Source of the DNA: an uncultured Opitutia bacterium
GTDB lineage: Bacteria; Verrucomicrobiota; Verrucomicrobiia; Opitutales; Opitutaceae
DNA: 54,506 bases
NCBI GenBank assembly: GCA_903896015.1
Contig: CAITWF010000090.1
Location: 1 to 54,506 of the forward strand
Direction of reading: 5' to 3'
Shown here: piece after piece, positions 1-54,506 of the stretch
Layout of the letters: each line of letters begins with the position of its first letter
Numbering within the stretch: the first letter of the stretch is position 1
Position numbers and translations under genes: made by a program
The notes under the pieces: generated by a model
What the model was told of the DNA's origin: nothing
The model's input: only the letters and a program-made list of their open reading frames with translations
Database searches by the model: none

Positions 1-299
1 ACCTCTCTTTTAGAGAGGCGCCTGCCCCTTCCTCCACACCACCTTCCCCGCGCCGCGTTGCGGCGCCTTCCGATCCTTCAAACCTTCCTCGCCTAGTCAT
101 TACCGCAGGCGCGAACTGGTAATTCTAATTGGCGCTGGACACCCCCCAGCGACGCGTAGACCCCGAAGCATTAGGCAGCATTACTAGGTGAAGCGTGACA
201 CATTTGAATGTCACAAGGCCGCGAGTTGCGTCACCTACACCGCCCAAAAACCAACTCTGCTGCGGAGTGGCACAAATTGCTGGCGGCGGTGTGACAGAA
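1..299. other. left-edge non-coding stretch with small inverted repeats
   Basis: I see no credible gene here. Three short inverted repeats are visible: 2-18 (CCTCTC / GAGAGG around TTTTA), 50-66 (GCGCCGC / GCGGCGC around GTT) and 195-214 (GTGACA / TGTCAC with an 8-nt spacer). The 50-66 hairpin has no T-run on either side, so it is not a clear terminator. The stretch lies downstream of the Fic gene, which stops at 300. Nothing tRNA-like was recognised. Confidence 0.5.
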
Positions 300-1841
300 T
301 TATTGCGGCCTCCAATGGCTGAAGTTGGCCGAAGCTTTCATCTCGGTCGCGATGAACTTCGCGAAGTCCGCGATCTCACCGTGAACCGAGGCCCTTTCGA
401 GGGCCGCCATGTATTCCCGTCGGCGCCCGAATCTGATCACGGTCCAATTGTAGCCGCCAGAGGCGAGCATGACGTTCATGAGAAATCGACCAATCCGTCC
501 GTTACCGTCAGAATACGGATGAATGAACACGAATACGAAATGACCCAGAACCGCGCGAACCGCCGGAGACGGCTCATTGGCCAGCATCCTAAACAAGGAC
601 TCCATTGAGGCCGGAACTGCTTCCGTCGCGGGAGGGACGTGTTCGGAGTTGAGGATGAAGACGCGGCGTTCGCGGTAACCCGCCAGTGCGGCCGGCGGCA
701 GAATGTTCGCCTGCACCGACGGGCTGAAAAGAGCACGATACCATCCCTGCAGATCGCGATCCACGATCCGCCCTGGGGCGTGGCCCCGCCAGAGATCGCC
801 GAGACTCGTTAGAACAGTCTTGAATGCCGCCCGGTAGCCTTTCGCGGCCATGGCATTAACCTGCTCCTCGTCCTGTGGATTTGCAGAAGGGTTCCAAGAA
901 CCGTCAGCGATGCGTTGAATGAGGTCGGGTGTGACTTGGTATCCCTCTATGGATAGAGAATTGTATGCGTCGTGGGTGTAAATTTCATTCACGCGACGCA
1001 GGTAGACAGACGGATCGGGTCGTGAACTTGGTGGCTGTGGAAAATGCGCCAAAACTTCGAGGCGCATCCGCGCCCACATTGCTTCGACGCGGCCGGCATA
1101 AGGTGAGTCCAAGATGGCTCCGGCTAGGAGGTGGGCCGGTCCTTCAAAAGGGTTCTGTGCTTTGATAACTATTCCGGCGGCGAGCAGGTCAGCTTCGAGC
1201 CGTGACGCGGAGTCGGTAAGGCCAAGATGACGAAGTGCTCCGGCGATCCGTCCGGCGGATGTGACATTGATTGGCCCAGACAATAAAGCACGGGAGAGGT
1301 CCTCAACCCGCACCATCCGAAGCGCGAGTTCGGCAGTCGTGGTAGACTTAGTGTAGTAACTTGGGGTTGTGCGGATCAAAGCGACCGCCAGGGGCATTAC
1401 CTGCAAGCCCTGCTTGGTCGTGGTGACGGGCAGGCCGTTGCGGTCAGGGTAGAGCAGGATTGAGCTACCGTTGGGCAGCTTAAGCGTAAACACGCCGCCG
1501 CGCTTGGTAAGCACGATCAATTGTTTTGGCGTGTGAGTGCTGGCTGTCCAGAGGTCGAGCGAATGCTCGGCAGACAGACAATAACGTTGGCCGTATCGAG
1601 CAGCTAGGTAGTCCGAGACAAAAGACCAAAAGTGCAGGTGCCAGAAGGTCGTATCGCCAGCGCTGGCCTGTGGTGTAACAAGGGTATACCAACCTCTGAT
1701 TATCTCCGCAAGGAACCCCCGGTTCTGGAGAAGCATGCGGGTTCGCCGAGGCAATTGCGTCGAGCGTAGAATGTGCGACGGTGCGGTAGCATGCGCTAGA
1801 CGGAGGGCCTCAGCTAGTTCGCGCTGGATGTCGACGGGCAT
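300..1841 (-). CDS. Fic-domain protein (probable AMP transferase) with AbiEi-like N-terminal region
   Basis: A 513-residue protein. The C-terminal third carries the Fic core motif HPYSDGNGRIGR starting at His441, matching the HxFx(D/E)GNGRxxR signature of enzymes that transfer AMP, or sometimes another phosphate-containing group, to target hydroxyls. About 140 residues earlier lies SLSIEG (Ser295 to Gly300), which fits the (S/T)xxxE(G/N) inhibitory helix. Glu299 would block the nucleotide gamma-phosphate, so this is a self-inhibited (class II arrangement) Fic protein. Residues about 20-55 look like a winged-helix segment. Residues about 70-130, with CLSAEHSLDLW and a following QLIVLTK strand, resemble the AbiEi antitoxin family. 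The N-terminal match is by eye and less certain than the Fic call. No partner gene is adjacent on this strand. Four 23-bp-spaced repeats lie just upstream and suggest autoregulation. The ATG at 1841 has no obvious Shine-Dalgarno sequence. Confidence 0.85.
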   Translation of the reverse strand: MPVDIQRELAEALRLAHATAPSHILRSTQLPRRTRMLLQNRGFLAEIIRGWYTLVTPQASAGDTTFWHLHFWSFVSDYLAARYGQRYCLSAEHSLDLWTASTHTPKQLIVLTKRGGVFTLKLPNGSSILLYPDRNGLPVTTTKQGLQVMPLAVALIRTTPSYYTKSTTTAELALRMVRVEDLSRALLSGPINVTSAGRIAGALRHLGLTDSASRLEADLLAAGIVIKAQNPFEGPAHLLAGAILDSPYAGRVEAMWARMRLEVLAHFPQPPSSRPDPSVYLRRVNEIYTHDAYNSLSIEGYQVTPDLIQRIADGSWNPSANPQDEEQVNAMAAKGYRAAFKTVLTSLGDLWRGHAPGRIVDRDLQGWYRALFSPSVQANILPPAALAGYRERRVFILNSEHVPPATEAVPASMESLFRMLANEPSPAVRAVLGHFVFVFIHPYSDGNGRIGRFLMNVMLASGGYNWTVIRFGRRREYMAALERASVHGEIADFAKFIATEMKASANFSHWRPQ

Positions 1842-1860
1842 GGTGTCAGTAATGAATAAC

Positions 1861-1936
1861 TTTGGTTTGATGTCAAAAGTTGCTTTGGTTTGATGTCAAT
1901 GTTTGCTTTGGTTTAACGCATTAACTTGCTTTGGTT
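1861..1936. repeat. four direct repeats at 23-bp spacing upstream of the Fic gene (putative operator)
   Basis: TTTGGTT occurs at 1861, 1884, 1907 and 1930, exactly 23 bp apart. Copies 2 to 4 share the longer core TTGCTTTGGTT. Copies 1 and 2 are followed by TTGATGTCAA, itself an inverted repeat (TTGA/TCAA); copy 3 is followed by TTAACGCATTAA, also with inverted arms. On the minus strand, copies 1 and 2 each contain a perfect TTGACA (-35-like). The nearer one, at 1871-1876, is 17 nt from ATTACT, only a weak -10. The spacing is close to two helical turns, so a protein could bind all copies on one DNA face. Location 20 to 95 bp from the Fic start codon suggests an operator. Confidence 0.75.
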
Positions 1937-2098
1937 AGCATCGTGCGTCTGGCCGAGGCGACCGCCTCCGAAAACTGCTCTCCACCTCGTATTGTGGCCA
2001 CGAATTGCGCCACCACATCCCCTTTTATTGCGTCACTTGCCACTAGGAGTGCTTCGGGCTAGGCCACCGTCTCGATCAAGATCACCTAGACCAACAAA

Positions 2099-2566
2099 AT
2101 GCCCATACCTAAAATGCATCAAGGAGACTGGGAGCATCGGCTCACGGTTCTCTCAGCATGGCGAATCTGGCGGCACCACTCCGGTAGCGTCGGCGACAAC
2201 GGCGCTACCTACCGAGCCGTTTTGGACGGCTGCGCCGTAACTGTTCGTGCGTTGTGCTACACGCTCGATGTTGGCTGCAATTTTGCGGGGAAGAACATTA
2301 GCAAGTGAGCGGCACGCCAGGCCGAGTTGCTTAACTGCCGGGACAAGAATGCAGGGCTTCTTCGGACCCTCAATGGCGAAGAGCAGAGATGTCCCCTTGA
2401 GGTTCTTTATCTTGGTAATCGGGCCGTCGCCCATCCCAAGGACGGGGACCTCTACCATGCCACAGGCCCCCAAGAAATGACTGTCGCGATCAACACCTTG
2501 TTCGTGTGGCTTGCAGCAAAGCGTGCGCGAGGCCGCCCTTACAAGCGGTCTCCGTCGACCTACTAG
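2099..2566 (+). pseudogene. small hypothetical gene interrupted by an in-frame TGA
   Basis: The same frame is open from 2099 to 2305 and from 2309 to 2566, broken only by TGA at 2306-2308 (context AGC AAG TGA GCG GCA). The joined product would be about 155 residues. It reads like an ordinary folded protein: YRAVLDGCAVTVRALCY before the stop and EVLYLGNRAVAHPKDGD after it, with a conserved-looking NRAVAHP. I do not recognise the family. No clear ribosome binding site precedes 2099, so the start could be ATG 2099 or 2114. The simplest reading is a nonsense mutation (TGG or CGA to TGA) in an accessory gene next to the Fic locus. Confidence 0.4.
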
Positions 2567-2647
2567 CGCCCATCGCATGATCACCCAGCCCACCGCGCTT
2601 CTACCGCATGGTTGAAGTTGGCCGACTACCGTGCGTGCCCGCGTCAC

Positions 2648-2678
2648 AAAAAAGCCGCCCGAGATTTCTCCGGCGGCT
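2648..2678 (-). terminator. rho-independent terminator of the rng / polysaccharide operon
   Basis: On the minus strand AGCCGCC pairs with GGCGGCT (2653-2659 with 2672-2678). After one G-G mismatch, an inner GAGA pairs with TCTC around AA. Six T residues follow directly (2648-2653 read in reverse). It lies about 70 bp after the rng stop codon. Between the two (about 2684-2720) the motif AAACAGAATTAAC occurs twice. Confidence 0.8.
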
Positions 2679-2748
2679 CTCAAAAACAGAATTAACTACT
2701 CCAGAAACAGAATTAACCTGCGCAAACGTATTTAATACGTTCGACCAC

Positions 2749-4494
<1,746 letters not shown>

Positions 4495-4587
4495 GGCGGG
4501 TGTCGTGTGGGTTAATCACGGTGGCCCCGGGTGCGGCAGATGCGGCGCAGGAGATTCCGGCAGAGCGGTCAATGGCGCGGACGGATT

Positions 4588-5823
4588 TCATGCGAAATCC
4601 TTTCGAAAGCGCCAGACGCTCTGGACCAGTCCTTGCAGCAAGCAGCAACTAAGCACAAAGGAGCCACCGTAGCTGATGAAGGGAAGCGGTATGCCCGTGA
4701 TGGGCACCAGCCCGATGGTCATGGCGATGTTCACGAACACATGCACCGCGAACAGCACGGTGACGCCTAAAGCGAGCAGCGTGCCGAGCCGGTCCCTCGC
4801 GGAACCGGCGATGCGAATGCCGTTGAACAACACCAAACCAAAAAGGCCGAGAACCGTAAGACTTCCCAGAAAACCTTTTTCCTCGGCGATGACCGAGAAA
4901 ATAAAATCGTTGTGCGCGACCGAGCGCGGCAGGTAGCCGAGTTGGGCCTGCGTGCCCTCCGTCCAGCCCTTGCCGAATACACCGCCGGAGCCGACGGAGA
5001 TTTTCGACTGCCGCTGGTTCCAGCCGATCCCCATCGGATCGATCTTTTCGGGATCGATGAAGGAAATGATGCGGTTGCGCTGATAGTCGTGGAGCGGCAC
5101 CCACGAGTGCGACTCATAGTATTTCTTGCTCGTGTCGCGATACGGGTAGCCGTGCGCCTCCATGAACTGCACGTAGTTCGACGTATCCCACGCCACCACG
5201 CCCAGCAGGAGGAGAAATGCCCCCAGCGCGCCCAGGAAAAACCGGGCGGACAGCTTGGAGACATAGAGCATGGAAAACACCATCGGGGGCAGGACAATCG
5301 CCGACTTGAGATCGGGTTGTAACAGAATGAGCAGCATGGGGCCGCCCACCGCAAGGGCCAATTTCCCGAGCGTCCCGAGCGACTGCGAAATCGTCCCGAT
5401 TTTCGCGTGGACTAGGACGCTCGCCGTGATCAGGAGGACCGCGATCTTTGCGGTCTCGGAGGGTTGAAAGACGAAGAGCCAGCGCCGCGAGCCGTAGACC
5501 TCCTTGCCGACGCCGGGAATCAGCACGAGCACGAGCGTCACGATGCTCGCTAGGTAGAACCAGTGGGCGACGCCGAGCCAGAACCGATAGTCGATCAACG
5601 ACACGGCAACGTAGAGCGCGGCACCGAGCCCGAAAAAGATTACCTGTTTGAACCACGCGTAGTTCCACACGTCGGCTGCATGGAGTTGAAACTGCGCCGA
5701 GTAAATGAACGCGATCCCGAACGTGCCGAGCCCGAGCATCGCGATCGGTGTGACCCAATCCCACGACGTGCGCGTCGTCGGCTTGAAGACGCTGAGGTAG
5801 TCGGTGGGCGAGGGGAGGTTCAC
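4588..5823 (-). CDS. rodA: rod-shape peptidoglycan polymerase RodA (SEDS family)
   Basis: Polytopic membrane protein of the SEDS family that polymerises lipid II glycan strands for cell elongation, normally with a class B PBP. Signatures include PLPFISYGGS near the C-terminus and the extracellular-loop motif LPRSVAHNDFIFSVIAEE, equivalent to the RodA segment that carries the catalytic aspartate. About ten membrane helices are evident. I place the start at the GTG ending at 5823: it overlaps the upstream stop codon as GTGA, and the remaining 411 residues match the usual RodA length. A longer frame upstream exists but encodes an Arg-rich stretch out of phase with the ligase gene. RodA is therefore translationally coupled to the O-antigen-ligase-like gene. 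Confidence 0.93.
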   Translation of the reverse strand: MNLPSPTDYLSVFKPTTRTSWDWVTPIAMLGLGTFGIAFIYSAQFQLHAADVWNYAWFKQVIFFGLGAALYVAVSLIDYRFWLGVAHWFYLASIVTLVLVLIPGVGKEVYGSRRWLFVFQPSETAKIAVLLITASVLVHAKIGTISQSLGTLGKLALAVGGPMLLILLQPDLKSAIVLPPMVFSMLYVSKLSARFFLGALGAFLLLLGVVAWDTSNYVQFMEAHGYPYRDTSKKYYESHSWVPLHDYQRNRIISFIDPEKIDPMGIGWNQRQSKISVGSGGVFGKGWTEGTQAQLGYLPRSVAHNDFIFSVIAEEKGFLGSLTVLGLFGLVLFNGIRIAGSARDRLGTLLALGVTVLFAVHVFVNIAMTIGLVPITGIPLPFISYGGSFVLSCCLLQGLVQSVWRFRKDFA

Positions 5824-7307
5824 GGAAGGGAGTCCGTAGCAGAAGCATAGGCGTCGGCGGTTGGCAACGCCGCGACTTCCGGGGCGTCGCTTTCGCGCTC
5901 CGCCGGCGACGCGTTCGCGAGCCCGAGCAGCGTCCAAAACACGATTGCGCCCATCGGGCCTTCGAGCACGACGCCAAGGCAGGCACTCGCGAGGATCGTC
6001 CAGCTCACGAGCCAGAGCGGCAAAGGGGAGTCGCGTTTGTCGACCGTGTCACGTGCGGCCCAGGTTTTCCGCGCCATCACGACGGCGATGGCACCAAACC
6101 CAGCAATTCCGACCAAGCCCATGCGGCCAAAGATTGAGAGGAGATAATTGTGCGGGCTGCGGACGTTGAATTCGTCGTTATTGTCGGCGTAGTAGACGCG
6201 CAGGAATTCTCCCGCGAGATCATGGCCGAAGCCGAGGCCGAACCAGCGTCCGTCTGCCCAAGTTTCTGTCGCGACGGCTCGCCACCAGACGAGGCGGAAT
6301 TGGTTGTTGTCGGGTTTGTCGTCCAGATCTGTCGAGCGGTAGACCCGGTTGCCCTGCAAATCGGCGATCGATGCGAGGCTCTCATACAGCCGGTAAATCG
6401 GGAGCGTGGTGACGGGCCGCGGGCTCACGACTCCCTGGATCAGCAGGCCGCAGAGGCCGACCGCCAGCAGCGCGACGACCACGCGCACCATGCGCCAGGC
6501 GCGCAGCACGACGAGCCAGGCGATGCCGCAGCCAAGCGCGACGATCGAAGCGCGATTGTTGCCCACGGCCACGCCGACGAGCGCTGCGGCCGCGGCGGCG
6601 AGCCAGCCGACCCGGCGTGAGCACACATAGCGATGTACGAACCACAGTGCGCCGCCGGCCAAGAACCCGCCCGCGACGTCGTTTTTCACAAAAACGATCG
6701 GGATGCCACCGATGGCCAGTGTGGTGACGAACCAGTCGGGGTAGGCGAGAAACAGGCAGAACACCGGACCGGCGAGTGTCAGGCCGGCCATGACGCAGCC
6801 CAGTACCCAGCGGCGGGCCGCAGGCACGCTGTTCCACGACCGGGCGACGAAATAAAACAGCGCGTAGTAAACAAACGCGAAGTCGCGCAGGGCCACGAAT
6901 CCATGCGCGCGCAGATCGACGGGAATCCGGATGACGCCGAGAGCGATCCAGCCGAACACGAAGCCATCGAGCGCGTCGCGGTGCAGCAGCGTCGCTCGTC
7001 CCTGCACTGAGCGCCAGAGGCTTAGCATCAGGCCGAGTCCGAGGGCGAATTCGCCGGGCAGCATGGGCACGCGCGGGACTTGGAGTTGGGCGAACCCGCG
7101 GTTTCCCACCAAATATCCGGCCAGCACAATCCCGGCGATCAACGCGTCCGTCGGTATATTTAGGACGTGGCCGGACATCCAGAGGATCAGCGCGACGCCA
7201 ATGACCGCGACTGGCAGCGGGTTTTCGTTTGCGATATTCCAGCCGGCTACCACCGCGGCGATTAGACCGACGGCGATCAGGATGCGCCGGGTGAGCGTAA
7301 GGTTCAC
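5820..7307 (-). CDS. O-antigen ligase / Wzy_C-family polysaccharide polymerase-like membrane protein
   Basis: Polytopic inner-membrane protein of 495 residues with about ten to twelve hydrophobic helices. A large loop holds VWWRAVATETWADGR and then RSPHNYLLSIFGRMG, whose PHN resembles the conserved periplasmic histidine region of WaaL/Wzy_C proteins. GNNRASIVALG in a preceding helix boundary is also typical. Such enzymes join or polymerise undecaprenyl-linked glycans in the periplasm. I chose GTG at 7307 (VNLTLTRRILIAVG) because the longer frame begins with a non-membrane segment antisense to the flippase end. The 3' end overlaps rodA by GTGA. Family assignment is firm; ligase versus polymerase cannot be settled from sequence alone. 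Confidence 0.85.
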   Translation of the reverse strand: MNLTLTRRILIAVGLIAAVVAGWNIANENPLPVAVIGVALILWMSGHVLNIPTDALIAGIVLAGYLVGNRGFAQLQVPRVPMLPGEFALGLGLMLSLWRSVQGRATLLHRDALDGFVFGWIALGVIRIPVDLRAHGFVALRDFAFVYYALFYFVARSWNSVPAARRWVLGCVMAGLTLAGPVFCLFLAYPDWFVTTLAIGGIPIVFVKNDVAGGFLAGGALWFVHRYVCSRRVGWLAAAAAALVGVAVGNNRASIVALGCGIAWLVVLRAWRMVRVVVALLAVGLCGLLIQGVVSPRPVTTLPIYRLYESLASIADLQGNRVYRSTDLDDKPDNNQFRLVWWRAVATETWADGRWFGLGFGHDLAGEFLRVYYADNNDEFNVRSPHNYLLSIFGRMGLVGIAGFGAIAVVMARKTWAARDTVDKRDSPLPLWLVSWTILASACLGVVLEGPMGAIVFWTLLGLANASPAERESDAPEVAALPTADAYASATDSLP

Positions 7308-7387
7308 GGTGGGAAAAGGAGTGGACGGAAAATATCGCGCCGAGCAACGCCAGGCGGTGGCGATGGCGTCGAGGGGAGCGCGTCGGG

Positions 7388-8716
7388 TTAAGGAGTGAGC
7401 GGCGGTTTGCGCCACGGAGCAACCAGCGCTTGCAACTGCCAGCGGCCGATCAGGCGGGTGTCGCGCCACGCGAATGACGACAGCACCCCTGCGGTCGCCT
7501 GCGCAAGTGCGCTCGCGCCCGCCGCGCCGAGGCCGCCGAAACGGGGAATCAGGATCAGATTGAGCAGGAGATTGAGCGCGACACCAGAGATCATCGCGGC
7601 CAGTTGCCGCCGCGGTTTTTGCTCCGCGATCAAAACTTGTTCGCGTGCGATGCCCACGGCGAGAAACGGATAGCCGAGCAGCAACACGATGAACATCGAC
7701 ACGGTCGCGGCGTAGGCCGGCCCAAAGAGCAGCGACACGATCACACCCGAAAGCAGGATGCCGGGCACGGCGGCGGCATACGCGAGTTGCGCGGCGCGCG
7801 CGAACAGGCCCCGCACGCGTCGATCGAAGTCAGCGCGATCGGTTGCGTGCGCAGTGAGCAGCGCAGGCGCAAGCGAAGCCGCGAGCGCGACGGGCAGAAA
7901 ACCGCACAATTCGTAAAGCCGCGCGGCGGCGGCGTAGCGACCGGCTTCCTGTGGGCTGGCGAGGTGGACGAGCATCACTTGATCGAGCCGCAGGTAGAGA
8001 ATGCTGGCGATCGCGGCGAGCGCCAGTGGCCAGCTTTCGCGCAGGAGCGCGGACGCAAGGTTTCCGCGCCATTGCCAGGTGCCGAGCTGGCCGCCGTTCC
8101 GCCGGTAGAACCAGACAAACAGCAGCGAGGCCGCCGGCATTTCGATAACGAGCATGAGTGCGAATGCCTCGATTTTTGCGCCGGCGAGAATGAGCACGAC
8201 GCGGCCCAGCGCGCTCAACGTGAACGCGATGTTTTGCGCCCACACCCCGTAGCGCGCCTGGAGGTGCGACTGAAAATACACGTCGAAGATCATCATCGAC
8301 TGGTGCACGTGCAGCAGCGCCGTCACGATCACGACGAAGCGCGCGGTGGGATTCGGCTCGAAGAGCCACATGCCCGTGATCGTCGCCGCGTAGGTCAACA
8401 CGCCTGCACCGAGCTTCAGCAGAAACGCCGTGCCGAGGATCGCGCCCGTGTCCCCGGGCGTTTGCCGCAGTCGGCGCCGGACGATGGCGTCGAGGCCGAG
8501 CATCGGCACGACACTCAGAATCCCGGTGATCGCGATGCCATAGTTCAGCGTGCCGTAGTCGGCGGGCCCGAGGTAGCGCGCGACCCACGTGCCAACGAAG
8601 AGTCCGAGCGTCATACGCACGAGCTTCTCGAAGGTGAGCCAGCCGAAATTCGCGACGACCGGTTCGTCGCGGAACCGCCGCCACCACGAAGCGGATTGGG
8701 GTCCGGGTGCGCTCAC
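7388..8716 (-). CDS. polysaccharide flippase (Wzx / MATE-like oligosaccharidyl-lipid exporter)
   Basis: Polytopic protein of 442 residues with about twelve to fourteen membrane segments. The opening, NFGWLTFEKLVRMTLGLFVG followed by ARYLGPADYGTLNYG, is the hallmark of the polysaccharide_synt/Wzx family, which flips lipid-linked sugar units across the inner membrane. YLRLDQVMLVHLASPQEAGRY lies mid-protein, as usual for the family. GTG at 8716 overlaps the stop of the GT9 gene as GTGA, so I take it as the start; the longer frame adds only about ten residues. It sits between glycosyltransferases and the ligase, consistent with a Wzx-dependent pathway. Confidence 0.9.
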   Translation of the reverse strand: MSAPGPQSASWWRRFRDEPVVANFGWLTFEKLVRMTLGLFVGTWVARYLGPADYGTLNYGIAITGILSVVPMLGLDAIVRRRLRQTPGDTGAILGTAFLLKLGAGVLTYAATITGMWLFEPNPTARFVVIVTALLHVHQSMMIFDVYFQSHLQARYGVWAQNIAFTLSALGRVVLILAGAKIEAFALMLVIEMPAASLLFVWFYRRNGGQLGTWQWRGNLASALLRESWPLALAAIASILYLRLDQVMLVHLASPQEAGRYAAAARLYELCGFLPVALAASLAPALLTAHATDRADFDRRVRGLFARAAQLAYAAAVPGILLSGVIVSLLFGPAYAATVSMFIVLLLGYPFLAVGIAREQVLIAEQKPRRQLAAMISGVALNLLLNLILIPRFGGLGAAGASALAQATAGVLSSFAWRDTRLIGRWQLQALVAPWRKPPLTP

Positions 8717-9732
8717 GCGACGGGAAGGCTGAGTTGTTCGAGGCAAATTCGCTCGACGGCCTCAACACCCCAACGACGCAGGCACGCGAGCGGCTCGGCG
8801 GTGTTGTAACAGTCGTGTGATCGCAGATCGGGACGATCACAGGGTTGGCACGCGAGATCGGGCAGCCGCAGCGTGCGCACACGGTCGAGATGCCATGCCG
8901 GATCCCAGGAGGTAGGGGTCGGACCGGTGATCACGACCAGTGGCGTGGCGACAGCGTTGGCGAGATGCATTGGGCCGGAGTTGTTGCAGATGAAAAGCGA
9001 CGCGCTCGCGAGCAACCGCACCAGATCGCCGAGGGTGGGTGTGTCGGCGATGTGCACGCCGGCGGGCAGCGGCGTGTCGGCCTCGGGCACGCGCGACCAC
9101 CGCACTTCGTAACCGCGCGCGACGAGCCGACCGGCGAGCTCGGCAAAGCGCTCCGCGGGCCAGCGCGTCATTACGCGCTTCGAGCCGGGATGAATCACGA
9201 CACGGCCGGGCACGCGCGGCGTGCCGCGTGTGAGGTGGCTGAGATCAGGTGGAGGCGGCGTAGGGGCCAGCGCGGGACCGCCGAGCACCTCGACAAAGTT
9301 TCGCGCCATTTCCCAGTGCCATTGCGCGATCTTCCATTCGCGGCGCCACTCGACGGCGTGTGTGAGCCCAGCGCGGCGGATGGGCATGCCGAAACGGGAG
9401 CCGAGCCGCACGCGCGCGCCCGAAATCCGCGCGAGCAAGTGCGCGATCGTGCTTTGATCGTTGCTGATAAAAATCGCCTCAGGCTTGCGCGAGCGGAGCC
9501 ATGAGTGCCACGGACGCGCGCGCCACGGTCGGCGCAGCGCGGCGATCATGTCGGACTGATAAACGAGCAACGTGTCATCGCGCGCAACGTCGGCCACGTA
9601 GAGTTCCTCCACGCCCGGCTGCGTCACGAGACTCAGATGCGCGGAGGGAAACGCGCGCCGTAGCGCCTGCACGACCGGCACGAAAATGACGTTGTCGCCG
9701 AGATAGTTGGTCTTGAAGACGACGAAGTTCAT
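8713..9732 (-). CDS. glycosyltransferase family 9 (heptosyltransferase-like)
   Basis: A 339-residue cytosolic ADP-heptose:LPS heptosyltransferase-type enzyme. It begins MNFVVFKTNYLGDNVIFVPV, the GT9 acceptor-side start (usually R-x-LGDx). The C-terminal half has VIHPGSKRVMTRWPAERF, a donor-binding segment, then ICNNSGPMHLANAVATPLVVITGPTP with the canonical NxGPMHLA motif. It lacks membrane helices. The exact sugar cannot be inferred. It starts 16 bp after the GT4 gene and overlaps the flippase start by 4 bp, so it is in the same operon. Confidence 0.92.
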   Translation of the reverse strand: MNFVVFKTNYLGDNVIFVPVVQALRRAFPSAHLSLVTQPGVEELYVADVARDDTLLVYQSDMIAALRRPWRARPWHSWLRSRKPEAIFISNDQSTIAHLLARISGARVRLGSRFGMPIRRAGLTHAVEWRREWKIAQWHWEMARNFVEVLGGPALAPTPPPPDLSHLTRGTPRVPGRVVIHPGSKRVMTRWPAERFAELAGRLVARGYEVRWSRVPEADTPLPAGVHIADTPTLGDLVRLLASASLFICNNSGPMHLANAVATPLVVITGPTPTSWDPAWHLDRVRTLRLPDLACQPCDRPDLRSHDCYNTAEPLACLRRWGVEAVERICLEQLSLPVA

Positions 9733-9748
9733 GCGCGCAGTGAAAACA

Positions 9749-10849
9749 TCATAGCGTGCTTAATGCGGCGAGCACGGCAGCGTGATGGTGTGATTTTGTG
9801 AAGTGCGCTAGATAGTGGCGGCGCGACGCGCCCATCGGCAGCCCGGCCGCCCGGGCTGCGCGAAGTTGCGCGGCGATTTGCGCGGGCGCCCGCGGTTCGA
9901 CCAAATATATGTGTTCGGCCGGAAGGTTCTCGGGAATCCCTCGCCAACGAGTCGCCACGATCGGCAGATCGAGCGCAAGTGCTTCGAGCAGCACTGCGGG
10001 CTGGCCTTCGTGCGGGTAATAGCTTGGGAAACAAAAAAGGTCGGCGGCGCGCAGGAGACGGTTGCGCTCCGTGTCGGACGCAAAGCCGAGGTGCCGCGCG
10101 AGGCCCGGCGGCGCGGCGGAGAGTCGCGCGCGAAATTCGTCTTCATCCCGCGCGCTGGCGAACGGTCCGATCGCAGTGAAGCGAAACGCGCCGGGCTCAG
10201 CGGCATGGGCGAGCACCACGCCTTCGAGTGCGTCGAACAACCCTTTTTCGCGACACCCAAGCCCGACGAAGATCACCTCGCTCGCCCGTTTTTCATCGGT
10301 GGCGGTTCGCGTGCGGCAGATAAAATCAGGTGCGGGATCGGGGACGCCGTTGCGGATGACGAGGCAGCGGCGCGGTGCGATAAGCTCGCAGTCGGCGCGG
10401 CCGGCCTCCGCCTGCGCGATCGCGAGTGCGGCACGGCCGAGCAGCAGTCGCGAGATCCAGCGCTCGGGCGGCAGGGATTGCGTATCGAGCCACGCGCCGA
10501 GTCCCACCGCATGCCAGTGCAGCACGAGCCCGCGCGACCACGGGCGGCACAGCGCGAGCACCAGCCAGTCGCGGTAGAGTGCGCCGCGTTTCCCGGGCGC
10601 GGGCACATAGTAGATCGGCATGCGGCCTTCGCGGGCCAACACGCTCCAGACCCGCAAGCAGGCGCCGAGCACCGCGAAAATTTTCCCCGGCCGCCAGCGG
10701 CCGATGTCACCGCTGTCGCGTGAGAGCCGGAGGTTGACGTGGTGGACGCGCCAGCCGGGTTGTGCGCCGAGAAATCCGATCAGCGCCTCGACCGCGAGGC
10801 TTTGGCCGTGAGCGGGCGGAGGAGTCTGCGCAAGAACGAGGAGCTTCAT
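9749..10849 (-). CDS. glycosyltransferase family 4 (GT-B fold)
   Basis: A 366-residue retaining glycosyltransferase. The N-terminus MKLLVLAQTPPPAHGQS has the glycine-containing loop of GT4 enzymes. The donor site includes HEGQPAVLLEALALDLPIVA, with the E-x7-E pair that contacts the nucleotide sugar. EVIFVGLGCREKGLFDAL corresponds to the strand that opens the second Rossmann domain. It is the first gene of the leftward polysaccharide operon. Only 46 bp separates its start from the divergent exosortase gene, so the two promoters must be packed closely or overlap. Confidence 0.9.
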   Translation of the reverse strand: MKLLVLAQTPPPAHGQSLAVEALIGFLGAQPGWRVHHVNLRLSRDSGDIGRWRPGKIFAVLGACLRVWSVLAREGRMPIYYVPAPGKRGALYRDWLVLALCRPWSRGLVLHWHAVGLGAWLDTQSLPPERWISRLLLGRAALAIAQAEAGRADCELIAPRRCLVIRNGVPDPAPDFICRTRTATDEKRASEVIFVGLGCREKGLFDALEGVVLAHAAEPGAFRFTAIGPFASARDEDEFRARLSAAPPGLARHLGFASDTERNRLLRAADLFCFPSYYPHEGQPAVLLEALALDLPIVATRWRGIPENLPAEHIYLVEPRAPAQIAAQLRAARAAGLPMGASRRHYLAHFTKSHHHAAVLAALSTL

Positions 10850-10895
10850 CTCAAGCTTGGAAATCAGAGGCGGGGCGAAATGATACCGTCACGCG

Positions 10896-12599
10896 ATGAC
10901 GACGCCAGCCGCAAAACTCCAGGCTCCGGGACGGTGGGCTGCGGCTGTCGTGTGCGCGCTCGCGGGCGTGGCGGTGTTTCAATTTTTCGGCAACGCGAAC
11001 CACGGCTACATCGACACGGCGTCACTGTTTTACTGGTGGGGATTTCAATGGGTAAACGCGGATTCGGAGACCGAGCACGGCTGGCTGATACTCGGGCTGA
11101 GCGTGTGGCTATGGTGCCGGAACCTCCAAATATCGGATGGAGGACTGCGGGTGGTGGATTTGAACAATCCACAATCTAAAATCGAAAATCCAAAATCTGC
11201 CATCGCCGCGATGACCGCAGGGCTCGCGTTGCACGCGCTTGGCTTCGCAGCGCAGCAGACGCGTATCAGCATCGTGGGCTTTCTGGTGTTCGTGTGGGGC
11301 GTGCTGCGGCTTGCGGGAGGAAAGCGGTGGAGCGGGGCCGCGGCGTTTCCCCTCGCGTTCATGGTGTTTGCGATTCCGCTGAACGCGCTCGACTCGCTCG
11401 GATTCTGGCTGCGGATGTGGGTGATCGACGCCAGCGCGGCACTCGCGCACACGCTCGGGATCGGTGTGTTGCAGAGTGGGACGCAACTCCTCGCGCCGGA
11501 CGGCCGCTACAACTACGACGTAGCCGCCGCCTGCTCGGGCGTGCGCTCGCTCACCGCGCTCGCGGCGCTGGCTCTGCTCGCGGGCTATTTGAATTTTCGT
11601 TCCTGGCCGCGGCGCGCGACCGTGCTGCTCGCCTGTTTCCCGCTGGTGTATCTCGGCAACGTCGCGCGAATCTTTTCGATCGTGGTGGCGGCACAAAGAG
11701 GCGGCCAGACGTGGGGCGATCGGGCGCACGCGTTCATGGGTTACGGGGTATTCGCGATCGTTCTCGGTGGTGTTTTCGCTATTGTAGCGGCGATTCAACG
11801 TTGGTGGCCGGAGTTCAGGGGCGGCTCTCCGAGGCTTCCGAAGAATGAAGAAGGTTCTGAATGCCAAACGAACGCTGCGGAGAAGCGTCCCTACCGCGCG
11901 GCCGCGGCGATCGTCGCGCTCGCCGTCGGCGAGATGCTCTTCCTCCACTACCTCGCCACGCAGCCGCCGCGCGGCTTGGTCGGCGTCGCGCTCGCCGCCG
12001 GCGAAAAAGATCCGATCGAACTGCCGGCGTTTCTTGGCCGCGAGTGGACGGGACGAATCGTCCCCGTTTCTTCGGTCGAGCGCGAGATGTTGCCGGCGGA
12101 CACGGGATTTTCGCGGCGGCTTTATTTCAACGACCGCGATCCGTCGAAACAGGTTTTTCTTTCGATTGTGCTGAGCGGGCGTGATCGGACGTCGATTCAC
12201 CGGCCGGAGCTTTGCCTCGTCGGGCAGGGCTGGACGATCACGGGGCGCGACGAGCACACGTTTGATTATCCACGGCGCCCGTCAGCGCCCGACGGGGGCG
12301 GCAAATTTCCGGCGACGGTTCTGCGCGTGCGGCGCGAAGTGCCCGGGCCTCGCGGACCGCAGCACGTGCCTCAGTTGACGGTGTATTGGTTCGTAAGCGG
12401 CGACCACGTGGTGGCATCGCACTGGGAACGATTTTTGCGCGATGCGTGGAATCGCGTCGTCCACGCCCGCGCCGATCGCTGGGCCTATGTGCTGATGCAG
12501 ACCGATGCGAGCGACGGCGAGGCGGCGGCGTTTGCACGCCTGCAAGCGGTGTTGAACGAAACGCTCCCGGCGTTTCAGCGGCTACAGCCCGGGGAGTAG
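10896..12599 (+). CDS. exosortase fused to EpsI domain, with an in-frame repeat insertion
   Basis: A 567-residue protein. Residues 1 to about 310 form a multi-pass exosortase, the membrane transpeptidase that processes PEP-CTERM sorting signals. The expected catalytic trio is present: Cys213 in AACSGVRSL, Arg258 in GNVARI and His278 in RAHAFMGYG. After a hydrophilic linker and another membrane helix (about residues 330-350), residues about 375-560 form the EpsI/DUF3485 domain, with FLGREWTG and the motif [12 protein letters not shown]. Fusions of this type are familiar in Verrucomicrobia. Residues about 86-102 ([16 protein letters not shown]) are encoded by an AT-rich intergenic-type repeat between two membrane helices. 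It is divergent from the polysaccharide operon, which fits the usual exosortase/EPS association. No PEP-CTERM substrate is visible in the window. Confidence 0.9.
11154..11198. repeat. intergenic-type repeat inserted in frame within the exosortase gene
   Basis: GTGGATT (11154-11160) and AATCCAC (11166-11172) form a perfect 7-bp stem around TGAAC. An A/T-rich tail of three tandem ATC-containing units (AATCTAAA, ATCGAAAA, TCCAAAATC) then runs to 11198. The composition breaks sharply from the surrounding GC-rich coding sequence. The insert keeps the frame and encodes [14 protein letters not shown] in a loop between membrane helices. I recall similar [13 protein letters not shown] readings from intergenic repeats in Verrucomicrobia and other phyla; no search was run. 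Confidence 0.7.
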
Positions 12600-12667
12600 T
12601 TCGCCGTGCTCCGCGCGGCCGGAAGAAGACTTGAGCTTTCGGATGCGGGGCCTACGTTGCCCGTCCC

Positions 12668-14248
12668 TTGACGACCGGAAGCGCAGCCGACTTCGCCTTT
12701 CTGATCGCCGAGAGCGACGCCTTTGACTGGTCGCTCCCGGCGGCGCTTGTCGTTGGCGGAGGCATCGGGTTCTGGGTCGTGTGGGCGCTCACCCGCCATA
12801 CCCGTCGGGGCGCCCATGAGCAGGCGGCCGAGTTGATTGAGGTCGCGCGCCGTGAGGCGGCCGTCGCCGCGGAGGAAATGAAACAGAAGGCGGAGGCCGA
12901 GATTCAGGAAAAACGCGCCGAGATGAATCGCGAATTTGATCGCCGCGAAATCGAGAGCGATGTCCGCCTTCGCGAAATCCGTGCGCACGAGGAGTCACTC
13001 GCGCTCCTGGACTACCAGCTCGAACAGCGCCAGGAACGGCTCAATCGCGAAAACGCCGCTGTCAAACAGGCGCGCGATGCCATCCGCGCCCTTTCGAAAA
13101 GTGTGCGCAAACGCCTCGAGGGTGTCTCGCAGCTCGACGCAGACGAAATTCGCAAACAGCTCCGCGAAGAAGTGCTCCTTGAGTGCGGTGACGAGCTCCG
13201 CGCGCTTCGCCGCGCGACGCTCGAGAAGTCCGAGCAGGAACTCCAGAACGACGCCCGCCGCATCCTCATCGCCTCGATGCAGCGCATCGCGAGCAAACCG
13301 AACAACGATCTCACGGCGACGATCGTGCAGCTGCCGACCGAGGAGATGAAGGGCCGCATCATCGGCCGCGAGGGGCGCAACATCAAAGCCTTCGAAGCCG
13401 CGACCGGCGTCACCCTCCTCATCGACGAGTCGCCGCAGATGGTGCTCATCTCTTCGTTCGACCCCGTGCGCCGCGAAGTCGCGCGCAGCGCGCTCGACGC
13501 CCTCATCAAGGACGGACGCATTCATCCCGCGACGATCGAAGAGTTCGTCAAGCGCGCGACCGACGAAATCGATCTCGTCACCACTCAGGCCGGCGAGGAT
13601 GCCGTCACCAAACTCAATATCAACGGCCTCCATCCCGAGATCATCAAGATGCTCGGCCGGCTCAAGTACCGTTTCTCCTATAATCAGAACGTCCTCGATC
13701 ACTCGGTCGAGACGGCGTTTCTCGCCTCGCTTATCGCGAGCGAGGTCGGCCTCGACTCGAACCTCGCGAAGCGCGCCGGCCTGCTCCACGACATCGGCAA
13801 GGGCGCCCCCGGCGAGCTTGAGGGAAGCCACGCCGTGATCGGTGCGGAGTTCATCAAGCGCTTCGGCGAGACTCCGATCGTCGTCAACGCCGTCGCCGCC
13901 CACCACGAGGAAGTGAAGCCGGAGACGGTTTACGCGGGCCTCGTGATTCTGGCCGATACGATTTCCGCCACGCGCCCCGGCGCCCGCGCCGAGTCGATGA
14001 CGAGCTACATCCAGCGCCTTGGGCGGCTTGAAAAACTTGCGATGTCGCTCGACGGCGTGCAGCAGGCGTTCGCGATTCAGGCGGGCCGCGAAATCCGCGT
14101 CGTCGTCTCGCCGCAGGAAGTCACCGATGATCGCGCCCGCGAAATCGCGAAGGAACTCCGGGCCCGGATTGAGGCTGAGCTCCAATACCCGAGCACGATC
14201 AAAATTACCGTCATCCGCGAATCGCGTTTCACGGAGACGGCGACCTAA
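12668..14248 (+). CDS. rny: ribonuclease Y
   Basis: A 526-residue membrane-anchored endoribonuclease that starts decay of many mRNAs. Order of parts: N-terminal membrane helix (about residues 20-38, LVVGGGIGFWVVWAL), long charged coiled coil to about residue 190, KH domain with GRIIGREGRNIKAFE, HD domain with HSVET and LLHDIGKGAP (metal-binding HD), then a conserved C-terminal domain ending TIKITVIRESRF. The TTG at 12668 is the only start between an in-frame TGA at 12632 and the membrane helix, so it is very likely real. It sits 68 bp after the exosortase gene and 8 bp before queF. Confidence 0.96.
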   Translation: MTTGSAADFAFLIAESDAFDWSLPAALVVGGGIGFWVVWALTRHTRRGAHEQAAELIEVARREAAVAAEEMKQKAEAEIQEKRAEMNREFDRREIESDVRLREIRAHEESLALLDYQLEQRQERLNRENAAVKQARDAIRALSKSVRKRLEGVSQLDADEIRKQLREEVLLECGDELRALRRATLEKSEQELQNDARRILIASMQRIASKPNNDLTATIVQLPTEEMKGRIIGREGRNIKAFEAATGVTLLIDESPQMVLISSFDPVRREVARSALDALIKDGRIHPATIEEFVKRATDEIDLVTTQAGEDAVTKLNINGLHPEIIKMLGRLKYRFSYNQNVLDHSVETAFLASLIASEVGLDSNLAKRAGLLHDIGKGAPGELEGSHAVIGAEFIKRFGETPIVVNAVAAHHEEVKPETVYAGLVILADTISATRPGARAESMTSYIQRLGRLEKLAMSLDGVQQAFAIQAGREIRVVVSPQEVTDDRAREIAKELRARIEAELQYPSTIKITVIRESRFTETAT

Positions 14249-14256
14249 TTTCCGCC

Positions 14257-14619
14257 ATGGCCGATCCGAAAATCCTCGAGACCTTCCCGAATCCTGCGCC
14301 GCAGCGCGACTACGTCATCGCGCACACGCACCACGAGTTCACCTCGGTGTGCCCGATGACCGGCCACCCGGACTTTGCTGCGATCACCGTGCGCTACGTC
14401 GCAGACAAGACGTGCGTCGAGCTAAAGTCGCTGAAGCTCTATTTTCACGCGTTTCGAAACAAAGGTATCTTCTTTGAGGCCGTGACCAATAAGATTTGCG
14501 ACGATCTCGGCGCGAAGCTCCAGCCGCGCGCATTAACGATCATCGCCGACTGGAAGGGGCGCGGCGGCGTTACTTCGGTGGTGACGGCGGAATGGTCCGC
14601 GCCGAAGAAGAAGCGCTGA
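14257..14619 (+). CDS. queF: NADPH-dependent preQ0 reductase QueF
   Basis: A 120-residue single-domain (type I) QueF of the tunnel-fold family. It reduces 7-cyano-7-deazaguanine to 7-aminomethyl-7-deazaguanine in queuosine synthesis. The nucleophile Cys32 and general acid Asp39 sit in SVCPMTGHPDF. The family motif ELKSLKLY, which binds NADPH, follows. Length is typical for the monodomain enzyme. Other queuosine genes (queC, queD, queE) are not in this window, so this copy is separated from them. Confidence 0.95.
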   Translation: MADPKILETFPNPAPQRDYVIAHTHHEFTSVCPMTGHPDFAAITVRYVADKTCVELKSLKLYFHAFRNKGIFFEAVTNKICDDLGAKLQPRALTIIADWKGRGGVTSVVTAEWSAPKKKR

Positions 14620-14659
14620 TCGCGCACCCGTCGCCGGTTTTTCCGGAATTCAATTTTCC

Positions 14660-16948
14660 ATGGCTCATTCCCGCTTCTCCGCGGCCTGCGTCGCAGCTCT
14701 GCTCGTGCTTTCGGTCCGCGCTCAATCCGCCTCCGATTCCGCCATCGCGCTCGACGAGATCACTGTTTCTGCCACGCGCATCGCGCAGCCCGTCTCAGAT
14801 GTGCCGGCGAGTGTGACGGTCATCCGGCTCAACGAACTTTTCGGCAGCGCCACTTCGCTTAGCGATCTTGCGCGCTCCGAGCCCGGCGTTTCGGCTCCGG
14901 CGTCGTTCGGGGCGACGGGCAACGCTCCGCGTAATTTTCCCTCCGCGCGATCGTTCAACATCCGCGGCCTCGACGGCAACCGCGTCCTCATCCAGGTCGA
15001 CGGCGTGCGCCAACCCGAGCAGTTCACTTTCGGCAACGCGCAGTTAATCGGCCGCGATTATTTTGAGCCTTCGCTTTATCGCACTGCGGAAATCCTGAAG
15101 GGCTCCGCATCCGCGCTTTACGGCTCCGATGCCGTCGGCGGCGTGCTCTCCTTTATCAGCCCCGCGCCGACCGCGCTGCTGAGCGAGGCAAAACGCGATT
15201 ACCTCGCGGGCATTTCTTCGAGCTACGCTTCGGCCACCGACGAATGGACGCACACCGCAAGTGCCGCCGGTCGTTCAGGCGCGATCGCGGCGGTCGCGAC
15301 CGCCACATACCGCGAAGGGCGCCAAGCCGAGCCGAACGGCAGCTATCCCGCGGACCCATCGGAGTTCAAAATCGACGCGGGTCTTTTCCGCGTGGATTAC
15401 ACGCCGGGTGTCGGCAGCACTTTTTTTCTGACGGGTGAGACGTTCACCAAAACGACTAACGCGTCGTTCCCCAGTCTCATCACGTCGACGTTTTACAGCC
15501 AGACCGGCCGGCAGCGAATCACGCGTGACCGCGCGACGTTCGGCTACGATTTCACGAGCTCTTCGGGCTATTTCCGAAACGTGCAGGCGCGCCTCTCGTG
15601 GCAAGGTGCGAAAGTGCGCGAAAGCTACCTGACGAGCCAGGGCGTGCCCGTCGGCCCGCCGCCGCCCGCGCCGCAGATTTACGCTCCGCGCCTGCGGGTG
15701 CGCGATTCCGACTTTCAGAACCGCGGGCTCTCCGGCTCGGTGCAAGTGGAGAGCGCGGCGCGAATCGCTGAGCGTGCTCATCGCATTCTCTGGGGGGTCG
15801 AAGGTTCGCAGACGAAGCAGACGCGCTACGAGGATTTTTCCCAGTTCGACGGCACGACGGGCGCGTTTCTGAACAAGGTTTACGTCGGCGAAAATTTCCC
15901 ACTCAAACGCATTCCCGACGGTGACGTCACGCGCTACGCGGTTTTCGCGCAGGACGAAGTCACGCTCGACGCCGCGCAAAATTTTGTCGCGACCTATGGT
16001 GTGCGCCTTGACCATTACCGTTTGAGCGTGACCGACGATGCGCTCTATCAAAATCTCGCGAAAGGCACGCCGCCGGTTGACTTCGATCAATGGGCCTTCG
16101 CGCCGAAGCTCGGGCTGCTCTGGCGCGTGAGTGCGCACGAGACATTTTTTGCCCGTTACCACCGCGGCTTCCGCAACCCGACCAACGAGGATCTCAACGG
16201 CTCGATCGTGAATCTCACCACGCCGCCCGTCTTCTATCGCACGAAGCCGAATCCAAACCTGAAGGCGGAAACGAGCGACAGCTTCGACTTCGGCATGCGC
16301 GCGCGTCGGCCCGGCGCGTCGTATGTCGTGAGCGTGTTCTACAACGCCTACTCGAACTTCATCGACACCTTCAGCCCGACGCGCGATCCGCAGCTGCCGA
16401 GCTCGCCGACCGACCCGGTGATTTACCAGTCGAAGAACTTAACGCACGCCCGCATCTACGGCGCCGAGGCGACGGTGGAGCTGCCGCTCGGTCACTACGA
16501 AAAGTCGCTCACCGGCACGACGTGGACGAACTCCCTCGCGTGGTCACGCGGCGACAATCTGCAAGATAGCAAACCGCTCAATTCGATCGAGCCGCCGAAG
16601 TGGGTGAGTACGCTCAGCTACGCCGCGAATGAGCGCTGGGGCGTGCGCCTCACGGCGACTACCTACGCCCGCCAGACGCGCGCGGACGGCAGCGCGATCC
16701 TCGCTTTGTGGGACGGCCGCCCGCCGACGCCGGTGCAGTTCGTGCCGGCCAGCGTCACGCTGCTCGATCTTTCCGGCTACCTGAACCTGACGAAAAATCT
16801 CCGCGCGAGCGCCGGCGTCTACAATCTCACCGACCGCCAATACTGGTTCTGGCAGGATGTCCGCGAACTCGATCGTGGCCGCGCCGATCTCCAGCGGTTC
16901 GCGCAGCCAGGGCTCAACACGCGCGTCACGCTCACGGCTAGTTTCTAA
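14660..16948 (+). CDS. TonB-dependent outer-membrane receptor (haem/haemoglobin-type)
   Basis: A 762-residue receptor with a signal peptide (about residues 1-22, cleavage after VRAQS or nearby). The plug domain (about 30-160) includes FNIRGLDGNRVLIQVDGVRQP and YGSDAVGGVLSFISP, the pattern of the haemoglobin/transferrin/lactoferrin receptor subfamily. A 22-strand barrel should follow: FFARYHRGFRNPTNEDLNGS and NPNLKAETSDSFDFGMR are typical barrel signatures. The protein ends in Phe (TLTASF), as outer-membrane barrels usually do. There is no STN domain, so it lacks the trans-envelope signalling type. Substrate is inference; haem is the best guess. Confidence 0.85.
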   Translation: MAHSRFSAACVAALLVLSVRAQSASDSAIALDEITVSATRIAQPVSDVPASVTVIRLNELFGSATSLSDLARSEPGVSAPASFGATGNAPRNFPSARSFNIRGLDGNRVLIQVDGVRQPEQFTFGNAQLIGRDYFEPSLYRTAEILKGSASALYGSDAVGGVLSFISPAPTALLSEAKRDYLAGISSSYASATDEWTHTASAAGRSGAIAAVATATYREGRQAEPNGSYPADPSEFKIDAGLFRVDYTPGVGSTFFLTGETFTKTTNASFPSLITSTFYSQTGRQRITRDRATFGYDFTSSSGYFRNVQARLSWQGAKVRESYLTSQGVPVGPPPPAPQIYAPRLRVRDSDFQNRGLSGSVQVESAARIAERAHRILWGVEGSQTKQTRYEDFSQFDGTTGAFLNKVYVGENFPLKRIPDGDVTRYAVFAQDEVTLDAAQNFVATYGVRLDHYRLSVTDDALYQNLAKGTPPVDFDQWAFAPKLGLLWRVSAHETFFARYHRGFRNPTNEDLNGSIVNLTTPPVFYRTKPNPNLKAETSDSFDFGMRARRPGASYVVSVFYNAYSNFIDTFSPTRDPQLPSSPTDPVIYQSKNLTHARIYGAEATVELPLGHYEKSLTGTTWTNSLAWSRGDNLQDSKPLNSIEPPKWVSTLSYAANERWGVRLTATTYARQTRADGSAILALWDGRPPTPVQFVPASVTLLDLSGYLNLTKNLRASAGVYNLTDRQYWFWQDVRELDRGRADLQRFAQPGLNTRVTLTASF

Positions 16949-17045
16949 GCGCTTCTGTCCGTTCATCTGTTGCACGGACCGCTCGCCCTATCCGCGCTCG
17001 ACGTGGCGCGGCGGGTGGCGACACTTCTGCCGAACCCAGATCAAC

Positions 17046-17840
17046 ATGAAACTTCGCCTCCTCGCTCTCTCGTTGCTTGCGCCGCTCGCGTTGCGCGCGG
17101 CTGACACGCTGCCGATTTTCAACGCTACGCTCACTGTCGGCAAGGAGCACCGCTTCATCCTCGTGAGCGGCAGCACGACCAGCCCGTTCCTCAAACTCGG
17201 CGACGCGTTCGAGGGCTACACCGTCAAGGCTTACGATGCCAAAGCTTCGACGCTCGACCTCGAGCGTGACGGCAAGATCGCGCACGTTACGCTTGCTGCC
17301 GATGCCAGCGTGGAAAACGGCTCCGCGACCTCAGCCGCTCCGGTGCGTGCAACGATCGCCGATGCGCAGGCCCTGATGAGCAAGATTCACCTCGACGATG
17401 TGCTGCAGCGCACCGTCGACATGCAACGCAAGGCGATCGGCAATTCGGTGGGCGGCATCGGAAAGAATTTTCCGAACGCCTCACCGGAGGACGTGGCGGC
17501 CTTCCAGCAAAAGGTCATGGACATGGTCAACTCGTCGCTCGATCCCGTGAAGATGAAAGACGACATCACGAAAATTTACAGCGAAACCTTCTCGAAGGAT
17601 GAACTGGATCAGATCTCGGCGTTCTACGACACGCCGATCGGTCAGGTCATGCTTGCGAAGCAGCCGGAGGTGCAACAGAAGATGCAGACGGCGATGATGC
17701 AAACCGCCGGACAAATCGGCCCAAAGATTCAGTCGATGGCCCGCGATTTCGTGGCCGAGCAAAAGGCGAAAGTGAGCGGCGCGTCGGCACCTGCACCCGC
17801 GGCTTCCAGTCCCGCACCCGCGGCTGCTCCGAAGCCCTGA
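17046..17840 (+). CDS. secreted DUF2059 domain protein
   Basis: A 264-residue exported protein with a clear signal peptide (MKLRLLALSLLAPLALRAAD). The middle has a small domain of unknown role (about residues 22-95). DUF2059 spans about residues 110-230, with FSKDELDQISAFYDTPIGQ and the helical VMLAKQPEVQQKMQ. It ends with an Ala/Pro-rich low-complexity tail. The longer open frame from 16857 overlaps the receptor gene and is antisense-like; ATG 17046 with its signal peptide is the natural start. Function unknown; members are periplasmic. Confidence 0.8.
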   Translation: MKLRLLALSLLAPLALRAADTLPIFNATLTVGKEHRFILVSGSTTSPFLKLGDAFEGYTVKAYDAKASTLDLERDGKIAHVTLAADASVENGSATSAAPVRATIADAQALMSKIHLDDVLQRTVDMQRKAIGNSVGGIGKNFPNASPEDVAAFQQKVMDMVNSSLDPVKMKDDITKIYSETFSKDELDQISAFYDTPIGQVMLAKQPEVQQKMQTAMMQTAGQIGPKIQSMARDFVAEQKAKVSGASAPAPAASSPAPAAAPKP

Positions 17841-17846
17841 GGGGCG

Positions 17847-18614
17847 TCAGGCTTTCAACGCGGCGATCACTCGCGCATGTAGCGCGGGGGTCGCTGCTGC
17901 GACGGTTGATTCCGCCGGATAGGCAGCGTCGCCACACCAGTCGGTGATCACGCCGCCCGCGCCGCGCACGATCGGCACGAGCGCGGCGATGTCCCACGGG
18001 TTCATGATCGGATCGAGCATCACGTCGGCCTGGCCCGTCGCGACGAGGAGATAACCGTAACAATCGCCCCAAGTGCGGACGAGCTTCGCGCGGCGCAAGA
18101 GTGCCTCGTGCGCGGCGCCATTCCGATATTTTTCCGGATTGAGTGGATCGCTGTAGAGCACGGTGGCGTCTTCGACCTGCGTGGTGGCGCGGCAGAGCAC
18201 CGGTCGGCCGTTCAGCGTCGTCGTCGCGCCGTCGCCGATCACGAGCTGTTTCAGGATCGGTTGGTGGATGCAGCCGAGCACCGGCTGGCCGCGGTGGAGC
18301 AGCGCGATGAGCGTGCCCCAGAGCGGGACGCCCGTGATAAAGCTCTTTGTCCCGTCGATCGGATCGAGCACCCAGACGAACTCGGCGTCGCCGCGCTCGG
18401 TGCCGAACTCCTCGCCGATGATACCGTGGTCCGGAAATCTTGCCGCGATGCGCGCTCGCATTAAATCCTCCGCGCCACGATCAGCCGCTGTCACGGGCGA
18501 CTGATCGTTCTTCGTTTCGACCTTGAGCCCAGGCGCGCCGAACAGCGGCCGGATGAAATCGCCGCTCTGCTCGGCGAGTTCGATGGCAAAACGTTTGAAT
18601 TCCTCGATCGGCAT
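17847..18614 (-). CDS. hisN: inositol-monophosphatase family enzyme, probably histidinol-phosphatase HisN
   Basis: A 255-residue Mg2+-dependent phosphatase. Metal-binding motifs are GEEFG, DPIDGTKSF (central signature) and PWDIAALVPIVRGAGG (C-terminal Asp). The sequence resembles the HisN subset (histidinol-phosphatase) more than broad inositol monophosphatases, through the NDQSPVTAADR start and FITGVPLWGTLIAL. No other his genes are adjacent, so substrate remains tentative. I start at ATG 18614 (MPIEEFKRFAI). A longer frame to 18698 would add residues KRMNRIKKQAPNPVNPVNPV encoded by a repeat palindrome and is unlikely to be native. Confidence 0.85.
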   Translation of the reverse strand: MPIEEFKRFAIELAEQSGDFIRPLFGAPGLKVETKNDQSPVTAADRGAEDLMRARIAARFPDHGIIGEEFGTERGDAEFVWVLDPIDGTKSFITGVPLWGTLIALLHRGQPVLGCIHQPILKQLVIGDGATTTLNGRPVLCRATTQVEDATVLYSDPLNPEKYRNGAAHEALLRRAKLVRTWGDCYGYLLVATGQADVMLDPIMNPWDIAALVPIVRGAGGVITDWCGDAAYPAESTVAAATPALHARVIAALKA

Positions 18615-18619
18615 GACGT

Positions 18620-18690
18620 GGACAGGATTAACAGGATTAACAGGATTGGGAGCCTGTTTTTTAATCCTGTTCATCCTCTTAATCCTGTCC
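18620..18690. repeat. long imperfect palindrome built from ACAGGATTA units
   Basis: Two 28-bp arms (18620-18647 and 18663-18690) are inverted copies with two mismatches and a 15-nt loop. Each arm holds three tandem ACAGGATT-type units. The element fills most of the 92-bp gap between divergent hisN and the exonuclease gene. It starts only 5 nt before the hisN ATG, where a ribosome binding site would be expected. It looks like a REP/MITE-like dispersed repeat; the same ACAGGATTA unit is familiar to me from verrucomicrobial intergenic regions. Confidence 0.8.
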
Positions 18691-18706
18691 AAAACCAAGC
18701 GTCCTG

Positions 18707-19375
18707 ATGTCGCCTTGGATCCATCAACCGATTTTCTTCGTAGACTTCGAAGGGAGTCGCGCGAGCGGCATCCTGGAGTATGGCGTGGCCGAGGTGCATG
18801 CCGGGAAAATCACGACGGCGCGGACGAGGCTGTGTCGCGCCACGGGCAGCGTGCGAGCGGAGGACGTGGCGGTGCACGGGTTGAGGGAGGAGGTGCTCGC
18901 GGGGCACGCGCCGTTTGCGGCCGAGTGGGAATATTTCGCCGGCCTGCGAGAACGTGGGCCGCTCGCGGCGCATTTCGCGGGAGTGGAAAATTCGCTGCTC
19001 AAATCCGTCTGGCCCTATCCGCGCAACTCACCCGACTTCGCGCGCCCCGGCGAACGCGCGATCGAGTGGGGCCCGTGGATCGACTCGGCGCGACTTTATG
19101 CGCAGTTTTATCCGTCGCTCGCCTCGGGCAGACTTGAGTTGCTCGTGGCCGCGTGCGGTTTGCAGGCGGAGCTCGATGCGCATGCCGCCGCGCATTGCCC
19201 GCCGGATCGTCGGCACTACCATGCCGCGCTTTACGACGCGCTCGCGGGCGCGTTGCTGCTGGCCTCGCTCGCGCGCGAGCCGCACCTCGCTGCGCTGACC
19301 ACGATGCAACTGATCGCGCTCAGCACACTCGACGGCGAAAAGCGCGATGTACTTCAGCAGCGTGAACTGTTTTAA
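18707..19375 (+). CDS. 3'-5' exonuclease, DnaQ/DEDDh superfamily
   Basis: A 222-residue protein. Exo I motif FVDFEGS gives Asp13 and Glu15. HYHAALYDALAGALLL near residue 180 matches the ExoIII HxALxDA pattern with catalytic His and Asp. The region between, GPLAAHFAGVENSLL, matches ExoII (HxxxxD/N type). It would remove nucleotides from the 3' ends of DNA or RNA in the cytosol; the exact substrate is unknown. It ends with a 3-bp convergent overlap against the WecG/TagA gene. Confidence 0.75.
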   Translation: MSPWIHQPIFFVDFEGSRASGILEYGVAEVHAGKITTARTRLCRATGSVRAEDVAVHGLREEVLAGHAPFAAEWEYFAGLRERGPLAAHFAGVENSLLKSVWPYPRNSPDFARPGERAIEWGPWIDSARLYAQFYPSLASGRLELLVAACGLQAELDAHAAAHCPPDRRHYHAALYDALAGALLLASLAREPHLAALTTMQLIALSTLDGEKRDVLQQRELF

Positions 19376-20133
19376 TCGATCGGATATTTTTTTAGCCCGC
19401 TCACCTGCGCGAACACGCGCAGCACGAAGAGCGGATTGGTCTTGAGGTAGCGCGGAGCGAGCCGGCGCGGCTCGGTGCAGAGGCGAAACAGCCACTCAAA
19501 CCCGCTCCGCTGAATCCAGCGTGGCGCCTGCCGCACGCGGCCTGAGTGAAAATCAAACGCCGCGCCCACGCCGATCAGGACGCCGGCGTCGAGCGCCGGC
19601 CCGTGCGCTGCCATGAATTTTTCCTGTTTCGGCGAACTGATCCCGATCCACATCACGTCGGGGCGGGCACGCGCCACTTCCGCGCGCAGCGCGGCGAGTT
19701 CGCTTTCATCGAGGGAGCGAAATGGCGGTGTGAACGTCCCGACCACCGCGAGCCCGGGGAACCGCTCGCAGAGTTTTTGTTTCAACTCCGCTGCGACGCC
19801 CGGCGCGCCACCGAAGAAATAGTGCGTCAGTCCGCTCGCGCGTCCGGCGTCGCACACGGCGAGCATCAGGTCAGGGCCGTAGACGCGTTCGACACCGCGC
19901 GGTCCGAGCCACACGAGCGGCATACCATCGGGCGTGGTGAGCCACGACGCGTTGTAGATTTTTCGCAGCGCCGGATCGGTGCGCGCCTCGGTCAGCCCGT
20001 GCGCGGTGCCGAGGCACACGTAGCCGTGGCGAAGCTGCCCACGGACCCCCACGATCCGATCGCGTGCCGCTACGAGTGTCAGTGCGGAAACGCCGACACC
20101 GAGGACGTTGTAGCGCGGGGGATTGGGCGACAT
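19372..20133 (-). CDS. WecG/TagA/CpsF family glycosyltransferase (GT26)
   Basis: A 253-residue enzyme that adds N-acetylmannosamine-type sugars to undecaprenyl-linked GlcNAc in polysaccharide synthesis. Family motifs: TTPDGMPLVWL, VYGPDLM, and GISSPKQEKFMAAH followed by GVGAAFDFHSGRVRQAP. The tail EWLFRLCTEPRRLAPRYL is also characteristic. I start at ATG 20133 (MSPNPPRYNVLGV); a longer frame upstream overlaps the ABC-F start and lacks family resemblance. It is separated from the main polysaccharide operon but probably serves the same pathway. Confidence 0.9.
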   Translation of the reverse strand: MSPNPPRYNVLGVGVSALTLVAARDRIVGVRGQLRHGYVCLGTAHGLTEARTDPALRKIYNASWLTTPDGMPLVWLGPRGVERVYGPDLMLAVCDAGRASGLTHYFFGGAPGVAAELKQKLCERFPGLAVVGTFTPPFRSLDESELAALRAEVARARPDVMWIGISSPKQEKFMAAHGPALDAGVLIGVGAAFDFHSGRVRQAPRWIQRSGFEWLFRLCTEPRRLAPRYLKTNPLFVLRVFAQVSGLKKYPID

Positions 20134-20191
20134 GGAGCACGCCGACCTTGCGCTGCCCGGCCTTCGTCGTCCACGCTGATCGTTTACTCTC

Positions 20192-21985
20192 ATGGCCCTT
20201 GTCAGTTTACTCGATGTCAGCCTGAGCTTCGGCGGCGCGCCGCTGCTCAATCGCGTCAATCTTCAGATTGATCGTGGCGAACGCGTCTGCCTCGTGGGCC
20301 GCAACGGCGCGGGCAAATCCACGCTGATGAAAGTCATCTCAGGCGAATTGAATCCCGATGTGGGCCAGGTTTTCCGTCAGCCGGGCGCGATTTTTTCCAC
20401 GCTCCGCCAAGAAGTGCCGGTTGGGCTGGCGGGCACGGTGCGCACGGTCGTCGAAGGCGAGGGCGGTGCCTACGAGGAGCACAACGACTGGGAGCGCCAC
20501 GATCGCGTTGAGCGTCTGCTCGAAAGTATGGGCCTGCCTACCGATCAGGAGTTCGCCTCGCTTTCCGCCGGGCAAAAACGCCGCGTGCTCCTCGCGCGTG
20601 GCCTCGTCGAGGAGCCGCAATTGCTCTTGCTCGACGAGCCGACCAACCACCTCGATCTCGCGTCGATTCAGTGGCTCGAAGAATTTTTGCTCGAGTGGGG
20701 CGGCGCGCTGTTGTTCGTGACGCACGACCGCGCGTTTCTGCGCAAGCTTTCCACCCGCATCATCGAGGTCGATCGCGGCCAGCTCATCGGCTGGGCGTGC
20801 GACTACGACACGTTTCTCGTCCGCAAGCAGGCTGTGCTCGAGGCCGAGGAAGTTGAGCGCGCGCAGTTCGACAAGAAGCTGGCGCAGGAGGAAGAGTGGA
20901 TCCGCCGCGGCGTGAAGGCGCAGCGTTCGCGCGCCAACAACCGCATCCACGCGCTCGAAAAGATGCGCGCCGAACGCATCGCCCGCCGCGATCGCACCGG
21001 CACGGCGAAGATGACGGCACAGGAAGCCGATCGCAGCGGCTTCAAGGTGATCGAGTGCAAAGGTGCCGGCTTCAGCTATGACGGCCGCCCGATCATCCGC
21101 GACCTCGACGTGCGTATCGAGCGCGGCGACAAGATCGGCATCGTCGGTCCCAACGGCGCCGGCAAGACCACGTTGCTCCGCCTGTTGCTCGGCCAGCTCG
21201 CGCCGCAGGCGGGCATCGTCGAGCAGGGCACCCGCCTTGAGGTCGTCTACTTCGATCAGTTGCGTGCGCAGCTGGACGAGACGATGCGCGTGCAGGACGC
21301 TGTCGCCGACGGCAACGCCACCGTCACGATCAACGGCCGCACCCGCCACGTGATTTCGTACCTTGAGGATTTTCTCTTCGAACCCACGCGCGCCCGCACG
21401 CCGATCCGCGCGCTCTCGGGGGGCGAACGCAACCGACTCCTCCTCGCGCGACTTTTCACGAAGCCCTGCAACGTGCTCGTGCTCGACGAGCCGACCAACG
21501 ATCTCGATGCCGAGACGCTTGAGTTGCTGGAGGATTTGCTCGTGGAGTTCGGCGGCACCGTGCTGCTCGTGAGCCACGATCGCGCGTTCCTCAATGAAGT
21601 CTGTACCAGCCTGCTCGTCTTCGAGGGCGAAGGGAAAATTACGGAATACCTCGGTGGCTACGACGACTGGCAGAAGGAAAAGGCGGCGAGAGCCGCGGCC
21701 GTCGCTGCAGCTGAAGAGCGGGCGAAACGCGCAGCGAAAGAAGCGGCCGCGGGCACGGTGGAAAAGAAAACACGCAAGCTTTCGAACAAGGAGCGCGCAG
21801 AGCTGGAATCGCTGCCAAAGAAGATTGAGGTGCTCGAAACCGAGCAAACGAATCTCACGGCGAAGCTCGCCGATCCGCTCTTCTTTAAGAAGCCGGCGAC
21901 CGAGGTCACGCAGGCGACTGTGCGATTGCATGAGATTGAAGCGTTGCTCGCCGCGGCTTACGCGCGGTGGTCGGAGCTGGAGTAA
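20192..21985 (+). CDS. uup: ABC-F ATPase, Uup-like
   Basis: A 597-residue soluble protein with two ABC domains and no membrane helices. Walker A: GRNGAGKST and GPNGAGKTT. Signature: LSAGQKRRV and LSGGERNRL. Walker B: LLLLDEPTNHLD and VLVLDEPTNDLD. A linker of about 80 residues between domains is the ABC-F P-site tRNA-interaction motif region. The last 90 residues form a charged coiled coil like the Uup C-terminal domain. ABC-F proteins act on the ribosome or, for Uup, on DNA structures. It is divergent from the WecG/TagA gene, 58 bp apart. Confidence 0.93.
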   Translation: MALVSLLDVSLSFGGAPLLNRVNLQIDRGERVCLVGRNGAGKSTLMKVISGELNPDVGQVFRQPGAIFSTLRQEVPVGLAGTVRTVVEGEGGAYEEHNDWERHDRVERLLESMGLPTDQEFASLSAGQKRRVLLARGLVEEPQLLLLDEPTNHLDLASIQWLEEFLLEWGGALLFVTHDRAFLRKLSTRIIEVDRGQLIGWACDYDTFLVRKQAVLEAEEVERAQFDKKLAQEEEWIRRGVKAQRSRANNRIHALEKMRAERIARRDRTGTAKMTAQEADRSGFKVIECKGAGFSYDGRPIIRDLDVRIERGDKIGIVGPNGAGKTTLLRLLLGQLAPQAGIVEQGTRLEVVYFDQLRAQLDETMRVQDAVADGNATVTINGRTRHVISYLEDFLFEPTRARTPIRALSGGERNRLLLARLFTKPCNVLVLDEPTNDLDAETLELLEDLLVEFGGTVLLVSHDRAFLNEVCTSLLVFEGEGKITEYLGGYDDWQKEKAARAAAVAAAEERAKRAAKEAAAGTVEKKTRKLSNKERAELESLPKKIEVLETEQTNLTAKLADPLFFKKPATEVTQATVRLHEIEALLAAAYARWSELE

Positions 21986-22063
21986 GCGCTGTGCGCAGCG
22001 CGAAAAGTTGCTTGTTACGCTTGGTTCCTGAGCATCTGTTTCGCGGTAGACCCTGTTTGCACG

Positions 22064-22984
22064 ATGTCGACGCCTTCGCCTTCAGACCCGCCATCGCCCG
22101 GCCCGCTCACTGCCCGGTCCGTGTTTGGTCGCGCCAAGTCGGGGACGAAAAGCGGTGCCGAGCCTGCGGTGCCGCCGTCTGCTCCGGCGATCGTGCCGGT
22201 GCCGCTGGCTCGGCCAGCCGGCTTGGGACCAATCCCAGCGACTACCCCTTCGACTCCCGTCACTCCGCCGAAATCAGCGGCGCCCCCCGAGCGTCGCCGG
22301 CTTAGCTGGTCCCATGCGGCCGGCCGACCAGGCGGACCCCCGGTCGCAGTGAAACCTTCCTTGCCGGCAGCGATTACTGCACCAGCAGCCGCGCTGCCTG
22401 ACGCGGGGAACTCGGATTCGTCCGCGGCGCTCCTCAAGCCTTCGCGCGCACCGGCCGTGATGCGTGCGGTAGCGCTCGCGCTGAAATGGGGTTTGCCGGT
22501 CGCGCTCCTGCTTGGCGGCACGCTCTACTTCCTGCGTGATACGATCCTGCCCGTGATTAATGAGCTGCGTCATCCGAGCAAGCCAGAGGCGGCCCACCCT
22601 GCGTCCACGCCGACGGCAGTTCGGGCCCTCCAACAGACACGTCAAGTAATTGCGCAAAACGACTCGCGCGTCGCCGATCTCGATCGCGTCTTGGTCGAAG
22701 ACACGGCCAAGCCACCGCCAGCGGCACCCGTGGCGGCCGCTGCCTCTGTTACGCCGTCGGGCCCCGTGCTTGACGCGAGTGCGTGCCAGCGAGCGGTCGA
22801 TCGGCTCCAAGTCGGCGGAATCTACGAGGGCAGTCCCCTGCGGGCCCACATCAACGGACGAATCGTGCGTCAGGGAGAGGTGGTCGATCACAGCCTGGGC
22901 CTGCGCTTCGACGGTATCGATCCGCTCGCGCGCATGATGATCTTTCGGGATCCAGCTGACGAAGTTTTCAAACGTCGCTACTGA
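22064..22984 (+). CDS. single-pass membrane protein with GspB-like C-terminal domain
   Basis: A 306-residue protein. Residues 1 to about 130 are Pro/Ala/Ser-rich and disordered-looking. One membrane helix lies at about residues 140-165 (KWGLPVALLLGGTLYFL), with the C-terminus probably in the periplasm. The C-terminal 65 residues (LQVGGIYEGSPLRAHINGRI, then LGLRFDGIDPLARMMIF, ending FKRRY) resemble the C-terminal domain of type II secretion/pilus accessory proteins such as GspB: a short beta-rich fold with NGRxVRxGE and a final RRY. No other secretion genes are adjacent, so the functional link is weak. Confidence 0.7.
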   Translation: MSTPSPSDPPSPGPLTARSVFGRAKSGTKSGAEPAVPPSAPAIVPVPLARPAGLGPIPATTPSTPVTPPKSAAPPERRRLSWSHAAGRPGGPPVAVKPSLPAAITAPAAALPDAGNSDSSAALLKPSRAPAVMRAVALALKWGLPVALLLGGTLYFLRDTILPVINELRHPSKPEAAHPASTPTAVRALQQTRQVIAQNDSRVADLDRVLVEDTAKPPPAAPVAAAASVTPSGPVLDASACQRAVDRLQVGGIYEGSPLRAHINGRIVRQGEVVDHSLGLRFDGIDPLARMMIFRDPADEVFKRRY

Positions 22985-23637
22985 GTGGCGGGAGAAGTGA
23001 ACCGCGCTCTCAATGTGGCAAGTGACGCGTCCCTAAGTGAGCCGACTTGCCAGTCGACGTGCGAAAAATCGTGGTGAGCCGTCGAGCCGTTCGGCACGGC
23101 CACGACGTGGAGCCCCGCGCGTTTCGCGGCGATCGAACCGGCGCGCGAATCTTCAAAGGCGATTGCTTCGTGCCCGCGCACGCCGAGCCAGTTCAAAACA
23201 AGTTTGTAGAGATCGGGTTCGGGTTTGGGCGATGGCGTGTCGCCGCGGCAGGCGAAAAACGAAAAATGCGGGTGGAGCCCCAGCCGTTTGAGATGCCCCT
23301 CGACGTGCTCGTGGCTCGAATTGCTCGCAATCGCGATTGAAAGTTTCGCGGCGCGGGCGGCGTCGAGCAGCTCAGCCACACCGGGCAGGATGGGCTGCGC
23401 GAGCGTGCGGCGGCGGTTGTGGATGTGGCGCTCGGCTTCGAGCGCGGCTTCGTTGACGTGCGGGCCGAAGGCCTTCCACGGGTTGAAGGTGAAATCCACG
23501 TGCCCGACCATCTGGAGAAATTCGGTCCGATCGAAAACTTTGCCGTGCGCGGCGTGGACGTCGCCGTAGGCTTCGATGAGCGGAGTTTCCGTGTCGACGA
23601 TCAGGCCGTCGAAATCAAAGACGAGCGCGCGGATCAT
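22978..23637 (-). CDS. HAD-superfamily hydrolase (beta-phosphoglucomutase-like)
   Basis: A 219-residue haloacid-dehalogenase phosphatase. Motif I is FDFDGLIVDTE, with nucleophile Asp8 and general acid Asp10. Motif II is IASNSS. Motif III/IV is PKPEPDLY then AFEDSRAGSIAAKRAG. A helical cap lies between residues about 17 and 80, as in subclass I enzymes such as beta-phosphoglucomutase. It starts with ATGA overlap at the stop of the MFS gene, so the two are co-transcribed. The 3' end overlaps the plus-strand GspB-like gene by 7 bp. Confidence 0.9.
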   Translation of the reverse strand: MIRALVFDFDGLIVDTETPLIEAYGDVHAAHGKVFDRTEFLQMVGHVDFTFNPWKAFGPHVNEAALEAERHIHNRRRTLAQPILPGVAELLDAARAAKLSIAIASNSSHEHVEGHLKRLGLHPHFSFFACRGDTPSPKPEPDLYKLVLNWLGVRGHEAIAFEDSRAGSIAAKRAGLHVVAVPNGSTAHHDFSHVDWQVGSLRDASLATLRARFTSPATQ

Positions 23638-24890
23638 GCGGGGAGGGCGGCGGGCGCGACGGAGTGGAGCACAGTGCGGCTTTGCATCACGCCGACCAAG
23701 GCGACGACAAGCACGGCGAGCAACACCACAAAACCCGCGGGCGGTCCGCCGAACTCAATCACGCCCAGCGCGAACACGAGCAGCGTGCGCAGGATGCGAT
23801 CGAGGACGTTGTAGAAACCGCCGACGCGGCCCATGACCTCGTTGGGAATCAGATTCAGCATGAGTGCGCTCCGCGCGACGCGGCAGCCGGCGTTGCCGAA
23901 GCCGAGCAGCACGCCGGCGGCGAGATAGATGAGCGGCACTTTCACGACGAGCACGAGCAGGAGGCCGGCGAGAAAAACGCCCATCGTCGCCGGGATCGTG
24001 GTGGCGGCGCTGTGTTGCGCGATCAGTCGTGGTATCAGAGCGCCGGCGGAGATAGCGCCGAGGGCGAAGGTGATTTCACCGGCCGCAAACCAAAGCGCGC
24101 CGACGTGCAGCGTTTGTGAAACGTAGATCGGGAAGAGATAGTTGCCGGCCATCACGACGATGAACGGCAGCAACGAGCAGGTGAGGAAGAGCGTGAGTTG
24201 CGGACGCTCACGCAGCCAGCGCCAGCCTTCCGCGACGGATTGCCAGACGCTCGGCCGCGCGGCGGTCGCGTTGGCTGTTTGGTTTTTTAGGTGTGTGGCC
24301 TCGTAGGGCAGTGTCGCCTGAATCAGAAAACTCGTGAGCTAAGTCGACGCGTCGAGCAGCAGGATGACCCACAACGGCGCGTGCTCGACCATCCACCCGC
24401 CGAGCCCGCCGGCGATCATCATCGCGGTCTGGCCCTGAATTTCCAGCAACCCGACGAGCGACTGAAATTGCGAGCGATCGAACATCTGCTGGATCATCGC
24501 GAACTTCGCCGGGTAGTGCAGCGTGTAGTAGAGCATGCCGCAGAAGAAGATCGTCATGAGCTGCCACGTGTCGAAACCGCCAAGCGCGAGGCCGACGATC
24601 GCCATCGCGACGGTTGCAAAAAATCCCCACGCCTCGCTCGCGAGCAGCGCGGTCTTGCGGGAGTGACGATCGACCCACGCGCCGTAGTGCGGCATGATCG
24701 CGAAGAGCACCAGGGTCGTGGCGATGGTGGCCCAGCGGTAGGCGGAATTGCCTTCGGACCGGTGGACGAGGAGCCAAGGCACCGAAAAGATCGTGATGCC
24801 GGAACCGATCGAGCCGAGGGTGTTGGCGACGAGCAACCGCTGCACGCGAGTGTCGCGCAACAGGGATTTCATTCCACCGGTCGAATTCAT
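23634..24890 (-). pseudogene. MFS efflux transporter split by an in-frame amber codon
   Basis: One continuous frame encodes a twelve-helix major facilitator of the MFS_3/EntS-like type, except for TAG at 24339-24341 (codon 184 of 418 from ATG 24890). The protein reads LLVANTLGSIGSGITIFSVP at the start and VILLLDAST before the TAG. LTSFLIQATLPYEATHL follows directly, so no sequence is missing. The replaced residue was likely Tyr. An internal start near 24173 (MAGNYLFPI) could not make a functional half. Either the strain has lost the exporter, the codon is suppressed, or this is a base-call error. TTG 24923 is another possible start. The stop overlaps the HAD gene start (ATGA). Confidence 0.8.
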
Positions 24891-25059
24891 CCGGGAGACG
24901 AAATCCACGCCGCCGAAAAACAAAAGCGCAGAGTGCAGGCCCGCGGAGCAACGGTGGCTAGAGTTTCACGGGCACTGTGTCACGAGAGCGCCGGAAAAGA
25001 TTTGGCTGGAATTTACGCGCAGCGAGGTCTGACGTTCGCCAGTCAGGTCGATTCCCCCG

Positions 25060-25593
25060 ATGCCCCCGCAAAACCCCGAGCAGGCGAGTTGGTTCGCGAG
25101 CGAAGTGCAGCCCCACGAGGCGGCGCTGCGCGCCTATTTGCGTTCCCAGTTTTCGTCGCTGACCGATCCGGACGATGTTGTGCAGGAGACTTACGTGCGC
25201 GTGCTGCGGGCCCGCGAGCGCGGCCCGATTGAGTCGCCCCGCGGGCTGCTGTTCGCGACGGCGCGCAACGCCGCCCGTGATCTTTTGCGGCGGCGGGCGG
25301 TGGCGAAAACGATTCCGATAGCGGAAAGCGACACCTCGTGCGTCTTCGACGAGGCACCTAGTGTGGCCGAGTCCGTGAGCCGCCGGCAGGAATCCGAACT
25401 GCTGGCCGCCGCCATCGCGGAGCTGCCGCCGCGTTGCCGTGAAATCCTCGTGCTCCGTAAATTCGAAAATCTCTCCCACCGTGAAATCGCCCAACGGCTC
25501 GGCATCGCCGAGCACACGGTCGAGGCGCAGCTCACCAAAGCGCTGCACCGCTGCGAGGCGTTTTTCGCCCGGCACGGCCTGCCACCGAAATAA
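25060..25593 (+). CDS. ECF sigma factor, FecI-type
   Basis: A 177-residue RNA polymerase sigma factor. Region 2 (about residues 20-85) contains LTDPDDVVQETYVRVLRA. Region 4 (about 115-170) has LPPRCREILVLRKFENLSHREIAQRLGI, then the helix-turn-helix AEHTVEAQLTKAL. It is immediately followed by a FecR-like anti-sigma gene (3-bp gap) and an STN-containing TonB receptor, the classic FecI-FecR-FecA arrangement. It should direct transcription of the receptor on ligand signalling. No recognisable target promoter was identified by eye. Confidence 0.93.
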   Translation: MPPQNPEQASWFASEVQPHEAALRAYLRSQFSSLTDPDDVVQETYVRVLRARERGPIESPRGLLFATARNAARDLLRRRAVAKTIPIAESDTSCVFDEAPSVAESVSRRQESELLAAAIAELPPRCREILVLRKFENLSHREIAQRLGIAEHTVEAQLTKALHRCEAFFARHGLPPK

Positions 25594-25596
25594 GAA

Positions 25597-26643
25597 ATGA
25601 ATCCGACCGCCCAGTCCCAGCCTGATGCCGCGCTCCGTGAGGTCGCGGCCAGTTGGATTGTGCGTCGCGATCGCGGGCTGTCGGCGTCGGAATCGGTCGA
25701 GTTCGAGCTGTGGCTCGCGGCCGACAAGCGTCACGCCGCTGCGCTGAACCGCGCCGCGAGCGCGTGGTCATTCCTCGATCGCGTGCCGGAGGGCGTGGCG
25801 GCACCGGTGATCGCGATGGCGACCCGGCGCCGGACTTTCTGGAGGAATTTTATCGTTGGTGGTTCGCTGGCGGCCGCGGCGGCGTTGGTCATCGTTGCGG
25901 TTTCGGTCGGGCATCGTTCGGGGCACGCTGCGGCTCCTGTTCTCAGCGTGACGCCGCCCACCGCCGCGCCAGGGCCGCGCCAGCTTACACTTTCGGACGG
26001 CTCGGTGGTGGAACTGAACCGTGGCGCCGAGATCACGGAGCAATTTACGGCGGCGGAGCGCCGCGTGGTCTTGGTGCGCGGCGAGGCGCATTTCAGTGTG
26101 ACAAAAAATCCAGCGCGGCCGTTCATCGTGCGGGCGGGCCACGTCGATGTGCGCGCGGTGGGCACGGCGTTTGATGTGAATCTCGAGTCAGCGGCCGTCG
26201 AAGTGCTCGTGACCGAGGGTGTCGTGAAGTTGAATCCCTCCGCTGACGGCACGGTGCGCCGCGGGCTCGCAGCTGAGGCCATTCCGTCGCTGACTCCCGG
26301 GCAGCGCGCGGTCGTGGCGCTGACGCCGGCGTCGCCGGAGGTGGCGGTTGTCGTCACGACGGTGAGCCAGGAAGAAATCGCGCAAACACTGGCGTGGCAG
26401 GAGCCTCTACTGCGGTTGAGCGGGGCGACACTGGCTGAGGTCGCGGCGAACTTCGAGCGACGCACTGGCCGTCGCGTGGTGCTGGCGGATCCGGCGCTCG
26501 GCGGGCTCAGGCTCGGCGGGCGGTTTCGGGCGGACGACGTGGAAGGCTTCGCCAGCGTGTTGGCAGCCACGCTTGATATTGAGGTAGAGCACGCGGCGGA
26601 CGGCGCCTTGGTCTTGCGAAAAAAATCTTCGACTTCGCGATAG
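25597..26643 (+). CDS. FecR-type anti-sigma / transmembrane signalling protein
   Basis: A 348-residue inner-membrane protein. Residues about 10-65 form the cytoplasmic sigma-binding DUF4880-like domain (WIVRRDRGLSASESVEFELW). One membrane helix follows at about 85-105. The periplasmic FecR domain (about 120-215) holds LTLSDGSVVELNRGAEI and RGEAHFSVTKNPARPFIV, ending VRAVGTAFDVNLE. A DUF4974-like domain (about 270-345) ends the protein. It relays the substrate-bound state of the receptor encoded next to the sigma factor. The gene begins 3 bp after the sigma stop. Confidence 0.93.
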   Translation: MNPTAQSQPDAALREVAASWIVRRDRGLSASESVEFELWLAADKRHAAALNRAASAWSFLDRVPEGVAAPVIAMATRRRTFWRNFIVGGSLAAAAALVIVAVSVGHRSGHAAAPVLSVTPPTAAPGPRQLTLSDGSVVELNRGAEITEQFTAAERRVVLVRGEAHFSVTKNPARPFIVRAGHVDVRAVGTAFDVNLESAAVEVLVTEGVVKLNPSADGTVRRGLAAEAIPSLTPGQRAVVALTPASPEVAVVVTTVSQEEIAQTLAWQEPLLRLSGATLAEVAANFERRTGRRVVLADPALGGLRLGGRFRADDVEGFASVLAATLDIEVEHAADGALVLRKKSSTSR

Positions 26644-26710
26644 CGGAAAGTGAACCCCGGCGCGTCATCCTCGCGCCGACGACCCAACGGTCGCTGGAAA
26701 CCCCAAATTC

Positions 26711-29700
26711 ATGCTTACCCTTTTACGCCGGTGGAATTGGCCGCGAGGCTGGCCATGGGCGTTCTGGTTGCTCCTTTTGTTAGTTGGTCCGTTTCACTCG
26801 CTGCAAGCGGCGGAGGCGGGCCGAAAAACTTTCGCCATCCCGGCGGGAGAAGCGGAAGAAGCGCTGGAGATGTTCTCCGATCAGGCGGGCGCCCAAGTGG
26901 TCTACTTGATCGAGGACATTCGCGGTGTAGTCACCAAGTCCGTGCAAGGCGAATTCGCGATCCGCGAGGCGCTGGAGCAGTTGGTGACCGGGACCGGGCT
27001 AAGGGTGGAGCAGGAAGGGAAGTCAGGTGCCTACGTTATCAAGCTCGACCGCGGGCAGCGGCCCGCCGCTCGAGAAAACTCCGTCTCCCCTAATCCGACC
27101 AACCCTCCCACCGTGAAACCCCGCAATCTCCTCTCCCTCGTCGCCGGCTTGCTGGCCGGCACCGCCGCACTCGATGCACAAACAACTCCACCGACCTCCG
27201 CCGTCGTGCAGCTCAGTCCCTTTGAAGTCGTGGGTGACAAGGACAACAGCTATGGCGCGCTGAACTCAAATTCGATCACGCGCTTCAATGTCGAGTTGGA
27301 CAAGCTGCCCGTCTCGGCCGACATCTTCACGCAGGCGTTCATGGACGATGTCGCCGTGGATTCGGTGGAAGCGATGCTCGGCACATTCTCCGCAGGCTCC
27401 GGCAAGGCAGCAACGGATCCGACGACCAGTTCAGGTATGGCGGACGGCGATCACGTGGCCCATACCTACACCCAGCTGCGCGGCTTCAACACCACGATCA
27501 TGCAGCGCGACAGCCTCATGCCCGTCGGTCCGCTCTACAATCCCGGTGCGACGGCGCCCGGCGTGACCAGCAACTTCGATGTTGAGCGCGTCGAGGTGAT
27601 CAACGGACCGCAGGCGCTGCTCTACAGCGGTGGCGGCCCCGGCGGCGTGATCAATGTTGTCTCGAAGCAGGCACGGTTCGGCAAGCCGCTCAGCGGAAGC
27701 GTAAACTTTCAGGTCGATCAATTCGGCTCGAAGAAAGAGCAGTTTGACCTCGGCCTCGGCAACAATCGCGTTGCGGTCCGGGTTGCGACGTTGAATGAAG
27801 ACCAGAAGACCCGGCGTGTGGACGTCGGCCGGCTCGTCAGCGGTTATTATGCGCAAGTTGCCTTCAAGGTTTTTGACACCACGACGATTCGCCTTAACGC
27901 GGGAGGCACGGCCGAGCACGGGATGCTCGGCGGCGCGGCCACCTTGACGAGCAACGCGACGCTCGATAGCCGAAGCTCTGCGTCGCTGGGCTATCTGCTC
28001 GCGACCAACCAGACGGGCGCCAACACGCTCAATGCGGCGGGACAGCCCAACGTGTCGGGCGCGCTCCTAAACGGAAAGTTGAACTGGGGAAATTTCAGCT
28101 CGCTCTCCGGCTGGTTGCGCACGGAAAAAACGATCGCCCAAACCGAAAGTCTTTCGGTCACGACGGTCTGGAGCCCGCACATTTCTTCCGAGATTTCCGC
28201 CGGCTACACGTTCACCGACTACGCGTTTCGCGATGTGGGCAGCGTGCTGTCCGCCCCGCAGGCGCCGTCCAACCCGACCGGCGATTGGGCAATCAGCGGC
28301 GCGCCCAACGAAACCGACGAGCCCGCACACACGAAGGCCCTGCGTGCCTCGGTCGTCGCGACCAACGATCTTTTCGGAGGTCGGGCGCATGCGCAGACAA
28401 TCGTTGGCGCCGACTACGTGAGCACGCGCGCGTTTTCGATTTCTTACTCCTATTTTCAGGCGGACTCGAATTTCAACGTAATCTATTCGCCGACCGCGCC
28501 CGCGACGACGAACAACCGCATCGCGCTGACGACGCAGTATTATGCCATCGGCAGTGGTGTGCAAAAGTATCCCCTGTTTTCGCTCGGCGCGACGCGCATC
28601 ACGCTGAACGGCGTCAACTACGTCCGTCAGTCCACCAATCAGGCCAACCCGGCGCTGGTGTCGCCGACCAATCCGCTCGGTTTGCCGGCCACTAATCTCA
28701 ACCAGCACAACGAACTCGTGAACAAAGGTGTCTTCGCCGTGAACCTGACGGAGTGGATGGACGGCAAGCTCAACACGCTGATGGGCGTCCGGGCCAATGG
28801 AAATTTTGACAGCCAGCTGCAATCTCCGCCGACGCCGTACCGCCTCTCACGCATCAACTCGATCGACTACGATGTGGGTGTGGACTACGCCCTGACCAAG
28901 TCGGTTCGTCCCTATCTCTCGTTTTCCGACGCGATCACGCCGCCGCAAGTAATGACACCCGATCCCGCGGGAAATACTCCGAAGGCAGGCCGCGGGCTGG
29001 GCGGCGAAGCCGGCCTAAAGTTTTCCAATTCGAACCACACTATTTCTGGATCGCTCGCGTTCTACGTCGCAAAGGGGACGAATGAACAATACACGGTGCC
29101 GGCGGCCTTGGAGAACGATATCAATCCCACAGGTCTGAATGGCCGCGATCCGATCGGAACCTACGTCGACATCGATCGCTTTGCGAAGGGTGTGCAGCTC
29201 AACCTCACGGCCAATCCGACTTCAAACTGGCGCCTGCGTTTCAGCGCGGCCGAGGCGGATGGCACCGTAGGCACGACCAAGACCTACGGCCAAGTTTACA
29301 ACGACCAGTTCTACCAAAACAGCTCTGGTCAGGTCACCTACGCCGACAAATCGCTGGTCTACGTCGCGCCGACCTTCAACGCCAAGCTGCCCGTCGTCAC
29401 GGCTGCCACGGCGGGCGCGACCCCGCTCACGATCGCGATGATGAACACCGCCTCGAGTCCGTATTACGCGAATCCGACGAATCCCACCGGTGCGATCAAC
29501 GCGAGCTCCGCCGTTGCCACCGTGCTCAAGACCGTTGATCCCGTTCATGGCGCGATTCTGACGGGCGTGACCGGCCTGCCGATCTCCGCGATTCAGATTG
29601 CGACGCCGTTCGCGCTGCCGGGAACGATCAACGCATTCACGAAGGGCGACCAGACCTTCGGCTACCCACAGTTTAGCATGAATCTGACGAGCGTTTATAC

Positions 29701-30040
29701 GTTCGCACATGGCGTGCTCAAGGGATTGGACGTTGGCGGCACCGTGAGTGGGAGTTGGAAAGCGCTCCAATATTACTATTATCCGAACGGCTACACGCCC
29801 GGCGGCGCACGCCTGCCGTTTTATGCGCCGACGAGCGGCCGGGCCGACCTCATTCTAGGCTACGCGCACAAATTCGGGAGGTATGTGTGGCGGAGCCAGC
29901 TCAACGTGAGCAATGTGCTCAACCACTACGAAGTTGTGATTCGGCCGAATCAGACGACGGGATTTTCGGCTGGCAGTCTGACGGCCGCGTTCTACGGAGA
30001 GCCCCGTACCTACCAGTGGACGAACTCGATTCGCTTTTGA
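26711..30040 (+). CDS. TonB-dependent receptor with STN signalling domain and an internal signal peptide
   Basis: An 1109-residue outer-membrane receptor. Residues 1 to about 36 are a signal peptide (WAFWLLLLLVGPFHSLQA). Residues about 40-118 are the STN domain (IPAGEAEEALEMFSDQAGAQ), which contacts FecR. Residues 135-160 (VKPRNLLSLVAGLLAGTAAL) form a second, complete signal peptide starting at GTG 27113. The plug follows (VQLSPFEVVGDKDNSYG, YSGGGPGGVINVVSKQA), then the barrel, ending YQWTNSIRF with terminal Phe. The structure looks like a gene for an STN protein joined to an independent receptor gene. Ligand unknown: siderophore, or a plant-type oligosaccharide as in other Opitutaceae. It lies 67 bp after FecR. 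Confidence 0.9.
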   Translation: MLTLLRRWNWPRGWPWAFWLLLLLVGPFHSLQAAEAGRKTFAIPAGEAEEALEMFSDQAGAQVVYLIEDIRGVVTKSVQGEFAIREALEQLVTGTGLRVEQEGKSGAYVIKLDRGQRPAARENSVSPNPTNPPTVKPRNLLSLVAGLLAGTAALDAQTTPPTSAVVQLSPFEVVGDKDNSYGALNSNSITRFNVELDKLPVSADIFTQAFMDDVAVDSVEAMLGTFSAGSGKAATDPTTSSGMADGDHVAHTYTQLRGFNTTIMQRDSLMPVGPLYNPGATAPGVTSNFDVERVEVINGPQALLYSGGGPGGVINVVSKQARFGKPLSGSVNFQVDQFGSKKEQFDLGLGNNRVAVRVATLNEDQKTRRVDVGRLVSGYYAQVAFKVFDTTTIRLNAGGTAEHGMLGGAATLTSNATLDSRSSASLGYLLATNQTGANTLNAAGQPNVSGALLNGKLNWGNFSSLSGWLRTEKTIAQTESLSVTTVWSPHISSEISAGYTFTDYAFRDVGSVLSAPQAPSNPTGDWAISGAPNETDEPAHTKALRASVVATNDLFGGRAHAQTIVGADYVSTRAFSISYSYFQADSNFNVIYSPTAPATTNNRIALTTQYYAIGSGVQKYPLFSLGATRITLNGVNYVRQSTNQANPALVSPTNPLGLPATNLNQHNELVNKGVFAVNLTEWMDGKLNTLMGVRANGNFDSQLQSPPTPYRLSRINSIDYDVGVDYALTKSVRPYLSFSDAITPPQVMTPDPAGNTPKAGRGLGGEAGLKFSNSNHTISGSLAFYVAKGTNEQYTVPAALENDINPTGLNGRDPIGTYVDIDRFAKGVQLNLTANPTSNWRLRFSAAEADGTVGTTKTYGQVYNDQFYQNSSGQVTYADKSLVYVAPTFNAKLPVVTAATAGATPLTIAMMNTASSPYYANPTNPTGAINASSAVATVLKTVDPVHGAILTGVTGLPISAIQIATPFALPGTINAFTKGDQTFGYPQFSMNLTSVYTFAHGVLKGLDVGGTVSGSWKALQYYYYPNGYTPGGARLPFYAPTSGRADLILGYAHKFGRYVWRSQLNVSNVLNHYEVVIRPNQTTGFSAGSLTAAFYGEPRTYQWTNSIRF

Positions 30041-30048
30041 GCGAATCG
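30027..30048 (+). other. stem-loop spanning the receptor stop codon
   Basis: CGATTCGC (30027-30034) and GCGAATCG (30041-30048) form a perfect 8-bp stem. The 6-nt loop TTTTGA contains the TGA stop codon of the TonB receptor. A second weak hairpin (GGGCT / AGCCC) follows within 20 bp. No T-run follows either, so it is not a standard terminator. A role in 3'-end stability or translation termination is possible. Confidence 0.45.
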
Positions 30049-30198
30049 TGCATTGGGCTGCCAAGCCCGGTGAAAGATTTCAACCTCGTCATGTTTGCTA
30101 CAGGTGGGGCGTAACAATTCGCGGCTAACATGTTCGCGCGGCGCTCTTGTGTCTTTCGGCTCAGTGGTCGCTGCATCACTCCAACTCCGTCCAACACT

Positions 30199-30636
30199 AT
30201 GAAAAAAACGATCCTCGCCCATCTCATGCTCGCCTGCCTTGCGCTCTCCTCGCCCGCGGTTCACAGCGCTTCCGCAGCCGACTCTGCGCAGAAAGAAAAA
30301 TCCCAGGCTGGCTTGCGCGCCCAGGCCAAGGTCACCGAGGCCCAAGCCCGTGACCTTGCCCTCACCAAGGCTCCTGGCGGCAAGGTCGAATCAAGCGAAC
30401 TCGAGGAGGAAAACGGACTGCTGATTTGGTCCTTCGACATCTCGACTCCGGGCACGAAGAACATCACCGAGGTCCAAGTGGATGCGAAGGAGGGCAAGGT
30501 CGTCGCGGTCGACATTGAGACCCCGAAGGACCAGGCGAAGGAAGCTGCTGAAGACAAGAAGGCCGCCGCGAAGTCCAAGAAGGAAAAGGATGACGACGAT
30601 GATGACGAGAAGCCGGCGAAGAAGAAGACCGACTAA
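30199..30636 (+). CDS. secreted PepSY-domain protein with charged tail
   Basis: A 145-residue exported protein. Signal peptide: MKKTILAHLMLACLALSSPA. PepSY domain about residues 45-115: VTEAQARDLALTKAPGGKVE, then LIWSFDISTP and EVQVDAKEGKVVAVDIETP. It ends with about 30 residues of alternating Lys- and Asp-rich tract (KKEKDDDDDDEKPAKKKTD). PepSY domains occur in peptidase inhibitors and metal- or iron-linked systems. Function here is unknown, though position downstream of a TonB receptor is suggestive. A longer frame from 30130 precedes the natural ATG 30199. Confidence 0.8.
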   Translation: MKKTILAHLMLACLALSSPAVHSASAADSAQKEKSQAGLRAQAKVTEAQARDLALTKAPGGKVESSELEEENGLLIWSFDISTPGTKNITEVQVDAKEGKVVAVDIETPKDQAKEAAEDKKAAAKSKKEKDDDDDDEKPAKKKTD

Positions 30637-30768
30637 CTAATTTTCGTCGCCGAACAGCCGCAGCGAATCTATGCGCTGCGGTTGTTTGCTTTATTGCACC
30701 CGCGTGCTGTTGGTTTTCGAACTCCGCGCTCGTCACGCGCACGGTCGTGGTTTCATGATCCATCGCAA

Positions 30769-32226
30769 ATGGAACCCCCGACCTCTACTGCCGTGCTGCG
30801 CCGCCTGCTGGCGTTGCTCCCGGCTGGGCGCGTGCTCGATCGGGCGGCGGAGCTGGCAGCCTACGAGAGCGACGGGTTGACGGCGTTTCACCAGCGGCCC
30901 GTCGCGGTGGTTGTGCCGGAGACGCAGGACGAAGTCGTCGCGACGGTGCGGTTTTGCCGCGACGAAGAGATTCCGTTTGTCGCGCGCGGCAGCGGTACGA
31001 GTCTGTCGGGCGGATCGCTGCCAGTTGCCGGCGGCATCGTGATTACGCTGAACCGGCTCAACAAAATCCTGCGGGTCGATCCCGATCAACGGATCGCGGT
31101 GGTGGAACCGGGCGTGATCAATCTCGCCGTGACGACGGCGGCGCAGCCCTACGGTCTGCACTTCGCGCCCGATCCGTCGAGCCAGTCGATCTGCACGATC
31201 GGGGGCAACGTCGCCTTCAACTCGGGCGGCGCGCACTGTCTGAAATATGGCATGACCTCGAATCACGTGCTCGGGCTCAAGGCCGTGCTGGCGACGGGCG
31301 AGGTGGTGGAGTTCGGCGGCGCCAGTCGCGAGCAAGTCGGACCGGATTGGACAGGATTGTTTGTCGGCAACGAAGGGCTTTTTGGAATCGCGCTCGAAAT
31401 CACGCTGCAACTCCTGCCGCGCGCAGAGACGTTTCATACGGTGCTCGCCGGCTACCGCACGCTGGAGCAGGCGGGCGACGCGGTCGCGGCCGTCATCGCG
31501 AGCGGCCTCCTGCCTGGCGCGATCGAGATCATGGACGCGCTGGCGCTTGAGGCGGCGGTCGCGGCCGTGCATGCGGAATATCCGCCGAACTCAGAGGCGG
31601 TGCTGATCGTGGAACTTGAGGGTCCGCGCGAAGGTGTCGCCGCCGATCGGGTGCGGCTCGACGAGATTCTCGCAAAGAGCGGCGCGGTTGAGGTGAAGGT
31701 CGCACGCGATGGCGCGGAGCGGATAGCGATTTGGAAGGGGCGCAAGAGCGCGTTCAGTGCGGTGGGTCGGCTCTCGCCGGACTTCATCGTGCAGGACGGG
31801 GTCGTGCCGCGGCGACGCCTGGGCGAGGCGTTGCGGCGCATCGGCGAGATGTCGCGCGCAGCCGGACTGCGGTGTGCGAATGTGTTTCACGCCGGCGACG
31901 GCAATCTGCACCCGTTGATTTTGTATAATGGCAAGGAGGCCGACGGACTCGCGCGCGCCGAAGCACTCGCAGGGAAAATTCTGCGGATGTGCGTGGAAAT
32001 GGGCGGCTCGATCACGGGCGAACACGGCGTGGGCGTGGAAAAACGCGACTACATGCCGGATATGTTTTCCGCCGACGAACTCGACTGCTTGAAACGCGTG
32101 CGCGCGGCCTTCGATCCGCTTGGAATTGCGAACCCGGGGAAAATGTTTCCGGCGGCCGAGGCGCCGGTCCTGAGTCAGCACGGGCTGCATCCGCTGGAGA
32201 AGGCCGGCGTAATCTCGCGGGAATGA
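30769..32226 (+). CDS. glcD: glycolate oxidase subunit GlcD (FAD-linked)
   Basis: A 485-residue FAD-binding type 4 oxidoreductase. The FAD domain holds [20 protein letters not shown] and [19 protein letters not shown]. The C-terminal domain has [18 protein letters not shown] and [14 protein letters not shown], the usual substrate-side histidine motifs. It oxidises glycolate (or D-lactate) to glyoxylate with electrons passed to GlcF. ATG 30769 is the natural start; the frame extends earlier without family resemblance. ATGA overlap couples it to glcE. Confidence 0.93.
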
Positions 32227-33287
32227 GCGGCGCGATGCAGACCCCTTCGACGCCAGCGGAGTTGGCCGACGCCGTGCGGAGCGCACCGCTTGTGATCGCG
32301 GTCGGCGCCGGCACAAAGCCGCGGCTCTCGCGGGTTGCGGACGACGTGGTGAAAATTTCGACGGCGAAGTTGCGCGGGATCGTGGAATATGAGCCGAGCG
32401 AATTCACGTTCACTGCGCTGGCCGGCACGCCGGTGCGAGAGATCGCGGCGGCCCTGGCCGAGCGCGGACAGTATCTGCCGTTCGATCCTTTGTTCGCGGA
32501 GGCAGGCGCGACGCTCGGCGGCACGGTTGCGAGCGGCGTGAGCGGTCCGGGGCGGTTTCGTTTCGGCGGCTTGCGCGATTTTATCCTCGGCGTCCGTTTC
32601 GTCGATGGCTCGGGCCGGCTGCTGCGGCTTGGCGGAAAGGTCGTGAAGAACGCCGCGGGTTTCGATTTGCCTAAATTTTTTGTCGGTAGTGCAGGCCGGT
32701 TCGGCGCGCTGGCGGAGATCACCTTCAAAGTGTTTCCCCGACCGGCGTCGACGCGAACGCTTCGGCTGCCGGTGAAGGACGCAGAGGCGATAATGGGGAT
32801 TTTTTCGATCGCGGGTCGCGCGCGCTGGGAACTCGATGCGCTCGAAGCTTCGCCGGCGGAAGGAGCGGTTTACGCGCGGCTCGGGGGCGCGGGAGAGGCG
32901 CATGACGCACTTGGTGCGGAGATTTTGGCCAAGTGGCCGGGCGAGACTCTGAGCTGCGGGGTCGCGGAAAAAATGTGGCGTGAGAGCGGTGAGGTGACGT
33001 GGGCGTTCGCCGACGGAGCATTCATCAAAGTCGCGCTCGCGCCGGCGCAGGTGGCGGCTTTTCTCGCGGTCGTGCCCTCGAGTGCCCGCGTGCGGATCGG
33101 CGCAGGCGGAAACGTGGCGTATCTTTCCTTGCCGGCGGGCGCGGCGGTGCCGGCCCTTGCATGGCCGGCGGTCGCGCTGCGCGGGGATGCGCCCCTGTGG
33201 CCCGGGACACGGCCGCGTTTCGACGTCTTGCAGGCGACGAAAACCGCGCTGGATCCGCAGAATCGTTTTCCGAACCTCGACGACTGA
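32223..33287 (+). CDS. glcE: glycolate oxidase subunit GlcE
   Basis: A 354-residue FAD-binding subunit. It has the short form of the family: [31 protein letters not shown] and [20 protein letters not shown] are GlcE hallmarks. The C-terminus, ending [19 protein letters not shown], fits. The start is the ATG overlapping the glcD stop (ATGA). It forms a complex with GlcD and GlcF. Confidence 0.93.
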
Positions 33288-33289
33288 CC

Positions 33290-34564
33290 ATGCTGCACAC
33301 GATCAAACCGGACAATCACGGACCGCTGGGCGCGCCCATGGCGCACGCCGTGGAGGCGTGCGTGCACTGCGGTTTCTGCCTCGCGGCGTGTCCGACGTAT
33401 CAGGAACTCGGTCAGGAGATGGATTCGCCGCGCGGCCGCATCGTGTTGATGAAGCAGGTGCTCGAAGGCGAACTCGCATGGAGCGCCGCGCAGCCTCACG
33501 TTGATCGCTGTCTGGGGTGTCTGGCGTGCGAACCGGCGTGCCCGAGCGGTGTGCCGTATCGCGATTTGATCAGCCCGTTTCGCGCGGTGGCCCAGGAAAA
33601 GATGCCTCGGACCTTCGGCGAAAAACTGAGACGCTGGCTCGCGGCGCAGACGATTCCGTTTCCGGCGCGCTTCCGGTTCGCGCTCGTTGGTGCGAAGCTC
33701 GGGAAATTTTTCGGCCCGCTCGTGCCCGCTGTGCTGCGACCGATGCTTGCTCTTGCGCCGGGCGAAGTGCCGCCGGCGGTGACGTTGCCGCGCGTGGCGC
33801 CCGCTCAAGGCGAACGCCGCGCACGCGTCGCGCTGCTCGCAGGTTGCGCGCAGCAGGTGCTCGATCCCGATATCAACGTCGCGACGATCGAAGTGCTCAC
33901 ACGCAATGGCGTTGAAGTCATCGTGCCCGAGGCGCAGGGCTGTTGCGGCGGGCTCGCTTGGCATACGGGTGACTTACGCGCGGCGCAGGCATTTGCGCGG
34001 AAAAATCTCGACGCGTTTCCGGTGGATGTGGATGCGATTCTCACGAATGCCGCGGGCTGCGGATCGGCGATGCACGAGTATCATCTTATTCTGCGCGGCA
34101 CGCCGGACGAGGGGCGGGCAGACGCTTTTCGTAAGCGCGTTGTCGACGTCAGCGTGTTTCTCGCGCGGCTCGGGCTGCGCGAGACGCCGCGCGGCGATGG
34201 TGCAAAAAAAATCGCGTACCACGACGCGTGTCACCTCGCCAACGCGCAAGGCGTGCGCGAGGAGCCGCGAAAATTACTGCGCGCGATCCCGGACGCGGAG
34301 CTGTGCGAGCTGCCCAATGCGCACCTGTGCTGCGGCAGCGCTGGCACCTATAATCTCGATCAGCCGGCGATCGCGGAATCGCTCGGGGCGCAGAAGGCGC
34401 AAGCCGTGATTGGCACGGGCGCGAGCGTGGTGGCGAGCGGCAACATTGGCTGCCTCACGCAACTCAAGGCGCACCTCGCGAAGCAAAACTCGCCGGTGCG
34501 CGTGCGGCACACGATGCAGGTATTGCGCGATGCTTACCGCGGCACCACGCCTGGCCACACGTAA
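33290..34564 (+). CDS. glcF: glycolate oxidase iron-sulfur subunit GlcF
   Basis: A 424-residue protein with two 4Fe-4S ferredoxin motifs near the N-terminus (Cys24-x2-Cys27-x2-Cys30-x3-Cys34, and [14 protein letters not shown]). Two CCG domains follow: [15 protein letters not shown] and [13 protein letters not shown], with [11 protein letters not shown] between. It transfers electrons from GlcD/GlcE to the membrane quinone pool. ATG 33290 is 2 bp after the glcE stop. The 3' end overlaps the convergent permease gene by 31 bp. Confidence 0.93.
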
Positions 34565-36177
34565 GTCTGCAGCGTCACGAGCACGCCGACGAGCAGGGCG
34601 AGCGCGACGCTGTGCCAGAACACGGAGCGCAGCACCGTGCCGGCGTCGGGGCTGTCGGTGTGGCCGCCGGTGACGACGCTCGCGACGACGATGCTTTGGG
34701 CATCGATCATTTTGCCCATGACGCCGCCGGAACTGTTCGAAGCCGCCATGAGGATGGGAGAGAGGCCGAGTTGTTGCGCGGTGACTTTTTGAAGATTGCC
34801 GAAGAGGACGTTCGACGACGTGTCGCTGCCGGTGAGCGCGACGCCAAGCCAGCCGATGAGCGGGGAGAAGAAGGGGTAAAACGTGCCCGTGGCGGCGAGC
34901 GCGAGGCCCATCGTTGTATCGGTGCCACTGTAACGCGTGGTGAAACCGAGCGCGAGCATCAGGGCAATCGTGAGCAACGAGGTGCGCACGCGCAGGATCG
35001 TGCGGCCGTAGAGCGCGGCGATTTTCGCGGGCGAAAGTTTTAGGCAAAAGCCCGCGAGTACGCCGGCGAGCAGCAGCGCGGTGCCGGTGGCGGAAAGAAA
35101 ATTAAAGGCGAACGCCGCGTCTTCCGGCGTGGCCTTCGCGACGACCGGCGGCACGCGATCGATCGCGCGGTGGAGCAGGGGCACGTTGAACGATGGGGCG
35201 AAGGCGTCGTTGAGAAACGTCTTCACGGCGGGGAGGCCCCAGAGAAACACGAACACCGAGAGAAAAATCCACGGCAGCCACGCGCGCCACGCGGGGGCCT
35301 CGACCGGGTTGGTGGGGATCGGCGGCGCTGTGCCGGTGGGCGGCTCGGCGATCGGCTGGTCGTCGGCGGGCCGCCAGTATTTTGTGAACGCCACGAGCGC
35401 GAGAATCGAGACGCCGGCGCTGACGATATCGACGAGCCACGGGCCGTGATAGTTGCTCACGAGAAATTGCGTGAGCCCGAAACTCACACCGGCGACGAGA
35501 CACGCCGGCCACACGCCGAGCATGCCGCGCCAGCCGGCCTGCGCCCACACGAGCCAGAAAGGGACGATGATCGAAAAGAGCGGGAGTTGCCGGCCGACCA
35601 TCGCGCTGAGCATGCCGAGATCGAGGTTGGTGATTTTGGCGAGCGTGAGCAGCGGCGTCCCCAGCGCGCCATAGGCGACGGGTGCGGTGTTGCCGATGAG
35701 CGCGAGCTTCGCGGCCTCGAGCGGGCGAAAGCCGAGCCCAATCAGCAGCGCGCCCGAGATCGCGATCGGGGTGCCGAAGCCGGCGGCGCCCTCGATGAAT
35801 GCCCCGAAACTAAAGGCGATCAGCAGGGCCTGGATGCGGCGATCGCCGGAGACGCCGGCGATTTGTTGCTGCACGATCTTGAACTGACCGGTGTCGACGG
35901 AGAGTTGATAGACGAAAATCGCGTTGATGATGATCCAGCCGATCGGGAAAAGGCCGTAGGCGGCGCCGTAGACGGCCGCAGCGAGCGCGAGCGGCGCGGG
36001 CATGCCGTAGACAAAAATGGCGAGGCCGCCGGCGACAAGCAGGCCGGCCAGCGCGGCGAAGTGCGCGCGCACATGGAAAAATGCGAGCAGTCCGAGCAGC
36101 GTGACAACGGGAAGCGTGGCGAGTAGCGCGGACACGCCGAGTCCGCCGATGGGGGAATAGATTTGCGACCAATGCAT
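34534..36177 (-). CDS. lctP: LctP-family lactate/glycolate permease
   Basis: A 547-residue polytopic permease of the LctP family (GlcA/LldP), which imports L-lactate or glycolate with protons. About 12 to 14 helices are evident. Motifs: [34 protein letters not shown] and [24 protein letters not shown], a strong family signature. It is convergent with glcF, sharing the last 31 bp, so the complete uptake-plus-oxidation unit is present but in two transcripts. Glycolate is the likely substrate by context. Confidence 0.92.
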
Positions 36178-36346
36178 GTGGGGACGCGTGACTACGACGC
36201 GTGGGGAATCCGTCGCAGGCAGTCAGGCGCGCGGGCGCGTGGCGAGCGTTTTTGCGCGTCCGATAACGGGCGTCACTCTTGCTGACGCCGCTCGGTCGAC
36301 CATCGCCCAAATGCGCCCGCAATACACCCTCCCCACACCCGATCGG

Positions 36347-37717
36347 TTAAAGCCCCTGTGTGTCCACGAGCCAAAGCAGCGACGCGAGTGCAGCGGCACC
36401 GAGGTGGAGCTCGCGCGGGTTCACCTTGTCGAGCGAGTCTTCGGTCGTGTGGTGGATGTCGAAGTAGCGCTGCGAGTCGGGCGTCATTTCGGCGACGGTC
36501 GTGCCCTGCACGAGGAGTGGCGTGACGTCGGTGCCGGCGTTGCCGTTGCGCAGATCGGTGATGCCGTAAGGTTGGAACAACCTGAGCCAACGCGCGGCGC
36601 GGTTTGCGGCGTCGCCCTGCGTGCTGCCGATGCTGAAACCGTGCGGCTGGAAACCGCCGTTGTCGGTCTCGACGGCGAAAAGATGCTTTTCGGACGAGCC
36701 TTTCGCCGCGCTCGCGTAGGCGATCGCGCCGCGCGTGCCGTTTTCTTCATTCACGAAAAGCACGCAGCGCAGCGTGTGCCGCGGTTTGATCCCAAGCGCG
36801 CGGAAGAGGCGCAGCACCTCGATCGACTGAACGATGCCGGAGCCGTCGTCGTGCGCGCCGGGCGCGATGTCCCACGAATCGAGGTGGCCGCCGACGAGCA
36901 GGATTTCATTGGGAAATTCGGAGCCGCGGATCTCGCCGATGACGTTGTGCGAAGGCGCGTCGTCGAACCACTGCGAATTGATCTTCACATGGACGTGGGC
37001 GTGCGAATTCGCGGCGAGCGCGGCGCTCAGGCGATCAGCGGCGACGGTGGAGAGCGCGGCGGCGGGAATTTTCGGCTGGCCCGGGACATAGTTGGTCGCG
37101 CCGGTGTGGGGTGTGTCGTTGTGCGCGTGGGTGAGCGAGCGGCTGAGCGCGGCGACGGCGCCGAACGTCGCGGCGACGCCGGGGCCGCGGTTCCGCTGAT
37201 CGCCGGCGCCACCGTAAGCCGGTCCGGGATTGATCACCGTCGGGTCCATCGGGCGGTTAAAGAAGACGATTTTGCCCGCGATTTTCTCGCGACCGATTTG
37301 ATCGAGCTCCTGCAGGGATTTCACCTCGATTACTTCAGCAGTGACGTCGCCGGGCACGGAACCGCCGAGCGCGACTGCGGCGAGCGGCGCAGGCGAAGCG
37401 CCGACGAGCTCAACGGCTTCCTTGGCTCCCCGCTCCCAGTGCGGGACCATGACGTCTTGGAGATAAACGCGATCGAGTTTCAGAGCGGTGAGCGTTTGCT
37501 CGCCCCAAACGACGGCGCGCTCGAGGGACTTTGAGCCGGCGAGGCGGCCGGGCGACTGCGTGACGAGCGTGCGGAGGTTTTCGAACGCCTCGCCGTGCAC
37601 GAGCGCTTCGGAGTAGATTTTCCGCAGCATCACCTCGTCGGGTGACTGGGTTTGCGCGACGAGCGTGGTGGCGACCAGAAGTGTGGCGGCGAAAACGGAG
37701 CGGCGGTGTGGGAGCAT
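36347..37717 (-). CDS. secreted M28-family zinc peptidase with PA domain
   Basis: A 456-residue exported aminopeptidase/carboxypeptidase-like enzyme. It has a signal peptide (LLVATTLVAQ, about residues 1-21), then a PA-type insert (about 125-190). The M28 catalytic domain includes GGHLDSWDIAPGAHDDGSG (His/Asp/Asp zinc ligands), FVNEENG (Glu-Glu) and FAVETDNGG, and ends with the zinc His region FDIHHTTEDSLDKVNP. It would cleave peptides in the periplasm or outside. Substrate specificity is not obvious. It is divergent from the GNAT gene. Confidence 0.9.
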   Translation of the reverse strand: MLPHRRSVFAATLLVATTLVAQTQSPDEVMLRKIYSEALVHGEAFENLRTLVTQSPGRLAGSKSLERAVVWGEQTLTALKLDRVYLQDVMVPHWERGAKEAVELVGASPAPLAAVALGGSVPGDVTAEVIEVKSLQELDQIGREKIAGKIVFFNRPMDPTVINPGPAYGGAGDQRNRGPGVAATFGAVAALSRSLTHAHNDTPHTGATNYVPGQPKIPAAALSTVAADRLSAALAANSHAHVHVKINSQWFDDAPSHNVIGEIRGSEFPNEILLVGGHLDSWDIAPGAHDDGSGIVQSIEVLRLFRALGIKPRHTLRCVLFVNEENGTRGAIAYASAAKGSSEKHLFAVETDNGGFQPHGFSIGSTQGDAANRAARWLRLFQPYGITDLRNGNAGTDVTPLLVQGTTVAEMTPDSQRYFDIHHTTEDSLDKVNPRELHLGAAALASLLWLVDTQGL

Positions 37718-37780
37718 GGGAGAGTTTTTCGTTGCGGTGGACGCGACTCAAGCGGCGAATCGGCGACGCATTTTCACCCG

Positions 37781-38368
37781 ATGACCGTTTCCGCCGTCAC
37801 ACTCGAAGGCCGCCATGCGCGGCTCGAACCGCTCGAGGAGCGTCACCTCGATTCGTTGCGTCGCCACGCGGCCGACGCGGAGATCTGGCGCTGGATGCCG
37901 GTGCCGCGCGAGAGTCCGGAGGTGTCGTTGCGCTCGTGGTATGAGCGCGCACAGGCGGGCGCGACGCGCGGCGATATGGTCCCGTGGGCGATCGTGGACC
38001 GGGCGAGTGGCGAAGCGGTTGGCGGTACGACTTACCTCGACATCGCGCCGTCCGACAAGCGCGTGGAGATCGGCGCGACGTGGCACGGCCGGGCGTTTTG
38101 GCGGACGGCGATCAACACCGAGTGTAAGTTTCTGCTGCTCCGCCACGCATTTGAGGCGCTCGGGTGCAATCGCGTGCAGTTGAAAACCGATCTCCGCAAC
38201 GAGCGCTCGCAAAACGCCATCGCGCGGCTCGGCGCGGTACGCGAGGGCGTGCTGCGCGCACACATGATCATGCCGGACGGCTGGGTGCGGGACTCGGTGA
38301 TGTTTTCGATCCTCGCGGCCGAGTGGCCGGCGGCGAAGGAGCGGTTGGAACAGTTGATGAATCGGTAA
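37781..38368 (+). CDS. GNAT-family N-acetyltransferase (RimJ/RimL-type)
   Basis: A 195-residue Acetyltransf_3 enzyme. It opens VTLEGRHARLEPLEERHL. The core includes VEIGATWHGRAFWRTAINTE, the acetyl-CoA-binding region, then NRVQLKTDLRNERSQNAIAR and the C-terminal LGAVREGVLRAHM. Such proteins acetylate amino groups on small molecules or protein N-termini. ATG 37781 is the natural start; a longer frame overlaps the peptidase gene. The specific substrate is unknown. Confidence 0.88.
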   Translation: MTVSAVTLEGRHARLEPLEERHLDSLRRHAADAEIWRWMPVPRESPEVSLRSWYERAQAGATRGDMVPWAIVDRASGEAVGGTTYLDIAPSDKRVEIGATWHGRAFWRTAINTECKFLLLRHAFEALGCNRVQLKTDLRNERSQNAIARLGAVREGVLRAHMIMPDGWVRDSVMFSILAAEWPAAKERLEQLMNR

Positions 38369-38387
38369 AGTTGCACACGGTGGCGGC

Positions 38388-39152
38388 GTGCCAGTGACCA
38401 CCCTATATCGAGTCGAAGCCGAGCGCGCGCCGCCCGAGGGATCGCCGGTAATGCGGCAGCGTTGGGAGCATTTGCTCTTTCTGCACTGGGCTTGGTCGCC
38501 GGCGGAGGTGCAGAAGACGTTGCCGGCCGGCCTGACGGTCGATACGTGGGGCGATCACGCGTGGATCGGGATCGTGCCTTTCTTCATGCGGGGCGTGCGG
38601 CCACGCGGGCTGCCGGCGGTGCCTGGGATTTCGGATTTTCTCGAACTCAACCTGCGCACCTATGTCCGCGACGAGCACGGGCGGTCGGGCGTGTGGTTTT
38701 ACTCGCTCGATGCCAACCATTGGCTCGCGGTCACGATTGCGCGGCAGATTTTTCATCTGCCGTATGAACATGCGCGCATGTCTGCGTCGGTTGAGCTGGA
38801 CGGAGCGGTTGACTGTCGATCACAGCGGCGCGGCGATGGCGTGGATTCGCATTTCCAGTGGCGGCCGACCGGCGAGGCGTGTGAGGCAACGGCGGGATCG
38901 CGGGATTTTTTCCTGGTGGAGCGCTACCGGCTGTTTGCGCATGACGGGCGCCGGAACGCTCTGTGGACGGGACGGGTCGCGCACGCGCCCTACAAGATTG
39001 GTCCGGTGGCGCTCTGCGCCTGGGACGACCGCCTGTTTGCGTTGGCCGAATTTTCACCGCCGCAGCGGGCGCCCGATCATGTGTGCGCGGCGCGGGCGGT
39101 GGACGTGAGCGTGTGGCCGTTGCAACGCGTCGTGGTTGCCGGACGCGATTAG
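38388..39152 (+). CDS. DUF2071 domain protein
   Basis: A 254-residue soluble protein of the YqjF/DUF2071 family. It matches the family near the start (RWEHLLFLHWAWSPAEVQ), in the middle (AWIGIVPFFMRGVRPRGLPA), and in LELNLRTYVRDEHGRSGVWF. The end VVAGRD is plausible. The start is GTG 38388; an internal ATG near 38451 (MRQRWEHLLFLHW) is another possibility. It abuts the convergent EIIA gene with no gap. Function unknown. Confidence 0.8.
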   Translation: MPVTTLYRVEAERAPPEGSPVMRQRWEHLLFLHWAWSPAEVQKTLPAGLTVDTWGDHAWIGIVPFFMRGVRPRGLPAVPGISDFLELNLRTYVRDEHGRSGVWFYSLDANHWLAVTIARQIFHLPYEHARMSASVELDGAVDCRSQRRGDGVDSHFQWRPTGEACEATAGSRDFFLVERYRLFAHDGRRNALWTGRVAHAPYKIGPVALCAWDDRLFALAEFSPPQRAPDHVCAARAVDVSVWPLQRVVVAGRD

Positions 39153-39623
39153 TTAAAGACCGAGGCGCGCCTCGATCGCGGCCACGGCGGCGATGAACGC
39201 TTCCGGCGTCGGCGCTGTGAGGAGTGCGTCGCGATCGGCGGATGTTTTTAGAATCTTGCAGAGCGCGCTGACGACGCCGAGGTAGTCGCCGGGTTTCGAT
39301 TGGGGCGTGCCGAGGACGAAGATGAGTTTCACGATCTCACCGCGATCATCGAAGGGGATGCCGGCCTCGCTGCGCCCGACCGCCATCACGATCTTTTTCA
39401 CGTGCTCGGTGCGGGCGTGGGGCAGGGCGACAGCGTTACCGAGGACGGTGGTATCGAGCCGATCGCGGGCGAGGAGTTCGGCGTAGAAACCCGTGAAGTC
39501 CGGCACGTCAGGATGGCCGTCGAGGAGATGTGCGAGATCGCGGAGGGCGTCGGCGCGCGTGGACACGGGGAGCCCGAGCGAAATGCGCGACGGGTGGAGC
39601 AGTGAGGAAATTTTTCCGGCCAT
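39153..39623 (-). CDS. PTS EIIA (PtsN-like) protein
   Basis: A 156-residue single-domain phosphotransferase EIIA of the nitrogen/fructose type. The phosphorylatable His69 lies in LGNAVALPHART. The family end DYLGVVSALCKILK is present. EIIA-Ntr proteins regulate through phosphorylation rather than sugar uptake. No EIIB/EIIC or rpoN gene is adjacent, so the regulatory target is unclear. The longer open frame to 40376 is antisense to the next gene; ATG 39623 is the natural start. Confidence 0.85.
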   Translation of the reverse strand: MAGKISSLLHPSRISLGLPVSTRADALRDLAHLLDGHPDVPDFTGFYAELLARDRLDTTVLGNAVALPHARTEHVKKIVMAVGRSEAGIPFDDRGEIVKLIFVLGTPQSKPGDYLGVVSALCKILKTSADRDALLTAPTPEAFIAAVAAIEARLGL

Positions 39624-39728
39624 GCGTGGGCTCGGGGAGCAGAGGCGAGAAAGCGGGGCGGCGAAAGGAGAAAAGCGGCGCGGCACAAATGGCGTTGCGG
39701 GCGCGGGCGAGGCGAATTGATTGGGCGG

Positions 39729-40364
39729 ATGAAAAAGGTTTTCGCAGTCATGCTGCTGAGCGTCGTGACGGTAGGGGCGGCGGAGGAAAATTTCTCGAAA
39801 GCGGTGCGCACGGAGGATTTTTCGGCCGCGGGCTTGTCGAAGCTTACCCCGGAGGAACTGGCGCGGCTCGACGCGCTCGTTCGCGATTTCAATAGCGGCT
39901 CGTTGGCGAAGGCGAACGACGAGCTCGCGGGAAAACTTGCGGCGGCGAAACGCAGCGCGGAATTGGCCGAGCAAGCGCGCGTGGACGCGGAGGCGAAAGC
40001 GGCCAAGGCCGAGGCGACCGTTAAGGCACAGACCGAATCGGTTGCAGCTGCCGCCAAGGAAAAATTGAAGAGCGACGGCGGATTGCTCGCGAAGGCGAAG
40101 GTGTTGCTGTCGCCCGGCACCGAGGTGGAATACGCCGCCGTCGAGAGCCGGATCGCGGGAGATTTCACGGGCTGGGAAGGGCGGCCGATCTTCACGCTCG
40201 AAAACGGCCAGCGTTGGCAGATCGCGAATGGCGGCAGTTATTCCACGCCGCCCATCGCGAGCCCGAAGGTGAAGATCGTGCCGGCTTCGCTCGGCGGATT
40301 CTGGATGACGATCGAGGGTGTGAGCCAACGGGTGCGTGTCACGCCGCTCGGCGGTGGCAAATAG
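39729..40364 (+). CDS. secreted hypothetical protein, first of a tandem pair
   Basis: A 211-residue exported protein with signal peptide MKKVFAVMLLSVVTVGAA. It has AAGLSKLTPEELARLDALV, a short conserved helix. A long Ala/Lys coiled coil follows (about 60-110). The C-terminal beta-rich domain (about 130-205) holds FTGWEGRPIFTLENGQRWQ and PKVKIVPASLGGFWM. It is paralogous to the next gene in architecture and motifs. Function unknown. Confidence 0.7.
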   Translation: MKKVFAVMLLSVVTVGAAEENFSKAVRTEDFSAAGLSKLTPEELARLDALVRDFNSGSLAKANDELAGKLAAAKRSAELAEQARVDAEAKAAKAEATVKAQTESVAAAAKEKLKSDGGLLAKAKVLLSPGTEVEYAAVESRIAGDFTGWEGRPIFTLENGQRWQIANGGSYSTPPIASPKVKIVPASLGGFWMTIEGVSQRVRVTPLGGGK

Positions 40365-40403
40365 GCGTTGCCGCACCGCAGCCGGCGTGGCTGCAATGGG
40401 CGC

Positions 40404-41117
40404 ATGAAAAAATTGCTTTGGCTGGCGGGCGGGGGTTGCGCGTTGTCGGTGACGCTGTGGGCGCAGGAACCGTTTTCGCGGCGCATGACGCCGGAGGAAT
40501 TTCAGGCTGCGGGTCTCGCCAAGCTTTCGTCGGAGGAACTCGCGCGGCTCGACGCGCTGTTTGGCAAATACGGCCCAAACGGTGCAGTTTCGGCCGCGCT
40601 ACCACCGTCGGCCGCGGTTGCTCCTGCTGCTCTTGCCACACCGGCACAGGCGACGGTTGCGATGGCGACGGAATCCGCCGCGACGCGTCAGGCCGAAATT
40701 GATGCGGCGGCAACGAAGCAGGCGGCGGTGCGGGTCGCCGAAGCCGAGGCGCGTGCGCGCAAGGCCGAGCAAGAGGCGGCGACTGCGCGCGCCGCGGCTG
40801 ACTCCGCGAAGGCCGAACAGAAGAAATCAGAGGACAGCTTTCTGACACGGGCGAAAAAAGTTTTCGTCGCGCCCGGAACGAAGGTCGAAGTCGCCGCACT
40901 CGAAACGACGATTGATGGGGCGTTCAACGGCTGGGACGAGGGCACGGTCTGGCGCATGGCTGACGGATCGATCTGGCGCGTGGACAACAAGCCCGAGCCG
41001 CTCCAAGCCAAACGCGTGGTCAATCCAAAGGTGCGGATTTACCCCGCATCCCTCAGCGGCTACTGGCTTGAGTTCGTCGACCTCGACTACAAGTTGCGCG
41101 TTCGACCGCTGAAGTGA
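40404..41117 (+). CDS. secreted hypothetical protein, second of a tandem pair
   Basis: A 237-residue paralogue of the upstream gene, 39 bp away. Signal peptide: KKLLWLAGGGCALSVTLWAQ. It has AAGLAKLSSEELARLDALF, an Ala-rich coiled coil (about 75-145), and the same C-terminal domain: FNGWDEGTVWRMADGSIWR then NPKVRIYPASLSGYWLEF. The pair likely arose by tandem duplication with divergence of the linker. Function unknown. Confidence 0.7.
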   Translation: MKKLLWLAGGGCALSVTLWAQEPFSRRMTPEEFQAAGLAKLSSEELARLDALFGKYGPNGAVSAALPPSAAVAPAALATPAQATVAMATESAATRQAEIDAAATKQAAVRVAEAEARARKAEQEAATARAAADSAKAEQKKSEDSFLTRAKKVFVAPGTKVEVAALETTIDGAFNGWDEGTVWRMADGSIWRVDNKPEPLQAKRVVNPKVRIYPASLSGYWLEFVDLDYKLRVRPLK

Positions 41118-41139
41118 GCGCACATCGGTTTCGTGGCGG

Positions 41140-41173
41140 GAAATAAAATGGGCGTGCCGTCTGGCCCGCCCAT
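41140..41173 (-). terminator. terminator of the gyrB-gyrA operon
   Basis: On the minus strand ATGGGCG and CGCCCAT (41148-41154 with 41167-41173) pair. An inner GCC/GGC extends the stem after one mismatch. The T-rich tail TTTTATTT follows at once. It lies 27 bp past the gyrA stop. Confidence 0.65.
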
Positions 41174-41199
41174 GAAGTGAGTCGTCGCGAGCGTCTGCG

Positions 41200-43713
<2,514 letters not shown>

Positions 43714-43767
43714 GGAACGGAAAGTCGAGGGTCGCGAGGCGAGGTGGTGGGAGACCGATGGCGAGGT

Positions 43768-47232
<3,465 letters not shown>

Positions 47233-47331
47233 GCGGCGCGGAGGATTGGCCTCCGACGGGAGCGATGGGGTCTTGGTGGGCTCGGACTTCCTTCCCCACC
47301 GGGTTCGAGCGTTCAGTTTCGAAGCGAGGGC

Positions 47332-49905
47332 TCAGTGGCTGGGCGCGGCGTTTTTTTCCTTCCACGCGGCCGCGTCGGCAGGGCGGGCCCAGGCCGTGTA
47401 GAGTTCGACGACGTGCTCGGCAGCTTCGGGAACGACGGAGCGGTAGATGGCGGGAATCCTGATTTCGCGGGTTTTTAGATCGGCGTAACCTTGCAGCAGC
47501 AGCGGTTCGGCTTCGGCGAAGCGCTGCTGCCCGGTCAGCGCGACCCCGAGTTGGCTGCAAGCAAAGGCAGCCATCCAATGATCGGGGTTGGACTTCGACC
47601 AACCTCCCAACGATTCGCGCAGCAAGGGTTCCGCTTCTGTGAACTTGCCTTGTTGGAGGAGGACGCGGCCAAGATTGTCGAGCGCCATCAGGGTGTCCGG
47701 GTGAATGGGGCCGAGGGCGTGGCGGCGGAGGGCGACCGTCTCGTTGAGCACGGCGCGCGCTTCGTCGAGCTTGCCGTGCTTGCGATAAACGCTGCCGAGG
47801 TTCCCGAGCGTGATCAGTGTTTCCTGATGCTCGGGGCCGAGGACGCGACGCTTGATTTCGAGGGTCTTGACCAGCAGCGCCTCCGCCTCGTCGAACTTGC
47901 CCTCTGTGAGGCAGGCGCTCGCCAGATTGCCCATCGACATGAGGGTGTTGGGATGCTCCACGCCGAGCACGCGGGTACGGGCGGCGAGGATTTGCCGATG
48001 GAGCTGCTCAGCTTCGGCGAGTTTTCCCTCATCGCGGTAAACGACCGCAAGGTTGTTCATCGAGGTGAGCGTGTTGGGATGTTCCGGTCCGAGCAGGCGG
48101 GTCTGGCTCGCCAAAATGGGGCCGATCAACGCCTCCGCCTCGGCGAGCTGGCCGCGCCGGAGGTAAATCGCGACGAGGTTGCTCACGGGCTCGAAGAGGT
48201 CGGGATGATCCGGGCCCTGCACGCGTCGGCGCAGTTCGATGGCTTTTTTTTGCAGCGTCTCGGCGTCGGAGAATTTTCCCTGGTAGCGATAGGTATAGGC
48301 GAGCGCGTCCATCGCGCGGAGGGTGTCCAGGTGCTCGGGACCGAGCACGCGGGTGAGGCGGGCCAAGGTTTCGGCGCCGAGGGTTTCGGCCTCGGCCAGC
48401 TTGGAGGCGTTTTGCAGGGCGTCTGCCAGATCCGCCATCGCACTCAACGTCAGCGGGTCATCTTTTCCGAGTTGTTCGCGTCGGAGTTCGAACGCCCGCT
48501 GCAAATGCTGCTGCGCCGCGGTATATTCGCCGAGATCGACATAAACCTTGCCCACGGTCTGCCGGATGGAGGCTTCAACGAGCGGCTGGGCGCCAAAGCG
48601 CCCGGAGATTTTTTGCGCGGCGCGGTCGAGCAGCGTGCGGAGTTTCAGATCGCGGTCGGGCTGTTCCGTGGTGGCCGCCTGCGCGAGGAGGTCGGTTTGG
48701 AGGAAATTACTTATGGCGCGACTGGTGGCAGCTTCGGTGCCGGCAATTTTTTCAGCCCGCCGCGCGCGGATCGCGAGCCCGGCGCTGACCAGCGTGGCGG
48801 CGACGAGCACTGCGGCGACGATGGCGAAGGCGGCGAAGGCGGCGCGGTGACGGCCCGCGAGTTTTTGGGCGCTGTAAAAAATGCTGGGGGGCTGGGCCGT
48901 GATGGGCTGGCCCGCGAGAAAGCGCCCCAGATCCGCCGCGAGCGCGGCTGCGTCCGCGTAGCGGCGCGCGGAATCGCGTTCGAGGCATTTCAGGCAGATC
49001 GTCTCGAGATCGCGCGGGACGGCCGGTGCGAGCAGGCGCGGGGCCGGCGGTTCGGTGCGGTCGATGAGCGCGGCGAGTTCGGCGGGCGAGACGCCGGCAA
49101 ACGGCGTGCGGCCGGTGAGCAATTCGTATAGCACGACGCCGAGCGCGTAGAGATCGCTGGCGACGCTGAGCGCGGCGCTGCCGCCGTGCAACGCCTCGGG
49201 CGCGAGGTAGTGCGGCGTGCCAAGGACGCCGGAGACGGCGGTGAGATCGCCGCCGGCCTCGAGTTGCGCAGCGAGGCCGAAGTCGGCGAGGCGCGGCTCC
49301 TCGGCATCGAGGAGAATGTTGGACGGCTTGAGGTCGCGGTGGAGCACGCCTTCCGCGTGCGCGTAGGCGAGGGCGAGGGCGATTTTTTCGATCAGGACGG
49401 CGGCGGCGCGGGGCGCGAACGGTTGCGCGCGCAGCCGGTGCGCGAGATCGCCGCCCTCGATGTAGTCCATCGAAAAATAAACGTGGTTTGCGGTGCGGCC
49501 GGAATCGTGGATGGCGACGATGTGCGGGTGACGTAGCCGTGCGACCGTCTGCGCCTCGCGGAGAAAACGCAGCTCGAGTTCCGCCGCCGCGCCACCGCCG
49601 ACGGGCAGGGTTTTGAGCGCGACGATGCGGCCGAGCCCGCTTTGCCGGGCGGCGAACACGCGGCCCATGCCGCCGCGGCCGAGTTCTTCGATGATCTCAT
49701 AGGGGCCGACGCGGCCCGGGGCGTCGGGCGCCGCGTCGGTCAAGTCGGTGAACGGCGCGCCGGAGCCGAGGCCGAAGGCGCGTTCGCCGGCGCAGCGGAG
49801 GCACACACCGCCGGTGCCGGCAAACGGGCGCCCGGTCGAGCTGCCGCAGCGTGGGCACGCGTGAACGGTTTGGCCGCCGGCGGAAAAGGAATCGGATTCG
49901 GGCAT
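47332..49905 (-). CDS. membrane Ser/Thr protein kinase with zinc ribbon and TPR repeats
   Basis: An 857-residue Hanks-type kinase. N-terminal zinc-ribbon: Cys17-x2-Cys20 and Cys35-x2-Cys38. Kinase domain about residues 68-335: glycine loop LGRGGMGRVF, VALKTL lysine, catalytic HRDLKPSNIL, DFG in RLADFGLA, and APE in YLAPEALHGG. One membrane helix about 357-380. The outer part (about 440-840) is a run of kinesin-light-chain-type TPRs with LGPEHPNTLTSMNNLAVVYRDEG-like spacing, a protein-binding surface. It follows its sigma factor gene by 67 bp. Substrate unknown; phosphorylation-based signalling is likely. Confidence 0.92.
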   Translation of the reverse strand: MPESDSFSAGGQTVHACPRCGSSTGRPFAGTGGVCLRCAGERAFGLGSGAPFTDLTDAAPDAPGRVGPYEIIEELGRGGMGRVFAARQSGLGRIVALKTLPVGGGAAAELELRFLREAQTVARLRHPHIVAIHDSGRTANHVYFSMDYIEGGDLAHRLRAQPFAPRAAAVLIEKIALALAYAHAEGVLHRDLKPSNILLDAEEPRLADFGLAAQLEAGGDLTAVSGVLGTPHYLAPEALHGGSAALSVASDLYALGVVLYELLTGRTPFAGVSPAELAALIDRTEPPAPRLLAPAVPRDLETICLKCLERDSARRYADAAALAADLGRFLAGQPITAQPPSIFYSAQKLAGRHRAAFAAFAIVAAVLVAATLVSAGLAIRARRAEKIAGTEAATSRAISNFLQTDLLAQAATTEQPDRDLKLRTLLDRAAQKISGRFGAQPLVEASIRQTVGKVYVDLGEYTAAQQHLQRAFELRREQLGKDDPLTLSAMADLADALQNASKLAEAETLGAETLARLTRVLGPEHLDTLRAMDALAYTYRYQGKFSDAETLQKKAIELRRRVQGPDHPDLFEPVSNLVAIYLRRGQLAEAEALIGPILASQTRLLGPEHPNTLTSMNNLAVVYRDEGKLAEAEQLHRQILAARTRVLGVEHPNTLMSMGNLASACLTEGKFDEAEALLVKTLEIKRRVLGPEHQETLITLGNLGSVYRKHGKLDEARAVLNETVALRRHALGPIHPDTLMALDNLGRVLLQQGKFTEAEPLLRESLGGWSKSNPDHWMAAFACSQLGVALTGQQRFAEAEPLLLQGYADLKTREIRIPAIYRSVVPEAAEHVVELYTAWARPADAAAWKEKNAAPSH

Positions 49906-49972
49906 CAGGGTGGATTACCGGAATGCGCCGGATAGGATTTCGCGCAAAACAGTGGCATCGCCCGGCCTGGCT

Positions 49973-50722
49973 TCATTGGCGCAAAGCCTGAAGCAGGTGC
50001 AGCATCTCGGCCTCGACCTCGCTGCTGTCGCGTACGGTGGCGGCGACCTCTAGCTTCACGAGCTCGGCGTAGCGGTGGTTGAGGCGGTGCACCCAGACGG
50101 CGACGTTGGTGCGGCTCGTGCCGAGCGCAGCCGCGGCGGCATCGTAATCGCCGCGGGTTGGCGTGCTGCTCAGGAAACTCTTGAGGGCCTCATACTGATG
50201 CTCGCGACCGACGGCGTGTTGCTCGTCGTGAAGTTGGCGCAGCGCGCGGCCGAGGAGCGCGAGGGCCCAGGTTTTTTCATAGGCCTCGCTCGGGTCGAGC
50301 AGCGGCTGATCGCACGCAGCGAACTCGTGCTCGGCATCAAGGTTTTCCCAGTTGATGAGCTCGGTGCCGCCGCCGCGTTTCTGCGCCCCGGCGCGCTCGA
50401 AGTGGCTGCCGAGAAAATGGCGGAGCGCGCCGACTAGGTAGCCACGGAAGCGGCCCTTGGCCGGATCGGGGCGCTCGAGAAAATCGCTTTCCAGTAGGTA
50501 GGCGAAAAATCCCTGCGTAAGATCCTCGGCATCGGCGGGCGCGTGGCCGCGGCGGCGGAGGTAGCTGTAAATCGGCAGCCAGTAGGACGCGCAGAGCCGA
50601 TGGAGCGCGCCGGCCCGATCGGGCGCGTCGCGCCGCGTGCCTAGAACAACACTCCACTGCGTCTCGGAAAACGCAGCGCCGGCGGCGGTAGGATCATCGC
50701 GCGATGACGCAGAGTGGGGCAT
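49973..50722 (-). CDS. ECF-like RNA polymerase sigma factor paired with the kinase
   Basis: A 249-residue sigma factor of the ECF/sigma-70-like group often found beside Ser/Thr kinases. Region 2: YWLPIYSYLRRRGHAPADAE then DLTQGFFAYLLESDFLER. A central insert carries GRFRGYLVGALRHFLGSHFE. Region 4: DYDAAAAALGTSRTNVAVWV and HRLNHRYAELVKLEVA. The genome arrangement (sigma then kinase) suggests the kinase modulates sigma activity, as reported for some planctomycete/verrucomicrobial pairs. ATG 50722 is chosen over the longer frame to 50809, which lacks family resemblance. Confidence 0.85.
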   Translation of the reverse strand: MPHSASSRDDPTAAGAAFSETQWSVVLGTRRDAPDRAGALHRLCASYWLPIYSYLRRRGHAPADAEDLTQGFFAYLLESDFLERPDPAKGRFRGYLVGALRHFLGSHFERAGAQKRGGGTELINWENLDAEHEFAACDQPLLDPSEAYEKTWALALLGRALRQLHDEQHAVGREHQYEALKSFLSSTPTRGDYDAAAAALGTSRTNVAVWVHRLNHRYAELVKLEVAATVRDSSEVEAEMLHLLQALRQ

Positions 50723-50961
50723 GGCCAGTCGGGCAGGGCGGGCGGATTCAGCCCGGGAAGAATGTCCGGTGGCGGTCTTCGTAGCGCAAGCGTGTTCCCA
50801 CCCCGTCATCGCCGGCCGATCGAGCTGGCCCGGCGAACGAATGAAACGCCGTTCGCTCGCGGCGAGGGGAGTTCATTGGAATGTGTGCAGGCTTTCGGGC
50901 AGGGAGAGATCGCCTGTGCGCATGGAAACCGGTCGCAGCAGGTACGGGGGCGCTCGTTTTG
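50723..50961. other. intergenic region upstream of the sigma factor with an inverted repeat
   Basis: No gene is seen in this region. GCGAACG (50833-50839) and CGTTCGC (50850-50856) form a 7-bp inverted repeat with a 10-nt spacer, about 110 bp before the sigma start. It may be an operator or a small stem-loop. No convincing -10/-35 pair was recognised. Confidence 0.4.
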
Positions 50962-50995
50962 AAAAAAGCCGCGGCACGAGCGTACCGCGGCTTTT
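50962..50995. terminator. bidirectional rho-independent terminator
   Basis: AAAAGCCGCGG (50964-50974) and CCGCGGCTTTT (50985-50995) form an 11-bp perfect stem with a 10-nt loop, with an A-run on the left and a T-run on the right. It lies 35 bp past the stop of the minus-strand multidomain gene and would end that transcript. Confidence 0.85.
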
Positions 50996-51029
50996 GATAC
51001 GAGTTCCGGGGATGGAAGTCTTCCGGCGT

Positions 51030-54000
51030 TTAATTCCCCGTCTGGGCCTTCCACGCTTTGAGGAGCGTGCGGAGCGCCTCGGGCTCATTGACCGGCGCGG
51101 CATTGCCGGCCTGGTCGTGGGTGTTGATGCCGTGGCAGCTCACGCAGCTGCGGATTTCTCCAGGCTGGAACGTGAGCCAGTAGCGCTCGCGCACGACCGG
51201 CGCGCCCGTCGGATCGGTGAGCTGCCACGTCATCGCGCGCCGCGCGGGGAGAAACGCCGCCATCGAACCGTCGGTGCCGAGCGTGACGCTGCCGGCGGGG
51301 CCAGCGGGATTGGCGGGATTGGCCGCGGCGGCGGCTGGATCGTGCAGCGGCTCGGCGAGCACGCGGCGTCCGTCAAGCGGCACAGTGCTCGAACCGCGCA
51401 GTCCAAAGCCGCGAATCTGATCGCCCTGGAAAAACTGGAGTCCGGCAATATCGTAGATTTTGCCGGGAGCGCCGATCATCTGCGTGGAGGTGCCGGCGAC
51501 GTGGAGGTTGAACGGCTGCTGGCGATCGGCGTGATCGCGCGTCGTCACGTTGCGGCTGACGACGAGCGCGAGATTGTTCGTGCGGAGATAATTTTGGAAG
51601 GCGGGCACGCTCACGCCGACCTCGGCGAAGACCTGCTGCTCGGGCGCGGGGAGCGGGGCCGTGGCCGCGCCGGTGACCGGAATCGGGCGGGCGCGCACTT
51701 CGACGGGCGACAGCTCCCAGAGCGGGCCGTTGTAATTCACGAGACCGCCGTTGGAGTAGAAGTTCACGTTCTTCACGATCCCGCTCGTGAGCATCTGGTA
51801 GGGCTGCCAGTAGGCGCCGACCTGCTGGGTGGTCATCATGCGAAACGCGTAGTCCGAGCCGACGCCCTTTTGGGTGTCGAGCGAGGTGTCGTCCGCGTGG
51901 ACGATGACGAGCGTGCCGTTGGACAGCGGGAGCGGATCGCGGTTGTTGCCCGTGTTGGCCGGGGCGGGCAGCGGCGCGCCGAATCGGGTCAGCGGGTAGG
52001 TGACATAATCGACCGTCATGAGGTCGGGGTCGAGACCAGCGGGTCCGTTGAGGGCGACGATGAGGCCGCTGGCGTGCGTGCCGAATTCCAGCGCATCGGT
52101 GCCAACGTAGCGGCCGGGGTGGAGCGGATCTTCCTTCATCTGGAGGATGCCGTTGGCGAGGTAGGTCTGGTTGAAGCGCGCGGAGAAATCGAGGCCCTCC
52201 ACGAGATTGGGATCATCGCGGAAGGAGCGCGAGGCGTAGCCGCCGATTTCGTGGCGGCCGATGTGGTTGATCGTTTCCTCCTGCGAGCCGTCCTCGTTGA
52301 TCATCCAGGGGAAAAACTGGTTGAAGAGGAGACCGTTGGTGTTGCCAGAGACGGTGCGCGGCTCGGGGAAGACCTCCGTGCGGTTGCCGGCGAGGACCTG
52401 GGCGGCGGCGGTTTCGTCGGAGTAGTTGAACGTGCCGTAGGTCACTGCTCCGCCGGCGGCGAGATTTTCGTTGTCAATATCCGCCTCCTGGTCGCGCTGG
52501 AGGTGATCCCAGCGCGTGAAGATCACGCGGCCGAAGCTGTCGATGCTCGGAGAGAACGCGCCCGAGGGCGTGTGGTTGAGGTTGAACAAATCGCCGCTCG
52601 CGGGATCGAGGCTCCAGAGGCCGGTGACGGTCGGAGCGAGCTCGTATTCGTCGAGTTGCGGATAGAGCTGCGGCTGGCCGTTGCGCGGCCGGTCGCTGGA
52701 GAAGATGATGCGGCCGTTCGTGCCGTAGCAGGGCGCGATGTTGTTGTAGGCGGCGGGTTGGTTGGGGACGAGCGTGATGACGGGTGTGTCCGTCGCACCG
52801 AGGCCGGTGATTTCGTAGAGTTGCCAGACGCTGGTGTTGCTCGCGTTGGCGGAGGTCGGCGCGCCGACGACCATGCTGAAGATCGCCTTCTGGCCGTCCC
52901 AATGCATGGCGGGATCGCGCACGGCGATCGAGTTGGCGCCCTGGAAACCGTCGCCCGTGCCGAACCCGGCCGCGGCGGTGAGATTGCGAAGCGTGGCGTC
53001 GGGATAGCGAATGTAGAGATCGCCGCCGCGCCCGGCGGAGTCGGGTGCGGGCCGGTGGTTGCCGAAAACCGATCCGATCGTGGTGAAATCGAAACCGATC
53101 GGAATCTGCGTGACGAAGAGGATCGGATTCGACGGGTCGCTCGGGATTACCGTCACGGCCGGGAGCGCGGCGAAGGCTGCGGTCACCGTCGTCGCGGCGG
53201 CAGGCATGACGAGCGTGGTGCTGGTAGCGGTCGCGGTGGCGACGGCGGCACCGGTCCATTGCGCAAACGCGGAGCCCGCGGCGGGCGCATTGGCGGTAAT
53301 CGTGACGACGGTGCCGGACGCATAGCTGCCGCTGCCAGAGCCGCCCGTCACGGTGAGCGCGAATGTCGCGGGCGGCGGCGGGACCACGTTTCCACCGGAT
53401 CCGTTTGAACCGGAAGAGCCGCTCGATCCACCGGAGGTGCTGCTGGCGGCGGGGCCGTTGACCCACTGATCTTGCGCGGCGCTGGCGGTTGCGCCCGTGG
53501 AGTCCTTGACTGTCAGGCTGAACTTAAAGTCGCCGGCTGTCGTGGGTGTGCCGCTGAAAACGCCGCCGGGAGTAATCGCCATGCCGGGGCTGGCAGCGCC
53601 GGCGGTGATCGACCAGGTGTAGGGCGGCGTGCCGCCGGTCGCCGTCACGGTGCGCGTGTAGAGCGTGCCGACGGTGAGCGGATCGAGCATTGCATATTGC
53701 GTTGCGAGCGGAATTGCGGGCGGCGCCGGAGGAGGCGTCGTGGTCGTCGAGCCGGAACCCGACGACGAGGCGGAGGCGGCGGCACCGACCCAGATGTCTT
53801 GCGCCGCGAAAGCCGTCGCGCCGGTGGAGTCGGTCACGGTGAGATTGAATTTGAATTCGCCCGTCGTCGTCGGCGTGCCCTTGAAGATGCCGCCTGCGGT
53901 GATCGCCATGCCGGGACTGACGGTGCCGGCGGTGATCGACCAAGTGTAGGGCGGCACGCCACCCACCGCCGTCACGGTGCGAGTATAGGCCGTGCCGACC

Positions 54001-54377
54001 GTGAGCGAATCGAGCATCGCGTATTGCGTCGCGAGCGGTGCGACCGGCGTCGCGGGAGTCGTAGTGCTTTCTGCGGAGCCGGGGGCTTTTTCCAGGATTG
54101 AGAGCGCAGCGACGACGGTGGTCCCGTTTGTATCGGTTACTACGACGCTGAAAGGAAAGGTGGAACCGAAGATCGCGGGATTTGCGATGGAAGGCGTGCC
54201 GCCGATGACGCCAGTGGTGGCGTTGAGCGTGAGGCCGGGCGGCAGGTTTCCGGACTTGATCGACCATTGATAGCTGTGACTGCCGCCGCCGGCGGCGAGC
54301 GCCTGCGTATATAGCACGCCGCCGGTGCAGGCGGGCAGGCTTTTGGTCTGAATGGCGAGCGACGAGAGTTGTGTCCG
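51030..54377 (-). CDS. large Ig-repeat / hydrazine-synthase-alpha-like protein with a CxxCH haem site, 5'-truncated
   Basis: The open frame runs back to a TGA at 54378-54380. The most upstream start in it is GTG 54317, giving 1095 residues, but Ig-like sequence continues upstream of it (LSSLAIQTKSLPACTGG). There is no signal peptide, so the 5' end is missing. Order: one Ig-like domain, two He_PIG-type Ig repeats (82% identical by my count), Gly/Ser linker, an InlB-B-repeat-like domain (FAQWTGAAVATAT). Then a region resembling the hydrazine synthase alpha middle domain (PILFVTQIPIGFDF; FSSDRPRNGQPQLYPQLDEY; GRVIFTRWDHLQRDQ). CVSCHG near the C-terminus is a c-type haem site. Homologues occur outside anammox bacteria with unknown function; hydrazine synthesis is not implied. 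Confidence 0.75.
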   Translation of the reverse strand, partial: RTQLSSLAIQTKSLPACTGGVLYTQALAAGGGSHSYQWSIKSGNLPPGLTLNATTGVIGGTPSIANPAIFGSTFPFSVVVTDTNGTTVVAALSILEKAPGSAESTTTPATPVAPLATQYAMLDSLTVGTAYTRTVTAVGGVPPYTWSITAGTVSPGMAITAGGIFKGTPTTTGEFKFNLTVTDSTGATAFAAQDIWVGAAASASSSGSGSTTTTPPPAPPAIPLATQYAMLDPLTVGTLYTRTVTATGGTPPYTWSITAGAASPGMAITPGGVFSGTPTTAGDFKFSLTVKDSTGATASAAQDQWVNGPAASSTSGGSSGSSGSNGSGGNVVPPPPATFALTVTGGSGSGSYASGTVVTITANAPAAGSAFAQWTGAAVATATATSTTLVMPAAATTVTAAFAALPAVTVIPSDPSNPILFVTQIPIGFDFTTIGSVFGNHRPAPDSAGRGGDLYIRYPDATLRNLTAAAGFGTGDGFQGANSIAVRDPAMHWDGQKAIFSMVVGAPTSANASNTSVWQLYEITGLGATDTPVITLVPNQPAAYNNIAPCYGTNGRIIFSSDRPRNGQPQLYPQLDEYELAPTVTGLWSLDPASGDLFNLNHTPSGAFSPSIDSFGRVIFTRWDHLQRDQEADIDNENLAAGGAVTYGTFNYSDETAAAQVLAGNRTEVFPEPRTVSGNTNGLLFNQFFPWMINEDGSQEETINHIGRHEIGGYASRSFRDDPNLVEGLDFSARFNQTYLANGILQMKEDPLHPGRYVGTDALEFGTHASGLIVALNGPAGLDPDLMTVDYVTYPLTRFGAPLPAPANTGNNRDPLPLSNGTLVIVHADDTSLDTQKGVGSDYAFRMMTTQQVGAYWQPYQMLTSGIVKNVNFYSNGGLVNYNGPLWELSPVEVRARPIPVTGAATAPLPAPEQQVFAEVGVSVPAFQNYLRTNNLALVVSRNVTTRDHADRQQPFNLHVAGTSTQMIGAPGKIYDIAGLQFFQGDQIRGFGLRGSSTVPLDGRRVLAEPLHDPAAAAANPANPAGPAGSVTLGTDGSMAAFLPARRAMTWQLTDPTGAPVVRERYWLTFQPGEIRSCVSCHGINTHDQAGNAAPVNEPEALRTLLKAWKAQTGN
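53460..53712 (-). repeat. Ig-like repeat unit B
   Basis: Encodes the second near-identical Ig-like unit, from PLATQYAMLDPLTVGT to SAAQDQWV. Of 84 aligned residues, 69 match unit A. The pair indicates recent duplication or gene conversion within the protein. Confidence 0.8.
53786..54038 (-). repeat. Ig-like repeat unit A
   Basis: Encodes the first unit, from PLATQYAMLDSLTVGT to FAAQDIWV, separated from unit B by a Ser/Thr/Pro-rich linker. Same length as unit B. Confidence 0.8.
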
Positions 54378-54506
54378 TCAAGTTCAGCAAAAGTGGATTG
54401 GTGGTACGATGGTTTGGTGAGTTAAAAAGATTTATGGGGAGGGTTTAAGGGAGGGGGCGTAGCCACCTCCCTTTCATGGATTGAGTGGAGGGTGGCAGGG
54501 AGGCGG
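54372..54506 (+). mobile_element. possible end of a mobile element or rearrangement junction
   Basis: The Ig-like reading frame stops making sense here. Sequence starting TGTCCGTCAAGTTCAGC at about 54372 opens with TG, as many IS3/IS481-type ends do, and is less GC-rich than the gene. No transposase frame is present within the remaining 135 bp. A stem-loop (AGGGAGG / CCTCCCT) lies at about 54449-54473. The identity of the element is a guess. Confidence 0.3.

Follow-up and report, generated by a model that had tools for sequence, protein, structure and literature searches.

Among the described systems closest to the locus studied here, AbiEi of the abiE type IV toxin-antitoxin system of Streptococcus agalactiae represses its own operon from 23-bp promoter repeats; these are a pair of inverted repeats separated by 3 bp, one of them containing the −35, and a separate gene encodes the AbiEii toxin (PMC3985639). 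Rv2827c of Mycobacterium tuberculosis also represses its own operon, and all four 23-bp sites in one promoter are bound, arranged as two inverted pairs in which the sites are 13 bp apart, the pairs themselves being separated by 4 bp (PMC7319586). Binding of AbiEi was described as non-cooperative in 2014 (PMC3985639) and as positively cooperative in later work as cited in PMC7319586, where negative cooperativity is given for Rv2827c. CccR of Yersinia pseudotuberculosis is a Fic-HTH protein that represses its own gene (PMC9755527), and BldC of Streptomyces, a winged-HTH protein, lines up head to tail on direct repeats with a 9-bp step (PMC5859096). Work on mycoplasmas treats AbiEi and Fic as separate systems (PMC8562856). 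The component parts are already known; among the matches listed by our search of the open-access literature there was no paper on AbiEi-Fic fusions or their repeats, nor on the spread of a direct-repeat array with a kept step.

The locus compared with them lies in a 54,506-nt stretch of DNA from an uncultured Opitutia bacterium (Opitutaceae; contig CAITWF010000090.1 of assembly GCA_903896015.1), the whole of which is called the window here, and consists of a gene for an AbiEi-like/Fic fusion protein (P0001) preceded by a row of repeats (Table 1). As in the AbiEi of S. agalactiae, the N-terminal part of P0001 has a two-domain fold, according to its model, and 23-bp repeats stand before the gene with a −35-like sequence inside a repeat; unlike in the AbiEi system, the repeats are direct and in a row, there is no AbiEii match in the genome, and a Fic domain is part of the same polypeptide. 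The TAAAAGC of the printed AbiEi half-site also recurs in a Saccharobesus array, a likeness seen by eye that carries no chance estimate. Rv2827c shares the fold (Z 10.2) and the number of units, four of 23 bp, but its sites are inverted pairs whereas the window units are direct. CccR likewise joins Fic and a DNA-binding domain in one protein; however, this domain is C-terminal and of HTH type, CccR is a secreted effector (PMC9755527), and its operator consists of two 10-bp inverted repeats separated by a 26-bp spacer, as against the direct repeats of the window. BldC is MerR-like with no enzyme domain (PMC5859096) and offers a mechanistic parallel only.

Predicted Architecture of the Fusion Protein

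Only the Fic core of P0001 was matched by Pfam (PF02661, E = 2.9e-13), and both HPYSDGNGRIGR and SLSIEG are intact; Fic proteins with an N-terminal inhibitory helix that carries such a SLSIEG-type motif are termed class II. Across 56 homologues of at least 450 residues, the Fic motif (HPFx(D/E)GNGRxxR type) fits its regular expression in 53 (the exceptions being L092, L142, and L144), and the (S/T)xxxE(G/N) inhibitory motif is found N-terminal to the Fic core in 55 (the exception being L139). The PADLOC match to PDC-S24 covers the Fic core only and was not used.

The N-terminal part was modeled from the first 240 residues with an alignment of 24 sequences (mean pLDDT 88.9; four lesser N-terminal models had pLDDT values of 82.1, 72.8, 63.4, and 61.5), and this N-terminal-only model was used in place of a full-length AlphaFold model (mean pLDDT 71), which was set aside as too weak in the N-terminal part. 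The model consists of a winged helix (helix 32–40, wing strands 44–48 and 51–54) followed by a nucleotidyltransferase-like domain; helix 32–40 would be the recognition helix, a role read from the winged-HTH fold. Foldseek placed AbiEi (6y8q, E = 3.2e-4) and Rv2827c (1zel, E = 1.7e-3) at ranks 1 and 2, with modest TM-scores by query length of 0.38 and 0.53, respectively, and VIA-align gave Z-scores of 9.4 for 6y8q (166 residues, 4.6 Å) and 10.2 for 1zel (219 residues, 4.8 Å), the next entry scoring 7.9. AbiEi Pfam models matched neither P0001 nor any of 24 family members, so the link between P0001 and AbiEi rests on fold; a profile-profile comparison with stand-alone AbiEi_4 proteins was weak (probability 25%) and in register at the winged helix. 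The AbiEi assignment made for the N-terminal domain in the original prediction is thus borne out in the fold of the predicted model and not in Pfam matches. The AbiEii toxin profile PF08843 had no match in the whole genome from which the window comes (control matches were obtained in 4 of 14 genomes), and by name AbiEii was found in none of 21 annotated plasmid neighbourhoods, in which hypothetical proteins and gaps in the gene tables remain.

A Phased Array Before the Gene

TTTGGTT had been said to recur four times without drift before the Fic gene, and it does so on the + strand at 1861, 1884, 1907, and 1930, with spacings of 23, 23, and 23 bp. The row adjoins the 5′ side of the gene at 300–1841(−), its cores lying between 19 and 95 bp upstream of the start codon. 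A repeat search returned 31-nt copies in register at 1860, 1883, and 1906 (likeness 100, 90, and 77%), and the 8-nt core CTTTGGTT is the sole part identical across the four copies, the rest of the unit drifting; written on the coding strand, the best units are TTGACATCAAACCAAAGC/T. TTTGGTT by itself is unremarkable (7 occurrences in the window vs. 3.38 expected), whereas the phased stack scored 27 out of 27, and not one of 400 dinucleotide shuffles did as well. Within the 4.96-Mb genome, the tandem pattern CTTTGGTTTN{13,17}CTTTGGTT occurs at this site alone, and a search of the 96-bp array stretch against its own genome gave two further matches only, none of note (E = 1.4 and 5.0); that genome has no second array of this kind. 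Beyond it, overlapping short ORFs at 2099–2683 fill part of the distance to the next long ORF (2749–4494, RNase G/E-like by eye); they resemble a decayed gene by eye, and three of them gave no Pfam match.

Table 1. Positions in the window of the fusion gene, its predicted domains and motifs, and the candidate operator array.
Feature	Position	Strand	Basis
AbiEi-like/Fic fusion gene, 513 aa (P0001)	300..1841	−	
N-terminal AbiEi-like part, residues 1–235: winged HTH (~1–58) and nucleotidyltransferase-like domain (~60–220)	1137..1841	−	predicted model
Predicted recognition helix, residues 32–40	1722..1748	−	model
Inhibitory-type motif SLSIEG, residues 295–300, N-terminal to Fic core	942..959	−	
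Fic core, PF02661, residues 388–459, with HPYSDGNGRIGR	465..680	−	
Candidate operator array, four head-to-tail units, period 23 bp, core AACCAAAG (coding strand)	1859..1945	−	sequence, shuffle test, array fit
Copy 4 (gene-proximal), core AACCAAAG; TTGACA in 5′ part of unit	1860..1867	−	
Copy 3, core AACCAAAG; TTGACA in 5′ part of unit	1883..1890	−	
Copy 2, core AACCAAAG	1906..1913	−	
Copy 1, core AACCAAAG	1929..1936	−	
TTGACA, −35-like, unit 4; without consensus −10 partner	1871..1876	−	
TTGACA, −35-like, unit 3	1894..1899	−	

Conservation of the Array in Homologous Loci

Homologues were collected from 252 Opitutaceae genomes, 32 of which have a match to the N-terminal part (weak or broken in G184 and G237), from 387 genomes drawn from the phylum (8 with such a match, 3 of them already known from the family set), and from plasmids, where 79 records match P0001 at E ≤ 1e-30. 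Twenty-two of these records (21 Pseudomonadota, 1 Bacteroides) were picked for organism spread while their upstream DNA was still unseen. The resulting 58 upstream regions comprise the window, 25 of 28 Opitutaceae loci, L089–L092, six other Verrucomicrobiota, and the 22 plasmid loci, and include kin (L042–L044 are 87–95% alike). L058, L060, and L063 were left out for a missing start or upstream region, and the remaining Opitutaceae loci as duplicates of genes already in the set or as cut at contig ends.

In each upstream region the highest-scoring set of three equally spaced 9-nt windows was sought, with all steps from 12 to 40 allowed, and compared with 400 dinucleotide shuffles. A three-copy direct-repeat array was found at p ≤ 0.01 in 43 of the 58, with step 23 in 24 of them, step 24 in 19, and no other step; the 23-bp phasing, for which a comparison with homologous Fic genes had been suggested, is thus kept as a step of 23 or 24. 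A second finder, working at steps 22–25, called 49 of 58 upstream regions at a threshold that 0.09% of 2320 shuffles reached; at each of five other spacing ranges it called none of the 58. In a lag profile pooled over 28 upstream regions, z was 18.3 at lag 23, 9.8 at lag 46, and 6.4 at lag 24. The arrays hold three to five copies.

Fifteen upstream regions missed p ≤ 0.01. Four have mixed steps of 22–24 (L039, L047, L054, and L149), seven have weaker step-23 or -24 arrays (L046, L061, L091, L139, L140, L141, and L148), and two, L127 and L092, show no clear array by any test. In L129 the annotated late start is wrong (p = 0.85) and a step-24 array with a score of 21 appears from the start set by eye; the locus is counted as a miss, and this array carries a score only and no p. 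The last, L133, has two copies only, by eye. It lies on the Bacteroides thetaiotaomicron plasmid p5482, where the two step-24 copies (of ACGAGTAAATGCACG type, by eye) stand behind a TATTTTTG, which resembles the Bacteroides −7 element. In L046/L079 and L129 the codon at the conserved start position is ATT or ATC, and the frame offers no ATG, GTG, or TTG before the upstream stop; these are perhaps rare start codons, or signs of decay. Loss of the Fic motif and loss of the array do not go together, because L144, in which the Fic motif was not found, keeps a clear array, while L092 has lost the D of the motif and has no clear array.

Among other Fic genes that match P0001 in the Fic half only (L016–L036; L015, a short piece 64% identical, was left out), 1 of 21 had an array, with step 40, and stand-alone AbiEi_4 genes had arrays in 0 of 29 (30 loci, one with too little upstream DNA). 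Because the start codons of control genes were guessed, every in-frame start was tried in both sets, and no step-23 or -24 array was found. An inverted-repeat test gave 0 of 58 AbiEi-Fic upstream regions at p ≤ 0.02 and only 4 of 30 stand-alone AbiEi_4 genes, so the contrast between direct and inverted layouts rests on the published operators.

Distribution of Arrays in Genomes

The array is nearly restricted to the AbiEi-Fic family. A sequence-only profile of 23 Opitutaceae arrays, run on the 252 genomes under stringent filtering at the cost of weak matches, gave 26 matches at E ≤ 1.2e-6, of which 22 lie directly before an AbiEi-Fic gene and 4 are relics or strays. Three more matches, with E from 1.6e-5 to 5.5e-4, also stand before AbiEi-Fic genes, and the 18 listed with E from 0.004 to 0.1, including two that are second matches in arrays already counted, are within chance for 252 genomes. 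The original prediction had named two observations that would speak against it, a lack of repeats upstream of close homologues and the same repeats scattered away from Fic genes; it passed on both counts, because homologues keep the phasing and 22 of the 26 strong matches adjoin the gene.

In G001 and G135 the array and the first codons of the gene are followed directly by its 3′ end, and these arrays (L181, G001:C5; L183, G135:C74) are relics of a large internal gene deletion that left the operator behind. The relic in L181 is followed by a DUF6088 gene, which has a weak likeness to AbiEi_4. G050 has a second array ~370 bp before its intact AbiEi-Fic gene, and the stray in G011 consists of two lone copies with no AbiEi-Fic gene in the 3.5 kb covered.

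Changing Core Letters at a Constant Step

A fit of 52 arrays yielded a common part, C-A-n-n-A-A/T-A, which is somewhat flattered because the fit maximised likeness, and then a core whose identity within an array is 0.82–0.98 (columns 12–16). The core differs by lineage (examples are ACCAAAG, AACATAG, ACCTAA, AAGCGAA, AACTTG, AACGTG, TTAGTG, and TGATAA), the period being retained and the letters of the core varying with the lineage of the protein, even inside one genus. Four genera (g7, g17, g19, and g8) hold both main protein clades, and in these all 13 genes counted have the operator type of their protein clade rather than one set by their host, a tally that omits G270 (gene in pieces) and in which L072 and L084 were typed by reading and the rest by pattern. 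Outside these genera the tie between core and protein is looser, L046/L079 and L048 belonging to the ACCAAAG-type protein clade with other cores. Because most of the relatives tested nearly keep the spacing, with letters that often differ, the array is likely the gene's own control switch.

Core distance correlated less with the HTH (0.43) than with the Fic half (0.60) or the remainder of the N-terminal part (0.62). Since even the Fic half outdoes the HTH, covariation does not single out the HTH, and recognition-helix covariation was rejected as a pointer to it; the core tracks the protein as a whole. Such an outcome leaves room for a host regulator, unrelated to the AbiEi-Fic gene, that binds the array, which we nevertheless consider very unlikely given that the array is not scattered over genomes, that genes of one host genus differ in operator type according to their protein clade, and that Pseudomonadota plasmid homologues carry arrays with other letters. 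The natural operator/protein pairs, which share a step and differ in letters, lend themselves to testing winged-helix specificity change and cooperation between neighbours.

Promoter-Like Elements in the Units

TTGACA-type sequences had been placed in two copies of the window array, which is correct because TGTCAA, the coding-strand TTGACA, is found on the + strand at both places (1871–1876 and 1894–1899). In 12 of 13 ACCAAAG-type rows TTGACA has one fixed place in the last copy, and the 13th has GTGACA. A consensus promoter scan of the coding strand of the window array found none, with no −10 partner for TTGACA, and promoter-like pairs occurred in 12 of 58 upstream regions (8 overlapping the array) vs. 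154 of 1160 shuffles, no clear excess. Promoter occlusion by binding to the array, part of the original prediction, may apply and is only partly backed by these sequences. TTGACA inside the units would also suit repeats that serve as promoter or leader elements and have no binder of their own, and plasmids often carry iterons, so that replication iterons come to mind as well. Either we regard as hardly credible: the period stays at 23–24 while the letters change, promoter-like pairs show no clear enrichment, and in bacterial genome contigs too the arrays precede the Fic gene and not a replication gene.

Proposed Autorepression From the Array

We conclude that the array is probably the gene's own cis operator, bound by the encoded AbiEi-like domain for autorepression. 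The N-terminal winged-helix domain would bind one array unit per protomer, with protomers sitting head to tail, presumably in contact with their neighbours, along the DNA before their own start codon, and the bound protein would keep expression of its own gene low. Each unit would combine the common part C-A-n-n-A-A/T-A with a lineage-specific core of ~6 bp (ACCAAAG at the window), the core altering with the protein and the 23/24-bp step staying. At 10.5 bp per turn, 23 or 24 bp amount to 2.2–2.3 helical turns, so successive protomers would be rotated by ~70–100°, and a head-to-tail row winding round the DNA, of the kind that BldC builds with its 9-bp step, would fit better than binding to one face.

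Rows of three to five sites would allow graded reading, and copies 1 and 2 of the window lie upstream of the TTGACA copies, both of which might be expected of a domain that binds the array but mainly activates, or toggles between activation and repression as sites fill. This seems improbable to us, as AbiEi and Rv2827c, the two closest studied proteins in fold, are repressors, as is CccR, and as the last array copy touches the start codon in one protein clade, where bound protein more likely blocks polymerase. If the gene does repress itself from the array, a widespread class of Fic proteins gains a testable control element, laid out head to tail in contrast to the inverted repeats of the two studied AbiEi relatives. 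A further reading, conceivable though unlikely, is that AbiEi-Fic forms a toxin-antitoxin unit from a single gene: the head-to-tail protein row would shut the promoter and hold the fused Fic enzymes inactive, and loss of the row, e.g., on phage attack or plasmid loss, would free expression and AMPylation; the array would then act as a safety catch made of DNA and represent an operator mode new to the AbiEi fold.

In L099 (G017:C54:4914-5054) the AbiEi_4 match of a stand-alone gene starts ~540 bp behind an AbiEi-Fic match. On the Aminobacter plasmid pSR7 (L135), the AbiEi-Fic gene is immediately preceded, in the same orientation, by another gene annotated as Fic family.
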